Assembly (NCBI GenBank): GCA_903847405.1 | Contig: CAINDP010000078.1 | Coordinates: forward strand, 1-46,947 | DNA: 46,947 nt | Direction of reading: 5' to 3' | Source: an uncultured Myxococcales bacterium | Lineage (GTDB): Bacteria > Myxococcota_A > UBA9042 > DTJE01 | Part shown: positions 1 to 46,947 of the stretch, in pieces | Layout of the letters: every line of letters starts with the position of its first letter | How positions within the stretch are numbered: position 1 is the stretch's first letter | Notes under the pieces: generated by a model | What the model was told of the DNA's origin: nothing | The model's database searches: none | Seen by the model: only the letters and a program-made list of their open reading frames with translations | Made by a program: the position numbers and the translations under genes

Positions 1-1
1 G

Positions 2-1978
2 GACGCCGTCGGCATCCTCCAGCGGGCCGTCGCGGGCAGTCCCAGCGGCCTGACGGTCGGTTCGCTGGCCATCCGCTGGAACGAGGCCGACCTGGAACTG
101 TGCCAGGGCGCGTCCGGCCCCTGCTGGACGTCCCGCCTGGAACGGCCGGCCGAGTGCGCGGGCACCGTGGCGGGACCGTGGTGCGTCCGGTTCCTGGTCC
201 AGGCGCCGCCCGACGCGTTGAAGGACGAAATCCTGGCGCTGCTGGCCGGGGCCGACGCCTGGAGCCTTCCGTCCTCCGAAGTTTCCGCCTCGCCGTCCTC
301 CGCCCAGACCAACGCCGCCCCGCCGTCCGGAGCCCCGGGGCCCGCCGCCGACGAACCGCAAATCGCCTCGCTGCAGTTGATGCCGCAGTACGACCGGAAG
401 GGGTTCGACGACTGGGCCCCCCTGGCCGGATCGGTGTTGGCCTGGTCGCTGCTGCTGTTCGCCGTGGCTGCCGCCCTGCGGGGCGGCCGGGAGGTGTCCC
501 GGGATCTCGGCCTGCGGACGCTGCTTCCCTGGCTGGTCGGGATCGGGCTGCTGTCGCTGGGGCTGCGCCTGCTGTTCGCCCATCCCCAGCCCGTCAACCC
601 GGTGGAGATGGAGCGGCTGACGGGCCAGGCGTTCGACGCCCACAGCGCCGTCATCGCGTCGCTGCTGGCGCCGTTCGTCGCGCTGTTCGGGCACCCGTTC
701 GGCTGCCATTCGGTCTTCAACCTCCTCGTCAGCGTGGCGTCCCCCGTGATCCTCGCCCTGCTGGCCGCGGCGTGGGGAGGCCGGACCGTCGGCGTGCTGG
801 CGGGACTGGTCCTGGCCTGCGCGCCCGAGCAGATCCACTGGGCCATGACCTCCGACGCCGCCGTGTCGCTGACCGGGTTCCTGCTGGCAGCCGTGCTGGC
901 CACCGAGGTGTTCGTGCGGCGGGCGCGGGTCGCCGAGGGGCTGGCGGCCGGGATCCTCTGGGGGCTGGCGTTCCACCTGCGCCCCGAGACCCCGGGGATG
1001 GTCCTGGCGCTGGCCGCCTGGATCGTCGCCAGCCGTCCGTTCCGTGCGGTCCTGGGTCGGCCCCGCCTGGCGGTGGCGCTGCTGGGTCCGGTCGTCCTGT
1101 CCCTGGCCTTCGACGCGTACCTGTCCGCCACGTCCAGCCCGATCGCCCGGTTCTGCGGCGGCGCCTGCGAGCCCTCCCTGTCCCGGATGGTCGGCACCGT
1201 CCACTCGCTGCTGCTGAACCCCGCGTACCACTACCTGCCCTGGACCGTGCTGTGGCTGGCGGGCCTGGCGCTGTTGCGGGGGCCGGCGCTGTGGGTTTCG
1301 CTGGTCATCGGCCTGTTCCACCCGGTGTTCCTGGCGCAGTTCGGCGGGTTCGTGTCCCGGGTCGAGCCCAACATCCGGTACATGCTGTTCGCGCAGCCGT
1401 TCCTGGCCCTGGGGGCGGCCCGGGCCCTGGCATGGCTGTGGGAGTCCACGCGGTGGCCGTCGTTCCGCACGGCTCTGCGCGCGCTGGTGGTCCTGCTGGT
1501 GCTGTCCGCCCCGGTGGTCCTGCGCGACTATGCGGGGGGGTGGTCGGCCCTCCAGCGCCAGTACCGGTTCGTGTCCGAGCACCTGGAATCGATTCCGGAG
1601 CACGCGGTCCTGGTCGTCCAGCCCGACGCCGACCAGCCGAATTGGCACGTGCAGTACCAGTTGGCGATGGCCGGACGCTGGAACCGGGCCCGCACGTTCC
1701 CGGGGTGCCTGCGCGACCCCGGCGTGATGGTGGTCCAGGCGGCCGACCTGGACGGCCCGATCCCGCCCGGCTGTCCGGTGCTGCTGCTGGAGGGCTTCAC
1801 GGATCACGCGCACCCCGAGGACGCCGCGCAGGCCCGTGCCCGCCTGGAGGCCGCCTGGGACGTCGACCCCGTGGTGACCTTGATCGCCCCGGTGCTGGAC
1901 TACACCGCCGACCAGGACCTCGCGATGCGACTAGGCCTGTTCCGGCTTTCGCCCAGGACCCCGGTCGTGGACCGATGA
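2..1978 (+). CDS. GT-C-like polytopic membrane glycosyltransferase (5' end outside window)
   Basis: The reading frame is open from base 2, so the start lies upstream and 658 residues are visible. The first ~130 visible residues look extracytoplasmic: two cysteine pairs, then a Ser/Ala/Pro-rich linker. About ten hydrophobic segments follow, and then a soluble C-terminal domain of ~150 residues. This layout fits GT-C enzymes (PMT/ArnT-like), which take sugar from a polyprenyl-phosphate donor on the outer face of the inner membrane. The first long loop contains acidic residues (PVEMERL), but I cannot identify a textbook catalytic DE pair, so the family call is inference from topology and neighbours. 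The stop overlaps the next start (ATGA), so the gene is coupled to the radical SAM gene. An O-antigen-ligase-like or purely structural membrane protein is the alternative. Confidence 0.6.
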   Translation, partial: DAVGILQRAVAGSPSGLTVGSLAIRWNEADLELCQGASGPCWTSRLERPAECAGTVAGPWCVRFLVQAPPDALKDEILALLAGADAWSLPSSEVSASPSSAQTNAAPPSGAPGPAADEPQIASLQLMPQYDRKGFDDWAPLAGSVLAWSLLLFAVAAALRGGREVSRDLGLRTLLPWLVGIGLLSLGLRLLFAHPQPVNPVEMERLTGQAFDAHSAVIASLLAPFVALFGHPFGCHSVFNLLVSVASPVILALLAAAWGGRTVGVLAGLVLACAPEQIHWAMTSDAAVSLTGFLLAAVLATEVFVRRARVAEGLAAGILWGLAFHLRPETPGMVLALAAWIVASRPFRAVLGRPRLAVALLGPVVLSLAFDAYLSATSSPIARFCGGACEPSLSRMVGTVHSLLLNPAYHYLPWTVLWLAGLALLRGPALWVSLVIGLFHPVFLAQFGGFVSRVEPNIRYMLFAQPFLALGAARALAWLWESTRWPSFRTALRALVVLLVLSAPVVLRDYAGGWSALQRQYRFVSEHLESIPEHAVLVVQPDADQPNWHVQYQLAMAGRWNRARTFPGCLRDPGVMVVQAADLDGPIPPGCPVLLLEGFTDHAHPEDAAQARARLEAAWDVDPVVTLIAPVLDYTADQDLAMRLGLFRLSPRTPVVDR

Positions 1979-3465
1979 ACGGATTGCGGATTGCCCTGGT
2001 ATCGCTGCCCAAGCCCGGCCGCAGCTTCATCAACCGCGACCTGTTCGGGGGGATGGCGATCGACGACCAGTTCGGGACGGACACGGGCGCCTCGTTCGTG
2101 GCCCGGCTGAAGTCCGAAGGGACCGTGATCCCGGAAATCGCGTTCCCGTACCTGGGTGCCGTGCTGGCCGATCACGACGTCCGGTTCTTCGACGGCGCCC
2201 GCATCGCCCAGGACTCGCCGCCGGCGGCGGCTCTGCAGGCGGACGTGGTGGCGTACGCGCCCGCGTGGATCGTGGCGTCGTCCAGCTTCGCGAACCTGGG
2301 GAACGAGGTCGACCTGCTGGGGGCGCTGGGGCGGGCCGCGGGCGCCCGGACGGTCCTGTTCGGGGCCGCGGCGGCGTCGTTCGCGGCCGAAATCCTGGCC
2401 CGCCCGGGCGTCGATTTCGTGGTGGACGGCGAGGCCGAGGCGGTCGTCCCCGACCTGGTCGCCCGGCCCGATCCGGAATCGGTTGCCGGCGTGTGGCGGC
2501 GCACGCCCCGGGGCCCCGAGGGGACGGGCCGGCGACTGGTCCAGGACCTCGATGCCCTGCCGTTTCCCGACTGGAGCGTGTCCCCGGTGTCCCGCTATCG
2601 CTACTTCCCGCTGCTGAAGCGGCGCCCCTTCGCCACGGTCCAGGCGTCGCGCGGCTGCACGTACGGCTGCGCCTTCTGTCCGTACCCCGCGGCCCAGGGC
2701 GAACGGTTCCGGGCTCGCCGCCCCGAGGCCGTCGTGGACGAAATGGCCCACCTCGTGGAGCGCTTCGGGGTGCGGTCGATCCTGTTCCGGGACCCGAACT
2801 TCGCGCTGGATCGTGCGCGGGTGGTGGAAATCTGCCAGGGGCTGATCCGGCGGAAGGTCCGGGTCGACTGGGGATGCGAAACCCGCCTGGACCTGCTGGA
2901 CGACGAGCTGGTCGGCCTGCTGGCCGCGGCGGGATGCCGCAGCGCCGAGGTCGGGATGGACAGCCTGTCGGTGGCTGCGTCGGCCCGCCACGGGCGAAAG
3001 ACGATCGCCCCCGACGAGGCCCGCGCGCGCATCCGCAGCCTGGACCGCCACGGCATCGCCAGCGCCGCGCTGTTCCTGGTCGGGCTGCCCGGCGACGACG
3101 AGGCCTCCATCCTGGACACGATCGGGTTCGCCGTCGGCCTGGCCCCGACCTACCTGAATTTCGAGATCCCGGTGCCGTTCCCCGGCACCGCGCTGTACCG
3201 GGACGCGGTGCGGGACGGCCGGATGGCGGCGCTGCGTCTGGACGATCTGCGGGGGCGGACGCCGATCCTGGCGGCGGGCAGCGGGCTGGACGCGGACCGC
3301 CTGCACGCGCTGCAGGCCCGTGCCGTGCGCCGGTTCTACGTGCGCCCCGTCCGGCTGCTGCGGACGCTGCGCCCGCACCCGTTCCACTCGATCGCGTTCC
3401 TGGTGGCGGTCGGGGCGCGGTTCCTGTGGGACCGCTGGAAGGCCCTGTGGCGGGGGGGGCGATGA
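1975..3465 (+). CDS. B12-binding-domain radical SAM enzyme
   Basis: This 496-residue protein begins with a Rossmann-like cobalamin-binding-type region (about residues 1-165), followed by a radical SAM barrel. The cluster motif CxxxCxxC is present as C228-C232-C235 (RGCTYGCAFC). A C-terminal basic and hydrophobic tail suggests membrane association. Family members do methylations, ring contractions and other radical chemistry on lipids, sugars and tetrapyrroles; HpnJ of hopanoid synthesis is one example. The substrate cannot be read from the sequence. The gene overlaps its upstream and downstream neighbours by four bases (ATGA at both ends), so it belongs to the glycosyltransferase/deacetylase cassette. 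Its substrate is therefore plausibly a lipid-linked sugar or envelope glycolipid. The family is clear; the reaction is unknown. Confidence 0.9.
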   Translation: MNGLRIALVSLPKPGRSFINRDLFGGMAIDDQFGTDTGASFVARLKSEGTVIPEIAFPYLGAVLADHDVRFFDGARIAQDSPPAAALQADVVAYAPAWIVASSSFANLGNEVDLLGALGRAAGARTVLFGAAAASFAAEILARPGVDFVVDGEAEAVVPDLVARPDPESVAGVWRRTPRGPEGTGRRLVQDLDALPFPDWSVSPVSRYRYFPLLKRRPFATVQASRGCTYGCAFCPYPAAQGERFRARRPEAVVDEMAHLVERFGVRSILFRDPNFALDRARVVEICQGLIRRKVRVDWGCETRLDLLDDELVGLLAAAGCRSAEVGMDSLSVAASARHGRKTIAPDEARARIRSLDRHGIASAALFLVGLPGDDEASILDTIGFAVGLAPTYLNFEIPVPFPGTALYRDAVRDGRMAALRLDDLRGRTPILAAGSGLDADRLHALQARAVRRFYVRPVRLLRTLRPHPFHSIAFLVAVGARFLWDRWKALWRGGR

Positions 3466-4208
3466 GCAGGACGGTCCTGGTGCTGGTGCCCGCCCACGAC
3501 GAGGCGGCGACGATCGCCCGGGTCGTCGAGGGCGTGATGCGCCACCCGGTGGACGTGCTGGTAGTGGACGACGGGTCCACTGACGGCACGGCGGACCGGG
3601 CCCGGGAGGCGTCCGCCGAGGTCCTGAGCCTGGCGCCCAACCGGGGCAAGGGGCTGGCGCTGCAGGAAGGGTTCCGGATCGCCCGCGACCGGGGATACCG
3701 GGCGGTCGTGACGATCGACGGGGACATGGAGCACGATCCGGCCGACATCCCGCGGTTCCTGGACGCCCTGGAACCGGGAGTGGATCTGGTCGTCGGCCAG
3801 CGGAACGTGTACCGTAGTTGGCGCCGCCGGTTGCTGAACGGGTTCGCGAACTTCTGGTGCCGGCGCATCGACGCGCGGATCACCGACACCCACTGCGGGT
3901 TTCGGGCCCTGGGTCCCCGGGCGTTCGCCGAGGCGACGGTTCCCTTCGGCGGGTTCGAGTTCGAGCAGATGCAACTGCTGGAGGCCTACCGGCGGGCGCT
4001 GCGGGTGACGTTCCTGCCGGTCGCGGTGCGGACCTCCGCCCGGACCGGCGTGGGACTGCGGGACATCGTGCGGGCGAACGACGCGTTCGACCACTGGGTC
4101 CTGGCCCATGTGGACGAGCTGCGGCTGCCTGCCTGGAAGCGTAGGTTCCTGCGGGCGGCCGCCCGCGTGGGCCTGGTCCTGGGGAGAGTCCTGAAATGGG
4201 CGACCTGA
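3462..4208 (+). CDS. GT2 polyprenyl-phosphate glycosyltransferase (DPM1/ArnC-like)
   Basis: The 248-residue protein is a single GT-A domain: VPAHDEAATI at the N terminus, VVDDGSTDGT, then the metal-binding-type DGDMEHDP. This is the pattern of dolichyl-phosphate mannose synthase-like GT2 enzymes that charge a polyprenyl phosphate with a sugar from a nucleotide-sugar donor on the cytoplasmic face. There is no C-terminal transmembrane pair as in ArnC or GtrB, but the end is basic and amphipathic. The start overlaps the radical SAM stop (ATGA). The 3' end overlaps the start of the next small gene by 13 bases. With a GT-C-like protein and a deacetylase in the same operon, it probably makes the lipid-linked sugar they use. 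The sugar identity is unknown. Confidence 0.88.
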   Translation: MSRTVLVLVPAHDEAATIARVVEGVMRHPVDVLVVDDGSTDGTADRAREASAEVLSLAPNRGKGLALQEGFRIARDRGYRAVVTIDGDMEHDPADIPRFLDALEPGVDLVVGQRNVYRSWRRRLLNGFANFWCRRIDARITDTHCGFRALGPRAFAEATVPFGGFEFEQMQLLEAYRRALRVTFLPVAVRTSARTGVGLRDIVRANDAFDHWVLAHVDELRLPAWKRRFLRAAARVGLVLGRVLKWAT

Positions 4209-4345
4209 CGCTGTCGAGCACCCTGCTGATCGCGACGCACGTGCTGTACGTGGCGGCCGTCGTGTTCCTGGTGGTCGAGTTGCGCCGGATCCGGGTGCCC
4301 GCCCAGCGGTGGATCGCGCGATACCGCAAGCAGAGGGGAACATGA
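4196..4345 (+). CDS. 49-residue single-pass membrane microprotein
   Basis: This small frame starts with ATG inside the 3' end of the GT2 gene and has GGGGAG nine bases upstream. It encodes a short polar N terminus, one hydrophobic helix (about residues 9-27) and a strongly basic C-terminal tail, so it is probably N-out/C-in. Its stop overlaps the next ATG (ATGA). I do not recognise a family. Tight coupling on both sides, the ribosome-binding site and the clean TM-plus-basic-tail pattern argue that it is translated. A flippase subunit analogous to ArnE/F is conceivable by position, but those proteins have four helices and this one has a single helix. Confidence 0.6.
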   Translation: MGDLTLSSTLLIATHVLYVAAVVFLVVELRRIRVPAQRWIARYRKQRGT

Positions 4346-4497
4346 CGACGCCGACCGCCATCCTGTTGACCCAGATCCCGATTGCGCTGGGGTGCTTCTG
4401 GCTGGCCTGGGAGTTGCGGAAACTGCGCAAGTCGATCGATTCCACGGAGTCGGCCTCCCCACCCCCTCGGGACCCCTCGAAGGGAGCGCCGTCGTGA
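4342..4497 (+). CDS. 51-residue single-pass membrane microprotein
   Basis: This begins at ATG within an ATGA overlap with the preceding microprotein, with GAGGGGA just upstream. It has one hydrophobic segment (about residues 6-22), a charged patch (ELRKLRKSID) and a Ser/Pro-rich tail. Its last bases overlap the GTG start of the deacetylase gene (GTGA). Like the previous gene it carries an ELRxxR-type juxtamembrane motif (VVELRRIR versus WELRKLRK), so the two could be diverged duplicates or partners in one complex. The family is not recognised. Its role is likely local to the glycan cassette: scaffold, small flippase component or regulator. That is inference from position only. Confidence 0.6.
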   Translation: MTTPTAILLTQIPIALGCFWLAWELRKLRKSIDSTESASPPPRDPSKGAPS

Positions 4498-5297
4498 ACC
4501 CCGCCCCCCCGTCATTCCCGTGCGCCGTCACCATCGACGTCGAGCCCGATCCGGACACGGGGGACTTCGAGGCCGTCCGGCGCCACCTGCCCGGGCTGCT
4601 GGAACGTTTCGACACCCGGGGAATCCCCGCCACGCTGTTCTGCACCAGTCGCGTGGTCGACGAATGCGGCGATCTGCTGCGGCAGGTCCCGTCCCAACAC
4701 GAGTTCGCCAGCCACGCCTGCAGCCACCGGCCCTTCACGCGGATGACGCCGGAAGAACGCCGGGACGAACTGGCGCGCAGCAAGGCGGTGATCGAATCCC
4801 TGGGGCGCGGGTGCGCCGGCTTCCGGTCGCCCTACTTCTGCATGACCGACGCGATCCTGCGGGAGGTGGCCCAGGCGGGCTACCAGTACGACTCGTCCTG
4901 GGCCAGCTTCGGCCACCCGATCGGCTACCACAACCTGTGGAAGAGCAAGCGCCCGGTACGCCTGGAGGACCCCGCGATCGTCGAGGTTCCGATCCCCGAC
5001 GCGACGGTGGCGCGCATCCCCTTCGGGCTCAGTTTCTACCGGGCGTTCGATCCCGTTTCCCGCCTGTTCCACGTGGGCAGGCCGCATCTGGTCTACCTGC
5101 ACTGCGACGAGTTCCAGGACCGGCTGCCGTCCGCGGACATCCCGCGATGGGCCCGGCCCTTCCTGGGCCGGAACCGCGGAAAACGGGCGTCGGTCCTGCT
5201 GGATCGATTGCTGGACGCGCTGCAGCGGAAGGGGGCGCGGTTCGTCACGGTCGGGGACATCGCGAGGTCGGTACCCGGTGCCGATCCGTCCGCCTAG
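4494..5297 (+). CDS. NodB-type polysaccharide deacetylase
   Basis: This 267-residue carbohydrate-esterase-4-like protein has the catalytic and metal Asp in TIDVEPD (D15), metal-binding histidines in SHACSH (H74 and H78), and the third motif FRSPYF. Such enzymes remove N-acetyl or N-formyl groups from sugars; ArnD and NaxD act on undecaprenyl-phosphate-linked amino sugars. There is no signal peptide, so the active site is probably cytoplasmic, which suits a lipid-linked sugar substrate better than peptidoglycan. The start is GTG overlapping the upstream stop (GTGA), with AGGGAG seven bases upstream. It is the last gene of the cassette. Its TAG stop shares bases with the TAG stop of the convergent gene within the palindrome CTAG. 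Confidence 0.88.
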   Translation: MNPAPPSFPCAVTIDVEPDPDTGDFEAVRRHLPGLLERFDTRGIPATLFCTSRVVDECGDLLRQVPSQHEFASHACSHRPFTRMTPEERRDELARSKAVIESLGRGCAGFRSPYFCMTDAILREVAQAGYQYDSSWASFGHPIGYHNLWKSKRPVRLEDPAIVEVPIPDATVARIPFGLSFYRAFDPVSRLFHVGRPHLVYLHCDEFQDRLPSADIPRWARPFLGRNRGKRASVLLDRLLDALQRKGARFVTVGDIARSVPGADPSA

Positions 5298-6220
5298 AGC
5301 CGCCCGCCCAGCCGGAACCCGATGATCGCGTCGATGGCGTTCCGGTAGTCCTTGCTGACGGGAATCATGGCATAGAAGTCGCCCAGGAACGGCCCGAGGG
5401 CCAGGTGGACGCCGGGGCCGATCGCGACATACGTATCGAAATCGTCAAACGAGGAATGCGGTCCCACGCGGAGCAACCGGGACAACTGCATCTCGACGAA
5501 CGGCGTGACGGCGCCGAGGATCTGGTAGCCGACGTTGAGGCCCGCGTGGAGCCCGACCGAGGTCATCTCCGGCGTATTGACGTTGTCACCGTCGTGCTCG
5601 AACGTGAACATGAAGTCGAAGCCGAACTCCGTATTGACCAGCAATCCATGGTAGTTGAACTGGTACCGGACGTCCGGCCGCAACGACAGGCTCGCGGGCA
5701 TGTACCGGGCCATTTCGTAGTTTCCGGCAGTCATCCCCATGGCCAACGCAAAGGCGCCCTCGTCCGAAAGGTTCCACAGCGCCGGAAGATAGAGGGTCAT
5801 GGAAAGGCCCAGCCGGTTCATTCCGTCGTCGAGGACGTTGCCCCGGGCCCACAGCGCCGGGTTTCCGAATGCACCGCCATTCAACTTCTTGCCGCCGCGC
5901 TCGATCATGAACGGGACGGTCAGGGAGCCCCCGACCGCGAACCGGTCGGTGATCCGGCCCTGGGCGTCGATCAGGAACGTCCCCCCCACCAGGTGGTCGC
6001 GGAGGTCCATGTCGTCGAACACGTACCAGCGGGTCCCGACGAGGATGACGGAGGTGGTGTCGACGGTGCCGATCGCCTGGGTGGTGAAGGCGCCACTGTC
6101 CCGATCCTGTGCGGCAGGCGCCTGGTCGGCGACGGCTTCCGTGGGGCCGGTGTCCGCCCGCGCCGCCATCGATAGAAACAGGCAGGATGCGGATAGCAGG
6201 AACCCCATCGCGCGCTGCAT
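5294..6220 (-). CDS. Predicted outer-membrane beta-barrel protein
   Basis: The 308-residue product has a signal peptide (MQRAMGFLLSASCLFLSMAARA, cleavage near residue 22). Then comes a run of alternating hydrophobic/polar strands with many Gly, Tyr and Phe, ending FRLGGRL. This looks like an outer-membrane barrel of about 12 strands. No specific family is recognised. The start was chosen because a G-rich Shine-Dalgarno (GGGGGG) lies eight bases upstream; an ATG six bases earlier is possible. It follows the YyaL-type gene by ~50 bases on the same strand, so it may be co-transcribed. It ends against the convergent deacetylase gene with overlapping stops and no room for a terminator between them. 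Confidence 0.65.
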   Translation of the reverse strand: MQRAMGFLLSASCLFLSMAARADTGPTEAVADQAPAAQDRDSGAFTTQAIGTVDTTSVILVGTRWYVFDDMDLRDHLVGGTFLIDAQGRITDRFAVGGSLTVPFMIERGGKKLNGGAFGNPALWARGNVLDDGMNRLGLSMTLYLPALWNLSDEGAFALAMGMTAGNYEMARYMPASLSLRPDVRYQFNYHGLLVNTEFGFDFMFTFEHDGDNVNTPEMTSVGLHAGLNVGYQILGAVTPFVEMQLSRLLRVGPHSSFDDFDTYVAIGPGVHLALGPFLGDFYAMIPVSKDYRNAIDAIIGFRLGGRL

Positions 6221-6273
6221 CGTCATTACCCCCCCATTGACGAGGGCGACTATGCTGCACGCGACCTGGACTG

Positions 6274-8337
6274 TCAAACCGTTCGAGCCTCGCCTTCCCG
6301 CAGCATCTCCGCCAGCACCTCGGGGTCCGATGTCGGGGCCCGGCACGCGCCCTCCCGGCACAGGTAGGCGGTCGGCCGGCACTGGATCGCCACGCGGCCT
6401 TCCAGGGCGGGCGCCCGTTTCACGAGGTCCGGCGCCGCGCCGTCGGGCGGCACCCACGCCAGCACGGCCCAGGACGGGTCCAGGCGTCCAACGACTGCGG
6501 CCAGGGCCATCGCCGCCGGGTCGGCCGGGTCGCCGGCGATCACCACGTCCAGCAGGTCGCTGCGCAGGGCGGCCGCGTCCAGGATCCACGGTGCGCCCAA
6601 CGCCGATCGCGTCGCCAGGCCCGACAGCGACCGCAGCAGGTCGTCCCGCTCGCCCGCCCAGGCCGGGTCCCCGGTGACGGTCGCCAGCCGCGTCAGCAGT
6701 CGCGCCATCGCCCCGTTCCCCGAGGGCGTCGCGTTGTCATAGGCGTCCACGCGCCGATCCAGCGGCGCCTGGTGGTCGTCCGGGGTCAGGTAGTAGGCGC
6801 CCTCCGGACGGCGGAAACGGTCCCGTGCCCGGGTCGCCACCTCCAGGGCCCGGTGCAGGAATCGCGCCTCCCCGGTCGCCCCGTGCAGGGCCAGCAACGC
6901 CATCCCCAGCCAGGCATGGTCCTCGACCACGCCGATCCCGGTGGCAACCCCGTCGTTCGACGCCCGCATCAGGCGGCCGTCCGGGTCCCGGTGGACGTCC
7001 CACAGGCGATCCGCGGTCCGCGCGGCGGCCTCGAGGAACCGCCGCTCCCCCAGGACCCCGCCGGCCTCGACCAGCGCGGTCACGGTCATCGCATTCCAGG
7101 CCAGGACGACCTTCCGGTCCAGTCCCGGCGGGGTCCGGACGGCGCGGGCCGCCTGCAGCGCCGGCCGCCACCGCGCCCACAGTTCCTCGTCGCCGGGCCG
7201 TTCTTCCGCCCGACGCGTCGGGATCGACCGCCCCTCGAAGTTCCCGCTTTCGGTGATTCCCAGGATGCGCGCCAGGTCGTCGCCGTCGCGCTCCCCGGCG
7301 ATCTGCCGCAGTTGCGTGGGGGTCCACAGGTAGTACGTGCCCTCCTCGCCCCCGCTGTCCGCATCGAAGGACGCGTAGAACAGGCCGTCCGTCCCCGTCA
7401 TGTCGCGCAGCAGGAAGTCCAGCGTGTCCCGGGCCACTTCGCCGTATCGCGGCTGGTCCAGGGCGACCGACGCCTCGGCGTACAGCCGTGCCAACTGGGC
7501 GTTGTCGTACAGCATCTTTTCGAAGTGGGGCACGGTCCAGGTGGGCTCCACCGTGTACCGGTGGAAGCCGCCGCCCACGTGATCCCGGATGCCGCCCGAG
7601 GCCATGGCGTCCAGCGTGCGGCGCAGGGGGTCCAGGATCCGGGCGCACCCGGCGGCCCGGTGGCGGTGCAGCAGCAGGTCCAGCAGCGGCGTCTGCGGGA
7701 ACTTCATCCGGCCGCCCAGCCCGCCCCAGGCCGGGTCGAAGGCCAGCACCGCCTCGTCCACCGCCGCCTGGACCGTCGCCGCGTCGATGGGGGCCTCTTC
7801 CATCCCGGCCATGAATCCGGCGATGGCCTCCCGCACCCGATCGCCCTGGTCCACGGCGTCCTGGCGCCGCGTGTCCCAGAAGGCGGCGATGCGGTCCAGC
7901 AGCGCACGGAAGGGCTCCTTCGGGTAGTAGGTGCCGCCGAAGAAGGGCCGCAGGTCGGGCGTCAGGAACACGGACATGGGCCAGCCACCGGACCCCGTCA
8001 TCACCTGGACCGCGTCCATGTAGACGGCGTCCACGTCCGGGCGCTCCTCGCGGTCCACCTTGATGCAGACGAAGTGCGCGTTCAGGAAGGCCGCGATGGC
8101 GTCGTCGTCGAACGCCTCCCGTTCCATGACGTGGCACCAGTGGCACGAGGCGTAGCCCACCGAAAGGAAGATCGGCCGGTCCAGGTCCCGTGCCCGCTCC
8201 AGGGCTTCGTGCCCCCAGGGGTTCCAGTCCACGGGGTTGTGGGCGTGCTGCCGCAGGTACAGCGACGCTTCGTCCTTCAACCGGTTGCCGTCGCGACGGA
8301 TCGTCGCCGGGTCTCGAGCGCTTCCGGATGCATCCAT
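6274..8337 (-). CDS. YyaL-type thioredoxin-domain protein (SPATA20 / N-acylglucosamine epimerase-like fold)
   Basis: The 687 residues match the usual length of this family. The N-terminal thioredoxin-like domain begins with NPVDWNPWG and carries the CHWCHVME motif followed by a KVDREERPDVD segment. The rest forms an alpha/alpha-barrel of the glycoside-hydrolase type, with KVVLAWNAM and NGAMARLL signatures and a C-terminal CREGACRAP patch. The family is widespread, but its biochemical role is not established; a redox or sugar-related role has been proposed. It probably is cytoplasmic because no signal peptide is visible. The ATG start has GAGG seven bases upstream. The 105-base gap to the upstream oxidase gene contains nothing I recognise. 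Confidence 0.92.
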   Translation of the reverse strand: MDASGSARDPATIRRDGNRLKDEASLYLRQHAHNPVDWNPWGHEALERARDLDRPIFLSVGYASCHWCHVMEREAFDDDAIAAFLNAHFVCIKVDREERPDVDAVYMDAVQVMTGSGGWPMSVFLTPDLRPFFGGTYYPKEPFRALLDRIAAFWDTRRQDAVDQGDRVREAIAGFMAGMEEAPIDAATVQAAVDEAVLAFDPAWGGLGGRMKFPQTPLLDLLLHRHRAAGCARILDPLRRTLDAMASGGIRDHVGGGFHRYTVEPTWTVPHFEKMLYDNAQLARLYAEASVALDQPRYGEVARDTLDFLLRDMTGTDGLFYASFDADSGGEEGTYYLWTPTQLRQIAGERDGDDLARILGITESGNFEGRSIPTRRAEERPGDEELWARWRPALQAARAVRTPPGLDRKVVLAWNAMTVTALVEAGGVLGERRFLEAAARTADRLWDVHRDPDGRLMRASNDGVATGIGVVEDHAWLGMALLALHGATGEARFLHRALEVATRARDRFRRPEGAYYLTPDDHQAPLDRRVDAYDNATPSGNGAMARLLTRLATVTGDPAWAGERDDLLRSLSGLATRSALGAPWILDAAALRSDLLDVVIAGDPADPAAMALAAVVGRLDPSWAVLAWVPPDGAAPDLVKRAPALEGRVAIQCRPTAYLCREGACRAPTSDPEVLAEMLREGEARTV

Positions 8338-8442
8338 CGTTTCGCCTCACGGGGTTCGCAGGAATCCATGGGAAAGGGTAGTGCCTCGGCCCCGGTCGCG
8401 CGAATCCTTGCCCGTAACCTGTGGGAATCCGAGTGCGGCAGA

Positions 8443-10101
8443 CTAGAGGTCGATCAATTTGCCCGGGTTGCAGATCCCGGTGGGGTCCACGGCCCGGCGC
8501 GCCGCCGCGATCATCCGCAGGCCCATCGGGCCCTTTTCGTGGATCAGCCAGGCCTTGTGGTCCAGGCCCACACCGTGGTGGTGGCTGATGGTGCCGCCAT
8601 GGCGCACGACCGCGTCGCAGATGGCCGCCTTGATCGGCCGCCACTGCCCCAGCGGATCCGCCGCGTCCACGGCATACATCAGGACGAAGTAGATGCAGGT
8701 CCCCGTCGCGTACGAGTGCGACAGGTGCGCGAACACGTGGGCCTTCCGCCCCTGGGCCGCCGCCGCCGCCATGATCGAGGCCCGCACGTCCTCCCGCACC
8801 GCCGCGACGCGGCTCCAGGGCACGGCCGTTTCGTGGGTTTCCGTGGCGATGCCCGCGTCCAGCAGATCATCCCGCATGTACGGGTGCAGGTACCGGTCCC
8901 GGTGCCAGTTCTTCGCCGGCGAGGCGCCCAGCGACAGGCCCCGGTGCTTCTTGGCGATCGCGACGGCCTCGGCGACCTCGCGATCCACCGTGTCGGCGGT
9001 GCCTTCGGTGCCCACCAGCGCGACGCATCGCAGGTCCCCGTACCCCAGCAGGCGCAACGCCGACAGGCCCATGTCCTGCACGCGCTTCGGGCCGCTCATC
9101 TTCAGGTAGGTTTCGGTTTCGACCTCGTCCGACAGGCGCATGTAGGACATCCGCAGGCCGGCGGCGACGATGGCCGCCAGGGCGGCGGTCCCCTCGGCGA
9201 ACGACGGGAACAGCACCGCCTGGATGCGGTGCGTGGCCGGCTTCGGGTGGATGCGGACCGTGGCTTCCGTGATGACCCCGAAGGTGCCCTCGGTGCCGGC
9301 CAGGAAGGGATCCAGGTCGGGCCCTGCCGCGGACACCGGGCCGTCCCACGTCGCGATCACGCCCTCGGGCGTGACCATGCGGCACGACACCAGCAGGTCC
9401 ACGATGTCGCCATACTGGTTCGACTGCTGGCCCGACGAGCGCGCCGCGATCCAGCCGCCCAGGGTGCTGAACTCGAAGGACTGCGGGACGTGGCCCAGTT
9501 CCCACCCCTTGGCCGCCAGCGCCGCCTCCAGGTCGGGTCCGTAGATCCCCGCCCCGAACGTGGCGCACTGGTCCTCGGGCCGGAACGCGATCATCCGGTC
9601 CAGCCGGGTCGTGTCCAGGGTGACCACGGGGCGCCCCTTCGGATCCGTGGGCTCCACGCCGCCCACCACGCTGCTGCCGCCGCCGAAGGGCACGACGGCC
9701 CAGTCACGCCGGCGGCACAACTGCAGCACCGCGATCACCGCCGCCTCGTCGGCCGGCAGGACCACGGCGTCGGGCGCGGCGGTCACCTCGCCCCGGCGCA
9801 GGCGGAAGACGTCGGGAAGGCTGCGTCCCAGGGCGTGCAGCACGCGGGACTTGTGGTCGGTCTGCAGCGCGCCTTGGCCTCCGGCCGCCGCGGCCAGTTC
9901 GGCGAGGTCCGCGTCGTCCAGCCGGATCGCGGGCAGGACGAACGAGTCCATCGCGACCGGCGGCGTGCTTGTCGCCAGGGCGTCGATGCCCAGTTGGCCG
10001 CCGATCCACCGCAGGAAGTGCGGACGGTGGCCGTGGAAGTCGTAGCGCATCGACTGCCAGCCCCAGCCGCACCAGTTCGTCTTGTCGCGTTCCACGGCCA
10101 T
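8443..10101 (-). CDS. FAD-linked oxidase of the alkylglycerone-phosphate synthase family
   Basis: The 552-residue protein has a PCMH-type FAD-binding domain in its first half (PFGGGSSVVGG, the FSTLGGWIAARSSGQQSNQYGDI segment) and an oxidase C-terminal domain. Near the end lies HHHGVGLDH, the histidine cluster typical of AGPS proteins, followed by DPTGICNPGK. AGPS exchanges the acyl chain of acyl-dihydroxyacetone phosphate for a fatty alcohol, giving ether lipids; myxobacteria make such lipids. The start at ATG was chosen from GGAG six bases upstream. It lies 78 bases after apt on the same strand. A D-lactate or glycolate oxidase-like role is the alternative, but the HHH motif and length favour AGPS. 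Confidence 0.85.
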   Translation of the reverse strand: MAVERDKTNWCGWGWQSMRYDFHGHRPHFLRWIGGQLGIDALATSTPPVAMDSFVLPAIRLDDADLAELAAAAGGQGALQTDHKSRVLHALGRSLPDVFRLRRGEVTAAPDAVVLPADEAAVIAVLQLCRRRDWAVVPFGGGSSVVGGVEPTDPKGRPVVTLDTTRLDRMIAFRPEDQCATFGAGIYGPDLEAALAAKGWELGHVPQSFEFSTLGGWIAARSSGQQSNQYGDIVDLLVSCRMVTPEGVIATWDGPVSAAGPDLDPFLAGTEGTFGVITEATVRIHPKPATHRIQAVLFPSFAEGTAALAAIVAAGLRMSYMRLSDEVETETYLKMSGPKRVQDMGLSALRLLGYGDLRCVALVGTEGTADTVDREVAEAVAIAKKHRGLSLGASPAKNWHRDRYLHPYMRDDLLDAGIATETHETAVPWSRVAAVREDVRASIMAAAAAQGRKAHVFAHLSHSYATGTCIYFVLMYAVDAADPLGQWRPIKAAICDAVVRHGGTISHHHGVGLDHKAWLIHEKGPMGLRMIAAARRAVDPTGICNPGKLIDL

Positions 10102-10179
10102 GGGAAACTCCTGAACAACTGCGTGCAATCGTGCCACTTGGCGAGGGGGGAGGGAAGGGCGATTGTGGAGCCGGGCGGC

Positions 10180-10719
10180 CTAGTACACGACCAGCACGTC
10201 CACCGGGGTGTCGCCCAGGCGCTTGCGGCCGGCCAGGAACGCCAGTTCGATGACGAAGGAGGCCAGGACGACCTCGCCGCCCAGTTCGTTCACCAGGCGG
10301 CAGGCGGCTTCCATCGTGCCGCCCGTGGCCAGCAGGTCGTCCATCACGACGACCTTCGCCCCCGGTTGGACCGCGTCCTCGTGCATTTCCACGCTGTCGG
10401 TGCCGTACTCCAGGGAGTACGACGCCTTGCGGGTCTTCCAGGGCAGCTTGCCGGGCTTGCGGATCAGCGCCATCGGCAGTCCCAGGCGGGCCGCGACGGG
10501 CGCCGCGAACAGGTAGCCCCGGGACTCGATGCCCGCGATGACCGTGGCCCCCGATTCCCGCACGACGTCGCACAGGTGGTCCACCAGGCGGCCGTACAGC
10601 GGCCCGTCCAGCAGGACGGTCGTGATGTCCTTGAACAGGATGCCCGGCTTCGGGAAGTCCGGGACGTCCCGGATGATGCGCGCGACGTCGGCGGCCAGTG
10701 CGTCCTTCAGGGTGCTCAT
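10180..10719 (-). CDS. apt: Adenine phosphoribosyltransferase
   Basis: This 179-residue type I phosphoribosyltransferase makes AMP from adenine and PRPP (purine salvage, cytoplasm). It has the family opening IRDVPDFPKPGILFKDIT, the ESRGYLFAAP segment and the PRPP-binding loop VVVMDDLLATGGTM. Length is normal. The start codon overlaps the surE stop (ATGA-type overlap), so it is the last tightly coupled gene of the bamA-surE-apt operon. Placement next to surE, a nucleotidase, gives the pair a nucleotide-salvage theme. Confidence 0.96.
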   Translation of the reverse strand: MSTLKDALAADVARIIRDVPDFPKPGILFKDITTVLLDGPLYGRLVDHLCDVVRESGATVIAGIESRGYLFAAPVAARLGLPMALIRKPGKLPWKTRKASYSLEYGTDSVEMHEDAVQPGAKVVVMDDLLATGGTMEAACRLVNELGGEVVLASFVIELAFLAGRKRLGDTPVDVLVVY

Positions 10720-11495
10720 GGCGTGACCTCCTGTTCCGGCATGCCCAGTCCGTTGGCCCAGGCCAGGGCGCCCATCGCCGCCCGGGCCATCAGGTCGCTG
10801 CTGACCGGCGTGATCGAGCCGTAGCCCTCGTGCACGGCGCCGCAGTCCGAGTCCGGCGACGTGTCCAGGGTGACGCGCGTGCCCCCGATCCAGAGGTATT
10901 CGCCCCCGCGGGGGTCCTGGCGCGCGATGACGTCGTTCGAATAGAACCGGTTCCCCAGGTGGGCCGTCTTGAACCCCTTCCAGGGCGCGATGGACGGGTC
11001 GGGGAGGTTCACGTTCAGGGTGACGCGATCCGGGATCCCCTCGTCCAGGACGCGCCGCAGCAGCGTTTCCATGTGGGGCTCGCACCAGGCGAAGGGGAAA
11101 TCGGTCGCGCTGATCATGGAGATCGCGATCGAGGGGATGCCCTGGATGGTCCCCTCGACCGCGCCGCCCACGGTGCCGCTGTAGATCACGTCATAGCCCA
11201 GGTTCGGGCCCCGGTTGATGCCCGACAGGACCAGATCCGGCTTGCGGGTCAGCAGGTGGTTGACCGCGACGAACACGCAGTCCGCGGGGGTGCCGGTCAG
11301 GCCCCATCGCATCGGCCCGGCGATGCGCGCCCGCAGGGGCTTCGTCAGCGTGATGGCATGGGACACGCCCGACATCTCGCGTTCGGGCGCTACCACGGCG
11401 ACGTCCCCGAACCGGGCCGCGGCGCGCTCCAGCGCCTCCAGCCCCGGGGACAGGATGCCGTCGTCGTTCGTGACCAGGATCAAGCGGTCGGCCAT
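10716..11495 (-). CDS. surE: 5'/3'-nucleotidase SurE
   Basis: The 259-residue protein begins with the diagnostic ILVTNDDGI motif and contains GTPADCV and the SGINRGPNLGYDVIYSGTVGGA stretch of SurE survival proteins. These are metal-dependent nucleotidases active on nucleoside monophosphates. It follows the bamA stop by two bases and overlaps apt by four bases, so translation is coupled. A location directly downstream of bamA is unusual compared with the skp-lpxD-fabZ-lpxA order common in proteobacteria; none of those genes is present here. Confidence 0.96.
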   Translation of the reverse strand: MADRLILVTNDDGILSPGLEALERAAARFGDVAVVAPEREMSGVSHAITLTKPLRARIAGPMRWGLTGTPADCVFVAVNHLLTRKPDLVLSGINRGPNLGYDVIYSGTVGGAVEGTIQGIPSIAISMISATDFPFAWCEPHMETLLRRVLDEGIPDRVTLNVNLPDPSIAPWKGFKTAHLGNRFYSNDVIARQDPRGGEYLWIGGTRVTLDTSPDSDCGAVHEGYGSITPVSSDLMARAAMGALAWANGLGMPEQEVTP

Positions 11496-11497
11496 CG

Positions 11498-13900
11498 TCA
11501 GAATGTCCCGATGTTGAACTCGAAGACCACGGGGGGTTCGCCCGCCTGGGGCATCAGCGGGAAGCCCCACTCGAAGCGCAGCGGCCCGATCGGCGACCAC
11601 CAGCGGATGCCGAAGCCCGCCGCGGGGCGCATCTTCAGCGGGTTCGGCCACTGTCCGTCGTCGTAGGCGTTGCCCGCGTCGAAGAACACGACGCCGCGCA
11701 CGCCGATCTGCTGGAAGATCGGGAACTCGGCCTCGACGTTCAGGACCAGTTGCTGGGTGCCGCCGATCTTGAACGGCGACGGCCAGGCGTTCGGGTCCCG
11801 GGACGAGCCGACGGGGATGGACGGGCCCAGGGAGGCCCGCTCGAACCCGCGCACCGTGAAGATGCCGCCGACCTGGAAGCGCTCGAAGATCGGAAGGGCC
11901 TGTCCCCGGGGGCTGAAGATGTAGCCCCAGGAGCCGGCCACCTTGCCCACGATGCCCCAGCCGATCGGGAAGTACTGGCGCGACTTGGCGTTGATGCGGA
12001 CGTAGTCGAAGTCCGAGCCGATCTCGCTGCCGGACCACTCGATGCTGAGGCTGGAGACGTTGCCCTTGGTCGGGAACATGCGGTCGTCACGGTTGTCGAA
12101 GGCCGCGGTCAGGGCCAGGCTGGACGTGATGCCCACCTGGTCCAGGTTCGCGACCGGCACGTCGCCGACGCCCTTCAGGCCGCCCGCGCGCACGTCCACG
12201 CCTTCCAGCTTGTAGGTCGCCGCCAGCGAGAAGTAGTCGGCGATGCGGCGTCCGAACGTGAAGTCCAGGCCCTTGGACGCCTGGTAGAAGTTGTACTGCG
12301 ACATGTCGGTGTTGTAGGCGCTGAACCCGAAGGTCCAGTCCGTGTCGAACAGGTAGGGCTCGTCGAAGCTGAACACGAAGAAGCGCCGCAGGCTGGACAG
12401 CGTGGCTTCCAGTTTCAGCGACTGGCCGCGGCCCAGGAAGTTCTGCTTGCTGACCTGGGCCTGGAACAGGAAGTTTTCGACGCTGCTGAAGCCCGCGCCG
12501 ATGCTGAACGCGCCCGTCTGGCGCTCCTTGACCTCGACCGTGACGTCCACTTCGTCGGGCCGGGCGCCCGGACGGGGCCGGACGGACACGGTCTCGAAGA
12601 AGCCCAGGCGCTTGATGCGCGCTTCCGAGTCCCGCAGTTTCGTTTCGTTGTACTGGTCGCCTTCGTAGATGCGCATTTCGCGGCGGATGGTCCAGTCCCG
12701 GGTGCCCTCGTTGCCCACGATGTCGATGCGGCCCAGGTGCGCCTTTTCGCCCTTCTGGATCATGTAGGTGAAGTCCAGGACCCGGATTTCGGGGTGCAGG
12801 TCTGTGTCGTTGCCGACGGTGGTGAACGCGTAGCCCTGATCCTTGTACAGATCGCCCAGCTGCTGGATGTCCTTCTGGACGTCGAAGGCGTTGAAGATCT
12901 TGCCGGGCTTCAACTGCAGCTTCTTGATCATCTCGTCGGCCGGCTTCATCAGGTCGCCGGTCACGTTGACCTTGCCCACCGTGTACTGGGGACCCTCGTG
13001 CACGGCGATGCTGATCGTGATGAACCGCCGATCGCGGGACAGCATGACCACCGGCGGGTCCACGCGGATTTCCGCATAGCCCTTGGTGTTGTAGAAGAAC
13101 TGGATCCGCTGCAGATCCTCGTCGAACTGCTCCTTCTGGAACGTGCCCTTGCCCGTGATGAAGGACAGCAGCGACCCTTCCTGGGTCTGCATGATCTTCT
13201 TGATTTCGTCGGCCGTCAGCGCCTCGTTCCCCAGGAACTCGACGCGCTGGACCTTGACCTTGGCCTGCTCGCGGATGACGAACACGACGTCGACCAGGTT
13301 GTCCTGCTTCGCCTCCTGGCGCCAACTGACCTCGGCCAGGAAGAAGCCCTGCTCCACGTAGTGCTCGCGGATCGCGTCCGCCGACTGCTCGACACGCTCG
13401 AGGTCCAGGATGGTCGCCGGGCGGACCACGATCTTCTTGCGGACGTCCTCTTCGGAAATTTCCTTGTTGCCTTCGACGCGCACCTTTTCGATGGCGGGGC
13501 GCTCGCGGAGGGCGAAGGTCAGGGCGACGCCGTCGCCGAACGGTTCCACCCGGACGGCGGCATCGTCGAAGGCGCCGGTGGCGAACAGGGACTTCAGGTC
13601 CGCGGTGACCTCGATCGGGTCCAGGCGCCGTCCGGAGGCGCTCTTGATCCGGCGCCGGGCGGTTTCCACGTCGATGCGGATCAGGCCCTCGAAGCGCAGG
13701 TCGGTGACCATCGGGCCCATGCCGCTGTCGGCCGCGGCCTGGGCATGGGCGGTCCCGGGCGCGAACAGGACCAGCGCGGCCGTGGCCGCCATCAGCACCG
13801 TGAACGCCACGGCGACCAGGGTCGTCCGGGCGATCGAACGGTTGGACGGAAGAAGGCCGCGACGGACCGCGATCCTGCGTTCACCTGCGATCCGCGTCAC
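11498..13900 (-). CDS. bamA: Outer membrane protein assembly factor BamA
   Basis: The 800-residue protein has a basic N terminus, a hydrophobic signal segment and an AHAQA cleavage site near residue 54. About five POTRA repeats (to roughly residue 430) precede a C-terminal 16-strand barrel. The barrel includes the VRGF-type loop (FTVRGFERA) and ends with a hydrophobic/aromatic strand (FEFNIGTF). BamA folds and inserts outer-membrane proteins. The start is GTG, overlapping the lolD stop (GTGA). The long N-terminal region before the signal helix suggests an internal start is possible. It is followed immediately by surE. Presence of lolC/E, lolD and bamA in one operon couples lipoprotein export to barrel assembly. 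Confidence 0.95.
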
Positions 13901-14588
13901 GCCGTGACCTCCACCGGGTGCACCACACCGTCTTCCAGGCGCAGTACCCGGCCCATGCGAGCCGCCAGCTTCAGGTTGTGCGTCGCGACCAGAAAGGCCG
14001 CGCCGAACTCCCGGTTCAGCGAAGCGAGGAGTCCGTGGACCTCCTCGCTGGTGGCGTCATCCAGGTTTCCTGTGGGCTCGTCGGCGAGAATCAGCCGGGG
14101 CTGCATCACCAGCGCCCGTGCCAGCGCGACGCGCTGCTGCTCGCCGCCCGACAGCTCCGACGGGCGGTGCTCCACCCGCGGACCCAGGCCCACGGCTTCC
14201 AGCAGGGTCCCGGCCTTCTGCAAGACCTCCCGGCGCGGAAGCCCCGCGATTATGGCCGGAATCATCACGTTTTCCAATGCCGAGAATTCGGGCAGCAGAT
14301 GGTGGAACTGGAACACGAACCCCAGGTGGCGGTTCCGGAAGGCGGCGAGTGCCGGCTCGGGGCGTCCCAGCAGGTCCTCCCCCTCGAAAAGCACCGTCCC
14401 GGAGTCGGGCCGATCCAGGGTCCCCAGGACGTGCAGCAGGGTGCTCTTGCCGACGCCGGACTTCCCCAGGACCGCGACCATCTCGCCCGGGCGATGTCCA
14501 GGTCCAGCCCCCGCAGGACGTGGACCTCCTTCCCGCCGCGGGAAAAGGACTTCGAGAGTCCGCGGGCTTGCAGCAGGGGTTGGGGCAT
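13897..14588 (-). pseudogene. lolD: Lipoprotein-release ABC ATPase LolD, interrupted by an apparent -1 frameshift
   Basis: Two frames together form one LolD. The first encodes [19 protein letters not shown]...LRGLDLDIA, with AAGGAG six bases before its ATG. The second continues [22 protein letters not shown] (Walker A), [15 protein letters not shown] (signature) and [12 protein letters not shown] (Walker B). The join lies at about 14486..14491, in GCCCGGGCG; one extra C would restore [12 protein letters not shown]. The span of 692 bases is one short of a multiple of three, and the restored protein would be 230 residues, the normal LolD length. LolD powers extraction of lipoproteins from the inner membrane with LolC/E. 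Because the rest of the gene is intact, either a sequencing/assembly indel or a very recent mutation is likely. Downstream it overlaps bamA (GTGA). Confidence 0.85.
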
Positions 14589-14608
14589 GGTGGTCTCCTT
14601 CATCGTCC

Positions 14609-14660
14609 ACGTGCACGTGCACGTGCACGTCTACGTCGACGTCGACGTGGACGTAGACGT
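14609..14660. repeat. Tandem hexamer repeat (ACGT-NN, nine units) between lolC/E and lolD
   Basis: ACGT recurs with an exact six-base period at 14609, 14615, 14621, 14627, 14633, 14639, 14645, 14651 and 14657; the two intervening bases vary (GC, CT, CG, GG, AG). It fills almost the whole spacer between the lolC/E stop and the lolD start region and ends ~20 bases before the lolD ribosome-binding site. The units are self-complementary, so the mRNA could fold on itself. Confidence 0.9.
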
Positions 14661-16186
14661 CAATCGTTTCTCAAGCCGTCCGCGGGCGAGGGCTTCGCCA
14701 CGGACGTCGCCGGGTAGATCGTCGCCAGCAGGGCCGAGCCCAGCGCAGCGACGGCCACCAGGGCGATCTCGCCCGCCCGCACCTCGACCGGAAGGGTTCT
14801 AAGGTAGTACTCCGCCGGCAACCGGATCCCCGCGAACACGATATAGGCGCAGGTTCCCAGGCCCAGCAGCAGTCCCGCCCCGGTGCCCACGGCCCCGATG
14901 ATCATGCCCAGCCCCAGGAACACCGACCGGACGCCGCCCCGGGTCGCGCCCAGGCTGCGCAGCACGGCCACGTCCCGCGACTTTTCCATCGTGATCAGCA
15001 CCAGGGAGCCGAACACGTTGAACGCCGCCACCAGGATGACCAGGCCCAGGACCAGGAACATCGCGATCTTTTCGATCAGCAGCGCCGAGAACAGCGACCG
15101 GTTGGCCTGGGCCACCGTCCGCACCTCGCCGCCCCCGTCCCGTTTCACGATGTCCCGCACCGCGGCCTCGGCCGGGGCCAGCCCGTCGATGTCGTCCAGC
15201 ATCACCGCGACCCGGTTCGGGGAGGACAGCAGGAACAGGGCCTGGGCCTCGTCGATGGCCACGTAGGCCGTCTTCAGGTCATGCTCGTACAGGCCGCTGA
15301 CGAAGGTCCCGGACACCCGGAAGGTCCGGGTCCGGGGCCGCACGCCCGTCGGGCCCACGTCGCCGTCCGGGACCACGACGATGACCTCGTCGCCGGTCCC
15401 GACCGCCAGGCTCCGTCCCAGTTCCTCGCCCAGCAGGATCCCCGGCAGCACGCGCCCCGAGCGGCCGGTGTCGGCCACGATCGCGGGCATCCCCCCGTCG
15501 TCGGCGACGGCTTCCGGGACGTCCCCCGCTTCCCCGGCCGCCTTCTTCCGGAACCCCATTTCGCGGTCGGACAGCAGGCGCACCGGGTCCTTCAACCCGC
15601 GCAGCGCCTTCGGCAGCGTGGTCGGAACCAGCCACAGCCCCTCCAGCGCGCCGCCCGACGCCAGTCCCCGGATGACCATGCCCGGGCTCATGTTCGTGGG
15701 CGACGTGACCATCGCCTCGTTCTCGACGTAGGGTTCCGTGGCCGTGGCCCGGGGCGTCGCCGCCAGATCGGTCGCCAGCGCGGCCACCCGGGCCGGCGCG
15801 TCCTCGTCCTCGGTCCTCTCGGGGGGCTCCACCGTGATCGTGGGCGAGTGCCGCACGATCTTGCCCTTCAGGTCGGCCTCGAAGCCGCCCATCACGGACA
15901 GCACGACGATCAGCGCCCAGACGCCGATCGCCGTCCCCACCATCGCGATGAAGTTCTGGCCCGACACCGGGATCCAGCGGCGCAGGCGCCCGGGCCGCTC
16001 GTCCCTGAACCCCACCAGGATCCGCAGGGCCAGCAGCAGCCGCCAGGACGGCGTCGCGCCGGCCTCCGACACGCGCCGCAGGATCCGCAGCAATCCCGTG
16101 ACCAGCAGGGACACCAGCAGGATGGCGAACAGGATGACGCCCACCAGTTCCAGGACCGGGAGCAGCCAGGATGCCAGGCTCGTCAT
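14660..16186 (-). CDS. Lipoprotein-releasing permease LolC/LolE family
   Basis: The 508-residue FtsX-type permease has a transmembrane segment near residues 80-100 ([20 protein letters not shown], the LolC/E hallmark), then a periplasmic MacB-like domain of ~240 residues. Three C-terminal helices follow, ending SPADGLRND. It extracts lipoproteins from the inner membrane with LolD and passes them to LolA. An additional N-terminal helix (about residues 8-35) precedes the canonical start of the family, an unusual extension. Only one LolC/E gene is present, so the transporter may be a homodimer (LolF-like); I therefore leave the symbol open. It starts 13 bases after lysS ends. Confidence 0.9.
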
Positions 16187-16199
16187 GAAGGAGCCCTCG

Positions 16200-17723
16200 T
16201 CACTGCTCGGGGCGCAGCAGGGGGAACAGGATCACGTCGCGGATGTTGTCGCAGCCGGTCAGCAGCATGACCACGCGGTCGACGCCCAGCCCCTCGCCGG
16301 CGGTGGGCGGCAGGCCGAAGGTCAGGGCCCGCACGTAGTCCTCGTCGTACTCCATGGCCTCGGCGTCGCCGGCGGCCTTGGCGGACATCTGGCCCTGGAA
16401 CCGCGCTTCCTGGTCCTGGGGGTCGTTCAACTCGGAAAAGGCGTTCCCGAACTCGTTGGTCCCGATGTACAGCTCGAAGCGATCGACCAGCGTCGGGTCC
16501 GAGTCCTTCCGCCGCGACAGGGGCGAAATCACGGCCGGGAAGTCCGTCACGAAGGTCGGCTGGACCAGGTGCGGCTCGACCGTGTGCTCGAACGCCAGCA
16601 TGCCCAGGGCCAGGGCCGCGTCCCGGGGGGTCACCTCGCCCAGTTTCTGCCAGACGTGCTCGGCTTCCGCCTTCGCGACGCCGCAGGCCAGCACCCGTGC
16701 GAACGACTTGCCCGGGTCGTGGAAATCGGCCTCCTCGTATCCGCAGTATTCCCGAAGGGCGTCGCAGATCGACAGGCGCCGGAAGGTCGGCCCCAGGTCG
16801 ATCGCCTGCCCCCGGAACTGGCACGTCGTCGTTCCCCGGACCGACATGGCCATGCCGCGGAACAGTTCCTCGGTCAGATCCATCAGGTCCAGGTAGGTCG
16901 CGTAGGCCTGGTAGAACTCGATCATCGTGAACTCGGGGTTGTGCCGGTTGCTGAGCCCCTCGTTCCGGAAGTTGCGGTTGATTTCGTAGACGCGGTCGAA
17001 CCCGCCCACGACCAGGCGCTTCAGGTACAGTTCGGGCGCGATGCGCAGGTACAGATCCATGTCCAGGGCGTTGTGGTGCGTGCAGAACGGCCGGGCGTTC
17101 GCGCCGCCCAGCACCGAGTGCATCATGGGCGTTTCGACTTCCATGTAGCCGCGGTCGTCCAGGAACTTGCGGATGTACTGGATGACCTTCGTGCGGGTTC
17201 TAAAGACCTCCCGGGACTCCTCGTTCACGATAAGGTCCACGTAGCGCATCCGGTGGCGCTGCTCCATGTCCTTCAGGCCGTGCCACTTTTCGGGCAGCGG
17301 ATGCTGGGCCTTCGTCAGGACGCGGTATTCCCTGGCCTGGACGGTCAGTTCGCCGGTCCGCGTGCGGAACAGCACGCCGCGCACGCCCACGATGTCGCCG
17401 ATGTCGGTCAGTTTCAGGCGCTCGAAGGTCGGCTCGTCGACGGCGTCCTTCTTGACGTATGCCTGCAGCGTCCCCGATTGATCGCGGACGCGCACGAAGG
17501 CCGCCTTCCCGAACGAGTTGATGGCCATGACGCGGCCGGCCAGGGCGACCTCGATGGGCTCGGCTTCCAGCGCCGGCCCGTCCTTGTCGCCGGCGGCGGC
17601 GATGGCGTCCGCGACGAATCCCGACATCCGGAAGTCGTTGGGGTAGCGGACCCCGTCGATCGCCTCGATGCGGGCCTGCTTCTCCAGTCGCTGACGGACC
17701 AGTTCGTTCTCGACGCCTTCCAT
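16200..17723 (-). CDS. lysS: Lysyl-tRNA synthetase, class II
   Basis: The 507-residue protein joins lysine to tRNA-Lys. It has an N-terminal OB-fold anticodon-binding domain (about residues 50-150) and a class II catalytic core. Motif 2 is visible as FRNEGLSNRHNPEFTMIEFYQAY and motif 3 as GEGLGVDRVVMLLT, close to the C terminus. The ATG at 17723 lies nine bases after GGGGAG; an in-frame ATG six bases earlier sits too close to that site. It is the first gene of the lysS-lolC/E-lolD-bamA-surE-apt run, so its promoter must be in the ~350 bases upstream. Length is typical. Confidence 0.96.
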   Translation of the reverse strand: MEGVENELVRQRLEKQARIEAIDGVRYPNDFRMSGFVADAIAAAGDKDGPALEAEPIEVALAGRVMAINSFGKAAFVRVRDQSGTLQAYVKKDAVDEPTFERLKLTDIGDIVGVRGVLFRTRTGELTVQAREYRVLTKAQHPLPEKWHGLKDMEQRHRMRYVDLIVNEESREVFRTRTKVIQYIRKFLDDRGYMEVETPMMHSVLGGANARPFCTHHNALDMDLYLRIAPELYLKRLVVGGFDRVYEINRNFRNEGLSNRHNPEFTMIEFYQAYATYLDLMDLTEELFRGMAMSVRGTTTCQFRGQAIDLGPTFRRLSICDALREYCGYEEADFHDPGKSFARVLACGVAKAEAEHVWQKLGEVTPRDAALALGMLAFEHTVEPHLVQPTFVTDFPAVISPLSRRKDSDPTLVDRFELYIGTNEFGNAFSELNDPQDQEARFQGQMSAKAAGDAEAMEYDEDYVRALTFGLPPTAGEGLGVDRVVMLLTGCDNIRDVILFPLLRPEQ

Positions 17724-18073
17724 GCGCATTTTCTCCCCGGAAAACGGCGGCGAATCTAGCGGATTCGCGCGCATCCGTCAAACGACGGCCCGGGCGTGGG
17801 CCGTCCTCCGGGGGACCGTTCGCCCCGTCGTCGGAACTGTTTCATGTTGGGACTGCCGGTACAGTGGAGTGTTTCATTTGGATCGAGAATCGGGGGGCCG
17901 GGAGCCTCAATGGCGGCGTGGTGTGGTGCTATAAGGGTCGGAAACGACGATGGAATATGGGCGGAATCGGGGCGTCGGCGGGCGCGTGAAAATGGGGCCC
18001 CCCGGAATGCTCCTGCTGGCGGCGGTCATGGCCGGGGGGCCGAGGTAGGCGCAGTGAGTCCAGGCGCCGCCCG
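17724..18073. other. Intergenic region between the sigma factor gene and lysS
   Basis: About 350 bases lie between the sigma factor stop and the lysS start; both genes read leftward. The segment holds a strong inverted repeat just after the sigma gene (separate entry) and, closer to lysS, a less GC-rich stretch (about 17820..17960) where a lysS promoter would be expected. I do not see a convincing -35/-10 pair. No T-box-like leader or small coding frame with a ribosome-binding site is evident. Confidence 0.4.
17996..18041 (-). terminator. Possible terminator after the sigma factor gene
   Basis: GGCCCCCCGG at 17996..18005 is perfectly complementary to CCGGGGGGCC at 18032..18041, with 26 bases between. 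On the minus strand a short T-run (CCCATTTTCA) follows the stem. It starts ~30 bases after the sigma gene stop. The long loop and short T tract make it a moderate candidate. Confidence 0.45.
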
Positions 18074-19555
18074 TCAGTAGGACGACTCGCCCAGGTAGGA
18101 TTCCATCTCGCGGGACAGGGCAGGGTTCTTCAGGCGCGACAGCGCCTTCACTTCGATCTGGCGCACGCGCTCGCGGGTCAGGCCGACGGCCTCGCCCACT
18201 TCCTCCAGCGTGTGCTCGCGCCGGGTCCCGATGCCGTAGCGCAGGCGGATCACCGCCTCCTCCTTGGGCGTCAGGCCGGCCAGCAGCTTCCGGATCCCGC
18301 CGCGGAGGTCCGCTTCCACCGCTTCGTCGAACGGATGCGTCGCGTTCGTGTCCTCGACCAGGTCCATCAACGACGCGTCGTCCTCGCCGATCGGGTGCTC
18401 CAGGCTGACGGTCCGGACCGTGGTGCGCTCGGCCCGCTCGACCTGCTCGACCGTGAACCCCGTTTCCTTGGCCAGTTCCTCGGTGGTCGGGTCGCGATCC
18501 AGTTCGTGCTGCAGGCGCGTCCGGGTCCGCTGGACCTTGGACAGGCATTCCACCAGGTGCAGCGGCACGCGGATGGTGCGCCCGTGCTCGGCCAGGGCCC
18601 GCGTGATCGACTGCCGGATCCACCAGGTCGCGTAGGTGCTGAACTTGTGGCCGAACCGCCAGTCGAAGCGCCCGACGGCCTTCATCAGGCCGATGTTGCC
18701 TTCCTGGATCAGGTCCAGCAAGGGCATCCCGCGGTTCATGTAGTGCTTGGCGATGCTGACGACCAGGCGCAGGTTCGCCCGGATCATCCGGGACCGCGCC
18801 TCGGTGACGTGCCGCTGGGCGTCCGCCAGGTCGGTCACCGCCACCGCCAGGGCCTGGCCCGACAACCCGATGACCAGCCCCGCCGCACGGGCCGACGCCG
18901 CGCCGGCCAGGATGCCCGCGTCCAGGTCCAGCGCACCGAAGGCGCTGGCGTCCGAGCGGTCCTCGGGGTCCGGCCCCTCGGCGCCGTCCGACAGGCGGCC
19001 CAACTGGTGCCACAGCGTGCGCACGACCATCCGGATGATGCCGGCCCCGAACCGGAACTCGCCGTACGACTCGTGCAGCGCCGCGGCCAGCCACTCCTCG
19101 GCCTTCGCCGAGCCGTTCTTGCCCTTGCCCATGCGGCGCCAGCGGGACGCGATGTCCTCGATGCGGGCCGCGAAGGACTCCAGTTCCTGGGTCAGCGACG
19201 GCGTCCAGTCCTCGTGGCTGGACTCTTCCAGCGTCGCGACGTCCGACAGCGCCACCTCGCCCGAGGTCAGCCGGTACGGGAAGCCCAGCATGTGCTCGCG
19301 GCAGAAGGGGATGCAGACCATCAGATCGAAGGTGCGGCGGTTGCCGTCCTCCATCGCGATGGCCAGTTCCCGCTCCTCGTTCCGGGACAGCAGCGCCGTG
19401 TCGCCGACACGGCTGAGGTAGGCCAGGATGCCGTTGATCGGGGCATTCTTGTCCCCCGGCAGCATCTCCGACCGCGGGTCCTCCAGGACCTCGACGGAGG
19501 GGTCCATCTCGTCCATGGGGCTGCTGGAAATCCGTTCCTTCATGCGAGCCATCAT
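18074..19555 (-). CDS. rpoD: RpoD-like RNA polymerase sigma-70 factor
   Basis: The 493-residue protein has region 1.2 ([20 protein letters not shown]), then a non-conserved insert of ~150 residues typical of primary sigma factors. Region 2 follows ([37 protein letters not shown], with [16 protein letters not shown] for -10 recognition), then region 3 and region 4 ([21 protein letters not shown] for -35 recognition). It directs RNA polymerase to promoters. There is essentially no acidic region 1.1 and the protein is short for a primary sigma, so a second RpoD-type (group 2) factor is possible. The start ATG was chosen for GGAG six bases upstream; a GTG 24 bases earlier is the alternative. It is transcribed alone. 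Confidence 0.88.
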
Positions 19556-19817
19556 CTTCGACTCCGAGCGACGGGCCACGCAAACGGAAATGCAAAAGAC
19601 GGGCCAACCGGGGGTCCCCGGAACAACCTTCGGGAATCTTCAAGTTTTCATCCCGGATAAAATAAGTCGAAATTGGACGAACGCCAGTCCCCGGTCGGGA
19701 ACCGTGATCCGAATGTCACGGGTCGCGCAAAAACCTGTCGGGAAAAGCGGCCTCCCCGGTCGCCGTTGTTGCACCCCGACGGGCCTGCCTGTCGAAAGCG
19801 GCGTGCAACCCTTCGTT
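19556..19817. other. Leader/promoter region of the sigma factor gene
   Basis: This is the left half of the ~510-base gap between the divergent sigma and ribonucleotide reductase genes. An AT-rich patch at about 19650..19680 (minus strand reads CTTATTTTATCC) stands out in GC-rich surroundings and is the likeliest place for the sigma gene promoter. No clear -35 element could be aligned. No RNA gene or other coding frame is recognised. Confidence 0.35.
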
Positions 19818-19865
19818 TGTCCATGTATTGTGGTGGCAAGGCTCCCTGACCACTAGATGTAGTGT
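19818..19865 (+). promoter_or_regulatory. Pair of NrdR boxes upstream of the ribonucleotide reductase gene
   Basis: The right box, CCACTAGATGTAGTGT (19850..19865), matches the NrdR consensus acaCwAtATaTwGtgt at 13 of 16 positions. The left box at 19818..19833 (TGTCCATGTATTGTGG) matches at about 10 of 16. Their starts are exactly 32 bases apart, the three-helical-turn spacing characteristic of cooperative NrdR binding. The right box abuts the -35 element, so binding would repress transcription when (d)ATP levels make NrdR active. Confidence 0.78.
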
Positions 19866-19872
19866 CTTTTTC

Positions 19873-19902
19873 TTGACAGCCCGGTGACTCCACGCCTATT
19901 CT
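19873..19902 (+). promoter_or_regulatory. Sigma-70-type promoter for the ribonucleotide reductase gene
   Basis: A perfect -35 TTGACA (19873..19878), an 18-base spacer and the -10 TATTCT (19897..19902) predict a transcript start near 19909 and a leader of ~160 bases. It lies directly downstream of the NrdR box pair, which supports both calls. Confidence 0.75.
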
Positions 19903-20069
19903 CCTGATTGGCGGTCACACCGTCTTCAACGAAAGGAACGGTCATTCCAGACGCGTCTCGACGGCGTGTCCTGGGAACGATCGTCCGTGGAGAATGCCCC
20001 GTGCGTCGAACATCGAATCGACGCGGGTCGCGAGGGAAGGAAGGAATGAGTGGAATTCAGGAGGATTTG

Positions 20070-22883
20070 ATGTTCGGAAGCCAGACCGCCCCGGCGGTGA
20101 CTCCAGACCAGGCGGACGAGATGCTCCGTGATGCCGCGGCCACGATGGCCGCCGCGGCGATGCCGATCGTGGAACCGCCCCCGGCACCTGCCCCCGAAGC
20201 GCCCCCGGCCGCCGCCCCTGCGGCACGGCCGTCCATCGCATACCAGCGCCGCTTCACCAAGGATGGGGTCGACCCCTTCGACGGCGTCACCTGGGAAAAG
20301 CGTTCCGCGGTCATCAACGGCGAGGAAGGCCGCGAGGTCTTCCGCCAGGACGACATGGACTTCCCGTCGTTCTACAGCCAGTCCGCGACGAACGTCATCG
20401 CGTCGAAGTACTTCCGCGGAATCCTGGGCACGCCCCAGCGGGAACGCAGCGTGCGCGCCATGATTTCCCGCGTGGTGGACACCATGGCCCGCTGGGCGTT
20501 CGAGGACGGCTACCTCGACGCGGACGGGGCCAAGGCCTTCCACGACGAACTGGCCTACCTGATCCTCCACCAGTTCGGGTCCTTCAACAGCCCCGTCTGG
20601 TTCAACGTCGGCGTCGAGGCCCGCCCCCAGTGCTCGGCCTGCTTCATCAACGCGGTCGAGGACACGATGGAGTCCATCCTGGGCCTCGTGAAGACCGAAG
20701 GCATGCTGTTCAAGTTCGGGTCGGGCACGGGGACGAACTTCTCGCCGCTGCGGTCGTCCAAGGAACGCCTGCGCGGCGGCGGCCTCCCGTCCGGCCCCGT
20801 GTCGTTCATGCGCGGCTTCGACGCGTTCGCGGGCGTCATCAAGTCGGGCGGCAAGACGCGCCGCGCGGCCAAGATGGTCATCCTGAACGTGGACCACCCC
20901 GACATCATGGAATTCATCACCTGCAAGGTGGATGAAGAAAAAAAGGCCCACGCCCTGATCGAGGCCGGCTACGACGGGTCCTTCGGCGGCGAGGCGTACG
21001 AGTCCATCGCGTTCCAGAACGCCAACAACTCGGTCCGCCTGACCGACGAGTTCATGCAGGCGGTCGAGCGGGACGGGAAGTGGCAGACCCACGCCGTCAC
21101 CACGGGCAAGGTTCAGGAAACCCTGAAGGCCCGGGAGGTCATGCGGGCGATCGCCGACGCGGCCTGGGCCTGCGGCGACCCCGGCATCCAGTTCGATTCG
21201 ACGACCAACGACTGGCACACGTGCGCCAACACCGGGCGGATCAACGCATCGAACCCGTGCAGCGAGTTCATGTTCCTGGACAACTCGGCCTGCAACCTGG
21301 CGTCCCTGAACCTGATGAAGTTCCTGATGGCCGACGGCACCTTCGACACGGACAGCTACCGGCACGCGGTCCGGACCTTCATCCTGGCCCAGGAAGTGGT
21401 CATCAGCCGCGCGAACTACCCGACCGACGCCATCGGCGTCAACAGCGAAAAGTACCGTCCCCTGGGCCTGGGCTACGCGAACCTGGGCGCGCTGCTGATG
21501 CAGTGGGGCCTGCCCTACGACAGCGAGGGCGGCCGGGCCATCGCCGGCGCCATCACGGCCCTGCTGACCGGCGAGGCGTACGCCCAGAGCGCCCGCATCG
21601 CCGCCCGCGTGGGTCCCTTCGCGGGCTTCGCGGAAAACCGCGATCCCATGCTGCGCGTGATCCGCAAGCACCGGTCTGCCATGGATCGCATCGCCGACCG
21701 CTACGTGCCCCGGGCCCTGATGGACGCGGCACGCCAGTCCTGGGAGGACGCCGTCCACCTGGGCGAGGTCCACGGCTACCGCAACTCCCAGACGACGCTG
21801 CTGGCGCCCACCGGCACCATCGGCTTCATGATGGATTGCGACACGACGGGCATCGAGCCCGACATGGCCATCGTCAAGTACAAGAACCTGGTCGGCGGCG
21901 GCCTGATGAAGATCGTCAACCAGACGGTCCCGGCCGCGCTGCGCCGCCTGGGCTACGACGACGACAACGTCAAGCAGGTCCTGGACTTCATCGAGAAGAG
22001 CGACACCATCGAGGGCGCTCCCTCGCTGCGGGACGAGCACCTTCCCGTGTTCGACTGCGCGTTCAAGCCGGCCCGGGGCGTCCGGTGCATCGCGGTGGAC
22101 GGCCACGTGCGGATGATGGCGGCGGTCCAGCCGTTCCTGTCCGGCGCCATCAGCAAGACCGTGAACATGCCCAACGACGCCACGCCCGACGACGTCATGA
22201 AGACGTACATGGACGCTTGGCGCCTGGGCCTGAAGTCCCTGGCGATCTACCGCGACGGGTCCAAGAAGGCCCAGCCGGTCACCACCAGCAAGGACGGCGA
22301 AAACGCCGGATCGAGGGCGTCGATCCCGGCGGAAGCGACGCGGCCCCTGCGGACGCGCCTGCCCGACGAGCGGCAGTCCATCACCCACAAGTTCAGCATC
22401 GCCGGCCTGGACGGGTACATCACGGTCGGCATGTACACCGACGGGACGCCCGGGGAAATCTTCATCCTCATGGCCAAGCAGGGCAGCGTCATCAGCGGGC
22501 TGATGGACTCCTTCGCGACCTCCGTGTCCATCGCGCTGCAGTACGGCGTGCCGCTGCCCGTCCTGGTGGACAAGTTCGCCCACGTCCGCTTCGAGCCGGC
22601 CGGCTACTCGACGAATCCCCAGATCGGCTATGCCAAGTCGATCGTCGACTACGTGTTCCGCTGGCTGGCCCTGAAGTTCCTGACGCCCGAGCAGCGGAAG
22701 GTCGAGGAAACGGTCGCGGACATCGAGGCCAAGCAGGGCGTCACGACCACGCCGCCCCAGCAGAACGAACTGTTCCAGAACTCGCTGGATGCCCCGCCGT
22801 GCAGCAACTGCGGGCACCAGATGGTCCGCAACGGGGCCTGCTACAAGTGTCCGAACTGCGGCGAGACTTCCGGCTGCTCCTGA
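20070..22883 (+). CDS. nrdJ: Vitamin B12-dependent (class II) ribonucleoside-diphosphate reductase
   Basis: The 937-residue enzyme reduces ribonucleotides to deoxyribonucleotides with adenosylcobalamin. Visible landmarks are FGSFNSPVWFN, the substrate-site cysteine segment CSACFINAVEDTMESI, NPCSEFMFLDNSACNLASLNL, LLAPTGTIGFMMDCDTTGIEP, and a C-terminal zinc-ribbon-like tail with CxxC pairs (CSNCGHQM, CPNCGETSGC). No N-terminal ATP-cone is evident; the N terminus is Ala/Pro-rich. I chose ATG 20070 because AGGAGG lies five bases upstream; an in-frame ATG at 20046 is weaker. Regulation by NrdR is strongly suggested upstream. It is a single-gene transcription unit, and a class II enzyme works with or without oxygen. 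Confidence 0.95.
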   Translation: MFGSQTAPAVTPDQADEMLRDAAATMAAAAMPIVEPPPAPAPEAPPAAAPAARPSIAYQRRFTKDGVDPFDGVTWEKRSAVINGEEGREVFRQDDMDFPSFYSQSATNVIASKYFRGILGTPQRERSVRAMISRVVDTMARWAFEDGYLDADGAKAFHDELAYLILHQFGSFNSPVWFNVGVEARPQCSACFINAVEDTMESILGLVKTEGMLFKFGSGTGTNFSPLRSSKERLRGGGLPSGPVSFMRGFDAFAGVIKSGGKTRRAAKMVILNVDHPDIMEFITCKVDEEKKAHALIEAGYDGSFGGEAYESIAFQNANNSVRLTDEFMQAVERDGKWQTHAVTTGKVQETLKAREVMRAIADAAWACGDPGIQFDSTTNDWHTCANTGRINASNPCSEFMFLDNSACNLASLNLMKFLMADGTFDTDSYRHAVRTFILAQEVVISRANYPTDAIGVNSEKYRPLGLGYANLGALLMQWGLPYDSEGGRAIAGAITALLTGEAYAQSARIAARVGPFAGFAENRDPMLRVIRKHRSAMDRIADRYVPRALMDAARQSWEDAVHLGEVHGYRNSQTTLLAPTGTIGFMMDCDTTGIEPDMAIVKYKNLVGGGLMKIVNQTVPAALRRLGYDDDNVKQVLDFIEKSDTIEGAPSLRDEHLPVFDCAFKPARGVRCIAVDGHVRMMAAVQPFLSGAISKTVNMPNDATPDDVMKTYMDAWRLGLKSLAIYRDGSKKAQPVTTSKDGENAGSRASIPAEATRPLRTRLPDERQSITHKFSIAGLDGYITVGMYTDGTPGEIFILMAKQGSVISGLMDSFATSVSIALQYGVPLPVLVDKFAHVRFEPAGYSTNPQIGYAKSIVDYVFRWLALKFLTPEQRKVEETVADIEAKQGVTTTPPQQNELFQNSLDAPPCSNCGHQMVRNGACYKCPNCGETSGCS

Positions 22884-23003
22884 CCCCCTTCTGCCCCCCT
22901 CCGCAACCCATCAGAAACCCATACGGATTGCTTCGTCCGGGTCGTATCCCGATCCGGGTGCCTCGTCAGGCGCGAGCCGTCTGACGCGATGCGAAAAAAT
23001 CCC

Positions 23004-23031
23004 TTGCAACGCTCCGGCATCCGGATATCGT
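23004..23031 (+). promoter_or_regulatory. Weak candidate promoter for the beta-oxidation genes
   Basis: TTGCAA (23004..23009), a 16-base spacer and TATCGT (23026..23031) lie ~110 bases before the FadN-like start in the 257-base gap after nrdJ. The rest of that gap shows no terminator and no further gene that I can recognise. Confidence 0.35.
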
Positions 23032-23140
23032 ACCTGTTATCTGCCGAGGGACGTCGCCCCGAAGGGACGTCATCGAGCCAGCGGGCTCCCAAAACATGGG
23101 GGAGTCCTGTCGTTTCTCTGGTAGGCACGGGAGGTACATC

Positions 23141-25540
23141 ATGGCGCGTAGGATCGACAAGGCCGTAGTGCTGGGCGCCGGAGTCATGGGCTCCGGAATC
23201 GCCGCCCACCTGGCGAATGCAGGAATCCCCTGCCTTCTGCTGGACATCGTCCCCCCGAACCTGACGGAAGAAGAGAAGACGAATCCGATTCATCGGAATC
23301 GCTTCGCTCTCGCCGGGATCGAGGTCGCCAAGAAGTTCAAGCCGGCCCCGCTGTTCTACCACGAGAAGTTCGCGTCCCTCGTCACCGTCGGAAACTTCGA
23401 GGACGACCTCGAGAAGATCTCCGACTGTGACCTGATCATCGAAGTCGTGGTCGAGAACCTGGACATCAAGCGCAAGCTGTTCACGCGGATCGAGCCCTTG
23501 ATGAAGTGGGGCGCCATCATTTCCTCGAACACCTCCGGCCTGTCGATCAAGTCGATGACCGACGGTTTCGGCCCGCAGTTCAAGCAGAACTTCCTGGTCA
23601 CGCACTTCTTCAATCCCGTACGCTTCATGAAGCTGCTCGAGATCGTGTCCGGCCCGGACACCGATCCCGAAGTCGTCGATACGTGGGTGCACTTCGGCCA
23701 GGAGATCCTGGGCAAGGGCATCGTCTTCGGCAAGGACACCCCGAACTTCGTCGCCAACCGCATCGGCGTCTACGCCATCAACAAGACCATCCAGTTGATG
23801 ATGGAAGGCGACTACACGATCGAGGAAGTGGACGCCGTGTTCGGCAAGCCGATGGGCCACCCGGGCTCCGCGGCCTTCAAGACGGCCGACCTCGTCGGCG
23901 TCGACACGTACAAGCACGTTTCGGCGAACTGCTACGACAACCTGCCGAACGACGATGAGCGGCCCGTGTTCCAGCTTCCCGACTTCATCCACAAGATGGT
24001 CGAGAACAAGTGGCTGGGCGGCAAGACCAAGGGCGGGTTCTACAAGAAGGAAGTCGGCCCCGACGGCAAGCGGCTGGCCCTGGCGCTGGACTGGAAGACC
24101 TGCACGTACCGTGAGGCGACCCGTCCGTCCTTCGACTCCGTCAAGTCCACCAAGGGCGTGGCCGATTGCGGCGAGCGCATCCGGAACCTGCTGAACGGCA
24201 ACGACCGCGCCCAGGAACTGGCGTGGAAGTCCCTGGCCGCCACCCTGATCTACACGGCCAAGCGCGTGGGCGAGATCGCCGACGACGTCGTCAACATCGA
24301 CAACGGCATGCGCTGGGGCTTCAACTGGGAACTCGGGCCATTCGAAGTGTGGGACGCGATCGGCGTGAAGGATAGCGTCGCCAAGATGGAAGCGATGGGC
24401 CTGAAGGTTCCGCAGAACATCAAGACGATGATCGAGAAGAGCGAAGGCACCTTCTACAAGAAGGAAGGCATCCAGCGCTACCGCTGGGACTTCCTGACGA
24501 ACGCCTACGTGGCGATCAACAAGCCCGACTCCTTCATCCTGCTGGGTGACCTCAAGGAGCAGGGCAAGATCATCAAGGAGAACTTCGGCGCCACGCTGTA
24601 CGACCTGGGCGACGGCATCGCCGGGCTCGAGTTCCACACCAAGATGAACTCCATCGACACCGACATCATCGACATGCTGCACGAGAGCGTCGATGAGGTC
24701 GAAGCGAACTGGAACGGCATGGTCATCGGCGGCCACGCGGACAACTTCAGCGTCGGCGCCAACATCGGCATGGTCCTGATGGCTGCCCAGATGGGCAACT
24801 GGGACATGCTGGACGAGATGATCGCGCGCCTGCAGAACGCCGGCACCCGGATGAAGTACTGCAAGAAGCCCGTCGTCACGGCCCCCTACGGCATGGCGTT
24901 GGGCGGCGGCTGCGAAATCAGCATCCACGGCACGCGCATCCAGGCCGCGGCCGAAACGTACATGGGCCTCGTCGAGATCGGCGTCGGCGTCCTGCCCGCC
25001 GGCGGCGGCTGCAAGGAACTGGTCTGCCGGCTGCTCCAGGGCATGCCCGCCGACATGAAGGGCTGCTCGCGGATGCCCTACCTGCAGAAGGCGTTCGAGA
25101 ACATCGCCACGGCGAAGGTCTCCACGTCGGCCGAAATGGCCCGCAGCCTCGGCTACCTGCGGCCCCAGGACGGCGTGTCGCTGTCCCGCGACCGCCAGAT
25201 CTACGACGCCAAGCAGGTCGCCCTGGGCCTGTGGCGCGCCGGTTACCGCCCGCCGCCGCCCCCGGACTGGCTGATCATGCCCGGACCCGACGGCGCGGCC
25301 CTGTTCCTGGCCGGGCTGGAGCAGTTCGGCGCGGGTGGCTTCGCGACGCCGCATGACGTCGTCGCCGGCAAGCAGATCGCCAAGGTCATCACGGGCGGCA
25401 ACTGCCGTCCGGGCACCGCGGTCACCGAGCAGTACCTGCTGGACCTGGAAAAGGAAGGCTTCCTCTTCCTGATGGGCACCAAGGGCACCCAGGACCGCAT
25501 CGAGCACATGCTGAAGACCGGCAAGCCGTTGCGGAACTAG
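23141..25540 (+). CDS. fadN: Bifunctional 3-hydroxyacyl-CoA dehydrogenase / enoyl-CoA hydratase (FadN-like)
   Basis: The 799-residue protein carries two beta-oxidation steps. The N-terminal NAD-binding dehydrogenase begins VVLGAGVMGSGIAAHLANAG and has the catalytic histidine in VTHFFNP. The C-terminal crotonase-type hydratase domain (about residues 500-690) has the two glutamate sites in GGGCEISI and LVEIGVGVLPAGGG. This dehydrogenase-first order is that of Bacillus FadN, the reverse of E. coli FadB. It converts enoyl-CoA to 3-ketoacyl-CoA, making NADH. The ATG start has GGGAGG six bases upstream. The thiolase that completes the cycle follows after a strong hairpin, so the two are expressed together or with tuned ratios. 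Confidence 0.92.
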   Translation: MARRIDKAVVLGAGVMGSGIAAHLANAGIPCLLLDIVPPNLTEEEKTNPIHRNRFALAGIEVAKKFKPAPLFYHEKFASLVTVGNFEDDLEKISDCDLIIEVVVENLDIKRKLFTRIEPLMKWGAIISSNTSGLSIKSMTDGFGPQFKQNFLVTHFFNPVRFMKLLEIVSGPDTDPEVVDTWVHFGQEILGKGIVFGKDTPNFVANRIGVYAINKTIQLMMEGDYTIEEVDAVFGKPMGHPGSAAFKTADLVGVDTYKHVSANCYDNLPNDDERPVFQLPDFIHKMVENKWLGGKTKGGFYKKEVGPDGKRLALALDWKTCTYREATRPSFDSVKSTKGVADCGERIRNLLNGNDRAQELAWKSLAATLIYTAKRVGEIADDVVNIDNGMRWGFNWELGPFEVWDAIGVKDSVAKMEAMGLKVPQNIKTMIEKSEGTFYKKEGIQRYRWDFLTNAYVAINKPDSFILLGDLKEQGKIIKENFGATLYDLGDGIAGLEFHTKMNSIDTDIIDMLHESVDEVEANWNGMVIGGHADNFSVGANIGMVLMAAQMGNWDMLDEMIARLQNAGTRMKYCKKPVVTAPYGMALGGGCEISIHGTRIQAAAETYMGLVEIGVGVLPAGGGCKELVCRLLQGMPADMKGCSRMPYLQKAFENIATAKVSTSAEMARSLGYLRPQDGVSLSRDRQIYDAKQVALGLWRAGYRPPPPPDWLIMPGPDGAALFLAGLEQFGAGGFATPHDVVAGKQIAKVITGGNCRPGTAVTEQYLLDLEKEGFLFLMGTKGTQDRIEHMLKTGKPLRN

Positions 25541-25556
25541 TTCGGACCGATGTTCG

Positions 25557-25585
25557 GGGGCCCCCGGGGCGTTCCCGGGGGCCCC
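25557..25585 (+). terminator. Strong GC hairpin between the FadN-like gene and the thiolase gene
   Basis: GGGGCCCCCGGG (25557..25568) pairs perfectly with CCCGGGGGCCCC (25574..25585) around a five-base loop. It begins 16 bases after the stop. No T-run follows, so it may act as a partial terminator, a processing site or an mRNA 3' stabiliser rather than a full intrinsic terminator. Confidence 0.55.
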
Positions 25586-25652
25586 GTGCTGAAAATTTGC
25601 GGCGCGGGGTCAAGCGAATTGCGGGCCCCGGCCATTGAATGAGGTAGTGGCA

Positions 25653-26828
25653 ATGTCTAAGAACGTTTATATCGTTTCGGCAGCCCGTACGGCCGTCGGC
25701 AAGGCGATCAAGGGGACCCTGCGGTCCTACCGGCCCGAGGATCTGGGCGCCAACGCCATCAAGGAAGTCCTGGCCCGCGTGGCCGGCAAGTTCCCGGCGG
25801 CGGACGTCGACGACGTGATCATGGGTTGCGCGATGCCCGAAGGCACCCAGGGCATGAACATCTCCCGTATGTGCATGTTCCTCGCGGGCATGCCCTACAC
25901 GGTCCCGGCGTTCACCGTCAACCGGTTCTGCTCCTCGGGTCTGCAGGCCATCGCCCTGGGCGCCCAGGCCATTGCGGCCGGCTACAGCGACGTGATCCTG
26001 GCGGGCGGCGTTGAATCGATGTCCACGGTCCCGATGGGCGGCTACAACCTGCTGCCGCACCCGGGCCTGATCGTCGACTACCCGGCGGCCTACACCGGCA
26101 TGGGCATCACGGCGGAAATCGTCGCCGACAAGTACGGCGTCACCCGCGAGATGCAGGATGCCTTCGCCGTGGCGTCGAACGTCAAGGCGGCGGCGGCGAT
26201 CAAGGCCGGCAAGTTCAAGGACGAAATCGTCCCCCTGCAGGTCTATGACTACGAAAAGGGCGCCATGGTCACGTTCGACACGGACGAAGGTCCGCGCGCC
26301 GACACGACCATCGAAGGCCTCGCCAAGCTGAAGCCCGCGTTCAAGACCACGGGTTCGGTCACGGCCGGATCGTCCTCCCAGGTGTCCGACGGCGGCGCCG
26401 CGGTCCTGCTGATGTCCGAGGAAGCGGTCAAGAAGTACGACCTGGCCCCCCTGGCCCGGTTCGTGGGCTTCCAGGTCGCCGGCGTGCCCCCGGAAATCAT
26501 GGGCATCGGCCCGTCCGAAGCCATTCCGAAGCTGTTCAAGAAGCACGGCATCGGCGACAAGGACGTGTCCTTCTACGAGCTGAACGAGGCCTTCGCGGCC
26601 CAGGCCATCGCCTGCGTGAACCTGCTGTCCGCGTCGGTCGGCCTGGACGCGTCCAAGGTCAACCCGAACGGCGGCGCCATCGCTCTGGGTCACCCCCTGG
26701 GCTGCACCGGCGCGAAGCTGGCCGTCCAGACGATCTACGAACTGAAGCGGACCGGCGGCAAGTACGGCGTCATCTCCATGTGCATCGGCGGCGGCATGGG
26801 CGGCGCCGGGCTCATCGAGCGCGTCTGA
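25653..26828 (+). CDS. fadA: Acetyl-CoA C-acyltransferase (3-ketoacyl-CoA thiolase)
   Basis: The 391-residue thiolase cleaves 3-ketoacyl-CoA with CoA to release acetyl-CoA. The acyl-accepting cysteine is in VNRFCSSGLQAIA. The C-terminal catalytic residues are in NGGAIALGHPLGCTGAK (His) and SMCIGGGMGGA (Cys). NEAFAAQA is also present. I chose ATG 25653 (MSKNVYIVSAART), with GAGG about nine bases upstream, over an in-frame upstream start. Length is typical. Together with the FadN-like protein it gives a complete hydration-oxidation-thiolysis module; no acyl-CoA dehydrogenase is in the window. Confidence 0.95.
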   Translation: MSKNVYIVSAARTAVGKAIKGTLRSYRPEDLGANAIKEVLARVAGKFPAADVDDVIMGCAMPEGTQGMNISRMCMFLAGMPYTVPAFTVNRFCSSGLQAIALGAQAIAAGYSDVILAGGVESMSTVPMGGYNLLPHPGLIVDYPAAYTGMGITAEIVADKYGVTREMQDAFAVASNVKAAAAIKAGKFKDEIVPLQVYDYEKGAMVTFDTDEGPRADTTIEGLAKLKPAFKTTGSVTAGSSSQVSDGGAAVLLMSEEAVKKYDLAPLARFVGFQVAGVPPEIMGIGPSEAIPKLFKKHGIGDKDVSFYELNEAFAAQAIACVNLLSASVGLDASKVNPNGGAIALGHPLGCTGAKLAVQTIYELKRTGGKYGVISMCIGGGMGGAGLIERV

Positions 26829-26854
26829 TCCCGACTCCCGCTTGAACGAACGGC

Positions 26855-26886
26855 CCTCCGGGGCCCGGGTGACCGGGTCCCGGAGG
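26855..26886 (+). terminator. Long hairpin after the thiolase gene
   Basis: Bases 26855..26868 pair with 26873..26886 as a 14-bp stem (one G-U pair) closed by a four-base loop (GTGA); the outer arms are CCTCCGGG and CCCGGAGG. It starts 26 bases after the thiolase stop in a convergent gap, as expected for a terminator, although there is no T tract. Confidence 0.6.
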
Positions 26887-26915
26887 CGCCGGCAAACCCC
26901 CTTCAATCAATCGCC

Positions 26916-26970
26916 GGAAAATGGGGACAGACACCGATTTTCTGGAAATCGGTGTCTGTCCCCATTTTCC
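26916..26970. repeat. Perfect 25-bp inverted repeat of the GGGGACAGACACCGATTT family
   Basis: The arm 26916..26940 is perfectly complementary to 26946..26970, with a five-base loop. Each arm contains the core GGGGACAGACACCGATTT. The element sits between the convergent thiolase and atpC genes. The same core recurs at ~34.4 kb and ~45.6 kb in the window. Such head-to-head intergenic units are typical of REP/BIME-like repeats. Confidence 0.9.
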
Positions 26971-27030
26971 CGAAGTCGTCCACGTGGACGTTCACGATGT
27001 TTACGATGAGGAAAGGGGAGGAAGGGCAGG

Positions 27031-27447
27031 TCAGTGGGTCGTGGGGGGCGTGGCGCCGGCTACGGCCAGGCGGGTGGTCGCCTTCAGGACCGACGCGGCC
27101 AGGACGTTGTAGGCTTCGCCTTCACCGGGGTTTGACGCGGCCAGGGCGGCCGTGGCTTCTTCCAGCTTCCTGCGGGCTCGCTCGATGTCGATGTCGGCCG
27201 CGCGCTCGCAGGTTTCGGACAGCACGCTGATGTGGTCGTCGAGGACCTCGACGAATCCCCCGGACAGCGCGAACCGCTCCTCGCCCGAGGGTCCCTGGAC
27301 GATCATCGGCCCGACGCCCAGGCCCATGATCATGGCCTTGTGGCCCGGGAGGATGCCCATCTCGCCCACGATGCCGGGGAGGATGACCTCGCTGACATCC
27401 ATGCCCTTCACGCGGGCGCCTTCCTGTGTGACCACGTCCAGCTTCAT
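27031..27447 (-). CDS. atpC: ATP synthase epsilon subunit
   Basis: The 138-residue protein has the ten-strand beta-sandwich beginning MKLDVVTQEG, with the conserved VILPGIVGEMGILPGHKAM segment. The C-terminal helical hairpin (ERARRKLEEATAAL onward) can extend to inhibit ATP hydrolysis. It sits in the F1 central stalk with gamma. It is the last gene of the operon, 15 bases after atpD. The C terminus continues ~25 residues beyond the helices as an Ala/Thr/Pro-rich tail, slightly longer than usual. Confidence 0.94.
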   Translation of the reverse strand: MKLDVVTQEGARVKGMDVSEVILPGIVGEMGILPGHKAMIMGLGVGPMIVQGPSGEERFALSGGFVEVLDDHISVLSETCERAADIDIERARRKLEEATAALAASNPGEGEAYNVLAASVLKATTRLAVAGATPPTTH

Positions 27448-27462
27448 GCGCCCCGCCTCACA

Positions 27463-28929
<1,467 letters not shown>

Positions 28930-29835
28930 TCATCTCAACGCCTCGGCGCCGCCGACGATCTCCAGCATTTCCGTGGTGATCGCCGACTGCCGGGCCTTGT
29001 TGTACTGCAGCGTCAGGCGGCCGATCAGCTCGCCCGCGTTCTTGGTCGCCGACTCCATCGCCGTCATGCGGGCGCCCATTTCGGCCGCCAGGGATTCCAG
29101 CACGGCGAAGTACAGCCGCACGTTCACGTACAGCGGCAGCATCGACGACAGGATCGCGTCCCGGGACGGCTCGTAGGCGAACTCGATGCCTTCCAGCCGA
29201 GCGTCGGCGCCCTGGTCCACTTCGGCCCCCTCGGCTCGCTCGGGGCAGGCTCGCTCGGGGACGATCGGCAGCAGCCGCTCGACAACGACCTGCTGGCTGA
29301 TGGCGGACTTGAACTCGTTGTACACCACGTACACCGCGTCGTGGCCGCCGTCGATGAACCGGGCCGTGATTTCCGCGCCGATCTCGGCGATCCGTTCGAA
29401 CGTCGGGTTCGACAGGACCTCCATGTATTCCTTGAACACGGAAACCTTGCGGCGACGGAAGTAGTCGCGTCCCTTCCGGCCCAGCAGGGCCAGTTCCAGT
29501 TCCTCCTGGCCGCCCTCCAGGCTGTGGACGTAGCGCTCGGCCCGGCGGTTGATGTTGCTGTTGAACGCGCCGCACATGCCGCGATCGCTGGTGATGACCA
29601 GCATCAACGCCTTCTTTTCCTCGCGGACCTGGAGCAGAGGATGGACGTCGCGGTTGGTGTGCTCGGACAGGTCCCAGATCACCTGGCGGATGCGGGTGGC
29701 ATAAGGCTGCGTCCGGAGCATGTTGTCCTGCGCCCGGCGCAGCTTGGCGGCAGCCACCAGTTTCATGGCGCGCGTGATCTTCTGCGTGTTCTTCACGCTG
29801 GTCAGGCGGCGCCGGACTTGCTTGAGCGTCGGCAT
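28930..29835 (-). CDS. atpG: ATP synthase gamma subunit with an in-frame repeat insertion
   Basis: The 301-residue rotor shaft has the N-terminal helix MPTLKQVRRRLTSVKNTQKITRAM and the C-terminal helix MTAMESATKNAGELIGRLTLQYNKARQ that insert into the alpha3beta3 hexamer. In the variable middle region the protein reads IVPERACPERAEGAEVD, where related subunits have a short loop. The underlying DNA is a duplicated 13-mer (separate repeat entry). Because the insertion is in frame and in a surface loop, function is probably retained. It is separated from atpA by 41 bases that contain a small hairpin. Confidence 0.95.
   Translation of the reverse strand: MPTLKQVRRRLTSVKNTQKITRAMKLVAAAKLRRAQDNMLRTQPYATRIRQVIWDLSEHTNRDVHPLLQVREEKKALMLVITSDRGMCGAFNSNINRRAERYVHSLEGGQEELELALLGRKGRDYFRRRKVSVFKEYMEVLSNPTFERIAEIGAEITARFIDGGHDAVYVVYNEFKSAISQQVVVERLLPIVPERACPERAEGAEVDQGADARLEGIEFAYEPSRDAILSSMLPLYVNVRLYFAVLESLAAEMGARMTAMESATKNAGELIGRLTLQYNKARQSAITTEMLEIVGGAEALR
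29233..29260 (-). repeat. Tandem 13-bp repeat inserted in atpG
   Basis: GGCTCGCTCGGGG (plus-strand reading) occurs at 29233..29245 and 29248..29260, two bases apart. On the coding strand it gives the repeated peptide PERA-C-PERA. Short in-frame repeats inside essential genes are known from Rickettsia palindromic elements and similar families in other genomes; whether this belongs to a dispersed family cannot be told from one window. Confidence 0.75.
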
Positions 29836-29848
29836 GGGTACCTGCTCC

Positions 29849-29867
29849 CGCGGCCTGGGTGGCCGCG
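29849..29867 (-). other. Hairpin in the atpA-atpG spacer
   Basis: CGCGGCC (29849..29855) pairs with GGCCGCG (29861..29867) around a five-base loop, just upstream of atpG on the minus-strand mRNA. It may affect mRNA stability or the translation ratio of alpha to gamma (3:1 in the enzyme). Confidence 0.45.
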
Positions 29868-29876
29868 ATCCGGGTG

Positions 29877-31409
<1,533 letters not shown>

Positions 31410-31428
31410 GGGCACACCCCGTTACCGG

Positions 31429-31971
31429 CTATCGGGACTCCAACAGGTGCGAACGAAGCGACTCCAGGTACGTCCGCGCGGACAGGTCGAACACGCGGTC
31501 GCCAACGACGATCCGGAGGCCGCCCAGCAGTGCCGGGTCGCGCCGCTCCGTCAGGACCAGTTGCTTCTTGAGCGACGTGCCGATGGCCTCGCGCAGCCGG
31601 GCCATCTGGGCCGGCGCGATGGGACCGGCCGATTCCAGCACGCCGGTGGCACGGCCCGCGCGGATGTCACGCTCCTCGCGGAGGGCCGTCACCAGCGCAT
31701 CGGGGCGTCCCAGGCGGCGGCGGGAGGCCAGCAGCCCCAGGAACCCGCGCGTCGTATCGGACAGGGCCATCTTGGTTGCGACGGCGGCGACGGCCCGGGC
31801 CGTGGCCTCGGCGGGCACGGTCGGATCCGCCAGGATTTCCCTCAGGGCAGGCACCGCGGCGACGGTGGCGGCGAACGACTCGACTTCCGCCAGCACGCGG
31901 TCCACGGCGCCGGTTTCAGCGGCCACGTCCAGCAGGGCGGCGGCATACCGCCGGGCGGCGATGTCGGTCAT
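31429..31971 (-). CDS. atpH: ATP synthase delta subunit
   Basis: The 180-residue OSCP/delta protein begins DIAARRYAAALLDVA, the family signature, with the conserved FLGLLASRRRL segment. It ends with the GGLRIVVGDRVFDLSARTYLESLR motif that binds the b stalk. It joins the peripheral stalk to the top of F1. ATG 31971 and a GTG two codons upstream are both possible starts. It lies ~97 bases after the annotated atpF stop, but only 12 bases after the stop of the extended atpF frame. Confidence 0.94.
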   Translation of the reverse strand: MTDIAARRYAAALLDVAAETGAVDRVLAEVESFAATVAAVPALREILADPTVPAEATARAVAAVATKMALSDTTRGFLGLLASRRRLGRPDALVTALREERDIRAGRATGVLESAGPIAPAQMARLREAIGTSLKKQLVLTERRDPALLGGLRIVVGDRVFDLSARTYLESLRSHLLESR

Positions 31972-31983
31972 GGACACCTCACG

Positions 31984-32544
31984 TCAGGACGGCTTGTTCC
32001 CGACCTCGCGCACAACGCGATCCACCACGCCTTCGGGCAGGGCGGCGCCGGACTTTGCGGCCAGCCGTCATTCCACCAGCGCGAACGCCTTCGTCACCAC
32101 GGCCTCGGCCAGGTCGGCCCGCGCCATCTTCACGGCCTGATCCATGCGGAAGTCGGCCTCGGCCCGGATCTTTTCGGACAGCACGACACCTTCGTGGGCC
32201 AGGGCGTCCCGCTCGGCCTGTCCCTGCCGACGGAACTCTTCCATGACGGTGTTCATCTCGTCGTTCAGGACGGACAGGCGTTCCTCGGCGGTCTTCATCC
32301 GGGCTTCGGACTCGGCGAATTTCGCCCGGGCGTCGTCCAGTTCGGCCTTCATGGCGTCGTGGCGGTCGGCCAGGGCCTGGCGGGCCCTGGGCCACACCAG
32401 CCATGCCACCGGGACGAACAGGATCAGGAAGTCCACGAGGTACACGTAGAAGGATTCGCCGGGCCCGCCGCCGCCTTCCGCGAGGGCCACGGCGGGCAGG
32501 GATGCGGCGACCAGGGCCGCCAGGGCCAGCGTGCGCCGACTCAT
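31984..32544 (-). CDS. atpF: ATP synthase b subunit with an in-frame TGA 28 codons before the apparent end
   Basis: The first stop (TGA, 32068..32070) gives a 158-residue protein: signal-like N terminus, a membrane helix (SFYVYLVDFLILFVPVAWLVW), then a long charged coiled coil. The same frame continues after that TGA for 27 sense codons, RLAAKSGAALPEG...DRVVREVGNKPS, then a second TGA at 31984..31986. This tail looks like a normal b-subunit C terminus, the part that contacts delta, and keeps the local codon bias. Read through, the product is 186 residues. So either the gene has a recent nonsense mutation or sequencing error, or the TGA is recoded. The start overlaps the atpF' stop (ATGA). Subunit b is half of the peripheral stalk. 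Confidence 0.85.
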
Positions 32545-33011
32545 CGTGCCTCCACCGACTGCATCTGCGAATCGATCAGGGCCGCCAGTTCCGCGGCCGT
32601 GGTGTCCGTCGTCGACATGAAACGGGCCTTTTCGGCCTCCAGGCCGGCCAGTTCCTGGTCCATGCGGGCCTGGGCGCGCTCCCGCTCCTTCGTGACGATG
32701 CCGTCCCGCAACGCCACGCCATCCTCGGCCAGGCGGCGGCGTTCCAGCACGGCCGCCTGCTTCGCGCCCGTCAGGCGGCGCTCGGCGTCCTCGTCCAGTT
32801 CCTTCGCCCGGCGCAGCGCGTCCTTGGCCCGCTCGCGAAGGCCGTGACCGGCCTGATCGCGCAGTCGCAGACGGCGTACGTAGGGCTTGAAGAAGACCTG
32901 GGACAGCAGGATGTAAAGCACCAGGAACATCGTCATCTGGACGAAGTAGGTCGCATCCAGATCGACCAGGGCCGCGGCCAGGGGGGGCGCAAGACTGACG
33001 ATTGCATCCAT
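32541..33011 (-). CDS. atpF': ATP synthase b' subunit
   Basis: This 156-residue protein has one N-terminal membrane helix (TYFVQMTMFLVLYILLSQVFF) followed by KPYVRRLRLRD and a ~110-residue charged coiled coil. It is a b-type peripheral-stalk protein distinct from the next gene, so the operon encodes a b/b' heterodimer, as in several alphaproteobacterial, cyanobacterial and deltaproteobacterial-type synthases. It is the first gene of the operon. The ATG has GGAGGT eight bases upstream. The stop overlaps the atpF start. Genes for subunits a and c do not precede it. Confidence 0.88.
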   Translation of the reverse strand: MDAIVSLAPPLAAALVDLDATYFVQMTMFLVLYILLSQVFFKPYVRRLRLRDQAGHGLRERAKDALRRAKELDEDAERRLTGAKQAAVLERRRLAEDGVALRDGIVTKERERAQARMDQELAGLEAEKARFMSTTDTTAAELAALIDSQMQSVEAR

Positions 33012-33044
33012 GTCGGACTACCTCCGGACCCTCCCGGGTGCACC

Positions 33045-33074
33045 GCAATACCATCCCTTGCGGAGGGGTGTCAA
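33045..33074 (-). promoter_or_regulatory. Promoter of the ATP synthase operon
   Basis: On the minus strand a perfect TTGACA (33069..33074) is followed after 18 bases by TATTGC (33045..33050), preceded by a TGG extended -10. The predicted transcript start near 33038 leaves a leader of ~27 bases to the atpF' ATG. It lies in the 165-base gap after mrp, so the operon need not be read from mrp. Confidence 0.65.
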
Positions 33075-33176
33075 GCAGGGGTTGAAGCCGAGTTGGGGGG
33101 TTGACGGGAGACGGCATGGGAGCACGTCGGGACGGGTGCGGGAGGCATCGGGAAATTCCGGTGTGATTGCAACGGA

Positions 33177-34250
<1,074 letters not shown>

Positions 34251-34358
34251 TGTCATCCCCTTTCGTTCCAGCCGTCGCCGGGCCGTCAACCGCGCCCGGG
34301 TCCGCACCATGCTGGGGCCTCCACCGACCCTCGTCAACCGGTCCCCGAAATGGTCCCC

Positions 34359-34384
34359 GAAATGGGGACAGACACCGATTTTCC
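34359..34384 (+). repeat. GGGGACAGACACCGATTT-family repeat, forward copy
   Basis: The core at 34364..34381 is identical to the 26.9-kb element. Just upstream the 12-mer GGTCCCCGAAAT occurs twice in tandem, as if the left flank had been duplicated. Confidence 0.85.
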
Positions 34385-34497
34385 CGGCTCCACCGGGGGC
34401 CTGCGATAACCAGGACTTGTGAAAGCCGTGTGGGAGGCGGGGGAGAACTCCCATCTTGCCAGCGTGTCAGCGAAAGGTCGTGGGAACGAGGGTTTGC

Positions 34498-34523
34498 GAA
34501 AATCGGAGGCTGTCCCCATTTCC
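34498..34523 (-). repeat. GGGGACAGACACCGATTT-family repeat, inverted degenerate copy
   Basis: This matches the reverse complement of the core at 16 of 18 positions (AAATCGGAGGCTGTCCCC). With the forward copy at 34359 it forms a head-to-head pair with ~113 bases between. Confidence 0.8.
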
Positions 34524-34570
34524 AGGCCTTGCGTTCGACTTCGGGGGCCTTGCGTGGCACACTCCGCCGC

Positions 34571-35725
34571 GTGGAAGCCTACCTCGACAACCTGGCCACG
34601 ACGCCCCTGGACCCGCGGGTCCTGGCGGTGATGCTGCCGTTGCTGTCCGGCCGTCCCGGGAACCCTCACGCGCGCGTTCATTCCTGGGGGCGTGCGGCGT
34701 CCGAGGCGGTGGACGCGGCCCGGGCGACGGTGGCGGGCGCGATGGGTGTGGGCGTCAAGGCCGACGAGGTCGTCTTCACGCCCTCGGCCACCGCGGCGAA
34801 CAACCTGGCGCTTTTCGGGATCGCCGGGGCCCGGGTGAAGAAGGGGAACCACATCCTGGTCAGCGCCATCGAGCACCCCTCGGTCCTGGGACCGGCGGCC
34901 GCCCTGGCGTTGCAGGGCTTCGATGTCGAGGTCATGCCGGTGGGTGCCGACGGCATCCTGGACCCGGAAACGGTTCGTGCGCGCCTGCGTCCTGAAACGA
35001 TCCTGGTTTCCGTGATGGCGGTGAACAACGAGGTCGGAACGATCCAGCCCGTGGCCGCGATCCGGGCGCTGCTGTCGCGGTCCGGGCCGGTGCTGCACGT
35101 GGACGCCAGCCAGGCGCCGGGCAAGATCGCCCTGGCTCCGCTGGCCGAGGCGGCCGACCTGCTGACCCTGTCCGGGCACAAGGCCTACGGCCCCATGGGT
35201 GCCGCGGCCCTGGTCGTGCGGGATCGCCGCAGCATCCGGCCCCGTCCCGTGCTGATCGGCGGCGGCCAGGAGAACGGCATGTGGCCGGGAACCCTGAACG
35301 TCCCGGCGGTCGTCGGCCTGGGCGAAGCCCTGCGCCTGTGCGAAGCCGAACGCGAATCCGACGTCGCCCGCATCGCCCTGCTGTCCCAGGCCCTGCTGGC
35401 GGCGATCCAGGAAGCCTTCCCAGGGTCCGCCCGCAACGGCGACCCCTCGCGCGCGGTACCCCATTGCCTCAGCGTGACGGTCGACGGCGTGGCCGGCGAA
35501 ACCCTGGTCGCCCTGCTGGCCCGCGAAGGCGTCGGCGCCGCCCTGGGCAGCGCCTGCGCCACCGAAGCCGCCAAGCCCTCCCACGTCCTCGCCGCCCTCG
35601 GCATCGATTCTTCCCGCACCCGCCGCACCCTGCGCTTCGGCCTGGGCCGCTTCACGACCGCCGAGGAAATCGCGTTCACCGGCGACGTGCTGCGGGTCTT
35701 CGCGGCGCGGTTGGCGCGGGTGTAG
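34571..35725 (+). CDS. Cysteine desulfurase (IscS/NifS family)
   Basis: The 384-residue PLP enzyme takes sulfur from cysteine for Fe-S clusters and thiolation. It begins YLDNLATTPLDPRV, has NNEVGTIQP and the PLP lysine in LSGHKAYGPMG. The persulfide-bearing cysteine is in ALGSACAT, followed by KPSHVLAALGI. The start is GTG (34571), giving the usual distance to the YLDN motif; the upstream reading frame is open but runs through repeats. It is transcribed away from mrp, so the two share a regulatory region. No iscU, iscA or sufBCD lies next to it, so IscS-like and SufS-like roles cannot be separated by context; the short active-site loop is IscS-like. Confidence 0.92.
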   Translation: MEAYLDNLATTPLDPRVLAVMLPLLSGRPGNPHARVHSWGRAASEAVDAARATVAGAMGVGVKADEVVFTPSATAANNLALFGIAGARVKKGNHILVSAIEHPSVLGPAAALALQGFDVEVMPVGADGILDPETVRARLRPETILVSVMAVNNEVGTIQPVAAIRALLSRSGPVLHVDASQAPGKIALAPLAEAADLLTLSGHKAYGPMGAAALVVRDRRSIRPRPVLIGGGQENGMWPGTLNVPAVVGLGEALRLCEAERESDVARIALLSQALLAAIQEAFPGSARNGDPSRAVPHCLSVTVDGVAGETLVALLAREGVGAALGSACATEAAKPSHVLAALGIDSSRTRRTLRFGLGRFTTAEEIAFTGDVLRVFAARLARV

Positions 35726-35764
35726 GACATCCGCGGTTCGCCTGAAGGGGCTGGACCTGCGGTT

Positions 35765-36400
35765 TCAGCAGCGAACCGGTTTCCGACGCCGGAGGGCGCC
35801 GCCCAACCCAGTCGCCACGATCAGAAGAATCACCAACGGCAGAACACTGACACCCGGGGCTCCTGGTCTCGCCGAACACCCCCCGCCATCGCCGCCCCCC
35901 GGATCGGCCACCACGACATCGGTCGGTGGCCCAGGGTTCCCCGCCGCGTCCATCGGAGTGATCCGCACCGTGAAGTGGATTGGCGGCAGCACGGCCGGAT
36001 CCGGCTCGGGCTCCGACCAGGGCAGGTACAGGACGAACTGGCCCGACTCGCCCGGACTCCCCATCACCGGCCCGGGATAGAAATTCGTATACAACTCCGG
36101 CGACGTGCCATCCACGACCTCCATCCTGAACCCGATCGCCTCCGCGGAGGTCCGGTCGTCCACGGGAGTGTCCATCGTGATCGTCGCCATCCCGTCCCAG
36201 CAACTGGCCCCCGACCGGTAGGGATCGCGGTACACGCTGACCGTCGTGACCTTCACCTGCGCAGGCGGCACCGTATCGACGTCCACCTGCGACGGATCGA
36301 CGACGAACGGAGTCGGCGGCATGTAGGTGCAGGCCCGGGCGGTCGATGCCCACGCAACCATCACCCCAATGACCCCCAGAACCACAAGCAGCGTTCGCAT
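35765..36400 (-). CDS. Secreted protein with MYXO-CTERM-like sorting tail
   Basis: The 211-residue protein has a signal peptide (to about residue 24, TARAC) and a ~140-residue beta-rich domain. A low-complexity stretch (DPGGGDGGGCS) then leads to a hydrophobic helix and RRRK at the C terminus. The Cys-Ser, helix and arginine-cluster arrangement fits the MYXO-CTERM type of tail. In Myxococcota that signal directs processing and anchoring of surface proteins, with the cysteine as likely modification site. The central domain is not recognised. The ATG is six bases after GAGGA. It converges with the cysteine desulfurase gene across 39 bases. This gene is the best taxonomic clue in the window. Confidence 0.75.
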   Translation of the reverse strand: MRTLLVVLGVIGVMVAWASTARACTYMPPTPFVVDPSQVDVDTVPPAQVKVTTVSVYRDPYRSGASCWDGMATITMDTPVDDRTSAEAIGFRMEVVDGTSPELYTNFYPGPVMGSPGESGQFVLYLPWSEPEPDPAVLPPIHFTVRITPMDAAGNPGPPTDVVVADPGGGDGGGCSARPGAPGVSVLPLVILLIVATGLGGALRRRKPVRC

Positions 36401-36723
36401 CAAGATTCCTCATGAGGCTCAAGAAGATACCTCAAGATGCGGCCGACGATCCAACATCCCCGACGCCGTCAGCAAACAAGCGCCGCCCCCCGCCCCGTCC
36501 CCAAACGAACGAACGCAAGGCCGGGTCCGGGGGTGTTCCGGAGGGGCTCCGCAGCCGGCGGCACCCTGCGGGGGCAAACACACCACGCCGCCGGCGAGGA
36601 CAGAGGCGGGAACGGGGGCAGCGCCCCCGGGCACGCCGTCCCCGGAGGGACACCCCCGAGACCGGCCCAACCAACAAATCTCGCGTCGATAATATGAAGA
36701 AGACGAACGTGGGAGGCGCAGTC
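36401..36723. other. Hairpin-rich intergenic region
   Basis: About 320 bases lie between two leftward genes. The region holds the inverted repeat GCCGGCGGC / GCCGCCGGC (36554..36562 and 36587..36595) and a compact hairpin CGGGGGC-AGC-GCCCCCG (36613..36629). The small palindrome CGGAGGGGCTCCG lies at about 36539..36551. The compact hairpin could end transcription of the phosphoesterase gene. No ribosome-binding site plus coding frame is convincing. Confidence 0.5.
36554..36629 (-). terminator. Hairpins downstream of the metallophosphoesterase gene
   Basis: Reading leftward from the gene stop at 36724, the transcript meets a seven-base-pair GC hairpin with a three-base loop (36613..36629) and then a nine-base-pair inverted repeat (36554..36562 with 36587..36595). 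Neither has a T tract. Together they may stop transcription or block read-through into the MYXO-CTERM-like gene. Confidence 0.4.
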
Positions 36724-37455
36724 CTACACACCCATGAAGAGGCGCTTGGCGAACTTCTCGTCCAGCCCGGCCGCCAGAATCTTGGCCGCCGCAGACTCGA
36801 TGTCGTACTCGACCCGCACGTAACTCAGCACCTGCTTGTCCGAATCCCACACCGCGAAGCACGACCGCGGATCCCGGTCCCGCGGTTGCCCCACGCTGCC
36901 CACGTTGATGATGAACCGCGTGTCCGCCCGGGGCTTCACGGCCTTCGGCTCGACCGCCTTCACCTTCTTTTCCGTGATGGCGAACCCCACCGTCAGGTGC
37001 GCGTGGCCGATGAAGGACACCGACCGCAGCCGGTCCATCACCTGGGCGTGGGTCTGGGCTTCCGACGCCTGCACCACGTAGAAGAACCCCGACGGCAGGA
37101 TCGGCGCCGAGTGGAAGAACGCGATGTCGTCCTCGACCTTCGTGAAGGGCAGACCATACAGCCACTTGTACGTCGGTTCCGTCAGGCGCTCGCGGGTCCA
37201 CTGCAGGGCCCGCCGCGCGCCCTCGTAGTAGTAGGCCTCGTCCATCGCGCCGGTCACGGCCGCGTCGTGGTTCCCCAGCAGCGTGATGACGTTCCGCTCC
37301 ATCAGCAGGCGACAGCACTCGTCCGGGCTGGCCCCGTAGCCGACCACGTCGCCCAGGCAGATCGTTCGATCCACCTCCTCGCGGTCGATCCGCTGAAGGA
37401 CGGCCTCCAACGCTTCCTGGTTCGCATGGATGTCGCTGATGATTGCGGTTCTCAT
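36724..37455 (-). CDS. YfcE/MJ0936-like metallophosphoesterase
   Basis: The 243-residue calcineurin-like phosphoesterase has the metal motifs in order: ISDIHANQEAL (D-x-H), CLGDVVGYGASPDECC (GD), LLGNHDAAV (GNHD), then histidines in FFHSAP and FIGHAHLTVG (GHAH), and NVGSVGQPRDRDPR. This GYGxxPDEC type is usually a cytoplasmic phosphodiesterase or phosphatase of unknown substrate. ATG 37455 gives the family N terminus MRTAIISDIHAN. It is divergent from nuoE, with the nuo promoter in the 155-base gap. Confidence 0.9.
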   Translation of the reverse strand: MRTAIISDIHANQEALEAVLQRIDREEVDRTICLGDVVGYGASPDECCRLLMERNVITLLGNHDAAVTGAMDEAYYYEGARRALQWTRERLTEPTYKWLYGLPFTKVEDDIAFFHSAPILPSGFFYVVQASEAQTHAQVMDRLRSVSFIGHAHLTVGFAITEKKVKAVEPKAVKPRADTRFIINVGSVGQPRDRDPRSCFAVWDSDKQVLSYVRVEYDIESAAAKILAAGLDEKFAKRLFMGV

Positions 37456-37544
37456 GGGTCGGGATCCTACCAGAACCCGTCGCGAAGGGCGAAACAGCCA
37501 GCCTCGCAAGGCCTCGCAACGCCATTCCCGGACCGTCCCCGCCC

Positions 37545-37573
37545 TTGACAGGACGGGCCTTCTCCGGTACCTA
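37545..37573 (+). promoter_or_regulatory. Promoter of the nuoE-N operon
   Basis: A perfect -35 TTGACA (37545..37550), a 17-base spacer and TACCTA (37568..37573) precede nuoE by ~37 bases. An alternative -10, TAGAAT, lies four bases further on at a poorer 21-base spacing. Confidence 0.6.
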
Positions 37574-37610
37574 GAATCGTCCTTTCCCTAGCCGGAACCG
37601 GGGGGTACCC

Positions 37611-38132
37611 ATGGCCCTGGCCTTCACGCCGGAAGTAGACCGGGAGTTCGACAGGATCGTCCGACGCTACCCGAATCGCCGGGCCGCGCTGATCCCGACG
37701 CTGATCCTGGCGGACCGCGAATTCGGATACCTGTCGCGCGAGGCGATGGACTACGTCGCCAAGCGCCTGGAACTGCCCGCCGCCTGGGTCCTCAGCACCG
37801 CCACCTTCTACACGATGCTGCGCAAGCGCCCGACGGGCAAGCACCACGTCCAGGTGTGCGTCAACGTCGCGTGCTACCTCAAGGGCGCGGACCAGCTGGG
37901 CGACCACCTGAAGAAGCGCCTGGGCATCGGCTTCGGCGAAGTGACGCCCGACGGGCTGTTCAGCCTGGAAGGCGTGCAGTGCCTGGCCGCGTGCGGCACC
38001 GCTCCCGTGCTGCAGGTCAACGGCGCGTACCACGAGGACATGACCCCCGAAAAGGCGGACGCCCTGATCCAGTCGCTGCGGACGGCGCCTGCCCCCGGCG
38101 GTGCGACTTCGGGACCGGGAGGTGCAGTTTGA
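37611..38132 (+). CDS. nuoE: NADH-quinone oxidoreductase subunit E
   Basis: The 173-residue thioredoxin-fold subunit binds the 2Fe-2S cluster N1a through CVNVACYL (CxxxxC) and CLAACGTAP (CxxxC). It sits in the NADH-oxidising arm of complex I with NuoF. It starts at ATG after a G-rich run (GGGGGG) and ends with a Gly/Pro-rich tail. Its stop overlaps the TTG start of nuoF. It is the first gene of the operon, behind a clear promoter. Confidence 0.95.
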   Translation: MALAFTPEVDREFDRIVRRYPNRRAALIPTLILADREFGYLSREAMDYVAKRLELPAAWVLSTATFYTMLRKRPTGKHHVQVCVNVACYLKGADQLGDHLKKRLGIGFGEVTPDGLFSLEGVQCLAACGTAPVLQVNGAYHEDMTPEKADALIQSLRTAPAPGGATSGPGGAV

Positions 38133-39418
38133 GCGCGACCCCCGCCAATCCCGCCCGCGGGCACCTGCTGCGCTGCGGTCCCGGCGAATCCCTGCTGGAC
38201 GTCGCGAAGTACCAGGCGACGGGCGGCTTCCAGGCGTTGCGCAAGGCCCTGGCGATGCCGCCGGCGGCCCTGATCGACGAGGTCAAGAAGGCCACCATCC
38301 GCGGTCGTGGCGGCGCAGGCTTCCCGGCCGGCACCAAGTGGTCCTTCCTGCCCAAGGACAACCCCAAGCCGCGCTACCTGGTCATCAACGCCGACGAGGG
38401 CGAGCCCGGGACGTTCAAGGATCGCTACTTCCTGGAGCAGGACCCGTTCCCGCTGCTGGAAGGCATCGCCATCAGCGCCTACGCCATCGGCGCCCACACG
38501 GCCTACCTGTACGTCCGCGGCGAATTCGTGCGCGGCATCAAGGTCCTGGAGGACGCGGTCGAGGCCATGCGCAAGGCCGGCGCACTGGGCCGCAGCGTCC
38601 TGGGGTCGCCGTTCAGCCTGGAAATCATCGTCCACCCCGGCGCCGGCGCCTACATCTGCGGCGAGGAATCGGCGCTGCTGGAATCGATCGAAGGCAAGCC
38701 CGGCCGCCCGCGCAACCGCCCGCCGTTCCCCGCCGTGGCGGGCCTGTGGGCGTGCCCGACCATCATCAACAACGTCGAAACCATGGCGTGCGTGCGTCTG
38801 GTCCTGATGCACGGCGCCGACGCCTTCCTGGCGATGGGCCTGCCCAAGGACGGCGGGCCGAAAATCTACGGCCTGTCGGGCCACGTGAAGCGCCCGGGCC
38901 TGTACGAAGCCCCCCTGGGCCTGTCGCTGCGCACGCTGATCTACGACTTCGGCGGCGGCACCATCGACGATCGTCCCATCAAGGGCATCATCCCCGGCGG
39001 TTCGTCCACGCCCGTCCTGGGCCCCGACGCCCTGGACGTCGCCATGGACTTCGAAAGCATCAAGGCCGTGGGCAGCATGCTGGGCACGGCCGCGGCGACG
39101 ATCTTCACCGAGGGCACCTGCCCGGTGGCGGTCCTGCTGCGCATTTCGCGCTTCTACGCCCACGAGTCCTGCGGGCAGTGCACGCCCTGCCGGGACGGCA
39201 CGGGCTGGCTGGAGCGCATCGTCGAGTCCATCGAGCACGGCACCGCCCGCCCGGGGGACTGCGACGTGCTGCTGGCGGCGGCGAACCAGATCATGGGCAA
39301 CACGATCTGCGCCCTGGGCGACGCGGCCGCGCTGCCGGTCATCAGTTTCGTGAACCGGTTCCGGGACGATTTCGAGGCGCACATTGCCGGGAGGGGCTGC
39401 CCGTACGGGGCGGCGTGA
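38129..39418 (+). CDS. nuoF: NADH-quinone oxidoreductase subunit F
   Basis: The 429-residue subunit binds NADH, FMN and the 4Fe-4S cluster N3. Visible are GRGGAGFPAGTKW (NADH/FMN loop), NADEGEPGTFKDR, GAYICGEESALLESIEG and the cluster ligands ESCGQCTPCRDGTGW plus the later cysteine in NTICALGD. The start is TTG within a TTGA overlap with nuoE, supported by GGGAGGT upstream; there is no in-frame ATG near the family N terminus. It normally works with NuoG, whose gene is absent here. Confidence 0.95.
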   Translation: MSATPANPARGHLLRCGPGESLLDVAKYQATGGFQALRKALAMPPAALIDEVKKATIRGRGGAGFPAGTKWSFLPKDNPKPRYLVINADEGEPGTFKDRYFLEQDPFPLLEGIAISAYAIGAHTAYLYVRGEFVRGIKVLEDAVEAMRKAGALGRSVLGSPFSLEIIVHPGAGAYICGEESALLESIEGKPGRPRNRPPFPAVAGLWACPTIINNVETMACVRLVLMHGADAFLAMGLPKDGGPKIYGLSGHVKRPGLYEAPLGLSLRTLIYDFGGGTIDDRPIKGIIPGGSSTPVLGPDALDVAMDFESIKAVGSMLGTAAATIFTEGTCPVAVLLRISRFYAHESCGQCTPCRDGTGWLERIVESIEHGTARPGDCDVLLAAANQIMGNTICALGDAAALPVISFVNRFRDDFEAHIAGRGCPYGAA

Positions 39419-39445
39419 GGCCCCACGGGCTTCCCTGGAGGTTCC

Positions 39446-39982
39446 ATGTCCGCGGAAATGGTGGTGTTCTGGATCCTGGCAGTCGCGTCGGTGCTGGGCG
39501 CCGTGGCCGTCATCCTGCCTCCCTTCGGGCGCAACCCGCTGCACGCCGCCATCGCGCTGCTGGCCACCTTCACCTGCGTGGCAGGCCTGATGGTGCTGCT
39601 GTCGGCGCACCTGGTCGCCGTGCTGCAGGTCCTGGTTTACGCCGGGGCGGTGATGGTCCTGTTCACGTTCATCATCATGCTGCTGAACCTGCGGAAGGAA
39701 GACCTGGTGGGGACCCGCATCACCGCCTGGAAGGTGGTGGGCGTGGCCGCCATGATCGCCCTGAGCATCAAGATGGGCGTGCTGCTGTCCGCGGGCCTGA
39801 ACGGCTTCGACACCGCCGGCGCCGTCGCGACCGTGTCCAGTGACTTCGGCGGCATCCGGTCCGTAGGCAAGGCGCTGCTGACGATCTACCTGGTCCCCTT
39901 CGAGGCGACCTCCCTGCTGCTGCTGGTGGCCATCGTGGGCGCGCTGGTCGTGGCCCGCCGCAAGGACGGAGGTGCCGCATGA
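39446..39982 (+). CDS. nuoJ: NADH-quinone oxidoreductase subunit J
   Basis: The 178-residue membrane subunit has five helices. The third carries the conserved VYAGAVMVLFTFIIMLLNL (pi-bulge region) needed for coupling. It starts after a GGAGG-type site (TGGAGGTTCC) 27 bases beyond nuoF, where nuoG, nuoH and nuoI would lie in the standard order. The stop overlaps nuoK (ATGA). Confidence 0.95.
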   Translation: MSAEMVVFWILAVASVLGAVAVILPPFGRNPLHAAIALLATFTCVAGLMVLLSAHLVAVLQVLVYAGAVMVLFTFIIMLLNLRKEDLVGTRITAWKVVGVAAMIALSIKMGVLLSAGLNGFDTAGAVATVSSDFGGIRSVGKALLTIYLVPFEATSLLLLVAIVGALVVARRKDGGAA

Positions 39983-40287
39983 TGGACGTCCCCGTTTCCT
40001 GGTACGTGATCCTGGCGGTGGCGCTGTTCGGCATCGGGACCGTGGGCGTGTTCACCCGCCGGAACCTGCTGGTCGTGTTGATGTCGCTGGAAATCATGCT
40101 GAACGGCGTGAACCTGGCGCTGCTGGCCTTCGCGCGCCACCATGGCGACGCCCAGGGGCAGGCGGCGGTGTTCATCGTGATGGCGGTGGCCGCGGCCGAG
40201 GTGGCCGTGGGCCTGGCGCTGGCGATTGCGCTGTTCCGGCGGAACGGCTCCGTGGACCTGGACCGGGCCACGCGGATGAAGGGGTAG
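39979..40287 (+). CDS. nuoK: NADH-quinone oxidoreductase subunit K
   Basis: The 102-residue subunit has three membrane helices with the conserved glutamates in LMSLEIMLNGVNLAL and AAAEVAVGLALAIALFR, which form part of the proton path. It starts in an ATGA overlap with nuoJ; GGAGGTGCCGC lies just upstream. Length is typical. Confidence 0.96.
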   Translation: MMDVPVSWYVILAVALFGIGTVGVFTRRNLLVVLMSLEIMLNGVNLALLAFARHHGDAQGQAAVFIVMAVAAAEVAVGLALAIALFRRNGSVDLDRATRMKG

Positions 40288-40290
40288 CCC

Positions 40291-42252
40291 ATGCCGACTC
40301 CGTCCATCGAAACCCTGCTGACCGTGGTCGTGCTGGCGCCCCTGCTGGGGGCGGCCTTCAACGGTTTCCTGTCGGGCGTCCTGGCGCGCCGCACCGTCAG
40401 CATCGTGGGCGTCGGCGCCCCGGTGGTGGCCTTCGCGGCGTCCCTGTGGGCGATCCTGCTGTGGCTGCCGCTGCGGGAATCCCTGCCCGACGCGTCCATC
40501 ACCGCCGTGCTGTTCCCGTGGATCCGCTCCGGGCCCGTCAGCATCGACCTGTCGCTGTACCTGGACCCGCTGTCCGCGCTGATGCTGATGGTCGTGACGG
40601 GCATCGGGTCCCTGATCCACCTGTACAGCGTCGGCTACATGCACGAGGACCCGTCCTACGCCCGGTATTTCAGCCACTTGAACCTGTTCATGTTCGCCAT
40701 GCTGCTGCTGGTCCTGGGCCGCAGCCTGCTGGTGCTGTTCGTGGGCTGGGAGGGCGTGGGGCTGTGCTCCTACCTGCTGATCGGCTTCTGGTTCACGGAC
40801 ATGGACAAGGCGATCGCGGGCAAGAAGGCCTTCATCGTCAACCGCATCGGCGACTTCGGGTTCCTGCTGGCGCTGTTCTTCCTGATGTTCCATCTGAACG
40901 GCAGCCTGGACGTCCCGACGCTGAAGGCGGCGGTGGCGGACCCGACCTCGGTGTTCAACTCCGACAACGCCATGGTGACGCTGGTCACGCTGCTGCTGTT
41001 CGTGGGCGCCATGGGCAAGTCGGCCCAGATCCCGCTGTATGTCTGGCTGCCCGACGCGATGGCGGGCCCGACGCCGGTGTCCGCGCTGATCCACGCCGCG
41101 ACGATGGTCACGGCCGGCGTGTACATGATCGCCCGCCTGAACTTCCTGTACGTGCTGGCGCCGGTGTCCATGGCGGTGGTCGCGTCGGTCGGCGCGGCGA
41201 CGGCCATCTTCGCGGCGTCCATCGGCCTGGTGCAGAACGACATCAAGAAGGTCCTGGCGTACTCGACCGTCAGCCAGTTGGGATACATGATCCTGGGCGT
41301 TGGCGTCGGGGCGTTCGGCGCGGGCGTGTTCCACCTGATGACCCACGCGTTCTTCAAGGCCTGCCTGTTCCTGGGCGCCGGCAGCGTCATCCACGCGATG
41401 GCGGGCCAGCAGGACATCCAGAAGATGGGCGGGCTGGCGAAAAAGATGCCCATCACGCGCTGGACGTTCCTGGTGGCGACCATGGCCATCGCGGGCGTGC
41501 CGCTGCTGTCGGGCTTCTTCAGCAAGGACGAAATCCTGTTCAAGGCGCTGACCTACCGGCACGCGTCGGGCGTCGTGCCCGAGTGGCTGAACATCGTGTG
41601 GTTCGCGCTGGCCCTGGGCGCGGCGCTGATGACGGCCCTGTACATGTTCCGCCTGTACTTCCTGACGTTCAGCGGCGAGCAGCGGGACCACCACGCGCAT
41701 CCCCACGAGTCCCCGGCGACCATGACGATCCCGCTGATCGTGCTGGCGACGGGGGCGGCGCTGGTGGGCTACGTGGGCCTGCCGATCCCGTCGCTGAACC
41801 TGTGGGAGCACTTCCTGGCGCCGGTCTTCGGCGGGTCCGAGGAAGCGATCCTGGCGACGGGCAGCCACGGGCTGGAACTGGGCCTGATGGGCGTTTCGTC
41901 GCTGGTGGCGTTCACCGGCATCGGGCTGGCGTGGTGGATGTACCGCGGTTCGGGCCGCGACGTGCCCGCGCGCCTGGCGACGTCGTTCGCCGGGCTGCAC
42001 AAGGTGCTGTGGAACAAGTACTGGGTGGACGAGGCGTACGACCTGGCGATCGTGCGGCCCCTGAAGGCGATCGCCCACTACACCTGGAAATGGATCGACG
42101 CCGGCCTGGTGGACGGCGTGCTGGTGAACGGCCCGGCGCGGGTCATTTCGGCCGTGGGCGGCGTGGGCCGACGGCTGGCGACCGGCGACGTGCAGGCGTA
42201 CGCGGCGGCCCTGGCCGTGGGCCTGGCCGTCATCGTGTTCCTGTTCATGTGA
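40291..42252 (+). CDS. nuoL: NADH-quinone oxidoreductase subunit L
   Basis: The 653-residue antiporter-like proton-pumping subunit has Proton_antipo_N/M signatures: FVGWEGVGLCSYLLIGFW, LPDAMAGPTPVSALIHAATMVTAGVYMIAR and the key lysine helix VQNDIKKVLAYSTVSQLGYM. The long C-terminal amphipathic helix characteristic of NuoL follows (the VDEAYD...KAIAHYTWKWIDAGLVDG region). It starts three bases after nuoK. It is complete. Confidence 0.97.
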   Translation: MPTPSIETLLTVVVLAPLLGAAFNGFLSGVLARRTVSIVGVGAPVVAFAASLWAILLWLPLRESLPDASITAVLFPWIRSGPVSIDLSLYLDPLSALMLMVVTGIGSLIHLYSVGYMHEDPSYARYFSHLNLFMFAMLLLVLGRSLLVLFVGWEGVGLCSYLLIGFWFTDMDKAIAGKKAFIVNRIGDFGFLLALFFLMFHLNGSLDVPTLKAAVADPTSVFNSDNAMVTLVTLLLFVGAMGKSAQIPLYVWLPDAMAGPTPVSALIHAATMVTAGVYMIARLNFLYVLAPVSMAVVASVGAATAIFAASIGLVQNDIKKVLAYSTVSQLGYMILGVGVGAFGAGVFHLMTHAFFKACLFLGAGSVIHAMAGQQDIQKMGGLAKKMPITRWTFLVATMAIAGVPLLSGFFSKDEILFKALTYRHASGVVPEWLNIVWFALALGAALMTALYMFRLYFLTFSGEQRDHHAHPHESPATMTIPLIVLATGAALVGYVGLPIPSLNLWEHFLAPVFGGSEEAILATGSHGLELGLMGVSSLVAFTGIGLAWWMYRGSGRDVPARLATSFAGLHKVLWNKYWVDEAYDLAIVRPLKAIAHYTWKWIDAGLVDGVLVNGPARVISAVGGVGRRLATGDVQAYAAALAVGLAVIVFLFM

Positions 42253-42277
42253 TGTACCCCGGGCCACGGAGCCAACG

Positions 42278-43851
<1,574 letters not shown>

Positions 43852-43855
<4 letters not shown>

Positions 43856-45522
43856 GCGATCTGCTGGCGATTTCCCCCCTGATTGTCTGCGCGGTCACGG
43901 GCCTCCTGGTGATGGCCCTGGACCTGCTGGCCGGCGAGGGGCGCAAGGGATTCCTGGCCTGGGTGACGATGGGCGGGTTCGCGGTGGCGGGCGTCCTGGC
44001 GTACCTGCTGTGGCGCACGCCGGTTGCGCTGACGCACCCGTTCTTTTCGGGCGTGTTCGCGCTGGACCCCCACGGCTGGTTCTTCGCGGAGGTCGTGCTG
44101 CTGTCGGGCGGACTGGCCGCGCTGCTGGCCGCGGATCACAACCCCGAACAGGGCATCCAGGGCGGCGAAACCTACAGCCTCCTGGCGTTTTCGGTGACCG
44201 GCGCGATCCTCCTGGTCGTGGCGACCGACCTGATCACGCTGTTCCTGGGCCTGGAAATCATGAGCCTTTCCCTGTACGTGCTGGCCGCCAGCAAGCCGAC
44301 CTCGGCGTTCTCGGCGGAAGCGGGCATGAAGTACTTCCTGCTGGGCGGCGTGGCCTCGGCGTTCCTGCTGATGGGCGCGGCGTTCCTGTACGGCGCCACC
44401 GGCCACCTGGGCCTGGCGGACATCGTGCGGGTGCTGGCGGCGAAGGGGGCGGACACGGACCCGCTGCTGGTGCAGGGTGCGGTGGTGCTGCTGGTGGTCG
44501 CCCTGGGCTTCAAGGTCGCGGCGGCGCCGTTCCATTTCTGGACTCCCGACGTGTACGAGGGCGCCCCGACGCCGATCACGGCCTTCATGGCCGGCGCGGT
44601 GAAGGCGGCGGCGTTCGCGGTGCTCGCCCGGGTGCTGCTGACGCTGTCCCGGGCGCCGGTCTTCACCGGGCTGGACGTGACCCCCGGCGACCTGCTGCTG
44701 GGGCTGTCGGTGCTGTCGATGATCTTCGGGAACGTGATGGGCGTCGTGCAGACGAACGTCAAGCGCATCCTGGCGTACTCGTCCATCGCCCACGCCGGCT
44801 ACATCCTGCTGGGCGTCTGGGCCACCCAGAACCTGGAAGGAACCCCCGGCGTGCAGACCCTGAACGACGCCGTGCCGTTCTACCTGCTGGCCTACGCGGT
44901 CGCGACGGTGGGGGCCTTCGGCGTGCTGGCCCTGCTGGGCCGCGCGGGCGAGGAGGACATGTCCCTGGACCGGATCGCGGGCCTGGGGCGCCGTCATCCG
45001 GCCCTGGGAGTGGCGCTGCTGGTGTCGGTCCTGTCCCTGGCCGGGCTGCCGCCCCTGGGCGGGTTCCTGGCCAAGTTCAACCTGTTCCGGCAGGTCCTGA
45101 CCGCGAATCCCGGGACCAGCCTTCCCTGGGTGGTCCTGGCGGTGCTGCTCAGCGTCGTGGCCCTGTACTACTACCTGCGCATCATTTTGTACGCTTTCTT
45201 CCGGGAGCCCGAGGGCGAGCCGGTCCCGGCCATCGCCAGCCGGGCGGGCGGCATCGCCCTGGCCGTCACCGTGATCCTGACGCTGGCCCTGGGCGTGGCA
45301 CCCGGCGTGTTCCTGGATGCATCCCACACGGCGGCCCAGGCGACCGTCCTGGCCGCGGACGCCCGACCCGCCCCGGCAGTCCCGGCCCCGGCGGCAAGCG
45401 CTCCGGCACCGCGCCCCCGGGGCGACGCCGATCCCGCCCGCATGCTGCGCAGCTTCCAGACCGGCAGTCGTCGCATGCCCGTCCCGGCTGAGCGCCCCGC
45501 CCCGCCCCCTTCCCGCCCCTAG
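43852..45522 (+). CDS. nuoN: NADH-quinone oxidoreductase subunit N with an Ala/Pro-rich C-terminal tail
   Basis: The 556-residue proton-pumping subunit has LEIMSLSLYVLAA, FHFWTPDVYEGAPTPITAFMAGAVKAAAFAV and VQTNVKRILAYSSIAHAGYILLG. The membrane domain ends near residue 490 (LGVAPGVFLDASH). The remaining ~60 residues are an Ala/Pro/Arg-rich tail (for example PAVPAPAASAPAPRPRGD), absent from typical NuoN proteins of ~480-500 residues. It may be disordered on one face of the membrane. It is the last gene of the operon and is followed by the repeat array. Confidence 0.95.
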
Positions 45523-45550
45523 CAATCGCTTTCCCCGAAAGTGGGGACCG

Positions 45551-45629
45551 AAAATGGGGACAGACACCGATTTTCCGAAATGGGGACAGACACCGATTTC
45601 CAGGAAATGGGGACAGACACCGATTTCCG
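45551..45629 (+). repeat. Three tandem copies of the GGGGACAGACACCGATTT repeat
   Basis: The 18-base core occurs without mismatch at 45556..45573, 45582..45599 and 45609..45626, a period of 26-27 bases. A degenerate partial unit (AAAGTGGGGACCGAAA) precedes it. Confidence 0.9.
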
Positions 45630-45771
45630 GAGGCCGGGGGCCCGCGTCCGTTCTCCAACTCCCGGAATTGCAAGACATGTGCGAACGGGCGGTCGTGTTC
45701 GCTGCGGGAGCGCCTCATGGAATCCGTGGAGAAACCGGGAGTTGCGAGTGGCCCCGGCGGGCCGTGGTCGG

Positions 45772-45796
45772 GGAAATGGTGTCTGTCCCCATTTCC
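45772..45796 (-). repeat. Inverted copy of the GGGGACAGACACC repeat beside the insertion sequence
   Basis: GGAAATGGTGTCTGTCCCC followed by ATTTCC matches the reverse complement of the repeat with one base missing. It faces the three direct copies to its left. Confidence 0.8.
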
Positions 45797-45822
45797 TAAA
45801 AGGGTGACTGTCCCAATGCTGG

Positions 45823-46947
45823 TCACTTAGGCTCGACCGTCCTCTTCGCCCGCGGATACCTGGACGTGCCGGATTTCACGACCCGCGCGTAAGACCGGTC
45901 GGTTCTTCGAGGTGGCAGGGTGAGTAGCTTCAGCTTTTCGCGCAGTTGTGAAAGATGCTTGGGGACGGCCCCCGGGGAGGTGGTGATGGCGGTCCACATC
46001 CATTCATCACAGATCCGGGTCAGGGCCAGCACGAAACTGATCCGGGTAGGCGGGACGCCGACCTCGCGAGCGATGCGAGCCATTTCGAGGCGGACGAGGT
46101 TGTAGGCCAGGAGGACGCCCCAGAGTTCCTGGAGGACGCCTTCCGGCTTCTTGCTGCGCAAGGATTCCATGCGTTCCAGCATGTCCGTCTTGATCTCGCC
46201 GTACCCGAGTTCGATCTCCCAGCGCTCGTGATACATCTGCGCCAGTTCTGACGCGGGGTACAGGTCCGGATCGACCAGGGACGTCAGCAGGAGTTGAGGC
46301 GGGAAGCCTTTCCGCTGGTAGCGCACCGCACGGGCCGTCCAGGTCTTTCCCAGGGACGGGTCCTTCTCTTTCGCCTGCCTACTGACGTTCATCTCGACAA
46401 GGTCGTCGCCAGGCCCCAACGACTTGGTCACCCGGAAGACCGTGTTGCTCTTTGCCCTTGTCAGCCAGTGCCGGTGCCGCCCATCGCGCTCCAGCGGCAC
46501 CAGGACCTGCGGCGTCAGGAAGTTCCGATCGAGAATCGTCAGGGAGTCGTTCGGCACCTGCCGACATAGGTCGGGAGCCAGGCCGAGTTCGTTGGTCATC
46601 GCGTACCCGCCGACTGACGCACCCGCCAGCACATGGGACCGCAAGGCCATCAGACCGAGCACCCGGATGATCGGGTACCCGCTTTCCGCAGCGTTTGGCC
46701 CCCCCTTGTGGCCGCCGAAGGCCAGACGGTTCTCCGGGGAGTCCGCCACCCTCAAACTCGTCCCATCGATCCCGTATATCGCCAGACCGCGCCAGCGCTG
46801 CTCATTCGCCCCCTCCGCCGCCCAGACCGCTCCCGTGTGCTCGAAAAGCCACTTGATCGGTTCCGCACCGAGGCGTTCCCGAGCCGGAGGAATGCTCGCA
46901 GGCGCCACCGTCCTTCCACTCGGCACGGGCAGCGCAAGGTCCAGACA
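45823..46947 (-). mobile_element. IS4-family DDE transposase (5' end outside window)
   Basis: The frame is open to the window end, where it reads CLDLALPVPSGRTVAPASI, so the start lies beyond. Counted from the GTG codon at 46926, the catalytic residues are D54 (IYGIDGTSL), D133 (TILDRNF) and E239, within the IS4 signature Y-2-R-3-E-6-K (YHERWEIELGYGEIK, residues 232-246). IS4 transposases cut and paste their element via DDE chemistry. The C-terminal part is intact with no stop or frameshift, so the copy may be active. The element's left limit is probably just beyond the stop, near 45798..45814, where a motif similar to the local repeats occurs. The other end is not in the window. Confidence 0.9.

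Follow-up and report, generated by a model that had tools for sequence, protein, structure and literature searches.

Does the in-frame TGA in the ATP-synthase gene atpF of an uncultured Myxococcales bacterium mark a naturally shortened b subunit, a recoded codon, or one altered base in an otherwise ordinary gene? The window, by which we mean the whole stretch of 46,947 nucleotides that was analysed, belongs to a metagenome-assembled genome with a completeness of 96.7% (G000); G001 and G002 are its two congeners.

The atpF locus

The atp cluster has the order atpF', atpF, atpH, atpA, atpG, atpD, atpC, with atpF', atpF, atpH and atpG on the minus strand; atpF occupies the place of a b-subunit gene, between atpF' and atpH. 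The b' subunit is encoded by a 156-aa ORF (atpF', 32541..33011) that matches the NCBIfam model PRK07353 for F0F1 subunit B' (E=1.1e-11), while its match to Pfam ATP-synt_B (E=5.3e-6) falls just below the cut-off. The TGA of atpF' and the ATG of atpF (32544-32542) overlap as ATGA. From this start, atpF is open for 158 codons up to the first TGA (32068..32544) and scores 34.3 bits against PF00430 (ATP-synt_B), where the curated cut-off is 28; the genome search gave 35 bits. Adjacent atpF' and atpF of unequal length are also found in the b/b' heterodimeric peripheral stalks of Paracoccus and of the chloroplast type, from which the present pair differs in nothing unusual but the stop. The gene likewise resembles that of the bacterial F-type b subunit (AtpF; PF00430, TIGR01144) in operon order and in encoding a membrane helix region at the N terminus, a long helical middle part and, behind the TGA, a C-terminal section that aligns to E. 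coli b; what sets it apart is the stop interrupting the frame at codon 159, which only this assembly has.

Reading the frame bears out what the first-pass annotation had described: the TGA of codon 159 (32068..32070) is followed by 27 sense codons (31987..32067), and these by a further TGA at 31984..31986, which sequence and alignment to G001 identify as the natural stop of full-length atpF. The span first pointed out, 31984..32070, takes in the two stops together with the tail. The tail translates as RLAAKSGAALPEGVVDRVVREVGNKPS; an example of a peptide encoded past codon 159 is SGAALPEGVVDR. The intact delta-subunit gene atpH (31429..31971; Pfam OSCP, E=3e-36) starts with an ATG at 31971-31969, with an in-frame GTG at 31977 as an alternative start. 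Twelve bases separate the natural atpF stop from the atpH ATG, and the earlier suggestion that the extended frame restores tight operon spacing agrees with these coordinates.

Inspection of the other frames gave a 30-aa ORF (31979..32071, minus strand) whose ATG overlaps the premature TGA, again as ATGA. It would encode a basic peptide and ends 7 bases ahead of the atpH ATG. It is presumably a chance ORF, from which, as speculation, re-initiation towards atpH could occur.

The sequence behind the stop

The closest relative compared, G001, belongs to the same genus (83% identity) and has an open b gene; in the alignment, 23 of the 27 tail residues are identical between the two. A profile built from 18 relatives aligns without gaps across the tail to b subunits of solved structure (E. 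coli, Bacillus PS3 and others), and in the case of E. coli b, residues 10-156 align gaplessly to the atpF frame including the C-terminal section. Counted from this alignment, codon 159 corresponds to profile position 157 and E. coli b residue 134, and the tail to the normal b C-terminal section from about residue 135 onward. These alignments support the earlier view of the tail as the usual delta-binding C terminus: the section that binds delta and F1 is encoded in the atpF frame behind the TGA and is in frame in the relatives.

Compared with the G001 codons, the tail has four nonsynonymous and five synonymous differences, a dN/dS of about 0.30 on small numbers, versus 0.27 in the body of atpF. 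The tail is apparently under constraint much as the body is, although counts of this size are not decisive alone, and relative to G001 it carries no damage except the stop itself. Judged by its homology, the tail is genuine b-subunit coding sequence, beyond what chance would give.

Distribution of the stop among relatives

We searched 52 genomes of the class, one genome per species, and 51 had a match. The main b gene is open over essentially the whole profile in 50 of these 51; G000 alone has a stop. That the same stop occurs in none of the 50 other class genomes (main b gene) is a strong argument against a conserved, programmed stop. The first-pass annotation had proposed comparing AtpF across residue 159, with relatives ending at the same position as the outcome that would speak against it, and no relative with such an end was seen among the class relatives aligned.

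Codon 159 is variable. It is GGA (Gly) in G001, GAC (Asp) in G002 and Gln in both G005 and G011, and across the relatives Gly, Asp, Gln, Lys, Ser, Glu, Thr, Arg and others occur; neither Cys nor Trp was seen at the equivalent position among 17 aligned relatives. The TGA is one base away from the G001 codon (GAA TGA CGG CTG in the window versus GAA GGA CGG CTG). On this comparison, the stop is private to the single metagenome-assembled genome.

One TGA at first listed within the G005 b gene, and one within that of G011, proved to be ordinary terminal stops pulled in by an over-long alignment, and the profile search gave none in these genes. In G015, also of the class, a second and weak match to b (G015:C160:3661-4155, minus strand) holds one in-frame TAG.

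The state of the genome was assessed by aligning genes from parts of G000 to G001 and G002; the alignments, about 80 with 33,693 codons, contained no other internal stop. General gene decay was rejected, since every stop outside atpF in these alignments preceded the true start, coincided with a natural end or fell in an antisense-like ORF; two loci (L077 and L134) were assigned in this way by eye, on the strength of base composition and of where similarity sets in. Thus, G000 is not visibly decaying, nor is its assembly visibly error-ridden.

Tests for recoding and read-through

Insertion of selenocysteine would agree with an in-frame TGA followed by a conserved frame, but G000 yielded no tRNA-Sec above the gathering score, the best three hits being ordinary Trp and Ser tRNAs, and no SelB above the cut-off. 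With no Cys in the 17 relatives and no unusual downstream hairpin in addition, we regard selenocysteine at this codon as exceedingly improbable.

Reassignment of UGA, or a Trp suppressor, was rejected because TGA is the main terminator, ending 44 of 74 sampled genes, and because the tRNA-Trp(CCA) is normal by eye, with G24 and an anticodon stem of 5 bp, a length checked on the prompting of PMC13092985. The commonest context of TGA is TGA-C (21 of the 44), as at codon 159; together with the prevalence of TGA as terminator, this leaves nothing that singles the site out. The RNA downstream of the TGA folds no better than shuffled sequences (z=-0.33) and no Rfam family was found near it, one chance hit scoring far below the gathering score; a structured read-through element was rejected on these results. 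Neither the tRNA-Trp nor the downstream fold thus revealed the suppressor tRNA or stimulatory structure expected of programmed read-through. Of the three readings that had been offered at first, a nonsense mutation and a one-base error both stand, while programmed read-through found no support in any test made. Nothing supports the stop being programmed; weak, ordinary leakiness is conceivable.

What truncation would remove

In E. coli, residues b136-b154 cap the attachment to F1 (PMC7251095). One b C terminus is in contact with delta (PMC6131620). By alignment, a b subunit ending at codon 159 would be without the entire C-terminal cap section of F1 attachment, and the partner b' is also too short to provide it. 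Searches of G000 found b and b' genes in one copy each, with no second b gene, and a single a-subunit gene without stops; the other ATP-synthase genes looked at are open. As an alternative rotary ATPase subunit, a V/A-type subunit D was looked for in the genome and not found. Given the loss of the cap section, the short b', the single b, b' and a genes and the lack of a V/A-type subunit D, a fixed truncation should, from established knowledge of the enzyme, badly harm oxidative phosphorylation. A limited literature search on b C-terminal truncation mutants returned reviews and structures and no primary deletion study.

Origin of the stop

The assembled sequence contains the TGA, which no relative read has and which is a single base away from GGA in G001; the tail following it is homologous b sequence. 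The gene itself is ordinary, and its stop is a one-base change private to this assembly. The interruption most likely arose either from an error in sequencing or from a harmful mutation of very recent date, and there is no sign of new biology. Between the two, we lean towards a consensus error in the assembly, which we consider somewhat the better bet: the gene would be an ordinary F-type b gene in which a single-base change creates a TGA at codon 159, and the cells would make a normal b subunit of 186 residues. What favors the error over a real allele is the severe harm that such an allele would do to a core enzyme present in single copy, the undamaged state of atpF elsewhere, and a genome that is not visibly decaying. 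Speaking against an error is the assembly, which is not visibly error-ridden in the sampled alignments.

That the sampled population carries a genuine nonsense mutation of very recent origin is a serious but less probable alternative, with perhaps one chance in three, and a strain-level allele of this kind would look identical in the assembled sequence. It would leave a b subunit of 158 residues that has lost its delta-docking C terminus, and a peripheral stalk weakened or lost. The presence of the TGA in the assembly and a tail intact apart from the stop fit such a recent change, and in-frame stops in otherwise constrained prokaryotic genes are reported to be common but short-lived (PMC7918605). 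The cases of Belinky et al. 2021 (PMC7918605) resemble the present one in that a single premature stop is followed by a constrained frame in one lineage; here, however, the genome is metagenome-assembled and a consensus error is possible. Expression of atpH need not be lost with the allele, since it may, speculatively, be translated by re-initiation at the new ATGA, an overlap of the kind already in use between atpF' and atpF, which opens the 30-codon ORF ending close to the atpH ATG. Weighing against the allele are the damage to a single-copy core enzyme, a b' too short to act as a substitute with no alternative rotary ATPase subunit found, and the open state of the other ATP-synthase genes looked at.

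Two further explanations take the TGA as real. Near-cognate read-through of a leaky TGA, giving some full-length b beside the truncated form, seems unlikely to us: bacteria are known to read through UGA at a low level with normal tRNAs (PMC7918605) and the frame is intact and apparently constrained up to the normal C terminus, but the stop is kept in no relative, and the tRNA, the downstream fold and the TGA-C context are all ordinary. It is a good deal more doubtful still that such leakiness determines how much full-length b is made relative to truncated b and thereby tunes the number of ATP synthases with a working stator. Read-through, if demonstrated, would provide a rare example of a recoded core enzyme of energy metabolism. 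Hardly more credible is a natural, shortened b subunit that no longer needs its C-terminal cap, which we rank slightly lower again; mapped on E. coli, the cut coincides almost exactly with the point where the coiled coil ends, but no such end occurs in relatives of the family, order or class, and no decay is seen in the tail following the stop.

For annotation, the distinction matters in that automatic gene calling would give a short b subunit, open to misreading as decay of the ATP synthase. The comparison shows instead a normal atpF with one private base change.

Other features of the cluster

Within atpG (28930-29835, minus strand), an in-frame segment RACPERAEGAE (CGAGCCTGCCCCGAGCGAGCCGAGGGGGCCGAA) lies at 29221-29253. 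No further copy was found at <=6 mismatches in the 1.04 Mb of G000 searched, and the segment looks like a small repeat-derived insertion.

In the window, atpF' is preceded by an Mrp-like ATPase gene (33177-34454) and not by atpB or atpE, and atpB, encoding the a subunit, lies on a separate contig (G000:C138:21013-21645, minus strand). From this arrangement, the Fo genes appear to be split from the F1 cluster in G000.
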